A stretch of 64,000 nt of DNA. Source: Streptomyces sp. HNM0575. Its GTDB lineage: Bacteria; Actinomycetota; Actinomycetes; Streptomycetales; Streptomycetaceae. The stretch is taken from assembly GCF_012726265.1 (NCBI RefSeq), contig NZ_JAASAG010000002.1, positions 496,001 through 560,000 on the forward strand, given 5' to 3'. The number at the start of each line of letters is the position of its first letter. Positions within the stretch are counted from its first letter, which is position 1. This document shows, piece by piece, positions 1-64,000 of the stretch. The notes beneath the pieces were generated by a model. That model did not search any database. It worked only from the letters and a program-made list of their open reading frames with translations, and was not told the DNA's origin. The position numbers and the translations under genes were made by a program.

Positions 1-1306
1 CGTCCGCAGCCCCTGGGTCCGCCCCGGGATCCGGGTCCGCCTCGTCCGGGCTTTCCGCGCCGTCCGGCCCGTCCGCCCGGCCGCGGAAGTGGCGGCGGTC
101 GCCCGGTGCCGGTGACGGCGCCGCCTCCTCCGCCTCGGACGCGTCCGCGAGCCGTACGACCGGGTCCTCGGTGCCGCCCTCGCGGCCCGCGACGACGGGC
201 GCGAGCGCACGGGCCGCCTTCGCCCGGTACTGCGCGGCGTCGGCCAGGCGGAAGAGGCGGGCCGCCGACCGTACGGGCCCGATCGGGTCCCCCGTGGACG
301 CGATGCCGCACGAAACGCCGTCACCGCCACGCAGCCCCAGCGCCTTGCGGCAGACCTCCTCCGCCGCCCGCAGAACCCGATCGGCGGGCGGGCCGACCGT
401 CAGCAGGCAGAACTCGTCGCCTCCCAGCCGCGCCGCCAGCGCGCCCGGCAGCTTCGCGCCGGACAGCGACAGCACCATCCCGAAGCGCTCCAGCAGCCGG
501 TCGCCGGCCGCGTGCCCGAACTCGTCGTTGACGCGCTTCAGTCCGTTCACGTCGCAGACGACGAGGCTCACGACCGTGCCGTCCTCGCGGTGGCGCTCGA
601 GACCGTCGTCGAGCTTGCTCTCTACGGCCCGCCGGTTGGCCAGGCCCGTCAGCTGGTCGGTGAAGGCGAGCCGCCGCGCCTCCTCCAGCTGCTCGTTCTG
701 CGCGATGCCCGCGGAGATGATCTCGGCCAGTATCGTCGCGTACCGCGCGTCGGAGCGGTCGAAGACCGGGGCCCCGGGAGCGCGGGCCACATACAGCTCG
801 CCCCAGGCCCGTCCGCGCAGCACTATCGGGGCGACGACGCAGCAGCCGCGTCCGCGGCGGCGGAGAGCCGCGACGCGGGCGGAACGAGATTCCACTACGG
901 GGCCGCCCTCCCCGGGGGCCGCGCCCGTCCCGCCGGCGGTCTCGATCCAGGCCGCCGGCTCGTCCTCGCCGTCTGCGCCGTCCTCGCCGTCCGCGGCCCA
1001 CCGTTCGGGCAGCGGCTCGGTGATCTCCGGGAAGTCGTTCACGGGGTAGGACTCGCCGTCGGGGAACTCGCTCTCGCCGGGGGCCAGTTCACCGACGTTG
1101 ACCAGTACGTCCAGCCGTCCCCGCCCGCGGTCCCAGACGGAGAGGGCGGCGAAGCTGCCGCCCATGGCCTCGCACGCCCGTAGCGCCGCGGCGTGCGCCA
1201 CCTCGCGCTGCGTGGAGCGGCGGGCATGCGCCTCGCGGAAGCGCTGCGCTCCGGCCATGGCCTGCGCCAGCTCCACGACGGCTCGCAGACGTATGTCCTC
1301 TCCCAT
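1..1306 (-). CDS. GGDEF diguanylate cyclase with N-terminal GAF-like region (3' end outside window)
   Basis: About 435 residues are visible and the frame runs open to the window edge, so the C-terminus is missing. The first ~190 residues look like a GAF-type sensor. They are followed by the linker-type stretch LAFTDQLTGLANRRA and a GGDEF domain with an intact ARLGGDEF signature (bases 410-424), so synthesis of cyclic di-GMP from GTP is expected. I see no RxxD inhibitory site just upstream of GGDEF. After the domain comes an acidic, then Arg-rich tail. A TAGCCT box lies 7 bases before the ATG, suggesting a leaderless transcript. From memory this position corresponds to CdgE (SCO4931) of S. coelicolor, one of the enzymes that feed the BldD developmental switch; that equivalence is inference. 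Confidence 0.88.
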   Translation of the reverse strand, partial: MGEDIRLRAVVELAQAMAGAQRFREAHARRSTQREVAHAAALRACEAMGGSFAALSVWDRGRGRLDVLVNVGELAPGESEFPDGESYPVNDFPEITEPLPERWAADGEDGADGEDEPAAWIETAGGTGAAPGEGGPVVESRSARVAALRRRGRGCCVVAPIVLRGRAWGELYVARAPGAPVFDRSDARYATILAEIISAGIAQNEQLEEARRLAFTDQLTGLANRRAVESKLDDGLERHREDGTVVSLVVCDVNGLKRVNDEFGHAAGDRLLERFGMVLSLSGAKLPGALAARLGGDEFCLLTVGPPADRVLRAAEEVCRKALGLRGGDGVSCGIASTGDPIGPVRSAARLFRLADAAQYRAKAARALAPVVAGREGGTEDPVVRLADASEAEEAAPSPAPGDRRHFRGRADGPDGAESPDEADPDPGADPGAAD

Positions 1307-1313
1307 GAGAGCC

Positions 1314-1319
1314 AGGCTA
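1314..1319 (-). promoter_or_regulatory. -10 box of the GGDEF gene (leaderless)
   Basis: TAGCCT on the minus strand ends 7 bases before the ATG, so transcription probably starts at or next to the start codon. No Shine-Dalgarno sequence is present. Confidence 0.45.
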
Positions 1320-1518
1320 GGACCAGTCCGGACAATCTTCTCGGGACGGCTGCTCCCACCGGACGGCCCCGCGCACGGTACGTGCCGTGCGGCTGCGCCC
1401 GTAAGGGCCCGCGCGTGGGCCCGCGGTCCGCACCGCCCCGCACCTGCCGTACGGGTTACCGGCGTACGTTCCGGATCTTGTCCGCCCCGACGACGCCTCC
1501 CGGGCCGTCGTCAGCCCG

Positions 1519-2334
1519 TCATCCGCCCGGCCACTGCGGCTTCCGCTTCTCGTTGAACGCGGCCACGCCCTCGGTGCGGTCCCCGGAGAAGGCGACCGTG
1601 CGCCAGGCCGCGTCCTCGATCTCCAGCCCGGCCCGCAGGTCCAGCCCCCAGCCGGTGCGCAGCGCGCGCTTGGCGGCCCGCAGACCGACCGGCGAGTTCC
1701 CGGCGATACGGGCGGCCAGCGCGAGCGCCTCCGCGCGGTCCTCACCGGCCCCCGTCAGCACGTCGACGAGTCCGAGCTCGCGGGCCTCCGCCGCCTCGAC
1801 CCGGCGCGCGGAGAAGATCAGTTCGGCCGCGCGGGCGGCGCCGACCCGGCGCGGCAGCAGCTGCGTACCGCCGCCGCCCGGGATGACGCCCACGGAGACC
1901 TCGGGCAGCCCGACGACGGCGCTGGGGTCGGCCACGATCAGGTCGCAGGACAGGGCGAGTTCGAAGCCGCCGCCGAGCGCGTAGCCGTGCACGGCGGCGA
2001 TCGTCGGCATCGGCAGCTCCAGTACGCCCGTGTACGCGGCGCGTGCCGTGGGGCGGTGGCGGCCCAGCTCGGCGTCGGTGAGGGAGTTGCGCTCCTTGAG
2101 GTCGGCGCCGACGCAGAACGCGCGCTCGTTGCTGGAGGTGAGCACGGTGACGCGCACGTCGCGGTCGGCGGCGAGCGCCGCGCACGCCTCGGCGAGACGG
2201 GCGGCGACCTCGGAGGAGACGGCGTTCATGGCCTTCGGGCGGTCCAGCACCAGCTCGGCCACGTGCGGCGCCGCCCCGGCGTCCTTGCGGACCGCGATCC
2301 ACTCGCCGTAACGCTCTTCGCCCACCGTGCTCAC
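1519..2334 (-). CDS. Enoyl-CoA hydratase/isomerase (crotonase) family protein
   Basis: 271 residues, the usual crotonase length. The CoA-binding/oxyanion segment reads HGYALGGGFELALSCD, and both glutamates expected of a true hydratase are present (in GGGFELAL and in VGLPEVSVG). It should hydrate 2-enoyl-CoA esters in the cytoplasm; the substrate cannot be told from sequence. GTG start, preceded by GGAGGGG six bases away. It lies between the GGDEF gene and the adenylate cyclase, all on the same strand, and near the propionyl-CoA carboxylase genes, which fits odd-chain or branched acyl-CoA catabolism. Confidence 0.87.
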   Translation of the reverse strand: MSTVGEERYGEWIAVRKDAGAAPHVAELVLDRPKAMNAVSSEVAARLAEACAALAADRDVRVTVLTSSNERAFCVGADLKERNSLTDAELGRHRPTARAAYTGVLELPMPTIAAVHGYALGGGFELALSCDLIVADPSAVVGLPEVSVGVIPGGGGTQLLPRRVGAARAAELIFSARRVEAAEARELGLVDVLTGAGEDRAEALALAARIAGNSPVGLRAAKRALRTGWGLDLRAGLEIEDAAWRTVAFSGDRTEGVAAFNEKRKPQWPGG

Positions 2335-2531
2335 GACCCCTCCGGTTAACGCTCGCTCACCAGTTACGCGGGCAACTGTACGGCGGGCTCACGGAACCCG
2401 GGCGGGCTCCCCTCCGGGGCCCGGTCCGGCACGGGTCCGCGTCCGGGCCGGGGCCGGGGCCGGGGCCGGGGCCGGTCGGGGAACGAGTCGAGGTCCGGTC
2501 CGGATCCGGGACGCCCGCAGCGCGGCGGCGC
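2335..2531. other. Intergenic region with a GGGGCC microsatellite
   Basis: About 200 bases between the cyclase stop and the hydratase start. A short GGGGCC-type tandem tract lies at about 2445-2474. GTTAAC is found just upstream of the hydratase ribosome binding site. No gene is seen. Confidence 0.5.
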
Positions 2532-3779
2532 TCAGCGGCGGCTCAGCATCCAGGGCTCCACGACTCCCAGTCCCCGCACCGGCCGCTGGTACAGCGGCTG
2601 AAGCGCATAGCGGTAGCCGGAGAGGTCCTCGGTCTCCTTCTCCGACTCCGGGGCGTCGCCTGAGCCGACGAGCTCCGCGCGGCAGTCGCCGTCGACCAGC
2701 ACCCGGTCCTTGGGAGCTATCGACGTCAGCCTGCTCGCGAGATTGACGGTGTTGCCGAAGACGTCGCCCATGCGCGTCGTCATCGTGCCGAAGGCGATGC
2801 CGACGCGCAGCTCGGGCATCGTCGGGTCGTTCGCCATGGTCTCGATCAGGCGCAGCCCGATCTCGGCGGCGGTGCCCGCGTCCTCGGCGACGTAGAGGAT
2901 CTCGTCGCCCAGTGCCTTGATCAGACGGCCGCCGTTCGCGGCGACGAGATCGGCGGCCGTGGTCTCGAACGCCTCGACGAGCTCGCCCAGTTCGTCGTCC
3001 TCGAGGCGGCGCGTGAGCCGCGTGAAGCCGACGAGGTCGGCGAACGCGATGGCCTGCCGCCGCGCGACGGTGTCCTCGTCGTCCATCGCCTGCACGACCC
3101 GGCCGGTGGCGGCGGCGAGCTGGCGCCGCCACACGTACACCAGGAACTCCTCCAGCTCGGGCAGCAGCAGCTGTACGAGCGGATACGTGACCTCGTTGCG
3201 GGTCATCCCCGGCTCGGGCGGCTCCGTGAGCCCCATCAGGAACGAGTCGATCTGCCAGTCGGCCAGCCGCGAAGTGGTCTGCCCGGTCGAGCGGGCGACC
3301 TGCACGGCCGTGGTCTCGCTCAGCAGACCCGCCTCGACGAGACCGGCGAGGCGGCGCAGCGCCAGCACGTCCGCCTCCGTGAGCGCCCTGGCCTGGCCCA
3401 CGTCGGCGAAGCCCATGGCACGCCAGAAACGGGAGGCCAGCTCCATGGAGACGCCGGCGGCGCGGGCCGCCTGGAACGGGGTGTACTGCCGCTTCGAGCC
3501 GAGGATCAGCTGCTCGATGCGGAGGGCGCTGGGGTCGTCCTCGTCCTCGTCGGGGATTTCGGGGAGGTCGGCGGCGCCGGCGCCCGGCGCTCCGGTACCT
3601 GCCGCTCCGGTGCCCGCGGGGCGGGGTGTGCCCGGTGTGCCGGGGCCGGACGCCTGCGGTTGCTCCGGCCGTTCACGCGACGGGCCGCCCTCCGGCACCT
3701 GCTCGCGCTCCGGCTCCGGTTCCGGTTCCGACTGCGGCCCGGACGTACGCGCGGGAATGTCCGGTTCATCGTCGGCCAC
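2532..3779 (-). CDS. cya: Class III adenylate cyclase with N-terminal regulatory domain (Rv1264-like)
   Basis: 415 residues. Residues 1-~85 are a disordered Pro/Glu-rich leader. Residues ~85-215 (from about [11 protein letters not shown]) resemble the autoinhibitory N-terminal domain of mycobacterial Rv1264. The catalytic domain follows, with metal-binding Asp in [16 protein letters not shown] carrying the second Asp and a substrate-contacting Lys, and [13 protein letters not shown] with the transition-state Asn/Arg. It makes cAMP from ATP. In S. coelicolor the corresponding gene (from memory SCO4928) controls germination and development. In Rv1264 the N-terminal domain senses acid pH; whether that holds here is inference. 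It lies upstream of the crotonase and downstream of birA on the same strand. Confidence 0.88.
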
Positions 3780-4107
3780 TGTCCGCCCCTTGCCAGGTCC
3801 GGTCGTCCCTGCGCACTGCCCTTCCGTTCTCTTGCTGAGATCTTCCGGGGATCACCGGGACGCGTCACATCCGTGTCCCCTCCGCCGCGTGCCAACAATA
3901 CGGCAGCACCGCGCTGAACTGGTCCCTCTGCGAACGGACCATCAGAAGCGGACCACGGCGGACCACCGGCTCGGCCGAACACGTACAGTGCGCCGGACGT
4001 GCGCCCGGCGGGCACCGGCGCGGGCCCCGCCCGTGCGGGCCCGGGGCCGCGGGTCACCGCCCGGCGCCGCCCCCGCCGCCCTAGCCGCCGGTTCCGCCCC
4101 CGCCGCC
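3780..4107. other. cya upstream region (328 bp)
   Basis: Lies between the cyclase start and the birA stop, so it should hold the cya promoter. It has an AT-richer patch near 3893-3903 (minus strand TATTGTTGG). Close to birA there is a direct repeat of GCCGCCCTAGCCGCCG. No gene is supported. Confidence 0.4.
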
Positions 4108-5025
4108 CTAGCCGCCGTCGCCCCCGGTACCGCCGCTGCCCCGCAGATGCACGATGTCCCCCGCCGCGACCGGCCGCTGCACCCCGTCCTCGGTGGCGAT
4201 CACGAGACGTCCGTCGCTGTCGACGGCCACCGCCTCGCCGACGAGCTGCTCGCCGCCGGGCAGCTCGGCCCGTACGTGACGCCCGAGCGTGACGCAGCCC
4301 GCCGCGTACGCCTCCAGCAGACCGGCCGTGAGCGGATCGCCGTCCGCGGCGGTCCAGCGCCCGTACCAGTCCTCGACGGAGCGCAGCACCGAGCGCAGCA
4401 GCGGATCGCGGTCGGTCGCGCGGGCGCCCGCGAGGACGAGCGACCCCGCCGCGGGCACGGGAAGCTCCGATTCGCGCAGCGAGACGTTGAGCCCGATGCC
4501 GAGTACGACGCCGGCGCCGCCGCTCCCGCCCGCGCCCTTCGCCGCCGCCACGTCCGTGCGCTCCGCGAGGATGCCGCCGGTCTTGCGCTCCTCGCCCTCG
4601 ACGTCGACCAGCACGTCGTTGGGCCACTTCAGCTTCGTGTCGACGCCCGCCGTGCGGGACAGCGCGGTGGCCGTCGCCACCCCGGCCAGGAGCGGCACCC
4701 ACCCCCAGCGCTCCTGCGGCACGGGCGGCACGATCAGCATCGAGACGAACACCCCGGAGCGTGCGGGCGCGTTCCAGCCGCGCTCCAGCCGGCCACGGCC
4801 CGCGGTCTGCTCCTCGGCGACGAGCACGGCGCCCTCCACCGCGTCGCCGTCGCGCGCCCGTCCGGCGAGGTCGGTGTTGGTCGAGCCGGTGCGCTCGACC
4901 ACGTCCAGCGATGTCCACATGCTGTCCGCACCGGTCAACGCCCTGCGCAGGGACGCTGCGTTGAGGGGTGGACGGCTGAGGTCGGACCAGCGGCTGCCCG
5001 GGTCGTCGGAGGGGTTCGGCGTCAT
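4108..5025 (-). CDS. birA: Biotin--protein ligase (biotin--[acetyl-CoA carboxylase] ligase)
   Basis: 305 residues. The three class signatures are clear: [11 protein letters not shown] (adenylate loop), LKWPNDVLV (catalytic Lys) and GIGLNV. A C-terminal SH3-like domain follows. There is no N-terminal helix-turn-helix, so this is a monofunctional class I ligase. It attaches biotin to the carrier lysine of acyl-CoA carboxylase alpha subunits, whose gene accA2 is about 4 kb away. It is divergent from pccB with 234 bp between them, a sensible pairing of enzyme and activator. Start chosen at the ATG at 5025, because the frame extends upstream into low-complexity sequence without motifs. Confidence 0.92.
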
Positions 5026-5259
5026 GGCGCCAGCGTAGGCCCGCACCCGTGGGCACCGCCTGCGCGGCGGGGACGGGCACCGCCGGCGGGCGGGCCGGAC
5101 GAACGGTGTGCGCCGCACGCGCCGCGCACGCACCCGGCACGCACCCCGCGGGCACGCCCCTCGTGCTCCAGTGTGGCCAACGCCGCACCGACGGAAGGCT
5201 CCTTCGCGGATAGCCTACGAACCGGTAGCCGCACGCTGACGAGTAGGAGCTCCACGCAG

Positions 5260-6861
5260 ATGTCCGAGCAGTCCGAGCAGGCGAGCCCTGACATCCACAC
5301 CACCGCGGGCAAGATCGCGGATTTCGAGCGCCGCGCCGCGGAGGCGACGCACGCGGGCTCGCAGCGTGCGGTGGAGAAGCAGCACGCGAAGGGCAAGCTG
5401 ACGGCAAGGGAACGGGTCGATCTCCTGCTCGACGAGGGCAGTTTCACGGAGCTGGACGAGTTCGCGCGCCACCGTTCGACCAACTTCGGCCTGGAGTCGA
5501 ACCGCCCGTACGGCGACGGAGTCGTCACCGGCTACGGCACCGTCGACGGCCGCCCCGTCTGCGTCTATTCGCAGGACTTCACGATCTTCGGCGGCTCGCT
5601 CGGCGAGGTCTACGGCGAGAAGATCGTGAAGGTCATGGACTTCGCGCTGAAGAACGGCTGCCCGGTCATCGGCATCAACGACGGCGGCGGCGCGCGCATC
5701 CAGGAAGGCGTCGTGGCGCTCGGCCTGTTCGCGGAGATCTTCCGCAGGAACGTGCACGCCTCCGGCGTCGTGCCGCAGATCAGCCTCATCGTCGGCCCCT
5801 GTGCGGGCGGCGCCGTCTACTCCCCCGCGATCACCGACTTCACGGTGATGGTCGACCAGACCTCGCACATGTTCATCACCGGGCCCGACGTCATCAAGAC
5901 CGTGACGGGCGAGGACGTCGGCTTCGAGGAGCTGGGCGGCGCCCGTACGCACAACTCCACTTCCGGCGTCGCACACCACATGTCCGGGGACGAGAAGGAC
6001 GCCGTCGAGTACGTCAAGGCGCTGCTGTCCTACCTCCCGTCGAACAACCTCTCCGAGCCGCCCGTCTACCCCGAGGACGCGGACCTGGAGACCTCCGACG
6101 AGGACCGCGAACTCGACAAGCTGATCCCGGACTCGGCGAACCAGCCGTACGACATGCACTCCGCGATCGAGCACGTCCTCGACGACGGCGAATTCCTGGA
6201 GACGCAGGCCCTGTTCGCGCCGAACATCATCACGGGCTTCGGGCGGATCGAGGGGCAGTCGGTGGGCGTCGTGGCCAACCAGCCGCTCCAGTTCGCCGGT
6301 TGTCTCAACATCGACGCCAGCGAGAAGGCGGCGCGCTTCGTGCGCACCTGCGACGCCTTCAACGTCCCCGTCATCACCTTCGTCGACGTACCCGGCTTCC
6401 TGCCGGGCACCGACCAGGAGTACGACGGCATCATCCGCCGCGGCGCCAAGCTCATCTACGCCTACGCGGAGGCGACGGTGCCGCTGGTCACCGTCATCAC
6501 GCGGAAGGCCTTCGGCGGCGCGTACGACGTCATGGGCTCCAAGCACCTCGGCGCCGACCTCAACTTCGCCTGGCCCACCGCGCAGATCGCCGTCATGGGC
6601 GCGCAGGGCGCGGTCAACATCCTCTACCGCAAGCGGCTCGCCGGCGTCGAGGGCGACGACGAACGCGAGGCGCTGCGGGCGGAGTTGACGCAGGAGTACG
6701 AGGACGCGCTGCTGAATCCGTATGCCGCGGCCGAACGCGGGTATGTGGACGCTGTGATCATGCCGTCCGAGACCCGCCGCCACATCACGCGCGGTCTGCG
6801 CACGCTCCGCTCCAAGCGGGAGCAGCTGCCCCCCAAGAAGCACGGCAACATCCCGCTGTGA
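5260..6861 (+). CDS. pccB: Propionyl-CoA carboxylase beta subunit (carboxyltransferase)
   Basis: 533 residues, full length for the family. It carries the N- and C-terminal carboxyltransferase domains with oxyanion-type turns ([51 protein letters not shown]). The Asp in GGAYDVM is residue 423 here; as I recall, the matching Asp422 of S. coelicolor PccB is what makes the enzyme prefer propionyl-CoA to acetyl-CoA. It transfers the carboxyl group from biotin to propionyl-CoA, giving methylmalonyl-CoA for polyketides and anaplerosis. The start is the ATG at 5260, with GGAG ten bases upstream; the frame is open further upstream only as GC-rich filler. pccE follows after 14 bases. Confidence 0.96.
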
Positions 6862-6875
6862 GGAGGCCGTTGGCC

Positions 6876-7130
6876 ATGCTCGACCCGACGACGACAGAGG
6901 AGCGAGGGGAGCACCCGCCGATCCCGCCGGTCAAGGTGGTGCGGGGCAACCCGACTCCGGAGGAGCTGGCCGCCGCGCTCGCGGTGGTCAGGGCGCGGGC
7001 CGCCGCGGCGGCGTCCGAGGCTCCTGCCCGGCGTACCGCGCAGGAGTGGTCCGATCCCGCTCGCACGGTCCCGCGGCGGGTGCCGCAGCCGGGCCCGAGG
7101 GCCTGGCGTACGACGTACTGGCCCGCGTGA
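6876..7130 (+). CDS. pccE: Acyl-CoA carboxylase epsilon subunit
   Basis: 84 residues. The central segment VKVVRGNPTPEELAAALAVV is the hallmark of actinobacterial carboxylase epsilon subunits, small proteins that stabilise the alpha-beta complex and raise its activity. The tail is Ala/Arg/Pro-rich and ends WRTTYWPA. ATG chosen because GGAGG (6862-6866) lies 9 bases before it; an in-frame TTG at 6870 is too close. The gene starts 14 bases after pccB and must be co-transcribed with it. Confidence 0.9.
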   Translation: MLDPTTTEERGEHPPIPPVKVVRGNPTPEELAAALAVVRARAAAAASEAPARRTAQEWSDPARTVPRRVPQPGPRAWRTTYWPA

Positions 7131-7207
7131 CACCGCTGCCGCGGCGCGGTCCCCGTTCGCACGCTCGCGGCCGGGTTCCGCGGCGGGTGCCCGCGCCCCG
7201 TCCCGAA

Positions 7208-7223
7208 TGAGTACGCGTACTCA
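7208..7223. promoter_or_regulatory. 16-bp perfect palindrome matching the MacR box
   Basis: TGAGTACGCGTACTCA is its own reverse complement. It fits the pattern TGAGTACnnGTACTCA that I remember as the binding site of MacR, response regulator of the MacRS two-component system. It ends 26 bases before the ATG of the small membrane protein, the kind of gene reported as a MacR target. The match is seen in sequence; binding is inference. Confidence 0.7.
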
Positions 7224-7249
7224 GGCGCACCCGCCGTGCTCGCCGCAGC

Positions 7250-7396
7250 ATGGGAATCATGCTGTGGTCCGACCCTCGTGACGAGCCTCCGAAGGAGATG
7301 CGCGCGACCCTTGCGATGCTGCGGCGCCTGTACTGGCTGCTGCCCGTGGTCGTGATCTCCTCCTTCCTGCTGGCCAACGTGCGGCCGGACGCCTAG
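7250..7396 (+). CDS. Small single-pass membrane protein (SCO4924-type)
   Basis: 48 residues from the ATG at 7250, or 45 from the second ATG at 7259. A short charged start (WSDPRDEPPKEMRATLAML) is followed by one membrane span, LYWLLPVVVISSFLLANV, and the tail RPDA. It is too short for routine gene calling, but it sits at a conserved place between pccE and maf behind the 16-bp palindrome at 7208-7223. From memory, S. coelicolor SCO4924 is a membrane protein gene activated by MacRS and linked to aerial growth. No enzymatic motif is present; the function is unknown. Confidence 0.75.
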   Translation: MGIMLWSDPRDEPPKEMRATLAMLRRLYWLLPVVVISSFLLANVRPDA

Positions 7397-7434
7397 CCCG
7401 TATCCCGTTCGCGTGGGCCGTACGCGGCGTTGCC

Positions 7435-7440
7435 TACGAT
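7435..7440 (+). promoter_or_regulatory. -10 box of maf (leaderless)
   Basis: TACGAT ends 7 bases before the maf ATG with no Shine-Dalgarno between, pointing to a leaderless transcript starting at the ATG at 7448. Confidence 0.45.
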
Positions 7441-7447
7441 TGCGGCC

Positions 7448-8134
7448 ATGCCCTCCCCGACTGAGCCCTCCACGCCTGAGCACTCGCCGACCGGGCCCTC
7501 CCCGACCGAGCACTCGCCGCAGCCGCGACCGGCGGGCCCCGCACGCCGCCTCGTTCTCGCCTCGGCGTCCCCCGCCCGGCTGGGACTGCTGCGCCAGGCC
7601 GGCTTCGAGCCCGAGGTGATCGTCAGCGGCGTCGACGAGGACGCGCTGTCCGCGCGGACGCCCGGCGAACTCGCGCTCATACTCGCCGAGGCCAAGGCCC
7701 GCGCCGTCGCGGACCTGCCGCAGTCCGCGGACGCGCTCGTCGTCGGCTGCGACTCCGTGCTGGACCTGGACGGTGAGCCGCTGGGCAAGCCCGCCGACGC
7801 CGAGGAGGCCACGGCCCGCTGGAAAGCGATGCGGGGCCGCTCCGGGGTGCTGCGTACGGGGCACTGCGTGATCGACACCCGTACGGGCACGAGCACTTCG
7901 GCCACCGCGTCCACGACCGTGCACTTCGGGGAGCCCGACGACGAGGAGATCGCCGCCTATGTGGCGACGGGCGAACCCGTGAACGTCGCGGGCGCGTTCA
8001 CGCTCGACGGGCGCTCGGCGCCGTTCGTCAAGGGCGTCGAGGGCGACCACGGCACCGTCATCGGGCTGTCGCTGCCGCTGCTGCGGGACCTCCTCGCGGA
8101 GCTGGACGTCCGCATCACCGATCTGTGGCCCTGA
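7448..8134 (+). CDS. maf: Maf-like nucleotide pyrophosphatase
   Basis: 228 residues. From residue ~34 it is a standard Maf/YhdE protein: [19 protein letters not shown] (phosphate-binding start), VVGCDSVL with the catalytic Asp, GKPADAEEA, and [14 protein letters not shown]. The family hydrolyses non-canonical or excess nucleoside triphosphates (dTTP/UTP or modified bases) to the monophosphate. The first ~32 residues are a low-complexity Pro/Ser/Thr repeat (units like SPTE, STPEHSP) not found in the fold, probably lineage-specific. The start follows the TACGAT box; an upstream TTG at 7430 is less likely. Confidence 0.88.
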
Positions 8135-8212
8135 CGCGGGGAGTTGGGGACACGGGGAGTTGGGAACGCAGAGGTTCGCGGCGGCGCGGCCAACAGCGCC
8201 GCCGCGCACGGC

Positions 8213-8275
8213 TCTTACGTGCTTTACGTCTACGTGTCTTACGCCTACGTCTCTTGCGTCTACGTCTCTTACGTC
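8213..8275. repeat. Degenerate tandem repeat with TACGT units
   Basis: About four imperfect copies of a ~15-base unit of the type CTTACGTCTACGTCT, directly after the stop of the membrane protein at 8269. It lies between the convergent maf and membrane protein genes. Confidence 0.7.
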
Positions 8276-8793
8276 GCGGACGGCTCCGGGTGCGGGCCGC
8301 CGCCAGGTGCGCCCGCCGCGGGCGGGCCGTCCGAGCCGGGCTCCGAACCGCCCTTCGCCGCTTCCTCTTCCACGCTGTACGAGACCAGCGACCAGACGAT
8401 GAGTCCGAGCACCACCATCATGAACAGGAACGCCAGCCAGCCGACCAGCCCGACCGAGGCCGCGCCGAGCAGCCCGTGCACGACGGCCGCACTGATCAGC
8501 ACGATGCGCAGCACTCCGGTGGGCGCCTTGTCGCGGACGGCGGTGATGGCCAACACCAGTGCGCACAGCAGCAGATACACCCCGAAGACCGCGCCGGCGA
8601 CCACGGCCGAGAGCGACATCGAGCGAGGTTCGAGTCCGGCCATGGACATCTGCTGGTCGTCGACGACCATCCCGAGAAAGATGTTCAGCAGAACGATGCC
8701 GAACGCCTCGACCACCAGTATCAGCGCCGCGGCCGCGGCCACCGATCGTCGGAGCCCCACCCCGTCCACCCTCTTCCGCTTTTCACCGGCCAT
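8269..8793 (-). CDS. Four-span integral membrane protein, function unknown
   Basis: 174 residues. Hydrophobic segments at about 15-42, 61-84, 94-115 and 117-140 predict four membrane helices, with a charged N-terminus (MAGEKRKR) and an acidic then Gly/Pro-rich tail (EEEAAKGGSEPGSDG). No catalytic motif is recognised. It is convergent with maf and divergent from accA2, a position that from memory matches SCO4922. A generic membrane role is all that can be claimed. Confidence 0.78.
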   Translation of the reverse strand: MAGEKRKRVDGVGLRRSVAAAAALILVVEAFGIVLLNIFLGMVVDDQQMSMAGLEPRSMSLSAVVAGAVFGVYLLLCALVLAITAVRDKAPTGVLRIVLISAAVVHGLLGAASVGLVGWLAFLFMMVVLGLIVWSLVSYSVEEEAAKGGSEPGSDGPPAAGAPGGGPHPEPSAT

Positions 8794-9189
8794 GACCGAT
8801 GTGCTTCGTTACCTGGAGTACGTCGCCAGGGCACCGCGAACGCTACTTACGGGTATGACGCCGGGCAAGAGCCCGGACGTGAAGCAAAGTTTCCCTCCGC
8901 GATTCATAGGGATCCCACAAAGACCCGTCCGCTCGTCGCGCTGTGGGCTGCGGAGACGTTGACCACATCCGAAGATCCCGGAGCTTCACGGGAAACCCGG
9001 CGTACCTTGGGATGACGGGGAACACGAAGGACTGTGACGGCCGCACGTCACGGTCCGTGTGGGAAAGCTCACGCCCGTGGGCGGCTCGGCCAGTGGTGTC
9101 GCCAGTACCTAAACTCTCAGCACACTCAACACGTTCAACCACCAACACAGCTGATCCTCTTGCGGCGCAGCGCCAAGTAGGGAGACATC
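8794..9189. other. accA2 / membrane-protein divergent upstream region (396 bp)
   Basis: Should hold divergent promoters. It is AT-richer than its surroundings, with a TAAACT hexamer near 9109 upstream of accA2 and a GGGAG site just before the accA2 GTG. No convincing gene, riboswitch or operator was identified. Confidence 0.4.
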
Positions 9190-10962
9190 GTGCGCAAGGT
9201 GCTCATCGCCAACCGCGGCGAAATCGCTGTTCGCGTCGCCCGTGCCTGCCGGGATGCGGGGATCGCGAGCGTCGCCGTCTATGCCGAGCCGGACCGGGAC
9301 GCGTTGCACGTCCGGGTCGCGGACGAGGCGTTCGCTCTGGGCGGTGACACCCCGGCGGCCAGCTACCTGGACATGGACAAGGTGCTTAAGGCCGCGGCCG
9401 ATTCGGGCGCCGACGCCGTCCACCCCGGATACGGATTCCTCTCCGAGAACGCCGACTTCGCACAGGCCGTCCTGGACGCCGGCCTGACCTGGATCGGCCC
9501 GCCGCCGGACGCGATCCGCGGCCTGGGCGACAAGGTCTCGGCCCGGCACATCGCGGAGCGCGCGGGTGCTCCGCTGGTCGCCGGCACGAAGGACCCGGTC
9601 TCGGGTGCGGCGGAGGTCGTGGCCTTCGCCGAGGAGCACGGGCTGCCCATCGCCATCAAGGCGGCGTTCGGCGGCGGCGGTCGCGGCCTGAAGGTCGCCC
9701 GCTCGCTGGACGAGGTCGAGGAGCTGTACGAGTCGGCGGTACGCGAGGCGGTGGCCGCGTTCGGCCGCGGCGAGTGCTTCGTCGAGCGCTATCTGGACCG
9801 TCCTCGGCACGTCGAGACCCAGTGCCTGGCCGACCGGCACGGCAACGTCGTCGTGGTCTCCACGCGTGACTGCTCCCTCCAGCGCCGCCACCAGAAGCTG
9901 GTGGAGGAGGCGCCCGCGCCGTTCCTCACCGAGGAGCAGAACGCCGAGCTGTACCGCGCGTCGAAGGCCATCCTCAGCGAGGCCGGCTACTACGGCGCGG
10001 GCACCTGCGAGTTCCTCGTCGGCCAGGACGGCACGATCTCCTTCCTGGAGGTCAACACCCGCCTCCAGGTCGAGCATCCGGTCACGGAGGAGGTCACCGG
10101 CATCGACCTGGTGCGGGAGATGTTCCGCATCGCCGACGGCGGGCGCCTCGACTACGAGGACCCCCAACTGCGCGGTCACTCCTTCGAGTTCCGTATCAAC
10201 GGCGAGGACCCCGGCCGCAACTTCCTGCCCGCGCCCGGCACCGTCACCACCTTCGACCCGCCCGCGGGACCCGGCGTACGGCTGGACGCGGGCGTGGAGT
10301 CCGGCAGCGTCATCGGCCCCGCCTGGGACTCCCTGCTGGCCAAGCTGATCGTCACCGGCGCCACCCGGCAGCAGGCCCTTCAGCGGGCGGCCCGGGCGCT
10401 CGGGGAGTTCACCGTCGAGGGCATGGCCACCGCCATCCCCTTCCACCGCGTCGTCGTGCAGGACCCGGCCTTCGCGCCGGAGGTCAACGGCCGCGAAGGC
10501 GCCCCGTTCCAGGTCCACACCCGTTGGATCGAGACGGAGTTCGTCAACGACATCAAGCCCTTCGCCGCGCCCGGCACCGACAGCGAAGAGGACGAGGGCA
10601 CACGCGAGACCGTCGTCGTCGAGGTCGGCGGCAAGCGCCTGGAGGTCTCGCTGCCCTCCTCCCTCGGCGCCACCGCGGCACCGGCGGCGGGCGGCAGCAA
10701 GAAGCCCAAGCGCAAGGCGGCCAAGAAGGCCGGAGGCGCCGCCTCCGGCGACGCCCTCGCGTCGCCCATGCAGGGCACCATCGTCAAGGTCGCGGTCGAG
10801 GAGGGGCAGCAGGTCGAGGAGGGCGAACTCGTCGTCGTGCTCGAAGCGATGAAGATGGAGCAGCCCCTCAACGCCCACCGCTCCGGCACCGTGAAGGACC
10901 TGCACGCCGAGGTGGGCGGCTCGCTCTCCGCGGGCACCGTCATCTGCGAGATCAAGGACTGA
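9190..10962 (+). CDS. accA2: Acyl-CoA carboxylase alpha subunit (biotin carboxylase plus biotin carrier)
   Basis: 590 residues. Biotin carboxylase at the N-terminus ([22 protein letters not shown]-grasp loop [15 protein letters not shown]; catalytic [18 protein letters not shown]). A Lys-rich linker ([13 protein letters not shown]) precedes the biotinyl domain, where Lys555 in EAMKMEQ is the biotinylation site, 35 residues from the end as usual. With PccB and PccE it forms propionyl-CoA carboxylase; with other beta subunits it can make malonyl-CoA. GTG start, with GGGAG six bases ahead. A strong hairpin terminator follows at 11015. Confidence 0.96.
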
Positions 10963-11014
10963 CGGGGCTCACCGCCACGGGCACCGTCCGACACAGAGGC
11001 ACAGAGGCACAGAG

Positions 11015-11048
11015 GCGCCCGCCGCCCCTCCAAGGGGACGGCGGGCGC
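11015..11048 (+). terminator. Rho-independent-type hairpin after accA2
   Basis: Ten-base arms GCGCCCGCCG (11015-11024) and CGGCGGGCGC (11039-11048) enclose a further CCCC/GGGG pairing. It is preceded by three copies of the octamer ACAGAGGC. It lies between accA2 and the convergent DeoR-type gene and may serve both. Confidence 0.7.
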
Positions 11049-11135
11049 GTCTGCGTATCCGCTCAACGAGTCCGGTACGGGCGGAGGTTCGTACGGACCG
11101 GAGGTTCGCATGGACCCGCGCGGCAGCGCCTGCGC

Positions 11136-12176
11136 TCAGCGGCGCCTCGGGGCCAGGTCCGCCACCCGGCCCGGCACGGACTGCTGCTCGCCCGGCTGGG
11201 GGGCGCTGCGTAGCTGCGGCGCCGGCGAACCGCCCGCGCCCGGCGGCATGTTGCGCCGCTGCCCCGGCATCGGGGGCATCTCCCGGCGGCCCTGCCCGTC
11301 CGGGCCCTTGTCCCCGCGGCCGCCGCGCCCGTCGCGGCCGCCACGTCCGCCGCCGCCCTGCACGTGACCGGGCGCCTCGCCGGCGCCCGCGGGGGCCGTG
11401 CCGGCGACCGTGATCTGCACGCCCTGGTCGGCCAGGGCCTGCAACTCCGTGCCTGCGCGGTCCTCGTGAGGCGGCGGCTTGTCCGTCACCAGCCGCGTCA
11501 TGACGTCCGTGGGGACCGTCTGGAACATCGTGTCCGTACCGAGCTTGGTGTGGTCGGCGAGTACGACGACCTCCGCCGCCGCCTGCACCAGCGCCCTGTC
11601 GACGCTGGCCGAGAGCATGTTGGACGTGGAGAGCCCGCGCTCGGCGGTCAGGCCGCTGCCGGAGAGGAAGGCACGCGAGACGCGCAGCCCTTGGAGGGAC
11701 TGCTCGGCACCGCTGCCCACCAGCGCGTAGTTCGAGCCGCGCAGGGTGCCTCCCGTCATCACCACCTCCACCCGGTTGGCATGCGCCAACGCCTGTGCGA
11801 CGAGCAGGGAGTTGGTCACGACCGTCAGGCCGGGCACGCGCGCCAGGCGGCGCGCCAGCTCCTGCGTCGTGGTGCCCGCACCGACGACGACGGCCTCGCC
11901 CTCCTCGACGAGACCCGCGGCGAGATCGGCGATGGCCGTCTTCTCCGCGGTCGCCGTATGGGACTTCTGCGGGAAGCCGGTCTCGCGGGTGAAACCGCCC
12001 GGCAGCACGGCACCGCCGTGCCGCCGGTCGAGCAGTCCTTCCGCCTCCAGAGCCCGTACGTCCCGGCGCACGGTCACTTCGGAGGTCTGGACGACGCGGG
12101 CGAGCTCACGGAGCGAGACGGCCCCGTTGGCGCGCACCATTTCCAGGATCAGTTGGCGACGTTCTGCAGCGAACAC
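11136..12176 (-). CDS. DeoR/GlpR-family transcriptional regulator with Gly/Arg-rich tail
   Basis: 346 residues. The N-terminal winged helix-turn-helix has the DeoR signature (SLRELARVVQTSEVTVRRDV then GLLDRRHGGAV, about residues 20-57). The C-terminal sensor domain (about 75-255) holds GAGTTTQELARRL and the G-G-x-x-R type sugar-phosphate pocket typical of the family. Residues ~260-346 are an extra disordered tail rich in Gly, Arg, Pro and Gln (GGGGRGGRDGRGGRG), absent from most relatives. Upstream (about 12207-12219) lies CTGCTTTCAGCAG, a possible autoregulatory site. It is a candidate, unproven, for the regulator of the nucleoside genes in this window. Confidence 0.85.
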   Translation of the reverse strand: MFAAERRQLILEMVRANGAVSLRELARVVQTSEVTVRRDVRALEAEGLLDRRHGGAVLPGGFTRETGFPQKSHTATAEKTAIADLAAGLVEEGEAVVVGAGTTTQELARRLARVPGLTVVTNSLLVAQALAHANRVEVVMTGGTLRGSNYALVGSGAEQSLQGLRVSRAFLSGSGLTAERGLSTSNMLSASVDRALVQAAAEVVVLADHTKLGTDTMFQTVPTDVMTRLVTDKPPPHEDRAGTELQALADQGVQITVAGTAPAGAGEAPGHVQGGGGRGGRDGRGGRGDKGPDGQGRREMPPMPGQRRNMPPGAGGSPAPQLRSAPQPGEQQSVPGRVADLAPRRR

Positions 12177-12380
12177 GGAACTGACAGTAACCCCAACGAC
12201 CGTCTGCTTTCAGCAGTTTTCGCCGATTATTGGAAGCTGTCCATAGCTGCACTTGCCGCATGATATAGACAGAACCGGACGAACGGCTCGTCCGCTTCGG
12301 TCACTTCGGCCAGTCACCTCAGCCGGTCACTTCAACCAGCGGCCTCAGCCCGTCACTTCGGGCCCCGTACCGGGCTCTGC
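12177..12380. other. Intergenic region with CGGTCACTTC repeats
   Basis: The first ~80 bases after the regulator start are AT-rich and probably hold its promoter. From about 12296 to 12362 there are four degenerate copies of a ~20-base unit beginning CGGTCACTTC. No gene. Confidence 0.4.
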
Positions 12381-13841
12381 TCAGGCGTCCTGCGCCGTCT
12401 TCCGCGTGTGCAGCTGCCGCGCGACCTCGCCGATCGAGCCCGTCAACGACGGGTACACGGTGAAGGTGTTGGCGATCTGCCCCACCGTCAGGTTGTTGTC
12501 CACGGCCACCGACAGCGGGTGGATCAGCTCGCTCGCTCGCGGTGCCACCACGACACCGCCGACCACGATGCCCGTGCCGGGGCGGCAGAACAGCTTCACG
12601 AAGCCGTCCCTGATGCCCTGCATCTTCGCCCGCGGGTTGCGCAGCAGCGGCAGCTTCACCGACCAGGCGTCCATGCGCCCGCTGTCGACGTCCGCCTGGC
12701 TGTAGCCGACGGTGGCGATCTCGGGGTCGGTGAAGACGTTCGCCGACACGGCCTTCAGATTGAGGGGCGTGACCGTCTCCCCGAGGAAGTGGTACATCGC
12801 GATGCGGCCCTGCATCGCCGCGACCGACGCGAGCGCGAACACGCCCGTGCAGTCGCCCGCCGCGTACACGCCGGGCGCGGACGTACGCGAGACCTTGTCC
12901 GTCCAGATGTGCCCCGAGTCCTTCAGCCGGACCCCGGCCTCCTCCAGGCCCATGTCCGCGGTGTTGGGGATCGCGCCGACGGCGACCAGGCAGTGGCTTC
13001 CCGTGATCGTGCGGCCGTCCTGGAGCTCCACCTCGACCTTGTCCCCGACGCGCCTCGCGGAGGCCGCGCGGGAACGGGCCATCACGTTCATCCCGCGCCG
13101 CCGGAAGACGTCCTCCAGCACCGCGGCCGCGTCCGGGTCCTCCCCCGGCAGCACCCGGTCCCGCGACGAGACGAGCGTGACGTTCGAGCCCAACGCCCGG
13201 TAGGCGCCCGCGAATTCGGCTCCCGTGACGCCCGAGCCGACCACGATCAGCTCCTCGGGCAGCTCGTCCAGGTCGTACAGCTGCTTCCAGTTGAGGATCC
13301 GCTCGCCGTCCGGCTGCGCGTCGGGGATCTCACGGGGATGCCCGCCGGTCGCGACCAGCACGGCGTCGGCCGCCAGCCGCTCCTCGGCCTCGCCCGCGGC
13401 GTCGCCGGTCGGCGTGACCACGACCTCCCGCGAACCGTCCGGGCCCTGCGACGGCTCCAGCCGCCCCCGGCCGCGCAGCACCCGTACGCCGGCCCGCGTC
13501 ACGGACGCGACGATGTCGTGCGACTGCGCGAGCGCGAGGCGCTTGACCCGGCGGTTGACCTTGCCGAGGTCGACGCCGACGACGCGGGCGGGGTCGTCCG
13601 GGTCGTGTGTGCTGTCCTCGACGCGGATGCCGAGCTCCTCGTACGAGGAGTCGAAGTTCGTCATGACCTCGGCCGTCGCGATCAGGGTCTTGGAGGGCAC
13701 GCAGTCGGTGAGCACCGACGCGCCTCCCAGGCCGTCGCAGTCCACGACGGTCACTTCGGCGCCGAGCTGCGCCCCGACGAGGGCGGCCTCGTAGCCGCCG
13801 GGTCCACCACCGATGATCACGATCCGAGTCACGTTCCCCAT
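12381..13841 (-). CDS. lpdA: NAD(P)H quinone dehydrogenase LpdA-like flavoprotein
   Basis: 486 residues of the two-dinucleotide-binding disulfide-reductase fold: FAD site RIVIIGGGPGGYEAALVG, NAD site IVVGSGVTGAEFAGA, second FAD contact VYAAGDCTG, and a dimerisation domain with FTDPEIATVG. The active-site segment reads GGASVLTDCVPSKT: the first cysteine of the usual C-x4-C pair is Ser, so the classic redox disulfide cannot form. That is the pattern of M. tuberculosis LpdA (Rv3303c), an NAD(P)H:quinone reductase, rather than lipoamide dehydrogenase. The C-terminal His-Glu pair is not evident. Start at the ATG at 13841 just ahead of the FAD motif; GTG at 13832 is possible. Confidence 0.88.
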   Translation of the reverse strand: MGNVTRIVIIGGGPGGYEAALVGAQLGAEVTVVDCDGLGGASVLTDCVPSKTLIATAEVMTNFDSSYEELGIRVEDSTHDPDDPARVVGVDLGKVNRRVKRLALAQSHDIVASVTRAGVRVLRGRGRLEPSQGPDGSREVVVTPTGDAAGEAEERLAADAVLVATGGHPREIPDAQPDGERILNWKQLYDLDELPEELIVVGSGVTGAEFAGAYRALGSNVTLVSSRDRVLPGEDPDAAAVLEDVFRRRGMNVMARSRAASARRVGDKVEVELQDGRTITGSHCLVAVGAIPNTADMGLEEAGVRLKDSGHIWTDKVSRTSAPGVYAAGDCTGVFALASVAAMQGRIAMYHFLGETVTPLNLKAVSANVFTDPEIATVGYSQADVDSGRMDAWSVKLPLLRNPRAKMQGIRDGFVKLFCRPGTGIVVGGVVVAPRASELIHPLSVAVDNNLTVGQIANTFTVYPSLTGSIGEVARQLHTRKTAQDA

Positions 13842-14027
13842 TGTCCCGTACGAGCGGGACCCGCCGGGGCGCGGGGGCCTTCGCCCGGTGCCGGGTACGG
13901 GCCGGCCGGGGCCGCCGGGCGCGTGACCTGCCGCCGGCGGGGCCGCTCGGCGCCGGACCGCTCCCCGACGGGTGAGGCCGGGTTGCGCCACCCCGATCGC
14001 CACCACCGGCCCGGCGAAGGACTCCCG

Positions 14028-14033
14028 TACCCT
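14028..14033 (+). promoter_or_regulatory. -10 box of the gamma-glutamylcyclotransferase-like gene (leaderless)
   Basis: TACCCT lies 7 bases before the ATG at 14041 and no ribosome binding site is visible. Confidence 0.45.
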
Positions 14034-14040
14034 CGTCGTC

Positions 14041-14478
14041 ATGTCCCTCTACGCCGCTTACGCCGCGAACCTCGACGCGCGGCTGATGTCGCGCCGAGCC
14101 CCGCACTCACCGCTGCGCGGCACCGGATGGGTCACCGACTGGCGCCTGACGTTCGGCGGCGAGCAGATGGGCTGGGAGGGCGCGCTGGCGACGGTCGTCG
14201 AGGCGCCCGGTGCGCAGGTCTTCGTGGCGCTGTACGACATCGCGCCCATGGACGAGGAGTCCATGGACCGCTGGGAGGGCGTCGGCATGGGCATCTACCG
14301 GCGTACGAAGCTGCGCGTGCACACGCTGGACGGCGGCGAGACGGCCTGGTGCTACGTCCTCAACGGCTATGAGGGCGGCCTCCCCTCGGCCCGCTACCTC
14401 GGGGACATCGCGGACGCGGCGGAGTCGGCGGGGGCGCCGCACGACTACGTGATGGAGATCCGCAAGCGGCCCTGCTAG
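14041..14478 (+). CDS. Gamma-glutamylcyclotransferase-like protein
   Basis: 145 residues. The YAAYAANLD start, GTGWVTDWRLTFGG, and VFVALYDIAPMDEESMDRWEG followed by YRRTKLRVHTLDG fit the GGCT/AIG2-like fold, in which a Y-G-S-N-like loop begins the protein and a Glu in the D-x-x-x-L-D-x-x-E segment is catalytic. The first loop here is YAANLD and several Glu occur near 80, so enzymatic activity is plausible but not certain. It is divergent from lpdA. From memory it corresponds to SCO4918. Confidence 0.75.
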   Translation: MSLYAAYAANLDARLMSRRAPHSPLRGTGWVTDWRLTFGGEQMGWEGALATVVEAPGAQVFVALYDIAPMDEESMDRWEGVGMGIYRRTKLRVHTLDGGETAWCYVLNGYEGGLPSARYLGDIADAAESAGAPHDYVMEIRKRPC

Positions 14479-14730
14479 CCGTGGCCCTGCCGGGCATGGC
14501 CGGGGGTGGCCTGCGCGCACCCGGCCCGCTCACCGGCGTGACCGCCGACCGCCGACCGCCGACAACCGGCGCCCCGCCAGGGCCGGTTGACCCGCTAGCC
14601 GATAAGCCCGCCCGCGGACGCCCGGTACCCGCCCCGGCACCCGGAGCCCAGGCCCGAACCCAGAGCCCGAACCCAAAGCCCGAACCCGGAACCCGAACCC
14701 CGAAACGAACCGAACGCGAACCCGGGGTCC

Positions 14731-14744
14731 TCTACGCGCGTAGG
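14731..14744. promoter_or_regulatory. Palindromic operator upstream of pnp
   Basis: The core CTACGCGCGTAG (14732-14743) is a perfect 12-bp palindrome ending 12 bases before the -10 box. The same or nearly the same sequence lies before deoC, add and bmpA. Confidence 0.72.
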
Positions 14745-14755
14745 CTCATAACCGC

Positions 14756-14761
14756 TACGCT
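14756..14761 (+). promoter_or_regulatory. -10 box of pnp (leaderless)
   Basis: TACGCT followed by six bases and the GTG start at 14768. Confidence 0.5.
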
Positions 14762-14767
14762 CATCGC

Positions 14768-15586
14768 GTGAACGAATCCGTATCGAACACCGCCGACGAT
14801 CCGTACCGTTCCGCCGATTCCGCAGCCGACCGGCTGCGGGAGCTGACCGGTGCGGACTGCCACGACGTCGTCCTCGTGATGGGCTCCGGCTGGGTGCCCG
14901 CCGCGGACGCGCTCGGGGCCCCAGAGTCCGAGTTCCCGGTGACCGAGCTGCCCGGATTCCCCGCACCCTCCGTGGAGGGCCACGCGGGCACCGTGCGCTC
15001 CCACGAGCTGGGCGACAAGCGGGTGCTGGTCTTCCTCGGCCGGACTCACTTCTACGAGGGCCGCGGTGTAGCGGCAGTCACGCACGGCGTCCGTACGGCC
15101 GTCGCCGCGGGCTGCAAGACGGTCGTGCTCACGAACGGCTGCGGCGGTCTGCGGGGCGACATGGTCCCGGGGCAGCCGGTGCTGATCAAGGACCACATCA
15201 ATCTCACGGCCACCTCCCCCATCGTCGGCGCCAACTTCGTCGACCTCACCGACCTGTACTCGCCCCGCCTGCGCGGCCTCTGCCAGGAGGTCGATCCGTC
15301 GCTCGAAGAGGGCGTGTACGTGCAGTTCCCGGGCCCCCATTACGAAACCCCCGCCGAGATCGGCATGGTCCGCTCGATCGGAGGGGACCTGGTGGGAATG
15401 TCCACCGTGCTGGAGGCGATCGCGGCCCGGGAGGCCGGGGCGGAGGTGCTCGGCATCTCTCTCGTGACGAATCTCGCGGCGGGCATGACGGGTGAACCCC
15501 TCAACCATGAGGAAGTGCTTCAGGCGGGCCGTGAGTCGGCCGCCCGCATGGGTTCGCTGCTGGCGCGGGTGCTGAACCGGATGTGA
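14768..15586 (+). CDS. pnp: Purine nucleoside phosphorylase
   Basis: 272 residues, trimeric-type (class II) PNP length. Motifs: [11 protein letters not shown] (phosphate loop), [34 protein letters not shown] with the substrate-contacting Tyr/Glu, [15 protein letters not shown] and SLVTNLAAG. It cleaves purine (deoxy)ribonucleosides with phosphate to the base and (deoxy)ribose-1-phosphate. GTG start directly downstream of a TACGCT box. The phosphohexomutase gene follows on the same strand after 109 bases, so pentose-phosphate isomerisation may be coupled. The upstream palindrome ties it to deoC, add and the nucleoside importer. Confidence 0.93.
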
Positions 15587-15695
15587 GCGGTCCGGCGTGA
15601 CCGCCGGGCCCGACCGGCCGGGCGCAAGTGCCGGGCTCGACCCGCCGGGCGTGACCGCCGGGCGCCGGTGCCCACGGGAAGAGAGAGGCGGAGCT

Positions 15696-17501
15696 GTGCA
15701 GGACGAGATGACGGAGCTGGTCGCGCGAGCCCGGGCCTGGCACGCCGAGGACCCGGATCCGGAGACCCGTGAGGAGCTGGCGAAGCTCATCGAGGTCGAC
15801 GGCGGCACCGCACGGGCCGACGGCGACGGTTCCGGTGCGCGCACGGAGCTGGCGGCGCGCTTCTCGGGGACCCTTGAGTTCGGTACGGCGGGACTGCGCG
15901 GTGAGCTGGGCGCCGGTCCCATGAGGATGAACCGCTCCGTCGTGATCCGCACCGCGGCCGGGCTCGCCGCCTATCTGCGCGACCAGTACGGGCGCCACGA
16001 CTACGGGCGCGACGACATCGGCGGCCGGGAGGATCCGGACCGGCCCGGTCCCGGTCCCGTCGTCATCGGCTACGACGCCCGCCACAAGAGCCACGACTTC
16101 GCCCGCGACACCGCGTCCGTGATGACGGGCGCCGGGCTGCGGGCCGTGCTGCTGCCGCGCCCGCTGCCCACGCCCGTGCTCGCCTTCGCCGTCCGGCGGC
16201 TGGGCGCCGCCGCGGGCGTGATGGTGACCGCGAGCCACAACCCGCCCCGCGACAACGGCTACAAGGTCTATCTGGGCCGGGGGCACTCCGGGACGGAGTC
16301 CGGGGGAGGCTCGCAGATCGTCCCGCCCGCCGACGCCGACATCGCCGCCCGCATCGAGGCGGTCGGGCCGCTCGCCGACGTGCCCCTTGCCGACTCGGGC
16401 TGGGAGGTGCTCGGCGAGGACATCGTGGAGAGCTATCTGGCCCGTACGGGGGCGGTGCTGACCGAGGGCACGCCCCGTGACGTACGGATCGTGCACACCG
16501 CTCTGCACGGCGTCGGCTCGGACACCGTGCTGGCCGCCTTCCGCCGCGCGGGCTTCCCGGAGCCCGTGCCGGTGGGTCAACAGGCTGCGCCCGACCCGGA
16601 CTTCCCCACGGTCTCCTTCCCCAATCCGGAGGAGCCGGGCGCCATGGACCTCGCGTTCGCCACGGCCCGCGCGACGGCGGCGTCCTCCGGCCCGGTGGAC
16701 CTCGTCGTCGCCAACGACCCGGACGCCGACCGCTGCGCCGTCGCCGTGCCCGACCCGTCCGCCGGGGAGGGCTGGCGCATGCTGCGCGGCGACGACGTGG
16801 GTGCGCTGCTCGCCACGCATCTCGTGCACAAGCGGGCGCACGGCACCTTCGCCACGTCGATCGTCTCGTCGTCGCTGCTGTCGCGGATCGCGCACGCCGC
16901 CGACCTCCCGTACGAGGAGACGCTGACCGGCTTCAAGTGGCTCGCACGGGTCGGGGGGCTGCGCTACGCCTTCGAGGAGGCGCTCGGCTACTGCGTCGAC
17001 CCCGAGGCCGTACGCGACAAGGACGGCATCACGGCGGCGCTCCTCGTGGCCGAACTCGCCGCCGAACTCAAGCAGGCCGACCGCTCGTTGGCCGATCTGC
17101 TGGACGACCTCGCCGTCGAGCACGGCCTGCACGCCACCGACCAGCTGTCCGTACGGGTCGACGACCTGGCGCAGATCGCGAAGGCGATGGAGCGGCTGCG
17201 TTCCGCGCCGCCCGTCTCCCTCGCGGGTCTGGCCGTCGTCGCCGCCGAGGACCTGAGCGAGGGCTCGGACCTCCTTCCGCCCACGGACGGGCTGCGCTAC
17301 CGGCTGGCCGGCGACCCCCTGGCGGGAGTGGAGAAGGGCCGCGTGGTGGTGCGTCCCAGCGGTACGGAGCCGAAGCTGAAGTGCTATCTGGAGGTCGTCG
17401 TCCCCGTACGGGACCAGGCGGCGCTGGCCGCGGCACGCACGGGCGCGGAGTCCGTACTGGCCGCGCTCAAGGCCGACTTGGGCGCGGCCGCGGGCGTCTG
17501 A
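15696..17501 (+). CDS. Phosphoglucomutase/phosphomannomutase-family enzyme (possible phosphopentomutase)
   Basis: About 601 residues. The four family loops are intact: VMVTASHNPPRDNGYKVY with the phosphoserine, NDPDADRCAV for the metal, ETLTGFKW for sugar recognition, and RPSGTEPKLKCYLEV for phosphate. This long-type alpha-phosphohexomutase is often annotated as phosphomannomutase; some relatives convert ribose-1-phosphate to ribose-5-phosphate. Its place after pnp suggests that role, as inference only. GTG at 15696 chosen, with GAGAGAGG seven bases upstream; an ATG at 15708 is an alternative. A (CCGGCT)n tract follows the stop. Confidence 0.88.
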   Translation: MQDEMTELVARARAWHAEDPDPETREELAKLIEVDGGTARADGDGSGARTELAARFSGTLEFGTAGLRGELGAGPMRMNRSVVIRTAAGLAAYLRDQYGRHDYGRDDIGGREDPDRPGPGPVVIGYDARHKSHDFARDTASVMTGAGLRAVLLPRPLPTPVLAFAVRRLGAAAGVMVTASHNPPRDNGYKVYLGRGHSGTESGGGSQIVPPADADIAARIEAVGPLADVPLADSGWEVLGEDIVESYLARTGAVLTEGTPRDVRIVHTALHGVGSDTVLAAFRRAGFPEPVPVGQQAAPDPDFPTVSFPNPEEPGAMDLAFATARATAASSGPVDLVVANDPDADRCAVAVPDPSAGEGWRMLRGDDVGALLATHLVHKRAHGTFATSIVSSSLLSRIAHAADLPYEETLTGFKWLARVGGLRYAFEEALGYCVDPEAVRDKDGITAALLVAELAAELKQADRSLADLLDDLAVEHGLHATDQLSVRVDDLAQIAKAMERLRSAPPVSLAGLAVVAAEDLSEGSDLLPPTDGLRYRLAGDPLAGVEKGRVVVRPSGTEPKLKCYLEVVVPVRDQAALAAARTGAESVLAALKADLGAAAGV

Positions 17502-17568
17502 CCCGCGGCTCCCCCGGCCCCACGACCCCGGCCCCGGCTCCGGCTCCGGCTCCCGCGGACCGCTCCCG

Positions 17569-18048
17569 TCACTCCAGCTTCAGCCGGGCCCAGACCGTCT
17601 TGCCCGGACCGCCCCCGACCCGTTCGCGGACGCCCCAGTCCGAGGCGAGCGCGTCGACGAGGAACAGGCCGCGCCCGGCCTCGGCTTCGGGGTCGGAGGG
17701 ATCGCCCTGCACGGGCGAGGGGCGGGCCTCGTCGCGGGTGTCGGTGACCTCGATGCGCAGTCCGTCGTACGGCGCGAGGGCGAGGCCCAGCCGGAAGTCC
17801 CGTCCGGGGACTCGTCCGTGGGTGACGGCGTTGGCGGCCAGCTCCGCCACGATCGCGGCGGCGTCGTCGGACGCCGTGCTGCCGTACGGGACGTCCCACG
17901 CGTCGAGCTGGAACAGCGCGAGCAGCCGCGCCAGTCTCGCCCCGCGCGGGGTGGCGCTGAAGCGCTGGGCGAACACGCGGACGGTGACGGGCTGTTGGTC
18001 CCGGAAGGTCTGTCGGGCCTCACTGCGGGCCTGGATGCGGGCTGGCAT
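17569..18048 (-). CDS. Anti-sigma-like ATP-binding protein (HATPase_c_2 family)
   Basis: About 159 residues from the ATG at 18048; a GTG at 18123 would add 25 residues but lies inside the inverted repeat that probably holds the promoter. It has the GHKL N-box IVAELAANAVTHG, then a G1-like stretch IEVTDTRDEARP and a G2-like GRGLFLVDALASDWG. Such short RsbW/SpoIIAB-like ATPases are very abundant in Streptomyces and are often paired, as here, with a WhiJ-type XRE regulator and a DUF397 protein. Phosphorylation of an anti-anti-sigma partner is possible but no partner is seen. Confidence 0.84.
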   Translation of the reverse strand: MPARIQARSEARQTFRDQQPVTVRVFAQRFSATPRGARLARLLALFQLDAWDVPYGSTASDDAAAIVAELAANAVTHGRVPGRDFRLGLALAPYDGLRIEVTDTRDEARPSPVQGDPSDPEAEAGRGLFLVDALASDWGVRERVGGGPGKTVWARLKLE

Positions 18049-18095
18049 GGCGGGCAGGCTGCCGCTCGCGCGGGCTCCGCACCAGCTCGCCGGCT

Positions 18096-18116
18096 CGTAC
18101 GCTGAGTCAGCGTACG
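18096..18116. promoter_or_regulatory. 21-bp perfect inverted repeat between divergent ATPase and XRE genes
   Basis: Arms CGTACGCTGA (18096-18105) and TCAGCGTACG (18107-18116) surround a single central base. The minus-strand TACGCT could be the -10 box of the ATPase gene. It is a likely operator for the neighbouring XRE regulator. Confidence 0.65.
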
Positions 18117-18242
18117 CATACACATGGTGGACAGGAGTAGCTACGTGCAGTCACTCTTCGTGAGTTGAGAGCGGCGAGCGCGGGCTGGACCGATGCCCTC
18201 GGAGGCTCCCGCTGAAGGCAGGGGGAAGGGGCGGGCCTTGAC

Positions 18243-19232
18243 ATGACGGATGGTGCGGAATACGCGGGCGGCACGGCCGGAGGACCGGACACGGCAGACG
18301 GGCGGGACTCAACAGACGGGCCGGATACGGCGGAAGGGCCGGACGCGGCACCCGGAGAAGGCGGGCCGGGCGGGACACCCGGGGGAACCGGCCCGGCACG
18401 TACGGCCGGGACGGGCTGGGGCGGGGAGCCGGAGACCTCCGACAGCCTCAGGACGTTCGGGGCGGTGGTCCAGGCGTTCCGCGAGCACGCGGGGCTCACG
18501 CAGGAGGAGTTCGCGCCGAGGGTGCAGTACTCGCGGCAGACGGTGGCCTCCATCGAGCAGGGACGGCGGTTCCCGCAGCGGGACTTCATCGAGCGGGCGG
18601 AGCATGTTCTGGGCGCCTTCGGCGCGCTGCGCAAGGCGGCCCAGCATCTGTCGCGGCAGCCCGGGCTGGCCTCCTGGTTCCGCCAGTGGGCGCAGCTGGA
18701 GGCGGGAGCGGTCAGCCTCTACACATACGAATGCCGGGTGGTGCCGGGCCTGTTGCAGACGGAGGCGTATGCGCGGGCGGTGACGTTGAGCGTCCCGCCG
18801 CCGCCCGGTCCGGAGGAGGTCGAGGAGCGCGTGACGGCCCGTATCGCGAGGCAGGAGCTGCTGCACCGCAGGCGGCCGATCGCGCTCAGCTTCATCATCG
18901 AGCAGGCCGTGATCGAGCGGCGCACGGGCGGCGCCGAGGCGACACGGGCGCTCATCGACCATCTGCTGGGCTGCGCCGAACTGCCGAACGTCGAGCTTCA
19001 GTTGATGCCGCTGTGCCAGCCGGACCACGCGGGCACCGACGGGTCGATGCAGCTTCTGGAGGCCCCCGACAACCGATGGCTGGGCTACTCGGAGGGGCAG
19101 CAGACGGGCCAACTGCTGTCCGACACAAAAGACATCAGCGTGCTCCACCAGCGATATGCCAGGATGCGATCACAGGCTCTGACCCCGACGGACTCTGCGA
19201 GCCTGCTGACGCGATTGCGAGGAGCGCTATGA
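18243..19232 (+). CDS. WhiJ-like XRE-family regulator (HTH plus DUF5753)
   Basis: 329 residues. Residues 1-~65 are a repetitive Gly/Asp/Thr/Pro leader (units like TADGRDSTDGPD). The helix-turn-helix follows (FREHAGLTQEEFAPRVQYSRQTVASIEQGRRFP), then a C-terminal domain of the DUF5753 type (ASWFRQWAQLEAGAVSLYTYE, VPGLLQTEAYARAV, PLCQPDHAGTDGSM). The family acts with a DUF397 partner to control development or stress genes. Its stop overlaps the start of the DUF397 gene (ATGA), a translationally coupled pair. The start is uncertain because the leader carries no motif; a GTG/ATG nearer the HTH cannot be excluded. Confidence 0.9.
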   Translation: MTDGAEYAGGTAGGPDTADGRDSTDGPDTAEGPDAAPGEGGPGGTPGGTGPARTAGTGWGGEPETSDSLRTFGAVVQAFREHAGLTQEEFAPRVQYSRQTVASIEQGRRFPQRDFIERAEHVLGAFGALRKAAQHLSRQPGLASWFRQWAQLEAGAVSLYTYECRVVPGLLQTEAYARAVTLSVPPPPGPEEVEERVTARIARQELLHRRRPIALSFIIEQAVIERRTGGAEATRALIDHLLGCAELPNVELQLMPLCQPDHAGTDGSMQLLEAPDNRWLGYSEGQQTGQLLSDTKDISVLHQRYARMRSQALTPTDSASLLTRLRGAL

Positions 19233-19549
19233 GCACCGGCGAACTGACCTGGTTCAAGTCCAGCTACAGCGGATCCGAGGGCGACAACTGCCTTGAAGTC
19301 GCCCTCTCCTGGTTCAAGTCCAGCTACAGCGGCTCGCAGGGCGACAGCTGCCTCGAAGTCGCCCTCTCCTGGCACAAGTCCAGCTACAGCGGCTCGCAGG
19401 GCGACGACTGCGTGGAGGTGGCCGCCTGCCCGGAGACCGTGCACGTACGGGACTCCAAGGACACCGCCCTCCCCGGCCTGGCGCTCTCCCCCGAGGCCTG
19501 GTCGGCCTTCGTCGCCCACGCGGCACACGAGGCACGCGCGGACGCCTGA
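19229..19549 (+). CDS. DUF397 protein with its core repeated three times
   Basis: 106 residues. The DUF397 core W(F/H)KSSYSGSxGDxCxEVA occurs three times in tandem with an exact 20-residue (60-base) period, starting near residues 8, 28 and 48. It is followed by the usual C-terminal part (VHVRDSKDTALPGLALSPEAWSAFV). Ordinary family members carry one core in about 60-80 residues. It is coupled to the XRE gene by an ATGA overlap. DUF397 proteins are thought to bind and control the XRE partner, in toxin-antitoxin-like pairs in some cases; the effect of triplication is unknown. Confidence 0.92.
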   Translation: MSTGELTWFKSSYSGSEGDNCLEVALSWFKSSYSGSQGDSCLEVALSWHKSSYSGSQGDDCVEVAACPETVHVRDSKDTALPGLALSPEAWSAFVAHAAHEARADA

Positions 19550-19577
19550 CGCGCCCGCACCCCGCACACCGACCGGC

Positions 19578-20072
19578 TCAGCCCTTCTCCCGCCCGTCGC
19601 GGGCCAGTTGGGAGTTGACGGCCTGCGCGGCGCGATCGGCGTCGTCGATGGTGATGACGAACTCCCTGCCGCTGTTGAGCCGGAGGAACAGCGCATCCCC
19701 GCCGCGCAGCGAGATCGCGGTGCGGCGGGGACGCCAGCGGTAGCCCCAGCCGCCGAGCTGGAGCGGACGCGCGCGCTTCGCGGAGGCCTCGGCAATGCGG
19801 GCGAGCGGTATGCGGCGGCGCATCGGCGGGATGATGGCCGAACGGACGGTGACGCCGAAGGCGTTCACGTGCACCCGCACCGAGCCGAGGGCGAACAGCG
19901 CCACCGCACCGACGAGCGCCCCGACATGGGCGAAGACCTCGTCGGGATAGATCGGAGCCAGCACGAGGAAGACCAGCACCAGCACGGCGCCGCCGATCAT
20001 CATCCCCGGAGCGGCGACACCGCCGCTCCACTCCACGGGCCCGCCGCCCCTGTCCCGCACGCTCTCGCTCAT
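19578..20072 (-). CDS. Two-span membrane protein with PH-like domain
   Basis: 164 residues from the ATG at 20072. Two hydrophobic stretches (about 25-48 and 52-70) are followed by a soluble beta-rich part, VHVNAFGVTVRSAIIPPMRRRIPLARI and GGDALFLRLNSGREFVITIDD, typical of bacterial PH-like domains on membrane proteins of actinomycetes. The function is unknown. It is convergent with the DUF397 gene. Confidence 0.75.
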   Translation of the reverse strand: MSESVRDRGGGPVEWSGGVAAPGMMIGGAVLVLVFLVLAPIYPDEVFAHVGALVGAVALFALGSVRVHVNAFGVTVRSAIIPPMRRRIPLARIAEASAKRARPLQLGGWGYRWRPRRTAISLRGGDALFLRLNSGREFVITIDDADRAAQAVNSQLARDGREKG

Positions 20073-20272
20073 GTCCTCGTCCCGTTCGTTCCCTCTCGCG
20101 GTACGGCGCCGTCGCACCGCCGCAGCGGCCGGCACCCCTGTGCGGCGCCTCCCCGCTCACGGCGGCGGCAATCTCCCCGGCGCTCATCGGATGCCGCGGG
20201 CTCGGAGGCCCGGTGGGCGAAGGGCACACGAGAACTTCGTACGGACTGAGGACTTCGTACGGACATGACGGA

Positions 20273-20308
20273 GCCCGCTGAGGATTTCTGCTGAACTCCT
20301 CAGCGGGC
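20273..20308. terminator. Hairpin terminator after the secreted-protein gene
   Basis: Perfect 12-base arms GCCCGCTGAGGA (20273-20284) and TCCTCAGCGGGC (20297-20308) with a 12-base loop. It lies downstream of the minus-strand secreted-protein gene, beyond the tandem repeat. Confidence 0.65.
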
Positions 20309-20369
20309 CTTGGGGGTTCGGCTCAGGAACCCGGTCCTTGGAGCGGGTCCGGAATTCCGGTCAGGAATC

Positions 20370-20422
20370 CCGGTCCAGCCGGTTCAGCCGGTTCAGCCGG
20401 TTCAGCCGGTTCAGCCGGTCCG
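20370..20422. repeat. GGTTCAGCC tandem repeat
   Basis: Four exact copies of the 9-mer GGTTCAGCC (20381-20416), flanked by variant copies with GGTCC. It is non-coding and lies between the secreted-protein stop and its hairpin. Confidence 0.85.
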
Positions 20423-20456
20423 GAAACCGGCTCCTTTCCCGGCCCGGAAACCCGGA

Positions 20457-20864
20457 TCAGCGACCGTACGCACCGCCGCGCACCGCACGCGTACCGGCCG
20501 GGCAGTGAATGGCCACACGCTTCGAACCGCTCAGTGCCGGCGTGACGTAGCGGACGCGGTTCGAGCAGTCGGCGAACGCCCGCCAGTACGTGCCCGAACA
20601 CGAGATGCCGAACGTCCGGCCCGAGATGTAGGCGCCCCAGCAGCGCAGGGACGCGGCCGAGACCGGCGGATCCACGTAGGAGCCGCCCGGCGACTGGAAA
20701 GCGATCCCGCTGCTCCTGGCACCGGTGCGCAGGTCGGTCTGCGTGTACGTGCCGTCGCCCCAGTATGGGGAGTGTGCTTGGGCAGAAGGCGCCATCACTC
20801 CGCCGAACCCGAGCGCCAGCGCGGCACTCGCTCCCAGCACTGCCAGAGATTTTTTGATCTTCAC
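20457..20864 (-). CDS. Small secreted protein with four cysteines, family not recognised
   Basis: 135 residues. A GTG start is followed by a textbook Sec signal, VKIKKSLAVLGASAALALGFGG, with cleavage likely after PSAQA-H. The mature part (~105 residues) has four Cys (in RCWGAY, ISCSGTYW, FADCSNR, AIHCPAGT), so two disulfides are likely. It is rich in Gly, Ser, Tyr and Arg. No family is recognised. The upstream ~250 bases are unusually AT-rich for this genome, which often marks a developmentally timed gene, but that is inference. Confidence 0.78.
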   Translation of the reverse strand: MKIKKSLAVLGASAALALGFGGVMAPSAQAHSPYWGDGTYTQTDLRTGARSSGIAFQSPGGSYVDPPVSAASLRCWGAYISGRTFGISCSGTYWRAFADCSNRVRYVTPALSGSKRVAIHCPAGTRAVRGGAYGR

Positions 20865-21123
20865 TTCTGTCTCTCGCTTTCTCGTTGCTCGGCCGGCTTG
20901 GCCGAAAGCCCCGTGAAGGGCTGCGCTCAGATTCACCACCGAACGGCAACGAAACAAGAGAACTCGATTCTGCTGACGATATGCATTTGAATTCCACGAC
21001 GGCCGCGGGGCTTTGTGCCCAGTTGCAGAACCGATTCGCCAACTGACGGCCCCCAGCGCTGATTTCACTCGCACGAGCCACCGCGCTCGCGCTGGCCGCG
21101 AACCGGACGCGTGTGCCGCCGCG

Positions 21124-21936
21124 TCAGCGAGCGGCGAGGAGGACGGCCAGGGCGATGGCGCCGAGGAGGGCCGGGGCCGCGATCTCGTACGCCCAGCGGA
21201 CGGTGACCCCGCCCTGGGCGGAGGGGCTGTCGCCGTGGTCCGCGGCGAGGGCGCGCAGTTCGTCTATCGCCTGGTCCGACGGGGCCCGGTGCTCGCCACC
21301 GTCGTCACCGGGCACGCCGCCCAGTCCGAACAGGCCCACGGGACGGGCCGGGGCGGCGGCGGTGGTGCCGTCGGCGGCGGCGCGGGCCGCGCGCTCGGTG
21401 CGGCGGAAGGCGCGGTTGCGGGCGCGCAGGGAGACCGGGATCGACCACAACTGGTACTTGCCGCCGCCGGCGACGAGGACCTCGCTGGAGTATCCGGAAC
21501 GCACGCCCTCGACGGTGCCCCACGGGACGTCGACGGTGCGGAAGGGGTTGCGTACGCGGAGCCGCTGCGCGCTCGCGTAGACCGCGGGACGCAGCGTGAA
21601 GGCCACCACGAGCGGGACCGCGAACACGAGGCCCGCGAGCGCGGTCAGGCGGGTGTGGCCGTCGCCGCTGACCACGGCGTCCGTGCCGAGCCATGCGGCG
21701 AGGAGCAGCAGCAGGACCCCGGCGGCGAGGGAGCCGGGCGAGCGGTAGCAGCGGTCGGCGTACGCGGGCGGCTCGGGCGGCGGGGGCCCGGCCGCGGGCT
21801 CGGCCGCCGCCTCGGGCGCGGGGGCGGGCTCGGGAGTGGCCGGGGGGCGTGCGTCGCCGCCGGGTGCGGACGCGGACCCGTCGTCCTGGCCATGCCGTGA
21901 CTCGCGCTCGCGCTCGGATCGGGGCTCGCTACTCAT
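21124..21936 (-). CDS. Membrane protein with PH-like domain and acidic leader
   Basis: 270 residues. A disordered Pro/Ala/Glu leader (~1-60) is followed by two close membrane spans (about 68-88 and 95-118). A PH-like segment comes next (LRVRNPFRTVDVPWGTVEGVRSG, GGGKYQLWSIPVSLRARNRAF), then a soluble region, and a last C-terminal span (WAYEIAAPALLGAIALAVLLAA). ATG at 21936 chosen; the frame upstream runs through a repeat. The function is unknown. From memory it matches the conserved gene just before deoC in S. coelicolor. Confidence 0.78.
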   Translation of the reverse strand: MSSEPRSERERESRHGQDDGSASAPGGDARPPATPEPAPAPEAAAEPAAGPPPPEPPAYADRCYRSPGSLAAGVLLLLLAAWLGTDAVVSGDGHTRLTALAGLVFAVPLVVAFTLRPAVYASAQRLRVRNPFRTVDVPWGTVEGVRSGYSSEVLVAGGGKYQLWSIPVSLRARNRAFRRTERAARAAADGTTAAAPARPVGLFGLGGVPGDDGGEHRAPSDQAIDELRALAADHGDSPSAQGGVTVRWAYEIAAPALLGAIALAVLLAAR

Positions 21937-22519
21937 GGGGCCCGATTCTGCCGGACGGCCCCCACGCCGGACGTTGCGGCTCGGCATCGATCCACGAGTC
22001 GCGGTCGAGCCACGGGTCGGGGTCGAGCCACGGGTCGCCATCGATCCGCGGGTCGGGGGTCTCCCTGCGGGGGGCTGCGTGCGGGGGTCCCGCGCCAGGG
22101 CTCTGCCTGCGGGGATCTCTCCCCGCCGGGGCGTCCGCCTGCGGAAGTCCTTGCGCAGAGGCCTCTGCCTGCCGGGGTCTCTCCCCGGCGGGGTCTCGCG
22201 CCGCCGAGGTCTCGCGCCGGAGGCTCCGCCCCCGAGTCCCGGGCCCGCCGCGCAACTCCGCGTCCCGCGCGGCCCTCACACGCGCCGCCTCCCGGGCCCG
22301 TGGCCCAGCCCGTCCGCTCCGAGTCCCGGACTCCCGGGCCCGCCGCGGGTACTCCGCGGCTCGGGGCCTCTGCGTGCGGGGCGCTGCGTGCGGGGCCGTC
22401 CGCCCCCGAGTCCCGGACCTCCGGGCCAGCCGCGGGACTCCGTCCCGCGATGCCCCCGGGCCCGTGGCCCGGCCCCGTGATCCCCCGCATCCCGTATGCG
22501 ATGGCCCCTACCGACGGCG
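21937..22519. other. 583-bp intergenic region with degenerate repeats
   Basis: At 21981-22055 four imperfect copies of an 18-base unit (CGATCCACGAGTCG-like, CGAGCCACGGGTCG) occur. The remainder is built from short GCCTGCGGGG/CTCCCCG-type words that can pair with each other. All frames are open but low-complexity. No gene is supported. Confidence 0.5.
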
Positions 22520-22532
22520 CTACGCGTGTAGA
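22519..22532. promoter_or_regulatory. Palindromic operator upstream of deoC
   Basis: CTACGCGTGTAG (22520-22531) differs from the pnp and add copies by one base. It ends one base before the -10 box, so a bound repressor would block RNA polymerase. Confidence 0.68.
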
Positions 22533-22538
22533 TATGCT
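22533..22538 (+). promoter_or_regulatory. -10 box of deoC (leaderless)
   Basis: TATGCT followed by six bases and a GTG at 22545. Confidence 0.5.
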
Positions 22539-22544
22539 CCTCTG

Positions 22545-23594
22545 GTGACCATGTCTTCAGCGTCCACAGCCCCGGCGTCACCCGCCACGGCGTCGACCGC
22601 CGCAGCCTCCGCCTTCGCGGACGTGACCGCTTCCGAATCCGCCCTGCGCCGCTGGCTCCACGGCCTGCCCGGCGTCGACGCGGTCGGCCTCGAAGCGCGC
22701 GCGGCGACCCTCGGCACGCGTTCCATCAAGACGACGGCCAAGGCGTACGCCCTCGACCTCGCGATCTCGATGATCGATCTGACCACCCTCGAAGGGGCGG
22801 ACACCCCGGGCAAGGTGCGGTCCCTGTGCGCCAAGGGCGCCAACCCCGATCCCAGCGACCGCACCACGCCCCAAGTCGCCGCGATCTGCGTCTACTCCGA
22901 CATGGCGGCCGTCGCCAAGCGGGCCCTCGCCGCGGGCGGCGGCGAGCGGATCAAGGTCGCCTCGGTCGCGACCGCGTTCCCCTCCGGCCGCGCCGCGCTC
23001 TCCGTGAAGCTCGCCGACACCCGTGAGGCCGTGGCCGCGGGCGCCGACGAGATCGACATGGTGATCGACCGCGGCGCGTTCCTCGCGGGCGGCTACGGCA
23101 AGGTCTTCGATGAGATCCAGGCGGTGAAGGACGCGTGCAGGCGGCCCGCTGGGGGCCCCACCCAGGCCGCAGGCTCTGGGGGAGGATCGGCGCATCTGAA
23201 GGTGATCTTCGAGAACGGCGAGCTGTCGACGTACGACAACATCCGCCGCGCCTCCTGGCTCGCGATGCTCGCGGGCGCCGACTTCATCAAGACCTCGACC
23301 GGCAAGGTCGCCGTGAACGCCACGCTGCCCGGCACGCTGCTGATGCTGGAGGCCGTGCGCGACTTCCGCGCCGCCACCGGCACGCAGATCGGCGTGAAGC
23401 CCGCGGGCGGCATCCGCACGGCCAAGGACGCCGTGCGCTACCTGGTCGTCGTCAACGAGACGGCCGGGCCGGACTGGCTGAGCCCGGACTGGTTCCGCTT
23501 CGGCGCCTCCAGCCTGCTCAACGACCTGCTGATGCAGCGCCAGAAGCTGAGCACCGGCCGCTATTCCGGTCCCGACTACGTGACGGTGGACTGA
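22545..23594 (+). CDS. deoC: Deoxyribose-phosphate aldolase
   Basis: 349 residues. DERA fold with the Schiff-base lysine in ADFIKTSTGK, the partner lysine in IGVKPAGGIRTAKDA, and the Asp/Glu region EIDMVIDRGAFLAGGYG. It cleaves 2-deoxyribose-5-phosphate to acetaldehyde and glyceraldehyde-3-phosphate. The product acetaldehyde can be taken by the aldehyde dehydrogenase that follows after 22 bases. The N-terminal ~30 residues are an Ala/Ser/Thr leader. A loop near residues 200-215 (RPAGGPTQAAGSGGGSAH) is encoded by a palindromic GC-rich element (23143-23189) and is not part of the normal fold. GTG start set by the TATGCT box. Confidence 0.93.
   Translation: MTMSSASTAPASPATASTAAASAFADVTASESALRRWLHGLPGVDAVGLEARAATLGTRSIKTTAKAYALDLAISMIDLTTLEGADTPGKVRSLCAKGANPDPSDRTTPQVAAICVYSDMAAVAKRALAAGGGERIKVASVATAFPSGRAALSVKLADTREAVAAGADEIDMVIDRGAFLAGGYGKVFDEIQAVKDACRRPAGGPTQAAGSGGGSAHLKVIFENGELSTYDNIRRASWLAMLAGADFIKTSTGKVAVNATLPGTLLMLEAVRDFRAATGTQIGVKPAGGIRTAKDAVRYLVVVNETAGPDWLSPDWFRFGASSLLNDLLMQRQKLSTGRYSGPDYVTVD
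23143..23189. repeat. REP-like palindromic insertion inside deoC
   Basis: CTGGGGGCCCCACCC and GCTCTGGGGGAGG flank a short centre, the look of the small palindromic elements often scattered in Streptomyces genomes. It keeps the reading frame and adds about 15-18 residues to a surface loop. Confidence 0.55.
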
Positions 23595-23616
23595 GGGGAC
23601 GAGGGGACTGAGACGG

Positions 23617-25048
<1,432 letters not shown>

Positions 25049-25059
<11 letters not shown>

Positions 25060-26128
25060 AGCGAAGCGGAAGACGGCGAAGGCAGCGCAGTCCGGAGAGC
25101 CCGGGAAGGCGGCTACGTCCGGGACGGGCGCGCGGGCCGCGAAGTCCTCGGCCGCCAAGTCACCGGCCCCCAAGTCACCGGCCCCCAAGTCACCGGCGAC
25201 CGCGCGGACTTCGGGCCGTACGCCGGTCGGTGCGGCGCGCGGCCGGGTCGACGTGCTGAAGACCTACAAGCTCTTCATCGGCGGCAAGTTCCCGCGCAGC
25301 GAGAGCGGACGGGTGTACGAGGTGACCGACTCCGAGGGCAACTGGCTAGCCAACGCACCCCAGTCGTCCCGCAAGGACGCGCGCGACGCGGTCGCCGCCG
25401 CGCGCAAGGCGTTCGGCGGCTGGTCGGGCGCCACGGCCTACAACCGCGGGCAGATCCTGTACCGGGTCGCGGAGATGCTGGAGGGACGGCGGGAGCAGTT
25501 CGCCGCCGAAGTGGCCGCGGCGGAAGGGCTGTCGGCGCCGGCGGCGGCCGCGCAGGTGGACGCGGCCGTCGACCGCTGGGTCTGGTACGCGGGCTGGTCC
25601 GACAAGATCGCCCAGGTCGCGGGCGGCGCCAACCCCGTCGCCGGGCCGTTCTTCAACCTCTCAACTCCTGAGCCGACGGGCGTCGTCGCCGTGCTGGCGC
25701 CGCAGGAGTCCTCCTTCCTGGGGCTGGCCTCGGTGCTCGCCCCGGTGATCGTCACGGGCAACACGGCGGTGCTGGTCCCCTCGGAGCGCGCGCCGCTGCC
25801 CGCCCTGTCGCTGTCGGAGGTCCTGGCGACCTCGGACCTCCCCGGCGGTGTGGTCAACGTGCTGTCGGGCCGTACGAGGGAGGTCGGGGCGACGCTCGCC
25901 GCGCACCAGGACGTCAACGCCCTGGATCTGGCGGGCACTTCGGGCTACCCGGAGCTGGCGAAGGAGCTGGAGACGGCCGCGGCGGAGAACCTGAAGCGGG
26001 TGCTGCGCCCGGACGAGGACGGCGGCGAGGACGGCGGCGAGGGCGCCGGCTGGTCCGCCGACCCCGGTACGCACCGGCTGCTCGCCTTCCTGGAGACGAA
26101 GACGGTCTGGCACCCGATCGGGGTGTGA
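25049..26128 (+). CDS. Half-length aldehyde dehydrogenase-like protein lacking the catalytic domain
   Basis: 359 residues. After a Lys/Ala/Pro-rich leader with the repeat KSPAP, the cofactor half of an ALDH is seen (FIGGKFPRSESGRVYEV, YNRGQILYRVAEMLEGR, VLAPQESSFLGLASVLAPVIVTGN, SERAPLPALSLSEVL, DLAGTSGY). The chain then ends with NLKRVLR..., where an active enzyme would have LELGGK, and there is no nucleophilic Cys half. The stop is clean and the frame intact, so it is a designed short protein, not an obvious recent truncation. It overlaps the active ALDH gene, which suggests a structural or regulatory partner. Confidence 0.85.
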
Positions 26129-26334
26129 CGGCGCGGGCCGTGGCCGGGCCGAGGCGGCGGGAGCCGCGGCGGCGGCTGAGGAAAACGGGAGCCGAGGCAA
26201 CGGGGGCCGGTGCAACGGGGGCCGAGGCAACGGGCGCCGGGGCAACGGCGGTTGAGGGCTGAGGCGACAGCCGCTGAGGCAATGACCCGTACACCGGGTC
26301 ACGCGGGCGCGGGAATGGCCGACAATGGTCTCTC
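26129..26334. other. Intergenic region with 15-base tandem repeat
   Basis: Four near-exact copies of a 15-mer of the type ACGGGGGCCGAGGCA occupy 26185-26244. The rest, up to the uridine kinase GTG, should hold its promoter (GACAAT at 26321). No gene. Confidence 0.6.
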
Positions 26335-26970
26335 GTGACCGAACCCGCCGACATACCGCGCTCGCCCCGCGTCATTCTGCTCACCGGGCCCTCGGGGTCC
26401 GGGAAGTCCCGGCTCTCCGCGCGCAGCGGGCTGCCCGTGATGCGTCTCGACGACTTCTACAAGGAGGGCGGCGATCCGACGCTGCCCCAACTCCCGCACG
26501 GCATCGGCGTGGACTGGGACTCGCCCGCGTCCTGGGACGCGGACGCCGCCGTCAGCGCGGTGCGGGAGCTGTGCGCGACGGGGCGTACGACCGTGCCGCT
26601 GTACGACATCGCGCTGAGCGCCCGCGTCGGCCGGGAGACGCTCACGCTCGACGGAGCGGGGCTGTTCATCGCGGAGGGCATCTTCGCCGCGGACGTAGCG
26701 GACCGCTGCCGTGAACTCGGCCTGCTCGCCGACGCGATCTGCCTGCGCGGGCGGCCGTCGACGACGTTCCGGCGCCGGCTGCTGCGGGATCTGCGCGAGG
26801 GGCGCAAGTCGGCGCGGTTCCTGCTGCGGCGGGGCTGGCGGCTGATGCGGGCCGAGGAGGCGATCGTCGCGCGGCACCGGGAGCTGGGCGCGTACCCGTG
26901 CGCACGGGACGAGGCGGCGGAGCGGATCAGACGGCTGCGCGAGGCACGTACGGCACGTACGGCGATGTGA
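26335..26970 (+). CDS. udk: Uridine kinase family P-loop protein
   Basis: 211 residues. P-loop VILLTGPSGSGKSRLSARSG, then MRLDDFYKEGGDP, WDSPASWDADA, VPLYDIALSAR and FIAEGIFAADV, the order of motifs in uridine/cytidine kinases. It phosphorylates uridine or cytidine to the monophosphate, a salvage step that competes with catabolism by the nearby deoA/cdd products. GTG start. A clear hairpin terminator follows. It shares its neighbourhood, but not the CTACGCGCGTAG operator, with the catabolic genes. Confidence 0.85.
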   Translation: MTEPADIPRSPRVILLTGPSGSGKSRLSARSGLPVMRLDDFYKEGGDPTLPQLPHGIGVDWDSPASWDADAAVSAVRELCATGRTTVPLYDIALSARVGRETLTLDGAGLFIAEGIFAADVADRCRELGLLADAICLRGRPSTTFRRRLLRDLREGRKSARFLLRRGWRLMRAEEAIVARHRELGAYPCARDEAAERIRRLREARTARTAM

Positions 26971-26984
26971 GGAACGGAGAAAGG

Positions 26985-27033
26985 GAGAGAGCGGGTTCGG
27001 GCAGACCCCCCGGTTGCCCGTCCCCGCTCTCTC
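26985..27033. terminator. Hairpin between udk and sigQ
   Basis: Outer arms GAGAGAGCGGG (26985-26995) and CCCGCTCTCTC (27023-27033), plus an inner CGGGCA/TGCCCG pairing. It follows udk; sigQ is convergent about 170 bases further on. Confidence 0.7.
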
Positions 27034-27204
27034 GTTCCCGTCCCCCCGGACGGGTCCCCGTGTTTCCCCTCTGTTCCCCCGTGATCCCCCGCCCCCGAGG
27101 GGCTCCCCCGCCCCTCATCCCGAGGACGTCAAGGGCCCATCCCCCGGCCCTCGTTCCTCGGTGTCTCAAATGCCCGGGGCTTCGGATCCCCGGAACTCCG
27201 TGCG

Positions 27205-27963
27205 TCAGGCGACCAGTTCGCCGAAGCTCTCCTCCTGGTCCCTGCCGAAGCTGAGCACTTCGTCGTCGCGCAGGCGGCGCAGCGAACGCCAGATGCTGCT
27301 CTTCACCGTGCCGACGCTGATGTTGAGTATGTCCGCGATCTCCGGGTCCGTACGGCCCTCGTAGTAGCGCAGCACCAGCATCGTGCGCTGGAGTTCGGGC
27401 AGCCGGGCGAGCGCCTGCCAGAGCACGGTGCGCAGCTCGGTGCCGCGCATCGCGTCCTGGTCGCCGGCGGTCTCCGGCAGCTCCTCCGTCGGGTACTCGT
27501 TGAGCTTGCGGCGGCGCCACGCGCTGATGTGCAGGTTCGTCATGGTGCGGCGCAGATAGCCGCCGAGGGCCGCCTTGTCGCTGATCCGGTGCCATGCGCG
27601 GTACGTGGAGAACAGCGCGCTCTGGAGCAGGTCCTCGGCCTCGAAGCGGTCGCCCGTGAGGTGGTAGGCGGTGGCGTACAGGGAGGCGCGGCGCTCGCGT
27701 ACGTAGGCTGTGAACTCCGCCTCCGACGCGGCCTCTTGCCGTGCTCCCGGCTCCTCCCTGTACTCACCGTCCCCCGCGCTTCGGGCCTCCCCTCGAAGGC
27801 CCTCCACCGCTGTGATGTGCGGCGGCCGTGCACGCCCGGACGAATGGACGCACCCTCGCCCGATCGTTCCGGACTTCTCGGCGGCGTGGCCTGCCGGAAC
27901 CGACGGGGTGTGCAGGCGCGTGTGAATGACTGCGCTGAGGTTCTCGCTGTGCAGTGTGTTCAT
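27205..27963 (-). CDS. sigQ: RNA polymerase ECF sigma factor SigQ
   Basis: 252 residues. An N-terminal extension of ~75 residues without motifs precedes sigma region 2 (ATAYHLTGDRFEAEDLLQSA, FSTYRAWHRISDKAALGGY) and region 4 (LARLPELQRTMLVLRYYEGR, PEIADILNISVGTVKSSIWR). This is the SigE-like small sigma class. It is divergent from afsQ1 with a shared upstream region holding an AfsQ1 box. In S. coelicolor sigQ is controlled by AfsQ1 and antagonises antibiotic production (from memory). ATG at 27963 chosen for its strong GAGGGGGG ribosome site 8 bases upstream. Confidence 0.92.
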   Translation of the reverse strand: MNTLHSENLSAVIHTRLHTPSVPAGHAAEKSGTIGRGCVHSSGRARPPHITAVEGLRGEARSAGDGEYREEPGARQEAASEAEFTAYVRERRASLYATAYHLTGDRFEAEDLLQSALFSTYRAWHRISDKAALGGYLRRTMTNLHISAWRRRKLNEYPTEELPETAGDQDAMRGTELRTVLWQALARLPELQRTMLVLRYYEGRTDPEIADILNISVGTVKSSIWRSLRRLRDDEVLSFGRDQEESFGELVA

Positions 27964-28046
27964 CTTGCGCCCCCCTCGGGCAAACCTGGTCGCTCGCTGA
28001 TGACGTACACACTGCACGGCCGATTTCATCGCCAGGTCCCCCGACT

Positions 28047-28062
28047 GTCACAGCGGTGTCAC
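28047..28062. promoter_or_regulatory. AfsQ1 binding box between sigQ and afsQ1
   Basis: GTCAC, six bases, GTCAC: an exact fit to the GTnAC-n6-GTnAC direct repeat I remember as the AfsQ1 site. It lies ~85 bases before the sigQ start and ~140 before afsQ1. Confidence 0.75.
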
Positions 28063-28200
28063 AAGGGCTCGGGAGGCCGTGTCCTGCCGTGTGAGCTGCG
28101 GTGTACGGGCGTTGACAGAGCGTGGGCGAGGCGCCGCAACCGCGGGTTGAGCTGCACCGCACGGTCGAAGTGTGAGGGGGCATGGGACAGAATGGCCCGC

Positions 28201-28878
28201 GTGTCTTTCCTGTTGCTGATCGAGGACGACGACGCTGTCCGTACGGCCCTTGAGATGGGTCTGACCCGGCAGGGTCACCGCGTGGTGACCGCCGCGTCCG
28301 GCGAGGACGGCCTCAAGCTGCTGCGCGAGCAACGGCCGGACCTGATCGTGCTGGACGTGATGCTGCCGGGGATCGACGGCTTCGAGGTGTGCCGCCGCAT
28401 CCGCCGTACCGACCAGCTGCCGATCATCCTGCTGACGGCCCGCAGCGACGACATCGACGTCGTCGTGGGGCTGGAGTCGGGCGCCGACGACTATGTCGTC
28501 AAGCCCGTGCAGGGCAGGGTGCTGGACGCGCGGATCCGTGCGGTGATGCGGCGCGGGGAGCGCGAGTCCAACGACGCGGCGACGTTCGGCAGTCTCGTCA
28601 TCGACCGTTCCGCGATGACGGTGACGAAGAACGGCGACGACCTCCAACTGACGCCCACCGAACTGCGGTTGCTGCTGGAGCTGAGCCGCAGGCCCGGGCA
28701 GGCGCTGTCGCGGCAGCAGCTGCTGAGGCTCGTGTGGGAGCACGACTACCTCGGCGATTCGCGCCTCGTCGACGCGTGTGTGCAGCGGCTGCGCGCGAAG
28801 GTCGAGGACGTGCCGTCGTCGCCGACGCTGATCCGCACGGTCCGGGGCGTCGGGTACAGGCTGGACGCCCCGCAGTGA
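28201..28878 (+). CDS. afsQ1: Two-component response regulator AfsQ1 (OmpR family)
   Basis: 225 residues. The receiver domain has the acidic cluster LLLIEDDD, phospho-acceptor Asp52 in LIVLDVMLPG, TARSDD and the conserved Lys in YVVKPVQG. The C-terminal winged helix includes LTPTELRLLLELSRRPGQ, VDACVQRLRAKVE and IRTVRGVGYRL. With the GTG at 28201 the phosphorylated Asp is number 52, the number used for S. coelicolor AfsQ1; CAGAAT seven bases upstream suggests a leaderless start. An ATG at 28192 is an alternative. AfsQ1 is known to control antibiotic synthesis and nitrogen genes. Its stop overlaps the afsQ2 GTG. Confidence 0.95.
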   Translation: MSFLLLIEDDDAVRTALEMGLTRQGHRVVTAASGEDGLKLLREQRPDLIVLDVMLPGIDGFEVCRRIRRTDQLPIILLTARSDDIDVVVGLESGADDYVVKPVQGRVLDARIRAVMRRGERESNDAATFGSLVIDRSAMTVTKNGDDLQLTPTELRLLLELSRRPGQALSRQQLLRLVWEHDYLGDSRLVDACVQRLRAKVEDVPSSPTLIRTVRGVGYRLDAPQ

Positions 28879-30647
28879 CCGAGCCGGCGCGGCCGACGCC
28901 GGACCGGGGGCGGGGCGGGAACGGAAGCGGACGAGGCGGCGGAGAGCCAGGGCAGGGACAGGGACAGGGACAGGATCCGGAACGGGAAGCGGACCGCGGG
29001 CCCGCGCACGAGCGGGAGGAGCGGATACGCGGCTGGATGGCGGGAATGCTGCCGACGCTGCGGCTGCGGCTCGTCGTCGTCTTCGCGCTCGTGGCGCTGA
29101 CCGCCGCGGTCTCCGCCTCCGGGATCGCGTACTGGCTCAACAGGGACGCCGTGCTCACCCGCACGCAGAACGCCGCGCTCAACGACTTCCGCAAGTCCAT
29201 GGAGGACAGCGCCGGAAGCCTGCCCCACCGCTACGACTGCCGCCAACTGCGCGACGCCGCCGAGAAGATGAGCGGCACATCGCAGAACTACGAGGTGCTG
29301 CTCACCGGCCAGAACGCCGACGGCACCCGCTGCGCCGTCGCCTCCGACCCCGGCAGCTTCACCATGCAGGACGTGCCGAAGCGGCTGCGCACGGCGGTCG
29401 CCAAGCACCGCACGGTCGACGAGGACAACTCCTACCCGTACCACCTGTACTGGCAGCGGACCGCCGAGAACGGCGGCAACGAGCCCTTCCTGGTGGGCGG
29501 CGCCAAGATGATCGGCGACGGCCGTACGCCCTCCGGGTACATGCGAAAGTCGCTCGCGCAGGAACGGGACGATCTCGACTCCCTCGCCTGGTCCCTGGGC
29601 ATCGCCACCGGCCTGGCCCTGGTGGGCGCCATGCTCCTCGCGCAGGCCGCGGCCACGACAGTGCTGCGCCCCGTGCGGCGGCTCGGCGACGCCGCACGGC
29701 GGCTGGGCGAGGGGAAGCTCGACACGCGTCTGAAGGTGTCGGGCACCGACGAACTGGCCGAGCTCTCCCGCACGTTCAACCGGACCGCCGAGTCGCTGGA
29801 GCACCGCGTCGCCGATCTCAGCGCACGGGAGGAGTCCTCGCGGCGGTTCGTGGCGGACATGTCGCACGAGCTGCGTACGCCGATGACGGCGATCTCCGCG
29901 GTCACCGAGGTGCTGGAGGAGGAGCAGGAGAACCTCGACCCGATGATCGCGCCCGCCGTGCAGCTGGTGGTCAGCGAGACCCGGCGCCTGAACGACCTGG
30001 TGGAGAACCTGATGGAGGTCACGCGCTTCGACGCCGGCACGGCGAATCTCGTCCTCGACGACGTCGACGTGGCCGACCAGGTCACCGCCTGCATCGACGC
30101 CCGCGCCTGGCTCGACGCCGTCGAACTCGACGCCGACCGCGGCCTGATGGCGCGGCTCGACCCTCGGCGGCTCGACGTGATCCTTGCGAACCTCATCGGC
30201 AATGCGCTCAAGCACGGCGGTTCGCCGGTGCGCGTCTCCGTGCGCACGGTGAGGGCGCCCGGCGGCGGCCCGGACGAGCTGCTGATCGAGGTCGCGGACC
30301 GCGGGCCGGGCATTCCCGAGGAGATGCTTCCGCACGTCTTCGACCGCTTCTTCAAGGCCAGCGCGTCCAGACCCAGATCCGAGGGCAGCGGCCTCGGGCT
30401 GTCCATCGCCCAGGAGAACGCGCAGATCCACGGCGGCTCCATCTCCGTGCGCAACGACACGGAGCACGGCGGCGGCGCCGTCTTCACCCTCCGGCTGCCG
30501 CGGGAGTCCGGGGAGCAGGGGCCGCAGGAGGCCGAGCCGGGCGGACCGGACGGCGGGGGCGCCGGTGGCATCGGTGGCGGCGGGGGCATCGGTGGCGGCG
30601 GGGGCGGCAAGGGCAGCAGGGGCGACGGCAGGAGGGGAGACCGTTGA
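28875..30647 (+). CDS. afsQ2: Sensor histidine kinase AfsQ2
   Basis: 590 residues. A Gly/Gln/Arg leader (GQGQGQGQ) precedes a first membrane span (LRLVVVFALVALTAAVSASGIAYWL). An extracytoplasmic sensor of ~130 residues and a second span (LGIATGLALVGAMLLAQAAA) lead to a HAMP domain. The kinase core has SHELRTPMTAIS with the phosphorylated His, LIGNALKHGG (N box), EVADRGPGIPEE (G1), FDRFFKA (F) and GSGLGLSIAQ (G2). A C-terminal Gly-rich tail (GGIGGGGGIGGG) is extra. Coupled to afsQ1 by GTGA and to afsQ3 by TTGA overlaps. Confidence 0.95.
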   Translation: MTEPARPTPDRGRGGNGSGRGGGEPGQGQGQGQDPEREADRGPAHEREERIRGWMAGMLPTLRLRLVVVFALVALTAAVSASGIAYWLNRDAVLTRTQNAALNDFRKSMEDSAGSLPHRYDCRQLRDAAEKMSGTSQNYEVLLTGQNADGTRCAVASDPGSFTMQDVPKRLRTAVAKHRTVDEDNSYPYHLYWQRTAENGGNEPFLVGGAKMIGDGRTPSGYMRKSLAQERDDLDSLAWSLGIATGLALVGAMLLAQAAATTVLRPVRRLGDAARRLGEGKLDTRLKVSGTDELAELSRTFNRTAESLEHRVADLSAREESSRRFVADMSHELRTPMTAISAVTEVLEEEQENLDPMIAPAVQLVVSETRRLNDLVENLMEVTRFDAGTANLVLDDVDVADQVTACIDARAWLDAVELDADRGLMARLDPRRLDVILANLIGNALKHGGSPVRVSVRTVRAPGGGPDELLIEVADRGPGIPEEMLPHVFDRFFKASASRPRSEGSGLGLSIAQENAQIHGGSISVRNDTEHGGGAVFTLRLPRESGEQGPQEAEPGGPDGGGAGGIGGGGGIGGGGGGKGSRGDGRRGDR

Positions 30648-31435
30648 CGAGCACAGCACCGTTGACGAGTACCGCACCACGCGCCGGTTCCGCGCTCCGC
30701 ACCGGCCCGCCCGTCCGTACGTACCGGGGCGCCCGCGGCGGCCCGCCCATCCGCACCGGCCCGCGCATCCGCAGTGGCCTGCCCATCCGCACCGGTCCGC
30801 GCCGTCTGCCGCTCGCGCTCTGCGGGCTGGCGCTGCTCGGCGCGCTCGCCGCGGGCTGCGGCATCCGCTCCACCTCCGTGCCCGTCGACGCGGGCGCGGC
30901 GCCCTCCCGCGTGAGCTGTGTCCTCCCGGGCGACCGGGAGTCGGCCGACGGCGGCGACGGCGGCAACCTGCCCGTGCGGGTCTATCTCTCGTGCGGCTCG
31001 CGCGTCTCCCCCGTCGACCGGCGCGTGGCGCTGCCCGACGGCGACGACTCGGAGCGGCTGCCCGTCGCCCGCGGACTGCTCGACGCGCTGCGGGCGGAGC
31101 CCGACTCCGAGGAGGAGTCGGCCGGGTTCAAGACCGCCGTGCCACGGGGACTGCGGGTCTCCGGGCCGGCCGAGGGCGACCCCGCGGCGGCGCTGCGACT
31201 GAGCGAGCCGCTGGGGGATCTGCCCGCGTTCGCGCTGGCGCAGATCGTCTGCACGTACGCGGACACGGCCGCCGCGGGCTCCGACCGCTCGGTGATCCTC
31301 GGCGGCCCGGCGGACGCCGAGGACGGCGGGGACTCCACGGGCTCCGGAGCGGTGGAGCCGCTGCGCCGCTTCAGGTGCGACACGGACCTGCGGACCCGTC
31401 CCGGCGCGTCCGACAACGCGGGTACGCCGCTGTGA
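30644..31435 (+). CDS. afsQ3: Lipoprotein AfsQ3, accessory to AfsQ2
   Basis: 263 residues from a TTG that overlaps the afsQ2 stop. The lipobox LAAGC places the lipidated Cys at residue 72, so with this start the signal peptide is preceded by ~50 residues of Arg/Pro/Gly repeats (PPIRTGP, RIRSGLPIRTGP). The true start may be later. The mature part has a GerMN-like look (SCVLPGDRE, VRVYLSCGSRV, LPVARGLLDAL, GDLPAFALAQIVCTYA). In S. coelicolor AfsQ3 is part of the afsQ operon and probably modulates AfsQ2 at the outer membrane face. Confidence 0.85.
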   Translation: MTSTAPLTSTAPRAGSALRTGPPVRTYRGARGGPPIRTGPRIRSGLPIRTGPRRLPLALCGLALLGALAAGCGIRSTSVPVDAGAAPSRVSCVLPGDRESADGGDGGNLPVRVYLSCGSRVSPVDRRVALPDGDDSERLPVARGLLDALRAEPDSEEESAGFKTAVPRGLRVSGPAEGDPAAALRLSEPLGDLPAFALAQIVCTYADTAAAGSDRSVILGGPADAEDGGDSTGSGAVEPLRRFRCDTDLRTRPGASDNAGTPL

Positions 31436-32256
31436 CCGGCCCCCGGGACCGCGCCCAGGACGGTGCGCGGAGCCGTACGCGGAGCCGTACGCGGAACCCC
31501 TCCGTGACCGGCCCCCGGACCCGCGTCCGGGACCGCGCCCGGGGCCTCGTCCCGACCCGCGCCCGGGACCTCGTCCCGAACCGCGCCCGGGGCCTCGTCC
31601 CGAACCGTGTCCGGAACCGTGCGCGGGGCCGCGGCGTCTTTGCTCGTGTGCAGCGTCATGGCCGTGGCGGAGGTACCGCCGCTTCCGCTCCCCGAATCCG
31701 CGTAGCAGGACTCGTCCTGCTGACCGCGTATCTGGCCGTCGTCGGATGGCTGGCGCTACGTCCGCTCCCGGTGCCGTGGGTCGAGCCCACGAACCTCCAG
31801 CCCCTCGCCACCATCCGCTCCGAGCTCGACACGGGCACCCTGGACGCGCTCTACGGGCTGGCACGCGGACTGGCCCGGCTGGCCGCGCTGGGCGTGCTGC
31901 TGCCCCTGGCCTCGTGGCGCCCCGAGCGCACGCTCGCGGCGGTCTGCGCCCGTACGGTCGGCGCCGGCGCGCTGATCTCGTCCGCGATCCTGCTCTTGCA
32001 GTCGGGCGTGCCGGGCCGCTCCGTGAACGTGGACACCGTGCTGCTCGACTCCGCCGGCGTGGCGCTGGCCTGTCTGCTGGTCTTCCCCGTCGTACGGGCG
32101 CTGCTGCGGCGCGGGCCCGGGGACGGCACCCGGTGGGGCGGGCCCCGGTGGGACGGATCCGCCCACGGTAGTGGTGCGCACGACGTGCTCCACCTGCGGG
32201 ACGAGACCGCCGGGGGCGTGCCCCCGAGAGCGGCCAGGGTCGGGATCGCACCGTAG
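31432..32256 (+). CDS. VanZ-like membrane protein with Arg-rich repetitive N-terminus
   Basis: 274 residues if it begins at the GTG overlapping the afsQ3 stop (GTGA). The first ~72 residues are Arg/Val/Pro repeats (RDLVPNRARGLVPNR), encoded by ~15-30-base DNA repeats. The conserved part starts near residue 80: IRVAGLVLLTAYLAVVGWLAL, PTNLQPLATIRSEL, LGVLLPLASWRPERTL and SSAILLLQSGVPGRSVNVDTVLLDSAGVALACLLV, the four-helix VanZ-type pattern. A GTG at 31648 would give 202 residues and a conventional N-terminus. It continues the chain of coupled afsQ genes. The function is unknown. Confidence 0.8.
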   Translation: MTGPRDRAQDGARSRTRSRTRNPSVTGPRTRVRDRARGLVPTRARDLVPNRARGLVPNRVRNRARGRGVFARVQRHGRGGGTAASAPRIRVAGLVLLTAYLAVVGWLALRPLPVPWVEPTNLQPLATIRSELDTGTLDALYGLARGLARLAALGVLLPLASWRPERTLAAVCARTVGAGALISSAILLLQSGVPGRSVNVDTVLLDSAGVALACLLVFPVVRALLRRGPGDGTRWGGPRWDGSAHGSGAHDVLHLRDETAGGVPPRAARVGIAP

Positions 32257-32294
32257 GCCGACGCCGCGGGTGTGCGTGCCGCCTAGCGTGGAAA

Positions 32295-32331
32295 CCGGAC
32301 GTCGAGGAACGACGTCAGGAAACGACGTCCA
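32295..32331. repeat. GACGTC repeats upstream of the PspC gene
   Basis: Three spaced GACGTC palindromes, two within repeated CGACGTCAGGAA-like words, just ahead of the small PspC-like gene. It could be an operator array. Confidence 0.5.
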
Positions 32332-32347
32332 GTGAAGGAGTCGCGTC

Positions 32348-32545
32348 ATGCCCGCACTTGCACGCCCGCGTGATGACCGCATGCTCGGCGGTGTCTGCGC
32401 CGGTCTGGCACGCCGTTTCGGGATGAGGCCCAACACGATGCGCCTGATCTTCGTGGTGTCCTGCCTGCTGCCCGGACCGCAGTTCCTGCTCTACCTGGCG
32501 CTGTGGATTCTGCTGCCGAACGGCGACGAGCGCACGGCCTGGTAG
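32348..32545 (+). CDS. PspC-domain small membrane protein
   Basis: 65 residues. A single PspC domain: LARPRDDRMLGGVCAGLARRF, NTMRLIFVVSCLLPGPQFLLYLALWILLP. One or two membrane helices. Such short PspC proteins in actinomycetes are linked to envelope stress but have no defined activity. GAAGGAG lies 8 bases before the ATG. It follows the VanZ-like gene after 91 bases with its own likely promoter. Confidence 0.88.
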   Translation: MPALARPRDDRMLGGVCAGLARRFGMRPNTMRLIFVVSCLLPGPQFLLYLALWILLPNGDERTAW

Positions 32546-32678
32546 CCGCGCGCCGGCCCACGGGGGCCGATGCCGCTCGCGGGGCCGCACCGGACGACGG
32601 GGCGGCCCCGCTTCGCGGACGGCTCTCGCCCCGGCCCGCCGCCGCACCGGGCCGGGGCGAAGAGGCCGGTGCGAGCGG

Positions 32679-32789
32679 CCGGTCGGTGAACGGAGCCGCC
32701 CGGTCGGTGAACGGAGCCGCCCGGTGAAGAGGGCCGCCCGGTGAGGATCATCCGGTGAGGGCCGCTCGGTGAGAGTCATCCGGTGAGGA
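32679..32789. repeat. CCGGTGAG-type degenerate tandem array at the 3' end of add
   Basis: Two exact copies of GGTCGGTGAACGGAGCCGCC, then six spaced copies of CGGTGA(G/A) words with a 15-20-base period. The array runs into the last codons of add. Confidence 0.75.
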
Positions 32790-33911
32790 TCACTCGGTGA
32801 AGAGCCACTCCGACTTCAGCTCGGCATAGCCCGGCTTGATCACCTCGTTGATCATCGCCAGCCGTTCGTCGAACGGGATGAACGACGACTTCATCGCGTT
32901 GACCGTGAACCACTGCATGTCGTCGAGCGTGTAGCGGAACGTCCGGACCAGGTGCTCGAACTCCTTGCTCATGGTCGTACCGCTCATGAGTCTGTTGTCC
33001 GTGTTCACCGTCGCCCGGAAGTGCAGCCGCCGCAGCAGCCCGATGGGGTGCTCCTCGTACGAAGGGGCCGCGCCCGTCTGGAGGTTGGAGGACGGGCACA
33101 GCTCCAGCGGGATGCGCTTGTCCCGTACGTACGCGGCGAGGCGGCCCAGCTTGACCGAACCCGTCCCGTCGTCCTGGATGTCGTCGATGATGCGCACCCC
33201 GTGGCCCAGCCGGTCCGCGCCGCACCACTGCAACGCCTGCCAGATGGAGGGCAGTCCGAAGGCCTCGCCGGCGTGGATCGTGAAGTGGTTGTTCTCCCGC
33301 TTGAGGTATTCGAAGGCGTCGAGGTGGCGCGTGGGCGGGTGGCCCGCCTCCGCACCCGCGATGTCGAAGCCGACGACACCCAACTCGCGGTAGCGGTTGG
33401 CGAGTTCGGCGATCTCCAGGGCGCGGGCCGCGTGCCGCATCGCGGTGAGCAGAGCGCCCACCCGGATACGGCCGCCCGCGGCGCGCGCCCGGCGCTCGCC
33501 CTCGCGGAAGCCCTCGTTGACCGCCTCCACGACCTCTTCGAGGGTGAGGCCCTTCTCCAGGTGCTGCTCCGGGGCGAAGCGGACCTCGGCATAGACCACG
33601 CCGTCCGCCGCGAGGTCCTCGGCGCACTCCGCGGCGACCCGGGTCAGCGCCTCACGGGTCTGCATCACGCCCACGGTGTGCGAGAACGTCTCCAGGTAGC
33701 GCTCCAGCGAACCGGAGTCCGCGGACTCCCGGAACCAGCGCTCCAGGCTCTCCGCGTCGGCCGCGGGCAGTGCGTCGTAACCCGTCTCGGCGGCCAGTTC
33801 GGCGACGGTGGCCGGCCGCAGGCCGCCGTCGAGGTGGTCGTGGAGCAGCGCCTTCGGCGCGCGGCGGATCTGCTGCGGGGTGGGAATCGTGTTGAGGGTC
33901 TGGCTCGTCAT
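32790..33911 (-). CDS. add: Adenosine deaminase
   Basis: 373 residues. Zinc-binding and catalytic motifs are intact: [11 protein letters not shown] (HxH), [10 protein letters not shown] (His and catalytic Glu), RLGHGVRI, and [14 protein letters not shown] (the Asp pair region). It deaminates adenosine and deoxyadenosine to (deoxy)inosine, the substrate of Pnp. ATG start at 33911, directly after a TACAGT box (leaderless), with the nucleoside operator immediately upstream of it. Shadow frames on the other strand were ignored. Confidence 0.94.
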
Positions 33912-33917
33912 CCACGT

Positions 33918-33923
33918 ACTGTA
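33918..33923 (-). promoter_or_regulatory. -10 box of add (leaderless)
   Basis: TACAGT on the minus strand, six bases before the ATG. Confidence 0.5.
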
Positions 33924-33926
33924 GCT

Positions 33927-33940
33927 CCTACGCGCGTAGA
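33927..33940. promoter_or_regulatory. Palindromic operator upstream of add
   Basis: A perfect CTACGCGCGTAG (33928-33939), four bases from the -10 box; identical core to the pnp copy. Confidence 0.72.
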
Positions 33941-34061
33941 TGGCATCTGCGCCTTAACTTCCGTTTCGCGTACGGGAGTTGAGCGAGGCCTTGCGCTTCG
34001 ATACGCAATGGTGATCCCGCGGCACCGTACGTGCATCCCGGCTTCTGCCATCGTCTTCCCT

Positions 34062-34844
34062 ATGGCTCAGCAAGCTTTGCCGGAGCGGGAGGCCCGACTG
34101 GGACGGGCGATGGGGGCGGACCCCTCCGGGGCTGCTCCGCACGCGGTGGCCCTGCTGCTGCCGGGCGGCGGCGCCGAACACAGCGCACGTCGCCGCTCCG
34201 CGCTGGCCGCGGCGGTGGTGCGGCCGCTGGCGCGGCGGCTGGTACGTGGCGCGCACCACGGCGAGCCGGACACCTCGCTCGTGGCGCACGTCGTCCACTA
34301 CCGCTACCGCGGCTGGAACGGCGACTCGGCCCACCCCGCGTACGACGCCGAGTGGGCGGTGGCCGAGGTGGTGCGGCGCTACGGCGACGTCCCGGTCTGC
34401 CTCGTCGGCATCGACGTCGGCGCGCGCGCCGCGCTGCGGGCGGCGGGACACCCGATGGTCGCCTCGGTGCTCGCGCTGTCGCTCTGGCTCCCCGGCACGG
34501 ACCCGGACGCGCCGGATCGGGAACCGGTACGCCAACTCCTCGGCCGCCAGGTGATGTTCGTACACGGCACCGACGACGAGCACACCGCCCCCGAACTCTC
34601 CTACCGGCTCGCGGAACGTGCGAAGAAGACCAACGCGGACGTCTGCCGCTTCGAGGTCCACACGGACGGGCACCGGCTGCACCAGCACAGCGCGGAAGTC
34701 GCGGCGCTGGCCGAGAACTTCGTCCTCGGCACGCTGTGCGGACGCGATTTCGCGCGTCCGCTTGTCGACGCGATGGCGGCTCCGCCGCCGCTGGGCCTGC
34801 GCATGCCGCTGGCAACGGGCTTCGGCCAAAGCCTGCGCCGCTAG
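34062..34844 (+). CDS. Alpha/beta-hydrolase-fold protein with Asp in place of the nucleophilic Ser
   Basis: 260 residues from the ATG at 34062. Core: VALLLPGGGAEHSARRRS (oxyanion turn), VVHYRYRGWNG, VCLVGIDVGARAALRA (nucleophile elbow GxDxG), VMFVHGTDDEHTAPELS (acid Asp) and VHTDGHRLHQHS (His). The elbow has Asp, as in haloalkane/epoxide-type members, but no matching cap domain is seen, so the reaction is unknown. It is divergent from add. From memory an alpha/beta hydrolase occupies the same place in S. coelicolor. Confidence 0.82.
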   Translation: MAQQALPEREARLGRAMGADPSGAAPHAVALLLPGGGAEHSARRRSALAAAVVRPLARRLVRGAHHGEPDTSLVAHVVHYRYRGWNGDSAHPAYDAEWAVAEVVRRYGDVPVCLVGIDVGARAALRAAGHPMVASVLALSLWLPGTDPDAPDREPVRQLLGRQVMFVHGTDDEHTAPELSYRLAERAKKTNADVCRFEVHTDGHRLHQHSAEVAALAENFVLGTLCGRDFARPLVDAMAAPPPLGLRMPLATGFGQSLRR

Positions 34845-36034
34845 CGCCGCTCCCGCGGCGGGGTGGCCGACGTCGCTGCGCGCCCACGCGACCGCGCCTG
34901 GCGGCGGGCCCCTTCGTTCACGGCTCCCCTCGCCGCGGGGGGGGCGGCCGTCCTGCGCGTCCGCGCCCGGCGGCGCCCGCGCGGCGAGGCAGCCGTATCG
35001 CGCGGCGCGCCCAGCGCCCTCAACACGAACGGCTGGCCGACGTATTGCGCCCCCGCCCCGACGCCCACGGCCAAGTGGCCAACGTCGCCACGCGACCACG
35101 CGACCACGCGACCACGCGACTGCGCGACTGCGCGACTGCGCCAAGCGGCGGGCCCCTTCGTTCACGGCTCCCCTCGCCACGCGGGGGCGGCCGTCCTGCG
35201 CGTCCGCGCGTTGCGGCGCCCGCGAAGCGGAGCAGCCGTTTTACGCGACCGCGCCCAGCCCCTCAACACGACGGGCCAGCCGACGTGATGCGCCACCGCA
35301 CATAGCGCCACCCGCGCGGCACAGTGGCCAACACGCTGCGCGACCGCGCCCAGCGGCGGGCCGACGCGGCGGTGCGGCCGACGTGCGCGTCCGCGCGCAG
35401 CGGCGCCGCCGGGGCGGGGTGACCGATGTTGCTGCGGGACCGCGCCTGGCGCCCTCAACGCGGCAGGCTGTCGGACGTATTGCGCCTCCGCACATACCGC
35501 CACCCAGGCGGCGGGTGGCCGACGCACCGCGCGACGACGCCTTGCGGCACCCACGCGGCGGGGTGACCGACGCCGCTGAGCGACCGCGCCCAGCGGCGCC
35601 CGCGCGACGGGGCAGCCGACGTGCGCGTCCGCGCGTAGCGCCTTCCGCCCTCAACCCGACGAGCAGGCCGACGTGCCGCGGCTCCGCGCGGATGCCCGAG
35701 GCCGGGGCGGGGCGCTTCGGTGGCGGGGCCGGGGCTCGCGACCCCGTCCCGTTCCCGTCCCCTGCCTGCGGCAGGCCCGTTGGGTCGTCGGCAGCCCACG
35801 TTCATGGTCCTCAAGTCCCAAGCCCGTCCTACCGGTTGGCGCTGTGTCCGCGTCCGGCCGCGTTGCCGTTCTCGCTTCCGTCGCGCTTCCGTCGCGCTCC
35901 CCGCTGTGCGGAGTCGCGTACGCAACCGATGCGCCCTCGGTGAGTCGCCCTGCCGGGAACAGTGGCCGGGCCGGGCCGGGCCGTGGACGGAGCGGCACGC
36001 TCCGACCCGCACCACCGTCGGCTGCCCCGTCGCG
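34845..36034. repeat. 1.2-kb non-coding region built of four ~190-245-base degenerate repeat units
   Basis: The word CCCTCAAC starts at 35017, 35260, 35452 and 35648. Each is followed by a variant of CGACGGGCCAGCCGACGT, in several units by TGCGCCnCCGCACATA, and preceded by GACCGCGCC(C/T)(A/G)G(C/G). A longer block, GCGGCGGGCCCCTTCG plus ~75 further bases, is shared between 34901 and 35145. After 35700 the repeats fade. Six frames are open only as low-complexity filler; no start/ribosome-site pair or family motif supports a gene. Confidence 0.8.
35089..35141. repeat. 9-base minisatellite (CGCGACCAC / CGCGACTG)
   Basis: Four copies of CACGCGACC followed by three of the 8-9-base variant GCGCGACTG, inside the larger repeat field. 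Confidence 0.85.
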
Positions 36035-36916
36035 TCAGCGACGCCCTGCGTGGACCGTCGTCGCCGTCAGGTAGAAGACGTCCGGGCGGTGGAGGATGCC
36101 CGTCGGGGAGTCGTCCGAGAGGAGGGCGTCGAGGACCGGGAGGTCCTCGGGGGAGAGCCACTCGTCCAGGGTCTCGCGGGCACGCGCGAGCCTGTCGCGC
36201 AGGTGCGCGCGCCCCTCCGGGCCCAGCGGCGCCGGCAGGTCCGTGAGGAAGGTGCGGGTGCCGGCGGGGACGAGACCCGCGCGGGCCAGCATCGCGGGCC
36301 AGTCCTCGACGACGGCCGTGTGGCCCGGCAGGGCCTCCCGCATGGCGGTGTAGCGCTCCTCGTTCGCCGCCTCCAGGCGGGCCAGCAGGCCGGGCCGGCC
36401 GAGGCCGATGTCGCGGGGCAGGTAGCGGGGCGAGAGGCCGCGTTCGACGACGGCGAGCAGCCCGCCGGGCCGCACGGACGCCGCGAGGGCGTCCAGCGCG
36501 GCCTGCTGGTCGCCGATGTGGTGGACCACGTTGCTGGTCCAGATGAGGTCGGCGCTGCCCAAGGTGCCGAGCTCTTCGGGCAGTCGGGCCTCGTGCGTCG
36601 TCACGTTCGAGGAGACGCCCTCGCGGGCGGCCCGGTCGCGGACGCGCTGGAGGAGGCCGGGTTCGCCGTCGACGGCGACGACTGCGGCCTGCGGGAAGGA
36701 GCGCGCGAGCAGCGCCGTGAAGACGCCGGGGCCGCTGCCGACGTCCAGCGCACGCTCGGCCGTGTCGGGTCCGCAGCCGCCTTCGAGGAGCAGGCCGCGA
36801 AGCCAGGCGAGCGCCTCCTCGACGAAGGGGACGCGCAGTTCGGCTTCGCGTTCGAGGTGGACGGCCATGGCCTCCCAGTCGATGTCGCCGTGGTCGTGGC
36901 CGGTGTGTGTGCTCAC
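36035..36916 (-). CDS. SAM-dependent class I methyltransferase
   Basis: 293 residues. Motif I ALDVGSGPGVFTALLA, acidic end of strand 2 (VVAVDGEPGLLQ), motif IV-like GSADLIWTSNVVHHIGD and post-motif RPGGLLAVVERGL. This is a UbiE/MenG-like small-molecule methyltransferase; the substrate cannot be told. GTG start with a strong GAGGAGGAG site. It follows the LysR gene after 28 bases on the same strand and is probably co-transcribed with it. Confidence 0.87.
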   Translation of the reverse strand: MSTHTGHDHGDIDWEAMAVHLEREAELRVPFVEEALAWLRGLLLEGGCGPDTAERALDVGSGPGVFTALLARSFPQAAVVAVDGEPGLLQRVRDRAAREGVSSNVTTHEARLPEELGTLGSADLIWTSNVVHHIGDQQAALDALAASVRPGGLLAVVERGLSPRYLPRDIGLGRPGLLARLEAANEERYTAMREALPGHTAVVEDWPAMLARAGLVPAGTRTFLTDLPAPLGPEGRAHLRDRLARARETLDEWLSPEDLPVLDALLSDDSPTGILHRPDVFYLTATTVHAGRR

Positions 36917-36944
36917 GTTCTCCTCCTCGTGCCTACGGGAATCC

Positions 36945-37886
36945 TCACCCCGGAAGCAGCCTGCCGCGACGGCTGAGCAGAAAGCTCTTGAACGCGGCGA
37001 CCGGCGGCGTGTCGGGCCGGCCGGCGAGCCAGGCGACGCCGATCTCGCGAACGGCGCGCGGCGCGGTGACCGTCAGTTCGCGTACGCCGGGACGCGGCAC
37101 CGTCGGCGGAGGCAGCAGCGCGACGCCGAGGCCCGCGGCGACGAGGCCGCGGATGGTCTCGGCCTCCTCGCCCTCGAAGGCGATCCGCGGGGTGAACCCG
37201 GCCTGCGCGCAGAGCGATTCGAGGAGGCGGCGCATGCCGTAGCCCCGCTCCAGGGTGACGAAGTGCTCGTCGGCGGCCTCGGCGAGGCGGACGCGGCGGC
37301 GGGAGGCGAGGGGGTGGTCGTCGGGTACGACGAGCCGCAGGCGCTGTTCGTCGAGGCGGCGCCCTTCGAGGTCGGGCTCGTCGGGGACGGGCGAGGTGAG
37401 GCACAGGTCGAGCTCGCCGGCGCGCAGCCGTTCCAGCATGGCCTCGCCGTAGTTCTGCACGAGGGCGAAGCGGACCCGGGGGTGCTCGGCGCGGAAGGCC
37501 CGGATGAGCACGGGGACGGTCTCCCAGCCGAGGGTGTGCAGGAAGCCGAAGGCGACCTTGCCCTTTCCGGGGTCGGCGTCGGCTCGTACGGACTCGGCGG
37601 CCTGCTCCACGGCGGACAGTGCGCGCTGGGCGGAGGCCAGAAAGGTGCGTCCGGCGGGTGTGAGGGAGACGGTGCGGCCGTGGCGGGCGAAGAGGGCGAC
37701 GCCGAGGTCGTCTTCGAGGCGGGTGACGGCTCGGCTCAACGTGGACTGGGGAACGCCGAGTTCGGCCGCGGCGCGGGTGACGTGCTCGTGGCGGGCGACG
37801 GCGGCGAACTGCGCGAGGCGCGGGGTGAGCGAGGCACCCCAGTCCGATGTGACAGAGATGTCTTTTTCATTGCGTGCCGGTGACAT
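36945..37886 (-). CDS. LysR-family transcriptional regulator
   Basis: 313 residues. The N-terminal HTH (LAQFAAVARHEHVTRAAAELGVPQSTLSRAVTRLEDDLGVALF) is followed by a periplasmic-binding-like effector domain (GKVAFGFLHTLGWETVPVLI..., DLCLTSPVPDEPDLEGR). It is divergent from the MFS transporter; in LysR systems the divergent gene is the usual target, so it likely controls that exporter. ATG with a GAGGAAGG site just upstream. Confidence 0.92.
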   Translation of the reverse strand: MSPARNEKDISVTSDWGASLTPRLAQFAAVARHEHVTRAAAELGVPQSTLSRAVTRLEDDLGVALFARHGRTVSLTPAGRTFLASAQRALSAVEQAAESVRADADPGKGKVAFGFLHTLGWETVPVLIRAFRAEHPRVRFALVQNYGEAMLERLRAGELDLCLTSPVPDEPDLEGRRLDEQRLRLVVPDDHPLASRRRVRLAEAADEHFVTLERGYGMRRLLESLCAQAGFTPRIAFEGEEAETIRGLVAAGLGVALLPPPTVPRPGVRELTVTAPRAVREIGVAWLAGRPDTPPVAAFKSFLLSRRGRLLPG

Positions 37887-37903
37887 ACCTTCCTCAGCTG
37901 GTG

Positions 37904-37952
37904 TGATGCGTGAGAGGAACGGTTGGCTGAGTTCTGTGCATTGGACGCATCA
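37904..37952. promoter_or_regulatory. Spaced inverted repeat in the LysR/MFS intergenic region
   Basis: TGATGCGT (37904-37911) and ACGCATCA (37945-37952) are exact complements 33 bases apart, in the short region between the divergent genes. Suits a LysR tetramer site. Confidence 0.45.
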
Positions 37953-37964
37953 GTGGGGGGATCG

Positions 37965-37970
37965 TAGCGT
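37965..37970 (+). promoter_or_regulatory. -10 box of the MFS gene (leaderless)
   Basis: TAGCGT, six bases before the ATG at 37977. Confidence 0.45.
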
Positions 37971-37976
37971 CGAAGC

Positions 37977-39473
37977 ATGCCATCCGCCGATACCGGGGCG
38001 TCCGCCCGTGCGGGCGCCGCTGCCGCCGCCAATGTCTCCGCCCCCGTGACCGACTCCCTTACGGAGCACGGTCCCTGCTCCCCTCCCCGCTCCCCCGCGG
38101 ACGACAGGTCCCGTACGGACCACGACGGCCCGGCCTCACCCGCGGATCACGGCTCCCGTACGGAACACGGCTCCCCTGCGGATCACGGCTCGCCTGCCGC
38201 ACACGGCTCCGGGCCCGACTCGGGCGACGACAGCGAGGCGAGCGAGGCGAGCGACGCGACCAAGCTGAGCCCGGGCGACCCCGGGCACGGCAGGATGCGG
38301 CTCGCCCTCTTCGCCGCGGGCCTCGCGACCTTCGCGCTGCTGTACTCGACACAGGCGCTGCTCCCGGAGATCTCCCGCGATCTGCACGCCGATCCGGGCC
38401 TGGCGAGCTGGACCGTCTCCGGCGCGACCATCGGCCTGGCGCTGGCCGTGCTGCCGCTGGCGGCGCTCTCCGAGCGCTTCGGGCGGCATCGGATGCTGAC
38501 GGTGTCGATGTCGGCGGCCGTGGTGCTGGCCCTGGCGGCGCCCTTCGCACCGGACATGGGCACGCTGATCGCGCTGCGCACGCTCCAGGGCGCGGCCATC
38601 GCGGGCGTGCCCGCGTCGGCGATGGCCTATCTCGCCGACGAGGTGCGCAGCAGGCATCTGGTGGGCGCGACGGGCCTGTTCGTCGCCGGAAACAGCGTCG
38701 GCGGCATGAGCGGACGCGTCCTCACCGGCTGGGTCACCGAGGCCTGGGGCTGGCGGGCCGGGCTCGCGGCGGTCGCCGTGGCGTCGCTGCTGTGCGTGGT
38801 GGCGTTCCGGCTGCTGGCGCCGCGCGCCCGTCACTTCCGCCCGAGCCCGCTGAACGCACGGGCCGTGGCCCGTACCGTCTCGGCGCACCTGCACAATCCG
38901 CTGCTGGTACGGCTCTACGCCATCGGCATGCTGTTCATGGTCGTCTTCGGCGGTGTCTACACCGTGATCGGCTACCGGCTGGTGGCCGAGCCGTTCGGGC
39001 TCTCACAGGGCCTGATCGGTTCCGTCTTCGTCATCTACCTTGTGGGCACGGGGACTTCGGCCGCGGCGGGCAGGCTCAACGCCAGGCTGGGACGGCGCGG
39101 CATGATCTACGCGGGCATCGTCACGGCCTCCTCCGGGCTGCTGCTGAGCCTCGTCGACAGCCTGGTGGCGGTCGCCGCCGGGCTGGTGCTGATCACGGCG
39201 GGCTTCTTCGCGGGGCACGCGGTGGCCTCGGGCTCGGTCAGCCGTACGGCCACACACGGGCGCGCGCAGGCCTCGGCGCTCTACCAGATGACGTACTACA
39301 CGGGCAGTTCGCTCGGCGGCGCGCTGGGCGCGGCGGCGTTCGCGGCGGGCGGCTGGCAGGCGACGGTCTCGCTGACGCTCGGGGCGATGGTCCTCGCCGC
39401 GGGCGTGACCCTCTACGGCACCCGCAGCGCAGCCGCCCTCCACCGCCACCGCCTGCGCGAGGCACGGGCCTGA
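37977..39473 (+). CDS. MFS transporter (YnfM/arabinose-efflux type, 12 spans)
   Basis: 498 residues. The first ~100 residues are a soluble leader with imperfect repeats (DHGSRTEHGS, PADHGSPAAHGS). Twelve hydrophobic segments follow, with the MFS loop LSERFGRHRMLTVSM between helices 2 and 3, and NARLGRRGMIYAG in the second half. Members of this branch export drugs or sugars by proton antiport; the substrate is unknown. Divergent from the LysR gene that probably controls it. A GCCGGCG tandem tract (39475-39503) separates it from the next, convergent gene. Confidence 0.9.
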   Translation: MPSADTGASARAGAAAAANVSAPVTDSLTEHGPCSPPRSPADDRSRTDHDGPASPADHGSRTEHGSPADHGSPAAHGSGPDSGDDSEASEASDATKLSPGDPGHGRMRLALFAAGLATFALLYSTQALLPEISRDLHADPGLASWTVSGATIGLALAVLPLAALSERFGRHRMLTVSMSAAVVLALAAPFAPDMGTLIALRTLQGAAIAGVPASAMAYLADEVRSRHLVGATGLFVAGNSVGGMSGRVLTGWVTEAWGWRAGLAAVAVASLLCVVAFRLLAPRARHFRPSPLNARAVARTVSAHLHNPLLVRLYAIGMLFMVVFGGVYTVIGYRLVAEPFGLSQGLIGSVFVIYLVGTGTSAAAGRLNARLGRRGMIYAGIVTASSGLLLSLVDSLVAVAAGLVLITAGFFAGHAVASGSVSRTATHGRAQASALYQMTYYTGSSLGGALGAAAFAAGGWQATVSLTLGAMVLAAGVTLYGTRSAAALHRHRLREARA

Positions 39474-39511
39474 CGGGGCGCGGCCGGCGGCCGGCGGCCG
39501 GCGGAGGACGA

Positions 39512-40102
39512 TCAGTCGGTGGGGAATCCCGCGGTGTCCAGGGTGAGTTGGAAGGGCCCGGGCAGGCGGATCACCTCGCCCGTCTTGACGGCCGTGTGCA
39601 CGCGGTAGACATCGCCGACAGGCTCGCCGTACAGGGTGACGGTGGGCCCTCCGGGGGCGTGGCCGTCGACGAGCAGATAGAGCGGAACTCCCGCCTGGGC
39701 GTAGGCGGACGGCTTGCTGAGGCGGTCGTGCCCGGCGTTGGAGGGCGAGGTGATCTCGACGACGAGCTCGGCCGCGGCGGCGGGGATGTAGTTGCCGGGC
39801 CCGTTCAGCACGGCTTCCGGAACGACGACGAGGTCGGGGATGAACAGGCCGCTGCGGGAGGGGACCGCTACTCCCAGGGTCTGGTAGATGCCCCAGTCCT
39901 CGGGGATGACGGTGTACAGGCGACGCTGCACCAGATTCGCGATGCTGTTGTGGCTGTTCGCGGGCAGCGGTGAGACGGTGACGATCCCCTCGATGATCTC
40001 CACCTTGCTGCCCTCGGGCCCGTCGGTCTGCTCCCAGACCTGGACGAGGCCGTTCCAGTCCTGGCCTCCGGCCGGGCCGTCGTCGACGGTGAGTGCGCTC
40101 AT
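39512..40102 (-). CDS. Uma2-family (DUF820) restriction-endonuclease-like protein
   Basis: 196 residues. The sequence KVEIIEGIVTVSPLPANSHNSIANLVQRRL, GLFIPDLVVVPEAV and ELVVEITSPSNAGHDRLSKPSAYAQAGVPLYLLVD matches the Uma2 fold of the PD-(D/E)xK nuclease superfamily (Asp in PDLVV, Glu-x-Thr in VEITS). These genes are numerous in streptomycetes and often occur alone; their role is unknown. ATG at 40102 chosen for the AAGGAG six bases upstream. Confidence 0.87.
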   Translation of the reverse strand: MSALTVDDGPAGGQDWNGLVQVWEQTDGPEGSKVEIIEGIVTVSPLPANSHNSIANLVQRRLYTVIPEDWGIYQTLGVAVPSRSGLFIPDLVVVPEAVLNGPGNYIPAAAAELVVEITSPSNAGHDRLSKPSAYAQAGVPLYLLVDGHAPGGPTVTLYGEPVGDVYRVHTAVKTGEVIRLPGPFQLTLDTAGFPTD

Positions 40103-40227
40103 GGCGGTCTCCTTCATCAGTACGTCACCGACTCCAGCACGCTGAAAGGGACGAGCAGGGCGCCACTGATCGTCATCACCCGAAAGTGAGAGCCGCACGA
40201 GAAGGGTTGACGCGTCGGGGACCCGGG

Positions 40228-41514
40228 TCAGCCCGTGACGCGTTCCAGGACGATCGGCGTGATCGCGAACTCCGTGCCCTGCGGGGCGATGTCGAACGAG
40301 TCCCGCAGCGCCTCCAGCGCGTACTGGAACTTCTCCGGAGTGTCCGAGTGCAGCGTCATCAGCGGCCGTCCCGCCGTCACGGGGTCGCCCGGCTTCGCGT
40401 GGAGTTCGATGCCCGCGCCCGCCTGTACGGGGTCCTCCTTGCGGGCGCGGCCCGCGCCGAGGCGCCAGGCGGCGAGCCCCACGGCGTAGGCGTCGAGCCG
40501 GGTGAGGGTGCCGGACGCCGGAACCATCAGGGGCTGCTGCTCCAGCGCCACCGGAAGGGCCGCGTCCGGGTCGCCGCCCTGGGCGGAGATCATGCGGCGC
40601 CAGTGGTCCATGGCGCTGCCGTCGGCGAGGGCCTTGGCCGGGTCGGCGTCGGGCAGTCCGGCGGCGGCGAGCATCTCGCGGGCGAGCGCGAGGGTGAGTT
40701 CCACGACGTCGGCGGGGCCGCCGCCCTCCAGCACCTCGACGGACTCTCGTACTTCGAGGGCGTGGCCGACGGTGGCGCCCAGCGGGGTGTCCATGTCGGT
40801 GATGAGGGCCCGCGTGCGCACCCCGTGGTCGTTGCCCAACTCGACCATGGTGGCGGCCAGTTCGCGGGCGTCGTCCAGCGACTTCATGAAGGCGCCGGAG
40901 CCGGTCTTCACATCGAGCACCAGCGAGCCGGTGCCCTCGGCGATCTTCTTGCTCATGATGGAGCTGGCGATCAGCGGTACGGACTCGACGGTGCCGGTGA
41001 CGTCGCGCAGCGCGTAGAGCTTGCGGTCCGCGGGCGCGAGGCCGCCGCCCGCGGCGCAGACGACGGCGCCCACGTCCGCGAGGACGCGCAGCATCTCGTC
41101 GTTGGCGAGCGACGCGCGCCAGCCCGGCACGGACTCCAGCTTGTCCAGCGTGCCGCCGGTGTGGCCGAGTCCACGGCCCGACAGCTGCGGCACCGCCGCG
41201 CCGCAGGCCGCGACCAGCGGGGCCAGCGGCAGGGTGATCTTGTCGCCGACGCCGCCCGTGGAGTGCTTGTCGACCGTGTGGCGGTCGAGCCCGGAGAAGT
41301 CCATCCGCTCGCCGGACTCGATCATCGCTCCGGTCCAACGGGCGATCTCCGCCCGTGACATGCCGTTCAGCAGGATCGCCATCGCCAGCGCGGACATCTG
41401 CTCGTCGGCGACCTCGCCGCGCGTGTAGGCGTCGACGACCCAGTCGATCTGCTCGTCGCTGAGCGCGCCGCGGTCGCGCTTGGTACGGATGACGGAGATG
41501 ACGTCCATGGACAT
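40228..41514 (-). CDS. deoA: Thymidine phosphorylase
   Basis: 428 residues. Phosphate-binding VDKHSTGGVGDKITLPLAPLVAA, LSGRGLGHTGGTLDKLESVPG, and VLDVKTGSGAFMKS are all intact. It splits thymidine and deoxyuridine to the base and deoxyribose-1-phosphate, which a mutase and DeoC degrade further. It lies 169 bases after cdd on the same strand, at the downstream end of the importer operon; AAGGAG precedes the ATG. Confidence 0.94.
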   Translation of the reverse strand: MSMDVISVIRTKRDRGALSDEQIDWVVDAYTRGEVADEQMSALAMAILLNGMSRAEIARWTGAMIESGERMDFSGLDRHTVDKHSTGGVGDKITLPLAPLVAACGAAVPQLSGRGLGHTGGTLDKLESVPGWRASLANDEMLRVLADVGAVVCAAGGGLAPADRKLYALRDVTGTVESVPLIASSIMSKKIAEGTGSLVLDVKTGSGAFMKSLDDARELAATMVELGNDHGVRTRALITDMDTPLGATVGHALEVRESVEVLEGGGPADVVELTLALAREMLAAAGLPDADPAKALADGSAMDHWRRMISAQGGDPDAALPVALEQQPLMVPASGTLTRLDAYAVGLAAWRLGAGRARKEDPVQAGAGIELHAKPGDPVTAGRPLMTLHSDTPEKFQYALEALRDSFDIAPQGTEFAITPIVLERVTG

Positions 41515-41683
41515 AGAGCGGAAGTCTCCTTCACGCAGGGGGCCGTGCCGGGTAGGACAGGCCGAAGATTCAGGTGTGGGCGGGGAGAGCGGGCGGTGAG
41601 GTCCGAGGTCGGACGCCGGTGGGGTGCGGGGGCGACACCCGGAGGTCCGAGACCGGGGGCGACGGGCGGAGGGCGGAGACGGA

Positions 41684-42157
41684 TCAGCGTTTCAGGTCGT
41701 CCGTTCCGAACGCGTCCGGCAGCAGCTCGGCCAGCGTCCGGATTCCGTTCCGGGTCTCCATCAGCATCTCCGGGCCGCCGTGCTCCCACAGCAGCTGGCG
41801 GCAGCGGCCGCACGGCATCAGCACGTCGCCGTGCCGGTCGACGCAGGTGAAGGCCGTCAGACGGCCGCCGCCCGACGCGACGAGCGAGGAGACGAGGCCG
41901 CACTCCGCGCACAGCGCGACGCCGAACGCGGCGTTCTCCACGTTGCAGCCGGAGACCGTGCGCCCGTCGTCGGCCAGCGCCGCCGCTCCCACCGGGAACC
42001 CGGAGTAGGGGACGTAGGCCCGGGACATCATGTCCCGGGCCTCGGCCCGCAGCGACGCCCAGTCGACCTCCGCGCCGGCGTCGGCGGTGGCGTCGGCGGT
42101 GCCGTCCGCGGAGCCGCGCGCGGTGCCGTCCCGGGAGCCGCCCGGGGCGGTCGTCAT
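41684..42157 (-). CDS. cdd: Cytidine deaminase
   Basis: 157 residues with the start at the ATG that overlaps the permease stop (ATGA). A ~33-residue Asp/Gly/Ala repeat (DGTARGSADGTADATADA) precedes the enzyme: AYVPYSGFPVGAAAL, GCNVENAAFGVALCAE (zinc Cys and catalytic Glu) and PCGRCRQLLWEHG (two zinc Cys). It converts cytidine/deoxycytidine to (deoxy)uridine, feeding DeoA. It is translationally coupled to the importer permease. Confidence 0.92.
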   Translation of the reverse strand: MTTAPGGSRDGTARGSADGTADATADAGAEVDWASLRAEARDMMSRAYVPYSGFPVGAAALADDGRTVSGCNVENAAFGVALCAECGLVSSLVASGGGRLTAFTCVDRHGDVLMPCGRCRQLLWEHGGPEMLMETRNGIRTLAELLPDAFGTDDLKR

Positions 42158-43551
42158 GTGCCCTGCCCCCGGCGGTAGGACTTGCCGATGGCCTTGGGCG
42201 GACGCAGCCGCTGCGCGGCGAGCGAGAGCACCAGCAGGGTGGTGATGTACGGGCTCATCTCGACGAACTCCAGGGGGACGGTGTCCGTCATCAGATACCA
42301 CACCAGCAGCCCCACGGCCGTGACGCCGCTGATCGCCGCCTGCACCATGCCGCCCTTGCGCAGCTTCCACAGCGCGAGGCCCGCCAGCAGCACGGCGACG
42401 AGCAGCAGCAGCGCGTGCACCGTCGGTCCGCCGGCGCGCAGTTGGAGCGCGTCCATGAAGCCGAAGAGGCCGGCGCCCATGGCGACGCCTCCCGGGCGCC
42501 AGTTGCCGAAGATCATCGTGGCGAGGCCGATGTAGCCGCGTCCGCCGGTCTGCTGGTCCTGGTAGATGTGCACGCCGATGGCGAGGAAGGCGCCGCCGAG
42601 TCCGGCGAGCGCACCGGAGACGGTGACCGCCGCGTACTTGTACTTCAGTACGTTGACGCCGAGGGTCTCCGCGGCGACCGGGCTCTCCCCGCACGAGCGC
42701 AGGCGCAGCCCGAACGAGGACCGCCACAGCGCGAAGAAGCTGCCCGCGAAGAGCACGACGGCGAGCACCGTCAGCCACGAGACGTTGCTGACGAGGGCGC
42801 CGAGGATGCCCGCCAGGTCGGAGACGAGGAACCAGTGGTGCTTCTCCACCGCCTGGAGCCCGTCGGCGAGCCCCGGCACCGTGAACGTCGGCATGTCCTC
42901 CATCGGCGGCGACTGCTTGTCGTTCCCGCCGGCCTGGGACGCGGCGCTGCCCTCCGCCCCGAACCACAGCTTGGCGAGGAACTGCACGACGCCCAGCGCC
43001 AGGATGTTCACGGCGACACCGGAGACGATGTGGTCGACGCCGAAGGTGACGGTGGCGACGGCGTGGATCAGCCCGCCGAGCGCACCGCCCACGATTCCCG
43101 CGAGCGCCGCGGCCCACGGCCCGTACTGCCAGCCCATCCAGCCCGCGGCGAAGGTGCCGAGCATCATCATGCCTTCGAGGCCGATGTTGATGACGCCCGC
43201 GCGCTCAGACCACAGGCCGCCGAGCCCGGCGAGGCCGATGGGCACGGCCGCGGCGAGCGCGCTGGAGTACTGGCCGCTGGAGGTCACCTGGTCCGAGCCG
43301 GTGACGATGCGCAGCAGCGACAGCGCGACGAGACCGCCGGCGACGATCAGCAGCACGACCGGGTAGGACAGCTTGCGCCGCTCCCCGCCCGGCTTACGTC
43401 CGGCGCCGGTGCCGTTCCCGGTCTTCTTCCCGTTGCCGTTGCCGTTGCCCCTGCCGCTGCCCTTGCCGGGGCCGCCGTCGCCGTGCGCGCCGCCCTCGCC
43501 CCGGGTGCCGGCGCCTTTCCCGCCCGTCTCGGCAGTGATGTTCGTGCTCAT
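42154..43551 (-). CDS. Nucleoside ABC transporter permease (second subunit)
   Basis: 465 residues. The N-terminal ~55 residues are cytoplasmic Gly/Asn/Lys repeats (GNGNGNGKKTGNG). Eight to ten spans follow with the BPD_transp_2 signature (ERAGVINIGLEGMMMLGTFAAGWMG, DHIVSGVAVNILALGVVQFL, SCGESPVAAETLGVNVLKYKYAAVTVSGALAGLGGAFLAIG). This is the YufQ/NupQ-like partner of the first permease. ATGA overlaps on both sides show a tightly coupled operon. Confidence 0.92.
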   Translation of the reverse strand: MSTNITAETGGKGAGTRGEGGAHGDGGPGKGSGRGNGNGNGKKTGNGTGAGRKPGGERRKLSYPVVLLIVAGGLVALSLLRIVTGSDQVTSSGQYSSALAAAVPIGLAGLGGLWSERAGVINIGLEGMMMLGTFAAGWMGWQYGPWAAALAGIVGGALGGLIHAVATVTFGVDHIVSGVAVNILALGVVQFLAKLWFGAEGSAASQAGGNDKQSPPMEDMPTFTVPGLADGLQAVEKHHWFLVSDLAGILGALVSNVSWLTVLAVVLFAGSFFALWRSSFGLRLRSCGESPVAAETLGVNVLKYKYAAVTVSGALAGLGGAFLAIGVHIYQDQQTGGRGYIGLATMIFGNWRPGGVAMGAGLFGFMDALQLRAGGPTVHALLLLVAVLLAGLALWKLRKGGMVQAAISGVTAVGLLVWYLMTDTVPLEFVEMSPYITTLLVLSLAAQRLRPPKAIGKSYRRGQGT

Positions 43552-44653
43552 GCGGACACCTCCGCCTTCTTCTCGCTCGTACGGGCCTGGGCGGCCAGCT
43601 CCTCGCCGACCTGACGCTGCTGCATGCGGAGCCCGTAACGGCGTACGACCTCGTATGCGATGACGACGCACAGCACGATGACGCCCTGCATCACGCCGAC
43701 GATCTCCTGCGCGTACCCCTCGAACTCCAGCTGTGTGCCCGTACGTTCGAGGAAGCCCCACAGCAGCGCGCCGAGCGCCATGCCCACCGGGTGGTTGCGG
43801 CCGAGCAGGGCGATCGCGATGCCCGTGAAGCCGATGCCGGCGGGGAAGTCCGTGCCGTAGTTGAACGAGGCGTTCAGCAGCGTCGGCATGCCAACCAGCC
43901 CGGCGACGACGCCCGAGAGCACCATCGACGTGACGACCATCCGCTTCACGCTGACGCCGCTCGCCGAGGCCGCGGACTCGGAGCGGCCGACGGCCCGCAG
44001 GTCGAAGCCGAAGCGGGTGCGGCCGAGCACGAACCAGTAGGCGGCGCCGACGAGCACCCCGATGACGATCGTCCCGTAGACGGGGTCCGGCTGGGTCGGT
44101 ACGAGGAAGAAGTGGCTGGAGGAGGGGATGTCGGGCGTGTGGAAGAGGTTGCCGTCCTTCACCGCCAGCCGGCCGTCCTGGAGGAAGAAGCCCACCGTGG
44201 ACGCCGCGATGAAGTTCAGCATGATCGTGGTGACGACCTCGCTGACGCCGCGCGTGGTCTTCAGCAGACCGGCGATTCCGGACCAGACCGCGCCCACCAG
44301 CATCGCCACGAGGATGACCAGCGGGATCTGGATGATGCCCGGCAGCGTCAGCGCTCCGCCGACGACGGCGGCGAAGAAGGCCGCGATGCGGTACTGGCCG
44401 TCGACGCCGATGTTGAAGAGGTTCATCCGGAAGCCGATGGCGACGGCCACCGCCGAAAGGTAGTACGGGATGGCCTTGTTGATGATCCAGACCTGGCTGT
44501 CGCTCTTCGAGCCGAAGTCGATCATCACGTAGAAGGCGTGGAACGGGTCCTTGCCGGTCGTCATGATGACGCCCGACGTGATCACGAGCGCGGCGACGAT
44601 CGCGAGCAGGGGCGCGCCGAGCGCCAGTATCAGCCGGTCCTTGTCGAACTTCC

Positions 44654-44657
<4 letters not shown>
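43548..44657 (-). CDS. Nucleoside ABC transporter permease (first subunit)
   Basis: 369 residues, GTG start overlapping the ATPase stop (GTGA). BPD_transp_2 family: INKAIPYYLSAVAVAIGFRMNLFNIGVDGQYRIAA, GVSEVVTTIMLNFIAASTVGFFLQ, RAVGRSESAASASGVSVKRMVVTSMVLSG. About eight to ten membrane spans. It forms the membrane channel with the second permease and takes purine/pyrimidine nucleosides handed over by the BmpA lipoprotein. Confidence 0.93.
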
Positions 44658-46360
<1,703 letters not shown>

Positions 46361-46690
46361 GACGCACTCTCCTGAAACGCCGCTGCTCGGTGGGGGGTTC
46401 GGCTCTCCGGAGGCCCCCTTCGGACCCCTTACGGCCGTGTGCGCGTCCGCCGGTGCGCGTCCACCGGTGGGCGTCCACCGGTGGGCGTCCACCGGTACGT
46501 CTGGTACGCGCGTGGCCGGTACGCGCCCGCGACCCGTGGCCCCGGTCTCCGGCATGCCGGACGCTCATGGGCGTATCCCCAGGTCACCGCCTGTGAATAC
46601 GCCCGAGCCGGGACTCCGGGTGCACCGTCCGCGCCGCGGACGGAACCGCGGCCGCCGCCCGTGGTCCTGGGACCGCGGGCGGCGGAACGG
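46361..46690. other. bmpA-ATPase intergenic region (330 bp)
   Basis: Contains the hairpin after bmpA (46652-46685) and a 14-base tandem repeat (CCACCGGTGGGCGT, two exact and two partial copies, 46449-46500). No gene is supported. Confidence 0.6.
46652..46685 (-). terminator. Hairpin directly downstream of bmpA
   Basis: 16-base arms (46652-46667 and 46670-46685) with one G-T wobble, starting five bases after the bmpA stop. Probably a partial terminator or RNA stabiliser that makes the binding protein more abundant than the transporter. Confidence 0.65.
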
Positions 46691-47728
46691 TCACTTGTCG
46701 GGGGTGTCCTTGACCTTGATCTTGCCCTCGACGATCTCCTTCTTGGCCTTGTCGATGTCCTTCTGGATGTCGTCGATGAAGCCGCCGGAGGTGGCGAGCG
46801 AGACGCCGTCCTCCTTGAGGTCGAAGGACGTGGTGCCCTTCATCGGCTTCTTGTCCTCCACGCTCTTGATCAGGTCGTAGACGGCGACGTCCACGTTCTT
46901 CACGGCGGAGGTGAGGATCGCGTCCTTGTACTTGCCGAGGCCCGGCTGGGTGTACTGGTCGGAGTCGACCCCGATCGCCCAGGCGCCCTTCTTCTTGCTG
47001 ATCTCCTCGATCGAGCCGACGCCGGACTGGCCGGCGGCCGAGTAGATCACGTCGTTGCCCGAGTCGAGCATGCCCTTGGCCTTGTCCTTGGCGGCGGCCG
47101 GGTCGTTGAAGCCCTTGGTGTTGGTCGGGTACAGGTACTGCGAAGTGACCTTGACCTTCGGGTCGGTCTCCTTCACGCCCTGCTCGAAGCCCGCCTGGAA
47201 CTTCTGGATCAGCGCGTTGTTGACGCCGCCGATGAAGCCGACCTCCTTGGACTTGGTCTTCTTCGCGGCGGCGACACCTGCGAGGTAGGACGCCTCGTGC
47301 TCGGCGAAGACCAGACCGGCCACGTTCTTCACCTTCGACGGGGAGTCGACGACGCCGAACGTGGTCTTCGGGAACTTCTTCGCGACCTTGTTGACGGACT
47401 TGCCGTAGTCGAAGCCGACGCCTATGACGGGGTTGAACCCTGCCTCGGCGAGCGAGGTTATCCGCTGCTCGCGGTCGGCCTCCGTCTCGTCGTTGCTGGC
47501 CGTCATCTCCTTGGACTTGACGGACAATTCCTTCTCCGCCTTGTCGACGCCACGTGCCGCCGCCTGGTTGAAGGAGTGGTCGTCACGGCCGCCGACGTCA
47601 AAGGCCAGGCCGACGCCCTTGTCCTTCTTGGCCGCGGACTCTGTGGAGCTCTCACCGCACGCGGTGGCGGTCAGGGCGAGGGCCGCGGTGGCGGTGACCG
47701 CGGCTGCAAGCTTGGTTACCCGACGCAA
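46691..47728 (-). CDS. bmpA: BmpA/Med-family nucleoside-binding lipoprotein
   Basis: 345 residues. The lipoprotein signal MRRVTKLAAAVTATAALALT has the lipobox TATAC (Cys24). The mature part follows the BMP fold (VGLAFDVGGRDDHSFNQAAARGVDKAEKEL, FGVVDSPSKVKNVAGLVFAEHEASYLAGVAA, VGFIGGVNNALIQKFQAGFEQGVK, VDSDQYTQPGLGKYKDAILTSAVKNVDVAVYDL). It captures nucleosides outside the membrane for the ABC importer encoded downstream. TTG start, with AAGGGGA about 10 bases upstream. The promoter overlaps a nucleoside-operator variant. Confidence 0.94.
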   Translation of the reverse strand: MRRVTKLAAAVTATAALALTATACGESSTESAAKKDKGVGLAFDVGGRDDHSFNQAAARGVDKAEKELSVKSKEMTASNDETEADREQRITSLAEAGFNPVIGVGFDYGKSVNKVAKKFPKTTFGVVDSPSKVKNVAGLVFAEHEASYLAGVAAAKKTKSKEVGFIGGVNNALIQKFQAGFEQGVKETDPKVKVTSQYLYPTNTKGFNDPAAAKDKAKGMLDSGNDVIYSAAGQSGVGSIEEISKKKGAWAIGVDSDQYTQPGLGKYKDAILTSAVKNVDVAVYDLIKSVEDKKPMKGTTSFDLKEDGVSLATSGGFIDDIQKDIDKAKKEIVEGKIKVKDTPDK

Positions 47729-47785
47729 GAGGACGTCCCCTTCGGCTTATGGAAGCGCCTCTTCCGGCGCTGGCTTCGGGACAGA

Positions 47786-47799
47786 TTAACGCGCGTAGA
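47786..47799. promoter_or_regulatory. Operator variant inside the bmpA promoter
   Basis: On the minus strand TCTACGCGCGTTAA, matching the pnp/add operator at 11 of the 12 core positions (47787-47798). It lies in the spacer of a likely promoter: TTTACG, 16 bases, TAATCT. Confidence 0.62.
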
Positions 47800-47960
47800 T
47801 TTCACGTAAAGAGGGGTTGGAAAGCTGTTATCGGATCGGTGCCGAGGGGGCCTGCGGCCCCCGGATTCAAGGGCCGCGGCCCCCGGCGCTTCGCGCGGGG
47901 GCGCGGCGGGCGCGGGCCGCCATCGGGGCGCCCTCGGCGGGCAGAGCCCGGCCACTGTCC

Positions 47961-48050
47961 GCCGGTGACCCCAACCGCGCCTGGGCGACGTCCCGTTGGG
48001 AGGGGGTGACCGGACGCGGCACCGGCCGTTCGGGGTTCCGGGGGCGGGCC
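47961..48050. repeat. 90-bp direct repeat, copy 1
   Basis: Begins GCCGGTGACCCCAACC and ends GGGGGCGGGCC. About 83 of 90 bases match the copy at 48250-48339, by eye. Confidence 0.85.
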
Positions 48051-48062
48051 GTTCCGGCATGC

Positions 48063-48151
48063 GTGTCCGGACGGCATGATTTACGGCCGACTTCACGGGA
48101 CCAGGCAGTCAGGTCTGCGTCGGCCACAAATCATGCTTGAGTGTCCGGACG
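48063..48151. repeat. Hairpin element flanked by an 11-bp direct repeat (MITE-like or structured RNA)
   Basis: GTGTCCGGACG (48063-48073), then arm GCATGATTTACGGCCGAC (48074-48091), a 27-base loop with an inner GACC/GGTC pairing, arm GTCGGCCACAAATCATGC (48119-48136), four bases, and GTGTCCGGACG again (48141-48151). The arms pair 9+7 bases around a 2x2 mismatch. Confidence 0.65.
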
Positions 48152-48249
48152 CGCAGCCTGCACGTCCCACCCCCTCCGGACGTCCAGCCGACCCTCCGCC
48201 GGTGACCACAGCACGTCCCCACCCCCTCCGGACGTCCCGGCGATCCTCC

Positions 48250-48339
48250 GCCGGTGACCCCAACCAGGCCTGGGCGACGTCCCGTTGGGAGGGGGTGACC
48301 GGACGTGGCACCGGTGGGTCGGGGTTCCGGGGGCGGGCC
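48250..48339. repeat. 90-bp direct repeat, copy 2
   Basis: Second copy of the repeat at 47961-48050, 289 bases away. It ends just before the stop of the lipocalin-like gene. Confidence 0.85.
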
Positions 48340-48344
48340 GCTGC

Positions 48345-48788
48345 TCATCCGCGGGTCCAGACGATGCGGACCGCTCCCCAGACGCTGTCCGCCGCGAGGG
48401 TCAGGTCTCGGGCGGTGTCGAAGTGGTACGTGCGGACCGGGTCGGTGCCGGTGAGGTTGGGGAAGGAGCCGGACTCGATGTGGTGGGTCACCGTGCCCGC
48501 GTCGCCGTCGACGGTGAAGGTGCCGAAGTAGCCGAAGTAGTCCGGCCAGGCGGCGACGACCTCGTCCGGGTGGGCCTTCAGCCAGTCCTCGTCGGCGAAG
48601 GGAGGGCGGTTCGCGCGCGCCAACTGGGCCGACATGCGGCCGCTGTCGTCGTAGAGGAGCTGTCCGACGGCGTCGGCGCCCAGGGGATGGAACGCGTCGC
48701 CGGCCGCGTCGAACGCCTTCCAGCTCACCAGGCGCCAGGCGCCCAGCAGCCGGGCGCGTGCCGCATGCGTTGTCGTCATGCGGGCCAT
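48345..48788 (-). CDS. Lipocalin-like domain protein
   Basis: 147 residues (139-144 if a later ATG is used). RLLGAWRLVSWKAFDAAGDAFHPLG, GQLLYDDSGRMSAQLARANRP, YFGYFGTFTVDGDAGTVTHHIESGSFPNLTG and RTYHFD match the lipocalin-like family (Lipocalin_5 type), small beta barrels found in many actinomycetes and fungi. A ligand is not known. It begins seven bases after the cutinase-like gene with GAGGG overlapping that stop, so the two are co-translated. Confidence 0.84.
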   Translation of the reverse strand: MARMTTTHAARARLLGAWRLVSWKAFDAAGDAFHPLGADAVGQLLYDDSGRMSAQLARANRPPFADEDWLKAHPDEVVAAWPDYFGYFGTFTVDGDAGTVTHHIESGSFPNLTGTDPVRTYHFDTARDLTLAADSVWGAVRIVWTRG

Positions 48789-48795
48789 TGAACCC

Positions 48796-49647
48796 TCACC
48801 GGCCGCGCGTGCCGAAGGGGCAGGTGTCGCGGGACTCCGTGACGCCGTCGCCGCTCGGCAGCGGGCACGGGGAGCCGGGCGCGCCGGCGAGGAAGTGCCC
48901 GAACCAGGCGACCACTTGGCGCGAGACCAGGCCGTCCGGCGGCGTGGCGACGAAGTGGTCGCCCTTCAGTTCCAGGTACGCCTTCTCCCGGGCGCCGCTC
49001 AGGCCCTCGTAGAACGCGTCGGCGTATTCGGAGACCGGGGCCACCTCGTCGTCGCTGCCGCCGACGACGAGCGTGGGCGCCTCGACCCGGTGCCAGTCGC
49101 GGCGGGTGGCGTACGGGGTCAGGGGCACCGCCGCCCTGATGTGCGGGTTGCGGGCGGCGGCGTACAGCGCTCCGCCGCCGCCCATCGAGTGGCCGAGCAC
49201 CCCGAGGCGTCGCGGATCGGCGCGGTCCGCGGCGTCGCTGCGCTCCGTCGCGTAGTCCAGGGCGCGCAGCAGCTGGCGGCCGCGCTGGGCGGGCGAGTCC
49301 TCGGGGGTCTTCGTGTCGATGGTGATCACCACGAAGCCGTGTGAGGCGAGCAGTTCGCCGTACGGGGCGACCGTCGACTCGTCCGCGCCCAGCCCCGGGG
49401 AGGCGGCGATCACGCCGTAGTCGCGGCTGCCGTCGTCCGGGTAACGGACCGTGCCGTCGCCGAAGCCGCCGTCCGCGTCGTCCGCCGAGACCTGCTGGGT
49501 GACGACCTCGTACGGGCCTGCCCACGGTCCGCCCGCCTTGTGCGGCTCCTCGGAGCAGCCCACGGCGGCAGCCAGCAGGACCGCCCCGAGCAGGCACAGA
49601 GCCCTGCGGGGAACGGCCGCACCGGCGGCAACGCGTGCCATGGTCAT
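48796..49647 (-). CDS. Secreted lipoprotein hydrolase of the cutinase/polyester-hydrolase type
   Basis: 283 residues. Lipoprotein signal (RRALCLLGAVLLAAAVGC, Cys31). Mature alpha/beta hydrolase: DYGVIAASPGLGADESTV (oxyanion), catalytic Ser in LGVLGHSMGGGGAL, acid in LVVGGSDDEVAPV, His in LKGDHFVATPPDG, and a C-terminal Cys pair (SPCPLPS ... RDTCPFG) as in actinomycete cutinases such as those of Thermobifida. The expected role is hydrolysis of extracellular esters (cutin, triglyceride or polyesters); the substrate is inference. Anchored to the outer face of the membrane. In line with the M20 gene (63-base gap). Confidence 0.85.
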   Translation of the reverse strand: MTMARVAAGAAVPRRALCLLGAVLLAAAVGCSEEPHKAGGPWAGPYEVVTQQVSADDADGGFGDGTVRYPDDGSRDYGVIAASPGLGADESTVAPYGELLASHGFVVITIDTKTPEDSPAQRGRQLLRALDYATERSDAADRADPRRLGVLGHSMGGGGALYAAARNPHIRAAVPLTPYATRRDWHRVEAPTLVVGGSDDEVAPVSEYADAFYEGLSGAREKAYLELKGDHFVATPPDGLVSRQVVAWFGHFLAGAPGSPCPLPSGDGVTESRDTCPFGTRGR

Positions 49648-49710
49648 GACGGTACGAAGGCCCGGACGCACCCGGCAACCGCTGCGCCCGCGCCTCCGCC
49701 TCCGTCGCCG

Positions 49711-51006
49711 CTAGGGCGCTCCCTCCGACGGCGCCGGGGTGTCCAGCAGCGCCGCCGCCGTGAAGAGCTCGACCCCTGTCGTGATCGCCGTCTCGTCCAC
49801 GTCGAAGTCGCCCTGGTGCAGGTCGCGCGCGTGGCGCTCGCCGGGCCTGCGCACGCCGAGCCGGGCCATCGCGCCGGGCACGTGCTCCAGATACCAGGAG
49901 AAGTCCTCGCCGCCCAGGCTCTGTTCGGTGTCCTCGACGGTGGGCGTGCCGCGCCGTGCCGTCATCGCCGTGCGCAACAGCTCGGTCGTGCCCGCCTCGT
50001 TGACCACCGGCGGAACGCCCCGCACATACGTGATCTCCGACTTGGCACGGTGCAGCGTCGCGGTCTCGTCGATCGCGGCGTGCACCAGGTCGGGCGCGTC
50101 ACGCCAGGCCACGATGTCGAGGCAGCGCAGGGTGCCGGAGAGTTCGGCGCGCTGCGGGACGACGTTGCACGCGTGGCCGGATTCGATGCGTCCCCAGGTG
50201 AGGGCCATTCCGGCGCGGGCGTCGACGCGGCGGGAGAGCAGGGCGGGGACCTCGGTGACGAGCTTGGCCGCGGCCGTGACCAGGTCGGTCGTCAGGTGCG
50301 GGCGTGCGGTGTGCCCGCCGGGGCCGCTGAGGTTCACCTCGACGCGGTCGCACGCGGAGGTGATCGGGCCGATGCGCAGGCCGATCCGTCCGGCGTCGAC
50401 GCGGGGGTCGCAGTGGACGGCGATGATGCGGCCGACTCCGTCGAGCGCGCCGCCGTCGATGGCGTCGGTGGCGCCGCCGGGCAGCACCTCCTCCGCAGGC
50501 TGGAAGAGCAGCCGCACGGAACGCGTCAGGTGCCCCGCACGGGCCAGGCCGGCGAGGACGAGCCCCGCGCCGAGCACCACGGTGGTGTGCACGTCGTGGC
50601 CGCAGGCGTGCGCGCGGTCGGGAACGGTCGAGCGGTACGGCACCGACTTGGTGTCCGGGATCGGCAGCGCGTCGATGTCCGCGCGCAGCGCCAGCATCGG
50701 CCGTACGCCGTCCCAGCGCTCGGCGAAGCCCGGGTGGATGTCGCACAGCAGGCCGGTGCCCATCGGCAGGGTGCGGGGCCGCAGCCCGGCCTGCTCCAGA
50801 CGCGTCTTGATCGCGGCGGTCGTACGGAACTCCTGGTTGCCCAGCTCCGGATGCATGTGCAGGTCGCGTCTGAAAGCGACCAGTTCCTCGCGAAGCTCGT
50901 CGGGAAGTCTGCCGGGCAGCTCGGGAACGACGCCCAGGAGGGCTGCTTCGACCGCTGCTTCGCCCGTCGGGTCCACCTCAGGCTCAGGGGACAGGACTCT
51001 GTTCAT
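49711..51006 (-). CDS. M20-family metal-dependent amidohydrolase
   Basis: 431 residues. FRRDLHMHPELGNQEFRT, LRADIDALPIPD, AHACGHDVHTTVVLGA and LLFQPAEEVLPGGA supply the binuclear metal ligands of the IAA-amino acid/N-acyl amidohydrolase branch; the dimerisation insert has VEVNLSGPGGHTARPH, and a last His-containing motif (GGEDFSWYLEHVPG) follows. It hydrolyses an N-acyl amino acid or peptide; the substrate is unknown. Start at the ATG at 51006, six bases after a TACCCT box (leaderless). Confidence 0.92.
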   Translation of the reverse strand: MNRVLSPEPEVDPTGEAAVEAALLGVVPELPGRLPDELREELVAFRRDLHMHPELGNQEFRTTAAIKTRLEQAGLRPRTLPMGTGLLCDIHPGFAERWDGVRPMLALRADIDALPIPDTKSVPYRSTVPDRAHACGHDVHTTVVLGAGLVLAGLARAGHLTRSVRLLFQPAEEVLPGGATDAIDGGALDGVGRIIAVHCDPRVDAGRIGLRIGPITSACDRVEVNLSGPGGHTARPHLTTDLVTAAAKLVTEVPALLSRRVDARAGMALTWGRIESGHACNVVPQRAELSGTLRCLDIVAWRDAPDLVHAAIDETATLHRAKSEITYVRGVPPVVNEAGTTELLRTAMTARRGTPTVEDTEQSLGGEDFSWYLEHVPGAMARLGVRRPGERHARDLHQGDFDVDETAITTGVELFTAAALLDTPAPSEGAP

Positions 51007-51012
51007 ATCCGA

Positions 51013-51018
51013 AGGGTA
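51013..51018 (-). promoter_or_regulatory. -10 box of the M20 hydrolase gene (leaderless)
   Basis: TACCCT on the minus strand, six bases before the ATG. Confidence 0.45.
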
Positions 51019-51122
51019 GGCGTATTCAGGCCATCGCATGCAGCCGATCTCGGAAAGTTCAGCCCGTAAGGCGACAAAAAATTTTGGGGATGGCGATTAT
51101 GTCCGGATGCCGGTGGGTATAG

Positions 51123-52769
51123 CTAGGCGCTTGCCCGGTCGGCTCCCGTAGGCCGTGAGCTGCGCGAGGAGCGCGGGGGCCGTACGTCACCGGGCGGCGC
51201 CGCGGGAGCGGTCCCGGTGCCGGGCTCGCTCCGGGTCTCCGTTCCGGTTCCGCTGCCTCCGGTGCCCGTCCCGGTTCCGGCGTCCGTCCCGGCCCCGGCA
51301 CCGGCGTCGGTCCCGGCTTCCGTACTCGTGCTCGTTCCCGTGCCCGTTGCGCTCACGGCCTGTGCCGCGCCCGGCACCTCCGTACCGCCGAGCCTGCGCA
51401 CTCGCCGCGCGCTGTCCGTCACGCCGGAGAGGAAGCCCTCCGCCCGCGGGGAGGCGGCGGGTGTGAACCATGTGCGGTCCACTTCGCAGACCGCCACCGA
51501 CACCGGCGTACCCGCGAGGGCGAGCGGCAGGGTGTGCACGACCGTGGAGGGGAAGCTCACGACCGTGCGGCCGATGGGGCCGCGCCGGGCGACCAGCTCC
51601 AGCGGCAGGTCCGGGCGGACGATCTCCAGCCCTGTGGCCGACTTCACCCGGTGAAGTTTGTCGCTGCTCTCGCGGCGGTGGGCGAAGTAGCGGGTGGCGC
51701 CGTGCGTACGTGCCAGGTCCGCGACGCCCTCCAGATAGCGCTCCAGATCGACGACCCCGGTCTCCACCAGCGAGGTGCCCACGAGATCGGTGCCGCGAGT
51801 CAGCCGGGGCGGGCCGAAGCGGGAGCGCGTCCACGCGAAGTCGTTGGCGGTGACCGCGACGCCCATCTCGCGCAGCCTGCTTTCGGAGGCGTCGACGGGC
51901 ATCGAGCTGAAGATCTCGACGCGGCGGACGCGCTCGCCGCCTTCGCCGCCTTCGCCGTCCGCTTCCCCGGGCCCGCCCGTGCCGCCCGGGGTGAGCCGTG
52001 CGCGGGCCCGGCGTGCGAACGGTGCGAAGAGCACGGCCTGTGCCGCCGCCTGCGGACCGGCCGGTGCCGAGCCCTTGCGGTGCCAGCGCACCAGCCGCTC
52101 CCCGCCCGCGAGTTGGGAGACGAACTCCATGGTGGCGGTGCCGTCGTCGACCACGACGACGCTGCGGGCGGAGGTGAGCGTGAGCAGCAGCTGCACGTAG
52201 CGGGAGAACGGGTCGCCGATCACGACCCGCCGTGCGCGGCGCAGTCGGCCGACGAGCGAGCCGATGGTCTTCAGCGGCGCGGTGGGACCGCCGCGCGCCT
52301 CCTCCCAGCGCACTTCGACGCCCTCGTCCCTGGCCAGTTCGGCGACCCTGCGCAACTGCCCGCGCGTCATGGGGTCGTGGGGCGAGAGGACCACCACGGT
52401 CAGGGCCCGGCGCCCGGGCGCGACGGCGCGCTCCACGCCGACCCGACCCTCCGGCCCCTGACCCTCCGAATCCCGAACCGCCGAATCCTGAACCGCCGAA
52501 CTCTGATCACCGGCGGCCCGGTCCCCCGCGTCCTGCCCCGCCGCGTCCTGCCCCGCCGCCCGGTCCGAAGGCGCCTCGTCCAGGGGCACCCGGTCCACGG
52601 CGACCTGTCCCGCGGCGCCCGCCTCCGGGCCGGGCGCACCGGAGATCACCGCCGCGGAGTGCGCCCACTCCAGGACGTTGAGGAGCTGTACGGGACTCTC
52701 CACGAAGGCGAGCGTGCCGCCTGCCCTTCTGCCCCGGGCACGCGCCCCCTCCCGTGCGCTTCGGCTCAC
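51123..52769 (-). CDS. Putative sialyl/polysialyltransferase-like glycosyltransferase
   Basis: 548 residues, GTG start four bases after a GGAGG that overlaps the neuB end. Starts GGTLAFVESPVQLLNVLEW. Residues ~60-115 are an Asp/Gln/Ala repeat insert (GQDAAGQDAGDRAAGDQ). VVVVDDGTATMEF (Asp208-Asp209-Gly210) and VVSFPSTVVHTLPLAL (Ser408-Thr409) resemble the D/E-D/E-G and S-S/T motifs of bacterial polysialyltransferases; the HP motif may be replaced by AHRRESSDK. The last ~80 residues are Gly/Thr/Glu repeats. It is the last gene of the nonulosonate operon, so transfer of a CMP-activated sugar is likely. The fold assignment is inference. Confidence 0.75.
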   Translation of the reverse strand: MSRSAREGARARGRRAGGTLAFVESPVQLLNVLEWAHSAAVISGAPGPEAGAAGQVAVDRVPLDEAPSDRAAGQDAAGQDAGDRAAGDQSSAVQDSAVRDSEGQGPEGRVGVERAVAPGRRALTVVVLSPHDPMTRGQLRRVAELARDEGVEVRWEEARGGPTAPLKTIGSLVGRLRRARRVVIGDPFSRYVQLLLTLTSARSVVVVDDGTATMEFVSQLAGGERLVRWHRKGSAPAGPQAAAQAVLFAPFARRARARLTPGGTGGPGEADGEGGEGGERVRRVEIFSSMPVDASESRLREMGVAVTANDFAWTRSRFGPPRLTRGTDLVGTSLVETGVVDLERYLEGVADLARTHGATRYFAHRRESSDKLHRVKSATGLEIVRPDLPLELVARRGPIGRTVVSFPSTVVHTLPLALAGTPVSVAVCEVDRTWFTPAASPRAEGFLSGVTDSARRVRRLGGTEVPGAAQAVSATGTGTSTSTEAGTDAGAGAGTDAGTGTGTGGSGTGTETRSEPGTGTAPAAPPGDVRPPRSSRSSRPTGADRASA

Positions 52770-52779
52770 TGCGCCTCCG

Positions 52780-53739
52780 TCAGACCACGGCCGGCTCGCG
52801 CTCGGCCCCGTCGGTTCCGGCACCTTCGGCCGCCGACTCCGCCTCGGCGACGACGCCCTTGACGCGGCGCAGCTTCTCCATGGGCTTCAACTCGCTGTCG
52901 TAGACCTTCTTCACACCGTCGCCCAGCGACTCCTCGATGATGCGGATGTCGCGCACGAGCCGCGCCAGGCCCTGCGGCTCGACGGAAGCGGCCTGGTCGG
53001 AGCCCCACATCGCGCGGTCGAGCGTGATGTGCCGCTCCACGAAGCAGGCGCCGAGGGCGACGGCGGCGAGGCTGGTCTGAAGGCCGGTCTCGTGGCCGCT
53101 GTAGCCGATGGGCACGTTCGGGAACTCGCGCTCCAGCGTGTGGATCATGCGCAGGTTCAGCTCGGCCGCCTGTGCCGGGTACGTCGAAGTGGCGTGGCAC
53201 AGCACGATGTTGGCGCTGCCGAGCACCTCGACCGCGTGGCGGATCTGCTCCGGGGTGGACATGCCCGTGGAGAGGATCGCGGTGCGGCCGGTGGCACGTA
53301 TCGCGCGCAGCAGCTCGTCGTCGGTGAGCGACGCGGAGGCGACCTTGTAGCAGGGCACGCCGAACTTCTCGAGGAACGTGACCGATTCGACGTCCCACGG
53401 CGAGGCGAACCAGTCAATGCCCCGCTTCCGGCAGTGCTCGTCGATGGCGCGGTAGCCGTCCTCGTCGAACTCGACGCGGTGCCGGTAGTCGATGTACGTC
53501 ATGCGGCCCCAGGGGGTGTCGCGCTCGACGTCCCACTGGTCGCGCGGCGTGCACACCTCGGGGGTGCGCTTCTGGAACTTCACTGCGTCGCAGCCGGCTT
53601 CGGCGGCGGCGTCGATGAGCGCGAAGGCGTTCTCCAGCTCGCCGTTGTGGTTGATGCCGATCTCACCGGTGACGTACACGGGGTGGCCGGGGCCGACGGT
53701 CTTCTCACCGAGGCTGCGCAGACGGGGGTTGGTGCTCAT
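52780..53739 (-). CDS. neuB: N-acetylneuraminate/Kdn synthase family protein (NeuB, without SAF domain)
   Basis: 319 residues. The NeuB TIM barrel is clear: VYVTGEIGINHNGELENAFALIDAA, AVKFQKRTPEVCTPRDQWD, WFASPWDVESVTFLEKFGVPCYKVASAS, ILSTGMSTPEQI, CHATSTYPAQAAELNLRMI, IGYSGHETGLQTSLAAVALGA, ERHITLDRAMWGSDQAAS. It condenses phosphoenolpyruvate with a hexose or hexosamine (mannose or ManNAc type) to a nine-carbon ulosonic acid. The C-terminal antifreeze-like (SAF) domain present in most NeuB proteins is missing; the tail is only Ala/Glu-rich. It lies between the CMP-transferase and glycosyltransferase genes with short gaps. Confidence 0.92.
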   Translation of the reverse strand: MSTNPRLRSLGEKTVGPGHPVYVTGEIGINHNGELENAFALIDAAAEAGCDAVKFQKRTPEVCTPRDQWDVERDTPWGRMTYIDYRHRVEFDEDGYRAIDEHCRKRGIDWFASPWDVESVTFLEKFGVPCYKVASASLTDDELLRAIRATGRTAILSTGMSTPEQIRHAVEVLGSANIVLCHATSTYPAQAAELNLRMIHTLEREFPNVPIGYSGHETGLQTSLAAVALGACFVERHITLDRAMWGSDQAASVEPQGLARLVRDIRIIEESLGDGVKKVYDSELKPMEKLRRVKGVVAEAESAAEGAGTDGAEREPAVV

Positions 53740-53779
53740 GAGGACGGTTCTCCTCCATCTTTCTTGCTGTCGAAGTGAG

Positions 53780-55006
53780 TTACAGGGACGGTCCGAGGAG
53801 CCAGGAGGCGATCTCGCGGATCGCGCCCTCGCCTCCGGGTGTCCGGGTGATGGCGCGTGCCGCCTCTCGTACGACCTCGTGGGCGCCCGCGACTGCCACG
53901 GGCCAGCCGACGAGGTTGAAGCAGGGCAGGTCGTTGACGTCGTTGCCCGCGTAGAGCACGCGCTCGGGACCGATGCCCTTCTCCTCGCACCACTGCTTGA
54001 GCGCGAGGTCCTTGCGGTCGATGCCGTGGAGCACGGGGATCCGCAGCTTGCGGGCCCGCGCGGCGACGACCGGGTTCTCTTCCGTGGACAGGACCAGCAG
54101 TTCCAGGCCGTCGCGGCGGAGGGCCGCGACGCCCAGGCCGTCGCCGCGGTGCACGGCGACCAGCTCCCGTCCTTCGGAGTCGATCAGCACCCTGTCGTCG
54201 GTCTGGGTGCCGTCGAAGTCGAGTACGACCGCGTCGACGTCGGCGCGGGAGGGAAGCGCCCGGGGCCGCGGCTCGTCCAGCAGCGGCGCGAGCGCGCGGG
54301 CGCGGGCGAGGTCGTGCGGGTCGTCGACCTCCAGCACGCGGGCCGGGTCCGTACGCACGGGCTCGGTGCGCCCGAAGAAGCGGTGGCCGGACTTGCGGAA
54401 GCCGGCGGCGTCCATGGCGTAGGCGGCGCCCGTCTCCAGCAGGTCCTGCGGGCGATCCTGGCGGCGGGGGCGGAAGGCCTTGTCGTGGTTGACGCCGAAG
54501 CCGCCGCCCTCGGCGGGGGAAGCCGCCTCGGCGCCGTCCCGCCAGACGAAGCCGTGGAAGGGGGCAACGGTCAGCGCGCTGTCCGCGCCGCCCTCGACGA
54601 CCGCCGACGCGACCGCGTCGATGTCCTCGCGGGTGATGAAGGGGCTGGTGCACTGCACCAGCAGCACCGCGTCCACGGGCGATCCCGACCGGGACTCGCA
54701 GGCGTCGACGGCGTGCAGCACGGCCGCTTCGCTGGTCGCGGTGTCCCCGGCTATCTCGCCCGGACGCTCCACGACCTCGGCGCCCGCGGTGCGAGCGGCG
54801 TCGGCGATGCCGGAGTCGTCCGTCGAGACGGCCACGTCGGTCACCAACTCCGCGCCGAGACAGGCCCGTACGGCCCTGACGACCAGGGGCTCGCCGCCGA
54901 CCGTGGCGAGGTTCTTGGCGGGCACGCCCTTCGAGCCGCCGCGGGCGGGGATCACGGCGAGCACGCGGCGGCGGCCGCCGGCAGCTGTTCCGTACGACTC
55001 GGTCAT
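53780..55006 (-). CDS. neuA: CMP-nonulosonate cytidylyltransferase fused to a HAD phosphatase (NeuA type)
   Basis: 408 residues in two domains. Residues 1-~230: CMP-sugar synthetase (VLAVIPARGGSKGVPAKNL, VSTDDSGIADAARTAGAEVVERP, LLVQCTSPFITREDIDA). Residues ~245-400: HAD-type phosphatase like KdsC/Kdn-9-phosphate phosphatase (VVLDFDGTQTDDRVLID, LSTEENPVVAARARKL, YAGNDVNDLPCFNLVG). The same fusion occurs in animal CMAS enzymes and some bacteria. It activates the NeuB product with CTP, and the HAD part may remove a 9-phosphate. It starts 82 bases after the preceding gene's stop and ends 40 bases before neuB. Confidence 0.93.
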   Translation of the reverse strand: MTESYGTAAGGRRRVLAVIPARGGSKGVPAKNLATVGGEPLVVRAVRACLGAELVTDVAVSTDDSGIADAARTAGAEVVERPGEIAGDTATSEAAVLHAVDACESRSGSPVDAVLLVQCTSPFITREDIDAVASAVVEGGADSALTVAPFHGFVWRDGAEAASPAEGGGFGVNHDKAFRPRRQDRPQDLLETGAAYAMDAAGFRKSGHRFFGRTEPVRTDPARVLEVDDPHDLARARALAPLLDEPRPRALPSRADVDAVVLDFDGTQTDDRVLIDSEGRELVAVHRGDGLGVAALRRDGLELLVLSTEENPVVAARARKLRIPVLHGIDRKDLALKQWCEEKGIGPERVLYAGNDVNDLPCFNLVGWPVAVAGAHEVVREAARAITRTPGGEGAIREIASWLLGPSL

Positions 55007-55088
55007 GTCGGCTCCTCGGCTGTGAGTGAGGGGGTGCGGCGCGGGCGGCTGCGGGCGGTCCCGTGGGGGCGCGGGGCCCCGGCGCCCG

Positions 55089-56615
55089 TCACAGCTCCCC
55101 CATGCGGCGGATCACGGGGGCCACGCGCTGCACGCCGTGCCGGTACGCCCCGCGCGCCGCGTCCCGCACGGCACCGCGCACCGCGGCGCGCACCCCGGAG
55201 GAAGCACCGTCGGCGGCCTTCGCGGCTCCGGGCAGCACGGCGCCGTCGGCGCCGAAGCCGTAGCGGGCCAGCACACCGGGCAGATAGCCGGGCGCCGTCG
55301 TCGGCGTGTAGTAGGGCGCCGCGACGGGCAGCAGGTCGCGGGCGGCGAGCCGCGCGACCCGGTCGCGTGCCTCGTCGAAGGCGCGCTCGTAGGGGCCGCC
55401 CGGCAGCACGCCCTGCCGCGCCGTCCAGCCGGGGTCCGCCGAGGGCAGGTGCCCGGCGTCGAGTTCGTCCCAGGAGGCGAGGCAGCCGGACCCGAGGAAG
55501 TGGTGGTTGCCGAGCACTTCCCGCACGCCGAGGTCGGTCAGCACGGCGGTGGGGATGGCGCGGTGCAGGGACTCCAGCGCGGCGGTGGAGCTGACGGTCA
55601 CCAGCAGGTCGGTACGGTCCAGGACCTCGCTCATGTGCCCGTACACGAGGCGGCAGTTGGGCGGCAGGCCGCCGTCGAGCCGGTCCGCGAGCCGCTGGTA
55701 GGGCTGCTCCTCGATGTGCGTGGTGTGCTCGCCCGGCTTGCTGCGTAGCTTGATGAGGACCTCGCGCCCGGGATGCGCGCGGGCGTGCCCGGCGGCGCGG
55801 CGCAGCAGGTACGCGCGGTCGTCGCGGCTCGCGGGCACGGACGGCTGGGCCGCGAAGACGACGGTGAACGGGCGCCGCGCGGACGGGCCTTCGTAGGGCG
55901 AGCCGCCGAGGAAGGGCAGCGCGCCCTCCGTCACGGCGGACGCGTCGGCGCCGGCGCCCTCGTAGACGGCGCGGAAACGCTCCGCGTCGTAACGGGAGTT
56001 GGCGAGTACGACGTCCGCGCCGTGGCGCAGCAGCAGGCCGTCGGAGAGCTTCTCGTAGACGACGCCGACATAGCCGGTGACGGTCACGGGGCGGCGCACG
56101 CCGCCTTCGCGGGCGCCCTCGTTCCCTTCCGCGCCCTCGGCCCGGTCGGCGCTCGCGGTGCGCTCAGCGCCCTCGGCCCGGTCGGCGCCCGCGCCGGCGC
56201 TCCCGGCCCCGACGCGGGATGCCACGGCCCCGTCGCCGGACGCCGCGGCCCGCGCCGCGTGCGCCATGCCGTGCAGCATCGCCTGCACGGCGCCGCCCAC
56301 GCAGGCGAGCACCACCACGTCGTAGGTCCCGCGGTCCGCGGCCTCCCGTACGAAGGCCGCGCCGCTCGTCTCCCGTACCGAGTCCACGTCCACGCCGACC
56401 TCGGCGAGCTGCCGCGGCGTCGGCGTGGCACGCCCGCGCAGCAGCAGACCGTCGACGGAGGCGCCCGGCGCGATGCGGCGCGCGGTGAGCGCTCCCCATT
56501 TCCAGCGGGTGTCGGAATCCGCGAGCACGGCTGTACGCAGCGGAGTCGCCGGCGAGCCGGAATCCACGGAAACGGAATGCTCACCGGATGCGGGAGGAGG
56601 GATGGGTGATGGCAC
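55089..56615 (-). CDS. Putative glycosyltransferase (DUF6716-like)
   Basis: 508 residues from a GTG seven bases after a TAGCGT box. N-terminal AVLADSDTRWKWGALTARRI, then an Ala/Glu/Arg repeat insert (~125-170; RAEGAERTASADRAEGAEG). The conserved part has YVGVVYEKLSDGLLLRHGADVVLANSRYDAERF, FAAQPSVPASRDDRAYLL, LIKLRSKPGEHTTHIEEQPYQRL and LLVTVSSTAALESLHRAIPTAVLTDLGV, a GT-B-like end with an SST motif as in capsule and polysialic-acid transferases. It heads the four-gene operon leading to neuA and neuB. The acceptor is unknown. Confidence 0.75.
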   Translation of the reverse strand: MPSPIPPPASGEHSVSVDSGSPATPLRTAVLADSDTRWKWGALTARRIAPGASVDGLLLRGRATPTPRQLAEVGVDVDSVRETSGAAFVREAADRGTYDVVVLACVGGAVQAMLHGMAHAARAAASGDGAVASRVGAGSAGAGADRAEGAERTASADRAEGAEGNEGAREGGVRRPVTVTGYVGVVYEKLSDGLLLRHGADVVLANSRYDAERFRAVYEGAGADASAVTEGALPFLGGSPYEGPSARRPFTVVFAAQPSVPASRDDRAYLLRRAAGHARAHPGREVLIKLRSKPGEHTTHIEEQPYQRLADRLDGGLPPNCRLVYGHMSEVLDRTDLLVTVSSTAALESLHRAIPTAVLTDLGVREVLGNHHFLGSGCLASWDELDAGHLPSADPGWTARQGVLPGGPYERAFDEARDRVARLAARDLLPVAAPYYTPTTAPGYLPGVLARYGFGADGAVLPGAAKAADGASSGVRAAVRGAVRDAARGAYRHGVQRVAPVIRRMGEL

Positions 56616-56622
56616 GTCCCCG

Positions 56623-56628
56623 ACGCTA
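56623..56628 (-). promoter_or_regulatory. -10 box of the nonulosonate operon (leaderless)
   Basis: TAGCGT on the minus strand, seven bases before the GTG at 56615. Confidence 0.45.
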
Positions 56629-56788
56629 GAAAGCAATTCCGGAGCCCGGCCCAACGCAAATACAACAGCTGGTTAACAGCGCACCGCGCACCGGCCAACA
56701 AGCCCGCCGGGCAACGGATTCACCATCCCGCCACGCGCCGTTCACCGCCGGTTGCCGCGCAGGCCACAAACGGAGCGGGGGCCGCCCT

Positions 56789-56794
56789 TATGGT
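56789..56794 (+). promoter_or_regulatory. -10 box of the divergent glycosyltransferase gene (leaderless)
   Basis: TATGGT, seven bases before the GTG at 56802. It overlaps the upstream ATG, which is therefore unlikely to be the start. Confidence 0.45.
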
Positions 56795-56801
56795 CGGCCG
56801 G

Positions 56802-57788
56802 GTGGTCAATCTCTCCGTCATCGTGCCGTTCTACAACGTGCAGTCCTATGCCCCCGAAGCGATCAGAAGCCTACGCGCGAATGCCCGCGAGGACATCGAA
56901 TTCATTCTCGTCGACGACTGTTCGACGGATGACACCCCGGAGATTCTCGCGGAAGCCGAGCGGGAACTGAGCGGGGCCGTCCTCGTACGTCACGAAAGCA
57001 ACGGCGGTCTGGCGACGGCACGCAACACCGGCCTGGACGCGTCCCGCGGCAGATATCTCACCTTCCTCGACGGCGACGACTGGCTCGCGCCGGGTCACTA
57101 CCCGCGACTGCTCGCCGCCATCGAGGAGTTGGGCTGCGACTTCGTACGCACCGACCACGTCAGCTGCACCGCACGCGCCCGTACGATCGCCCGCGTACCG
57201 CACGGCCGCCGCGGCGTCGTCATGAACCCGCGCGACGCGATCCTGCCCGCGACCCGCACCACGTCCGTCGACTACGCCTACGCCTGGGCGGGCATCTACC
57301 ACCGCCGACTGCTGGACGACGGCCTGCTGCACTTCACGCACGGGCTGCGCACCGCCGAGGACCGCCCGTGGATCTGGCGGCTGCACCGCGAGGCGAAGTC
57401 CTTCGCCGTGCTGGGCATGACGGGCGTCTACTACCGGCGCGGCGTCGCCTCCTCGCTGACGCAGATCGGGGACGTGCGGCAGCTGGACTTCATCCGCGCC
57501 TTCGACCAGGTCATCGACGAGACCTCGCGGGACGAGCAGGCGCAGGAGCTGCTGCCGAAGGCCGTGCGCACCTACTGCGCGATCATCTCCCACCATCTGA
57601 CCAGCGGCCGGTTCCAGCCCCGTGTGGAGCGGGAGTTGCGCCGGCGCAGCGCGGCGGCGCTGCGGCGCCTTCCCTCGGACGTCCTCGCGGGCGCACTGGA
57701 CTCGATGGACTTCGAACGCGCGGGACGGCTGCGCAGGCTGCGCCGCCGTCCCGCCGTCTTCAGCAGGGCAGCGGGACAGGCAGCGTGA
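56802..57788 (+). CDS. Glycosyltransferase family 2
   Basis: 328 residues. GT-A fold: LSVIVPFYNVQSYAPEAIRSL, IEFILVDDCSTDDTPEIL, GGLATARNTGLDASRGRYLTFLDGDDWLAPG (metal-binding DGDD), then LRTAEDRPWIWRLH with the likely catalytic ED pair. It transfers a sugar from a nucleotide donor, probably to the growing wall polymer. Its stop overlaps the next GTG (GTGA). It is divergent from the NeuB/NeuA operon across 186 bases. Confidence 0.9.
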   Translation: MVNLSVIVPFYNVQSYAPEAIRSLRANAREDIEFILVDDCSTDDTPEILAEAERELSGAVLVRHESNGGLATARNTGLDASRGRYLTFLDGDDWLAPGHYPRLLAAIEELGCDFVRTDHVSCTARARTIARVPHGRRGVVMNPRDAILPATRTTSVDYAYAWAGIYHRRLLDDGLLHFTHGLRTAEDRPWIWRLHREAKSFAVLGMTGVYYRRGVASSLTQIGDVRQLDFIRAFDQVIDETSRDEQAQELLPKAVRTYCAIISHHLTSGRFQPRVERELRRRSAAALRRLPSDVLAGALDSMDFERAGRLRRLRRRPAVFSRAAGQAA

Positions 57789-59407
57789 GCGACACAGACC
57801 TTTCAGGACGGACCGACCGCATGCGTACGCAGATCTTCTTCGCCTCGACCCTCTACGGCGCCGCGACGCTCGCCGCCGCGATCGACGCCGGGAGCTTCCG
57901 GGGGGCCGACCACCGGCTGCTGCTCGTCAGCAACAACGCCGGCAATCCGGAGACCACCCCGGCGCTGGACACCATGCCCGGATTCGAGCGGCTGCGTGAC
58001 CGCTTCGACCGCGTGCTGTCGTGGAACGAGGCCATCCACCCCTTCCACCCCGGCGGCTGGTCGCCCCGTACGGACGACGCCCCGATGTGGGAGCGGTACC
58101 TGCGGCTGCTGTGGGGACTCGGCGACGACCACGTCGAGCTGATCGTCGAGTCCATCCAGGTCGAACCGGCCCTCGCCGTCGCCAAGTCGTTCTCCGACAC
58201 CCCGATCGAGGTGTACGCGGACGGGCTGATGAGCTACGGGCCGACCCGCAACAAGCTGGATCCGCTGGTGGGTTCGCGGGTGCGGCGGCTGCTCCACCTC
58301 GATCTGCTGCCGGGCCTGGAGCCGCTGCTGCTCACGGAGTTCGACGTGCCGAGCGAGGTCGTGCCCACCGCCGCCTTCAAGTCCGTGCTCGCGGAGCTGG
58401 CGCGGGACGTGCCCCCGAGCGTCGCGTCGGCGCCGCGCGGCGCCGCGCTGCTGCTGGGCCAGTACATGTCGGCGCTGGAGATCCTCACCGCCGAGGAGGA
58501 GGAGCGGCTCCATCTGCGGATGCTGCGCGGCGCGGCACGTATGGGCCACCGCAGCGTGGTCTTCAAGCCGCATCCCGTGGCACCGCCGCGCTTCTCGCGC
58601 GCGCTGGAGAAGGAGGCCGGTGAACTCGGCGTCGAACTGCGGGTGCTGAACACCCCGGTACTGGCGGAGGTGCTCTACGAGCAGATGCGCCCCGAGCTGG
58701 TCGTGGGCTGCTTCTCCACGGCCCTGCTGACGGCGGCCTCCTTCTACGGGCTGCCCGCGGCACGTACGGGCACGGGGCTGCTGCTGGAACGGATCGCGCC
58801 GTACCAGAACAGCAACCGGGTGCCGGTCACGCTCGTCGACGCGCTGCTGCCGGACGTCGAGGAGGCGGCGGCGGGCGCGGAGGCCGACGCGGCCTCGACT
58901 TCCGGGACGGAAGCGGGGTCCGGGGCGGAAGCGGGGTCCGGAACGGAAACGGGGTCCGGAACGGAAACGGGCTCCGGAACGGAAACGGGCTCCGGGGCGG
59001 CGGAATCCGGGACGCAGGAGCCCGGGACCCAGGAACCCGGGACGACAGGGTCCGGAACGCAGAACTCCGCGGCGGCGGGCTCCGGTTCGGGGCAGCCGGC
59101 GCGTGCGGACGCCGCCATCTGGCGCATGCCCGGCGCGGAGGAGACCGGGCGGCGGCCGGCCGCGCTGCTCCGCTCGGTCGGCTACTGCATGCAGCCCGAG
59201 ATACTCCCGTGGCTGCGCTCCGACGCGGAGCGCTATCTCTCCGAGCGGCTCGACTCCCGTACGCGCCGCTACTTCAAGCGGCGCCGCCTCACGGCGCTCG
59301 CCCTGCCGGGCGGCTGGACCAAGCAGTTCGCGTTCCTACGGCGCAGGCCCATGGTGCGCAGGGCCGTCCGCCGGGTGCGGGCGGCGAAGCGCGCGGCGCT
59401 GGGCTGA
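57785..59407 (+). CDS. Polysialyltransferase-family glycosyltransferase
   Basis: 540 residues. It begins TQIFFASTLYGAATLAAAIDAG and carries the three motifs of bacterial alpha-2,8/2,9-polysialyltransferases (GT38 type): Y-A-Asp146-Gly147 (D/E-D/E-G), KPHPV with His263-Pro264, and CFSTAL with Ser311-Thr312. Residues ~372-438 are Gly/Thr/Glu/Ser repeats (SGTETGSGTETGSG), encoded by 18-base DNA repeats. The C-terminus is strongly basic (RRRPMVRRAVRRVRAAKRA), suited to membrane association. It probably adds Kdn or a related acid from CMP to a wall polymer. A perfect hairpin terminator follows. Confidence 0.85.
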   Translation: MSDTDLSGRTDRMRTQIFFASTLYGAATLAAAIDAGSFRGADHRLLLVSNNAGNPETTPALDTMPGFERLRDRFDRVLSWNEAIHPFHPGGWSPRTDDAPMWERYLRLLWGLGDDHVELIVESIQVEPALAVAKSFSDTPIEVYADGLMSYGPTRNKLDPLVGSRVRRLLHLDLLPGLEPLLLTEFDVPSEVVPTAAFKSVLAELARDVPPSVASAPRGAALLLGQYMSALEILTAEEEERLHLRMLRGAARMGHRSVVFKPHPVAPPRFSRALEKEAGELGVELRVLNTPVLAEVLYEQMRPELVVGCFSTALLTAASFYGLPAARTGTGLLLERIAPYQNSNRVPVTLVDALLPDVEEAAAGAEADAASTSGTEAGSGAEAGSGTETGSGTETGSGTETGSGAAESGTQEPGTQEPGTTGSGTQNSAAAGSGSGQPARADAAIWRMPGAEETGRRPAALLRSVGYCMQPEILPWLRSDAERYLSERLDSRTRRYFKRRRLTALALPGGWTKQFAFLRRRPMVRRAVRRVRAAKRAALG

Positions 59408-59480
59408 CGGACGCGACGGCCGGGCGCGCGACACGACGCGCAAGGGGCCGCGCGACAGGCCGCACGACACGGAGAACCTC

Positions 59481-59514
59481 CCGGTCCGGGACCCCGATTC
59501 GGGTCCCGGACCGG
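59481..59514. terminator. Bidirectional hairpin terminator between the polysialyltransferase-like gene and gntP
   Basis: Perfect 14-base arms (59481-59494 and 59501-59514) with a six-base loop CGATTC, between two convergent genes. Confidence 0.8.
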
Positions 59515-59577
59515 CCCGTTGCGCACAAGTCCGGCCCGTTCGCCACGTGTTGGGCCGACCAGGCCGAATCGCGCCCG

Positions 59578-60981
59578 CTAGACGACCAGCCAGAGCAGCA
59601 GCAGGAAGATCAGCGCGACCACGGAGATCAGCGTCTCCATCACCGACCACGTCTTGATCGTCTGGCCGACGCTCATCCCGAAGTACTCCTTCACCATCCA
59701 GAAGCCCGCGTCGTTGACGTGGCTGAAGAAGAGGGAGCCCGCACCGACCGCCAGCACGAGCAGCGCCGCCTGAGCGGTGTTCATGTCGTTCGCCAGCGGC
59801 GCTACGAGTCCGGCGGCCGAGATGGTGGCCACCGTCGCGGAACCCGTCGCCAGCCGGATGCAGACGGCGATCAGCCAGCCCAGCAGCAGCGCGGGCACGG
59901 ACCAGCTCTTGGAGAAGTCCAGGATCATCTCGCCGATGCCGACGTCGACCAGCGTCTGCTTGAACCCGCCGCCCGCGGCGACGATCAGCAGGATCCCGGC
60001 GATCGGCATCAGGGAGTTCTCGACGGTCGAGGTGATGCGCCCCTTGGTGAACCCCGCGGCCCTGCCCAGCGTGAACATCGCCACGACCACCGCCGCGAGC
60101 AGCGCGATCAGCGGCGAGCCGGCCACGTCCATGACGCGCTGCACGGTGTTCTCAGGATCGTCGATCACGATGTCCGTGAGCGCCTTGGCCAGCATCAGCA
60201 CCACGGGCAGCAGCACCGTCGCGACCGTCACCGCGAACTTCGGCCGCCGCTCCAGATCTTCGGACGGACGCTGCGGAACGATCCCCTCCGGCGGCTGTAC
60301 GTCCACCCACCTCGCGGCGAAGCGCGCGAAGAGCGGCCCGGATATGACGAGCGTGGGGACGCCGACCAGCACGCCGAAGGCGAGGGTCACGCCGAGGTTC
60401 GCGTGCACGGAGTCGATCGCGGCGAGCGGCCCGGGGTGCGGGGGCACGAGGCCGTGCATCACGGACAGGCCCGCGAGGGCGGGGATGCCGATGCGTATCA
60501 GCGAGAGGTTGCCGCGCCGGGCGACCAGCAGCAGCACCGGGATCATCAGCACGAGGCCGACCTCGAAGAAGAGCGGCAGCCCGATGATGCCCGCGATCAG
60601 CGCCATCGCCCACGGCATGGCCCGCGTACCGGTCCTCGCGAGGATCGTGTCGACGATCTCGTCGGCGCCGCCGGAGTCGGCCAGCAGCTTGCCGAGCATG
60701 GCGCCCAGCGCGATCAGGACGCCGACCCCGGAGACCGTGTCGCCCAGCCCCGTGGAGAAGCTCTCGATGGTCTTGTCCAGCGGTGCCGCGGCCACGGCGC
60801 CCAGGGCGAGGGTGCCGAGGGTGAGCGCCAGGAAGGCGTGGACCTTGAAGCGGGTGATGAGAACGACGATGACTGCGATACCGGCCAGGGCGGCGAGCCC
60901 CAGCTGAAGATGGCCGGCGGAGCTGATGGGGTCCACGGGCTCCGGTCCGGCCGCCAGTATCTCGGCACTGAGTTGGCGCAC
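59578..60981 (-). CDS. gntP: Gluconate:H+ symporter (GntP family)
   Basis: 467 residues, about twelve spans. Typical GntP features: FKVHAFLALTLGTLALG, GLGDTVSGVGVLIALGAMLGKLLADSGGADEI, MALIAGIIGLPLFFEVGLVLMIPVLL, HGLVPPHPGPLAAI, IRLATGSATVATISAAGLVAPL and HVNDAGFWMVKEYFGMSVGQTIKTW. GTG start. Imports gluconate for the kinase encoded next. With gntK on the same strand and gntR divergent it forms a compact gluconate module. Confidence 0.95.
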   Translation of the reverse strand: MRQLSAEILAAGPEPVDPISSAGHLQLGLAALAGIAVIVVLITRFKVHAFLALTLGTLALGAVAAAPLDKTIESFSTGLGDTVSGVGVLIALGAMLGKLLADSGGADEIVDTILARTGTRAMPWAMALIAGIIGLPLFFEVGLVLMIPVLLLVARRGNLSLIRIGIPALAGLSVMHGLVPPHPGPLAAIDSVHANLGVTLAFGVLVGVPTLVISGPLFARFAARWVDVQPPEGIVPQRPSEDLERRPKFAVTVATVLLPVVLMLAKALTDIVIDDPENTVQRVMDVAGSPLIALLAAVVVAMFTLGRAAGFTKGRITSTVENSLMPIAGILLIVAAGGGFKQTLVDVGIGEMILDFSKSWSVPALLLGWLIAVCIRLATGSATVATISAAGLVAPLANDMNTAQAALLVLAVGAGSLFFSHVNDAGFWMVKEYFGMSVGQTIKTWSVMETLISVVALIFLLLLWLVV

Positions 60982-61044
60982 GGCTCTTCCTTGTCGACGT
61001 GTGTACGGGGGTCTGCGGGGGGTGTGGGGTCCGGGAGTCGGGGC

Positions 61045-61695
61045 CTACGGGCGTACCGGGGACGGCTCTTGCGGCACCGCGGTCTCGTCACGGAACGCGG
61101 TCTCGTCACGGAACGCGGCCCCGTCACGGACCGCGCCGAGCGCCAGCCGCGTGACCGCGTCCGGTTCCGCGCCGACCGGGACGGCGGCGCCCGCCTCGTC
61201 CGGCTGGAGCGGCTCCAGCGTCGCGAACTGCGAATCGAGCAGCGTGAGCGGCATGAAGTGGTCCCGGCGCTCTTCCATGCGGCGGGCGATCAGCGAGCGG
61301 TCGCCGGTGAGGTGCACGAAGAAGACGCCGGGAGCCGCGGCGCGCAGCCGGTCGCGGTAGGCGCGCTTGAGCGCGGAGCAGCTGACCACGCCGCCCGTCT
61401 CCGCGCGCTCGGCGGCCCATTCGCCGATGGCGTCGAGCCAGGGCTCGCGGTCGGCGTCGTCGAGGGGTTCGCCCGCCGTCATCTTCGCGACGTTCGCCGG
61501 CGGGTGGAAGGCGTCCGCCTCCGCGTAGGGCACGCCCAGCGCGTCGGCGAGCAGTGCGCCCACGGTGGTCTTGCCGGTGCCGGCCACGCCCATGACGATC
61601 ACCACGCCACGGGGGCCACGGCCACCGTCGTCCTTCCCCTGCCTCCGGCGGGGAGGCCCCAACTGCCTCCGGCGGCTCCGGTGTGGAGACCCCAT
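61045..61695 (-). CDS. gntK: Gluconokinase
   Basis: 216 residues from the ATG at 61695 (GTG at 61701 also possible). Kinase core: VVIVMGVAGTGKTTVGALLADAL (P-loop), YAEADAFHPPANVAKMTAGEPLDDADREPWLDAI, VSCSALKRAYRDRLR, FVHLTGDRSLIARRMEERRDHFMP, LLDSQFATLEPL. It phosphorylates gluconate to 6-phosphogluconate. The first ~30 residues come from a GC palindrome (CTGCCTCCGGCGG twice) and the last ~20 from an 18-base tandem repeat; neither belongs to the fold, so the real start may be the GTG just before VIVMGVAG. Confidence 0.92.
   Translation of the reverse strand: MGSPHRSRRRQLGPPRRRQGKDDGGRGPRGVVIVMGVAGTGKTTVGALLADALGVPYAEADAFHPPANVAKMTAGEPLDDADREPWLDAIGEWAAERAETGGVVSCSALKRAYRDRLRAAAPGVFFVHLTGDRSLIARRMEERRDHFMPLTLLDSQFATLEPLQPDEAGAAVPVGAEPDAVTRLALGAVRDGAAFRDETAFRDETAVPQEPSPVRP
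61079..61132. repeat. 18-base tandem repeat at the 3' end of gntK
   Basis: Three copies of GCGGTCTCGTCACGGAAC (the third degenerate), giving the repeated peptide FRDETA. Confidence 0.85.
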
Positions 61696-61754
61696 ACGCA
61701 CCTCGCTGTTCTCGTCTCAGGGCGCCGCACACTCAACCCCATTACGTCACACTT

Positions 61755-61776
61755 ATTCAATAGGCAGTTATTGAAT
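61755..61776. promoter_or_regulatory. AT-rich operator of the gluconate genes
   Basis: ATTCAATA, six bases, TATTGAAT: exact 8-base inverted repeat in a strikingly AT-rich stretch between gntK and the divergent gntR. Probable GntR site. Confidence 0.68.
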
Positions 61777-61856
61777 GGTCGTACTTAATATCCGTGACGG
61801 GCACCACGTACGCTGAGGCGGCCGGGGGCGTAACGGGGCGGAGACACAGGAGACTC

Positions 61857-62579
61857 ATGACCAGCCAGGCTGCGGACGAGCCGCGCCGGGGCCGCGGACT
61901 GCACGCGCGGCTGCTGGCCAGGCTCGGTCCCGCCATCACCGCGGGTGACTACCCACCGGGCACGGTCCTGCTCACGGACGAGCTGGCCGGGCGGTACGAG
62001 GTCTCGCGCACCGTCGTGCGCGAGGCGGTGCGCGTGCTGGAGTCCATGCACCTCGTGGAGTCGCGGCGCCGGGTGGGCGTGACCGTGCTGCCCACCGAGG
62101 AGTGGAACGTCTTCGACCCGCAGGTGATCACGTGGCGGCTCGCGGGCGCGGACCGTTCGCGGCAGCTGCGTTCGCTGACCCGGCTGCGCTCGGCCGTCGA
62201 GCCCACTGCCGCACGCCTAGCCGCGGAGCTGGCCACGCCCGAGGAGTGCGCGGAGCTGACCGAGCACGCGCTGGGGCTCGTGCGCACCTCACGCGGGCAG
62301 CAGCTGGCGAACTACCTCGTGCACGACGTCGCGTTCCACCGCGTGATACTGCGGGCCTCGCGGAACGAGATGTTCGCCCGCCTCGGCGACGTCGTCGCCG
62401 CGGTCCTCAGGGGGCGCACCGAGCACGAGGTGATGTTCAGCGACCCCCGCCCGGAGGCGGTGACCATGCACGTACAGGTCGCCGAGGCCGTACGGGAGGG
62501 GGACGGCGAGGCGGCGGAGCGTGTGATGCGCACGATCACCGAGGACGCCCTCGCCGAACTGGACGTCCTCGCACCGTGA
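61857..62579 (+). CDS. gntR: GntR/FadR-family regulator of gluconate use
   Basis: 240 residues. Winged HTH (YPPGTVLLTDELAGRYEVSRTVVREAVRVLESMHLVESRRRVGVTVLP) and an all-helical FCD effector domain (VEPTAARLAAELATPEECAEL, YLVHDVAFHRVILRASRNEMF, HVQVAEAVREGDGEAAERVM) with metal-binding Asp/His residues. It likely represses gntK-gntP until gluconate is bound. ATG chosen for AGGAG six bases upstream. From memory the gnt genes sit far away (SCO1678-1680) in S. coelicolor, so this module marks a break in gene order. Confidence 0.92.
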   Translation: MTSQAADEPRRGRGLHARLLARLGPAITAGDYPPGTVLLTDELAGRYEVSRTVVREAVRVLESMHLVESRRRVGVTVLPTEEWNVFDPQVITWRLAGADRSRQLRSLTRLRSAVEPTAARLAAELATPEECAELTEHALGLVRTSRGQQLANYLVHDVAFHRVILRASRNEMFARLGDVVAAVLRGRTEHEVMFSDPRPEAVTMHVQVAEAVREGDGEAAERVMRTITEDALAELDVLAP

Positions 62580-62586
62580 TCCGGGG

Positions 62587-64000
62587 TCAGGCCCCGGCCA
62601 CCCGCCGCACGACGCGCAGCAGGTACTCCTTCCTGTTGAGCGGGTCGTGGTCGGTGCGCGGCCGCGACGGGACCTCCCCCACCACCGGCCGGTAGCGGGC
62701 GAACGCGCACTCCAGCACGCCCTCCCCGCTTGTGAGCGTGGGCAGTTGCTGCTCCAGGGCGTGTACGCGGGCCGCCGGGATCTCCCCTTCCAGCACATAC
62801 GCGTCGCCACGCGTCTCCGGCGCCTGCGGCACCGCGCGCAGCCGCGAGAGCACCGGCAGCACGGTGCCGAAGGTCTCCGCCGGGATCTCCAACCGGAAGC
62901 GCTGCATCGGCTCGTGCACCGTCGTACCGGCCTGCTTCAGCGCGTCCATCAGCACCAGCGGCGTCAGCTGCCGGAAGTCGGCGCCCGTGCTGGACATGCT
63001 CTTGTCGAAGATCGCGTGCGCGTGGCTCTGGCGCGGCGCGTAACCGGAGTGGGTCATGGTGACGGTGCAGTCGGGGATCTCCCATCCGTACACGCCCTCG
63101 CGCAGCGTCTCGCGCACGGTGTCCTCCACGGCGCGCATGAACGCGTAGGGCATGGAGCCGAGTTCGACGTCCAGGCCGTAGGAGACTCCGCTGCCCGGCG
63201 GGGCCGGTTCGACGCGCAGCCCCACGGTCGCCAGGAACGGATTGGACCCCTTGCCCATGAGCTCCGCCGCGGCGCCCGGCCCGTCGAGACGTTCGACGCA
63301 GATGACGGTGGACTCGCGGAAGGCGACGTCGAGGCCGAACTCGTCGGCGAGCGTGGCCTGTACGACCTCCTTCTGCACCTCGCCGTAGAGCGACACGTGC
63401 AGCTCGCCGCGGAGTTCGTCCTGCCGCAGGCCGATCAGCGGGTCCTGCTCGGCGAGCCGGGTGAGCGCAGTGTGCAGCGCTCCGCGCTCCCGTGGCCGGC
63501 ACGCCGTGACGACGGTCTCCAGCGTCGGCGGGGCGAAGTGGTGCTGCTGCCGCGCCACTTGCCGGTCCGCGCCCTCGGCGGCGAGCGCGTCGCCGATCCG
63601 CACGCCCGCGAGGCCGCGCAGCTTGCCGATCCGGCCGGCCGGGACATGCGGGCCCGGTGCGTCGGTGCCCTGCTCGAAGACGTCGATGCCCGTGACCTTG
63701 CCCTCGCCGTCGGTCCCGTGGAGCAGCTTGTCCCGTACGCGGACGGTCCCCGAGAACATCCGCACATACGCCGTCTTCTGCCCGTCCGGCGCTCGCTCGA
63801 CCTTGAAGACGGTGCCGTGCACGGGCCCTTCGGGGTCGCCCTCCCCGGCGGGCAGCAGCTCGGTGAGCGCCGCGGTGAGCGCCTCCACGCCCGCGCCGGT
63901 GATGGCCGAGCCGAAGAAGACGGGGTGTACGAGGCCCCGCCGGGACTGGGCGCGCAGCTCGTCGCGCAGCCGGGCGGGCGTCAGGACCGTCTCGTCCTCG
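62587..64000 (-). CDS. TetM/OtrA-type ribosomal protection protein (5' end outside window)
   Basis: About 471 C-terminal residues. From the window edge: end of the GTPase domain (HPVFFGSAITGAGVEA), domain 2 (VHGTVFKVERAPDGQKTAYVRMFSGTVRVRD), domains 3-5 of the EF-G fold (LHVSLYGEVQKEVVQATLADEFGLDVAF, AFMRAVEDTVRETLREGVYGWEIPDCTVTMTHSGY, HEPMQRFRLEIPAETFG). The gapped spacing and the insert after YGWEIPDCTVTMTHSGYAPRQSHAHA match tetracycline ribosomal protection proteins rather than EF-G. It would release tetracyclines from ribosomes; in streptomycetes it may be self-protection or a diverged paralogue. Convergent with gntR, seven bases apart. Confidence 0.9.
   Translation of the reverse strand, partial: EDETVLTPARLRDELRAQSRRGLVHPVFFGSAITGAGVEALTAALTELLPAGEGDPEGPVHGTVFKVERAPDGQKTAYVRMFSGTVRVRDKLLHGTDGEGKVTGIDVFEQGTDAPGPHVPAGRIGKLRGLAGVRIGDALAAEGADRQVARQQHHFAPPTLETVVTACRPRERGALHTALTRLAEQDPLIGLRQDELRGELHVSLYGEVQKEVVQATLADEFGLDVAFRESTVICVERLDGPGAAAELMGKGSNPFLATVGLRVEPAPPGSGVSYGLDVELGSMPYAFMRAVEDTVRETLREGVYGWEIPDCTVTMTHSGYAPRQSHAHAIFDKSMSSTGADFRQLTPLVLMDALKQAGTTVHEPMQRFRLEIPAETFGTVLPVLSRLRAVPQAPETRGDAYVLEGEIPAARVHALEQQLPTLTSGEGVLECAFARYRPVVGEVPSRPRTDHDPLNRKEYLLRVVRRVAGA

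Follow-up and report, generated by a model that had tools for sequence, protein, structure and literature searches.

The hairpin analysed here lies in a window of 64,000 nucleotides, the whole stretch of Streptomyces DNA under study, and belongs to a family of elements of ~135–165 bases that is dispersed in some Streptomyces, mostly at gene ends, and looks like a small mobile element. We consider it quite probable that the family is a REPIN-like, non-autonomous mobile palindromic repeat, non-coding, that sits at the terminator position between genes.

Structure of the element

The sequence-only reading had described a hairpin at 48063–48151, and its description agrees with the sequence and with folding against shuffles: two copies of GTGTCCGGACG, read directly, flank the hairpin (48063–48073 and 48141–48151); 16 of 18 positions pair between the arms 48074–48091 and 48119–48136; and the four extra bases on one side are the tetranucleotide TTGA at 48137–48140. 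The unpaired arm positions are two A·C juxtapositions, which become G·U/U·G on the minus strand. Folded alone, 48063–48151 reaches −46.6 kcal/mol (z −5.4) on the plus strand and −47.4 kcal/mol (z −6.6) on the minus strand, and 0 of 200 shuffles fold as well on either strand.

These limits are too narrow. Our fold of the minus strand of 48010–48210 gives one stem from ~48174 to ~48040, which continues past a small internal loop, and the conserved unit in another genome spans the corresponding extent; the full element is a long imperfect hairpin at ~48040–48174 on the minus strand. From its base to its tip, it comprises, on the minus strand throughout, the outermost stem (5′ side on the RNA strand GGGGGUGGG, 48166–48174; 3′ side CCCGCCCCC, 48040–48048); the outer helix (5′ side GUCCGGAC, 48143–48150; 3′ side again GUCCGGAC, 48065–48072; each inside one copy of the "direct repeat"); a six-base asymmetric bulge (48137–48142, ACUCAA on the RNA strand, opposite 48073) that parts the outer helix from the core helix and measures 5–6 nt in most family members; the core helix (5′ side with conserved GAUUUGUGG, 48119–48136; 3′ side with conserved CCGUAAAUC, 48074–48091); and a variable terminal loop (48092–48118). 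Covariance model R1 matches 48064–48152 on the minus strand with 60.1 bits, and at E ≤ 1 it finds no second match in the window. The element is flanked by a lipocalin-like gene (48345–48788, minus) and a Bmp/PnrA-family gene (46691–47728, minus), and the strand that folds is also the one on which both genes lie.

The structure also accounts for the flanking repeat. GTCCGGAC is self-complementary and its two copies pair together, lengthening the stem; as it is its own complement, the "direct repeat" is a continuation of the stem, self-complementary by chance at this locus. Other members carry TTCGGGAC...GTCCCGAA instead, which are complementary yet form no direct repeat. The sequence-only reading had proposed a miniature transposable element with an 11-bp target duplication, and an exact 11-bp repeat is indeed present in the window; however, the direct repeat is missing in other members, the repeat is stem sequence, and the unit has no duplication at its ends, so that we regard this proposal as refuted and give it a negligible probability. 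The alternative idea of a two-site operator fails on the same two points, the repeat being stem and other members having no direct repeat.

Next to these features, we observed that 48000–48073 is repeated ~289 bp downstream on the plus strand (48289–48363, 84% identity); this partial second copy comprises the left flank and the outer arm, and the element thus sits in a partial tandem duplication.

A dispersed family in some Streptomyces

A genome search for further copies with different flanks, suggested from the sequence as a check, found four copies in the element's own genome, all with different flanks: that of the window, two at C12:566 kb and one at C31:195 kb. With many more copies in other genomes, the notion of a miniature transposable element holds in the broad sense, stripped of its target duplication; the element is multicopy and conserved, and not the single, unconserved sequence that the earlier reading had allowed for.

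Among 392 Streptomyces genomes, 16 contain the strict pattern CATGATTTACG-N20-50-CACAAATCA and 0 a reversed-pattern control, whereas 55 have a match to R1 at E ≤ 1e-6, with ten candidates scored per genome. The richest genomes hold 20–40 R1 matches each: 38 in G249, 29 in G084 and 20 in G113 (some places being scored once per strand), with 33 in G197 and likewise 33 in G379. A collection of named genomes yielded at least 80 pattern matches, those listed being 69 from Streptomyces, one from Streptosporangium and 10 other records; among these matches listed, the Streptosporangium record bears family-like arms and the 10 other records have no outer arms. So far, the hairpin itself has been seen only in some Streptomyces. 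Searches for carriage on plasmids and phages gave no match to the element; the 19 strict-pattern matches on viral contigs (L151–L169) proved to be two unrelated conserved sequences without outer arms and were rejected.

Eleven AT-rich loci without outer arms were likewise left out of the copy set (102 copies, 41 representatives); in the placement, shared-site, neighbour-locus and wobble/arm-identity analyses they were screened by an energy filter only. Alignments A1 and A2 (39 rows) omit two insert-bearing copies, and A3 (38 rows) also omits L059. A similar inserted G+C-rich hairpin of ~29 bases stands at the asymmetric bulge in the L003/L010 region (G000 C12:566.7 kb) and in L120, which belong to different genomes.

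Covariation and the folding strand

The covariance analysis that had been proposed upholds the stem by compensatory changes: in a set of 86 distinct R1 matches, pairing holds in 96.4% of cells, both sides have changed in 18 of 26 pairs (290 cells), 0 of 500 shuffles reach this level, and sliding one side by 1–3 columns lowers pairing to 32–42%; as alignment A4 comes from 70 chosen sources and was fitted to R1, pair counts lean towards structure. The pattern-selected set, in which the core positions are fixed by the pattern, is paired at 88.1%, with both-side changes in 13 of 26 pairs and 0 of 500 shuffles as good. Single cases are instructive as well: part of the core is swapped for a different complementary sequence in G084, and a U·G wobble has become C–G in G379.

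Wobble pairs at outer-helix positions 16–24, counted in a strand-neutral alignment and read on the window element's minus strand, number 161 G·U vs. 22 A·C. Taken per genome or locus, likewise with a strand-neutral alignment, G·U exceeds A·C in 21, with the reverse in 6 and 8 ties, one row coming from L137, one of the AT-rich loci; the clearest exception is G113 (4 G·U, 11 A·C). The surplus shrinks to 427 G·U against 291 A·C when every aligned arm position is counted, since that alignment is unpaired at its ends. Compensatory changes together with wobble pairs that favour one strand indicate that a single-strand structure has been kept; judged by the sequences, the folding species is a single strand, RNA or ssDNA, and to that extent the earlier suggestion of a structured RNA is borne out by strong covariation and by the strand bias of the wobble pairs.

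Placement, probable movement and alternative explanations

The placement count covers 151 copies, with genes called by a GC-bias script and each orthologous copy entered separately, not merged into independent events: convergent gene pairs flank 54 of them, tandem pairs 50 and divergent pairs 11, while 10 fall within predicted genes and 26 close to a locus end. The background from these loci is 70 convergent, 273 tandem and 87 divergent gene pairs, so that convergent placement is enriched (odds ratio 4.6, p 7.5e-11). The element at L199 4722–4813 falls within one long predicted ORF, which may be two genes, fused or adjacent, with the element between them.

Several observations are consistent with movement. 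Arm identity is 0.85 within genomes and 0.51 between genomes. The 20 copies in G113 have sharp common ends, which coincide with the hairpin, and mostly unrelated flanks; the shortest repeated segments are ~165 bp, the unit ends are GTGAGGGGG and CCGACC, and each copy is single, with its own sharp ends. A scan of 19 of these copies (row L263, minus, left out) found no target duplication beyond the unit ends, the best excess being 2-base matches at arbitrary offsets. Many G113 elements (L265, L267, L273, L277 and others) are preceded by a short repeat, GAGTGCCCACAAC, in several copies.

G249 has eight pairs ~150–200 bp apart, all minus then plus. All eight full doublets consist of subtype A and subtype B, one A having a one-base change, and the A+B doublets occur in both chromosomal orientations, recurring as units. 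In a wider collection, the close pairs are divergent in 10 of 10 cases, and further listed close pairs are arranged likewise; the G379 doublets have longer, non-coding spacers. Longer inverted repeats (CGCCTCCCGGC...) enclose some G249 doublets (L202–L205); in 4 of 8 doublets their score exceeds that of every shuffle.

Comparison of sites gives a mixed history. Both genes that flank one G249 doublet are found in the loci of 5 of 19 relatives; in four of these five the gap is a short spacer with an ordinary terminator-like hairpin and no doublet, and in the fifth (L228) the flanking genes are farther apart. On the other hand, 11 groups of intergenic sites are common to several genomes, and an orthologous copy is present in G328 and G004, decayed in the latter. 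Shared sites and sites empty in relatives together indicate that some copies were inherited and others gained. At the window element's own site, the neighbouring gene has no strong relative among 40 relatives, and for the G113 site no close relative was found. Neither a target duplication nor a strain-level empty site was seen, and the case for movement is drawn from how the copies are distributed.

The element could alternatively be a cis-acting bidirectional transcription terminator or mRNA 3′-end stabiliser that is kept for its function, a useful terminator being copied around. Enrichment between convergent genes and depletion between divergent genes favour this explanation, as do two sites at which the element fills the whole gap between convergent genes (L078, and the MFS/ABC site of L058, L114, L136 and L149) and the terminator-like hairpins of relatives at the empty site; the conserved flanks contain no U-tract, and structured transcript ends without U-tracts are described for Streptomyces clavuligerus (PMC8269248). 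However, copies between tandem genes are oriented 25 with and 25 against the genes on the RNA strand, though the fold is strand-specific; 10 copies lie in predicted ORFs and 11 between divergent genes; and 337 of the 392 genomes have no match. We consider this explanation possible but rather unlikely.

It is less probable still that the copies are vertically inherited palindromes, kept alike within a genome by gene conversion and never moving: the orthologous copy and the 11 shared-site groups agree with descent, but orientation differs between genomes in several of these groups, for which in-place inversion between the arms could be responsible, and the G249 doublet is missing at its site in four relatives. 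A stand-alone structured regulatory RNA expressed from many loci would fit the covarying strand-specific fold and the conserved core; we nevertheless judge it very improbable, given that no promoter-like conserved sequence was found outside the hairpin, that copies run to dozens with freely varying loops, that they bear no fixed relation to any gene, and that no Rfam family matches the element at gathering score. Sub-threshold Rfam matches were eukaryotic miRNA hairpins on the element and one weak HgcG beside it.

The REPIN-like mobile repeat that we favour would work through an enzyme acting in trans, which would recognise the folded single strand by the conserved GAUUUGYGG/CCGUAAAUC helix and the bulge, and would copy it to new intergenic sites; copies would survive where the hairpin can replace the terminator of the flanking genes. 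From its sequence and position, it is plausible that the element also ends transcription. A more specific and, in our estimate, unlikely version is a mobile terminator whose folded strand is inserted at gene ends by an enzyme unrelated to RAYT and replaces the bidirectional terminator of convergent genes; if it were true, the element would be a parasite that pays its way by ending transcription.

The search for such an enzyme did not support a RAYT as mobiliser: Y1_Tnp (PF01797, E ≤ 1e-5) is absent from seven of eight element-bearing genomes (G000, G113, G249, G028, G084, G186 and G004), and the eighth, G122, has one match. The neighbour proteins (148 drawn from 175, of which 132 were aligned) are ordinary as far as their 25 commonest Pfam families show; these, beyond which 148 further families exist, include no transposase. 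The loci examined contained no autonomous partner: G084 pairs 3.3–3.7 kb apart enclose ordinary genes, and the long spacers of the G379 doublets are non-coding, so both were rejected as autonomous copies. Inspection by eye of the G113 and G249 strand lists showed no clear arm bias of the kind left by lagging-strand insertion.

Relation to known repeats

REP-like repeats are best described from Proteobacteria, where they occur with RAYT transposases. The elements resemble REPINs and REP sequences, described as dispersed extragenic hairpins that form inverted doublets with a spacer (PMC3116915), in being dispersed, extragenic, non-coding, homogeneous per genome, arranged in inverted spaced doublets and foldable as ssDNA or RNA. 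They differ in unit size (~135–165 bp vs. 20–40 bp for REPs as given in PMC3733652, the hairpins being about four times longer), in the scarcity of Y1_Tnp and in the common occurrence of singles with their own sharp ends. Given the unit size and the Y1_Tnp result, we describe the element as working like a REPIN without filing it as one.

GTAG and CGTC palindromic repeats, which lie mostly between convergent or unidirectional genes near 3′ ends, form dimers that are often heterodimers and, in the CGTC case, also do without a dedicated transposase (PMC3733652), are alike in all three respects. Unlike them, the Streptomyces element is much longer and has a strand-specific conserved core; no GTAG/CGTC tag on a 20–40 bp palindrome was seen in the G113 unit, and the main text of PMC3733652 mentions neither Streptomyces nor Actinobacteria. 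The nearest printed motif is MRSC-65-2, classed as a mobile or repeat candidate, with >20,000 representatives in diverse phyla and a conserved UYCCGG repeat (PMC11109978). By description only, the two share a single long covarying stem and dozens of copies per genome, and the Streptomyces elements often carry TCCGG. ERIC, NEMIS, Ype and Efa, also compared by description, are large intergenic palindromes near gene 3′ ends that can fold as RNA, and their hosts are unrelated to Streptomyces (PMC1590033). In the literature covered (open-licence papers, preprints excepted), we recognised no prior description of the family.

A long strand-specific hairpin with the doublet layout of REPINs, lacking RAYT in most of the genomes tested, would suggest that palindromes can spread by a second route, and hairpin repeats of this kind in Streptomyces would point to reshaped transcription ends in industrially important bacteria. 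Genome assembly may be affected as well: several copies are found at contig ends or close to them (L022, L024, L082, L126, L355, L386, L391 and L392), which suggests that the repeat interrupts assemblies and that draft genomes may understate its copy number.
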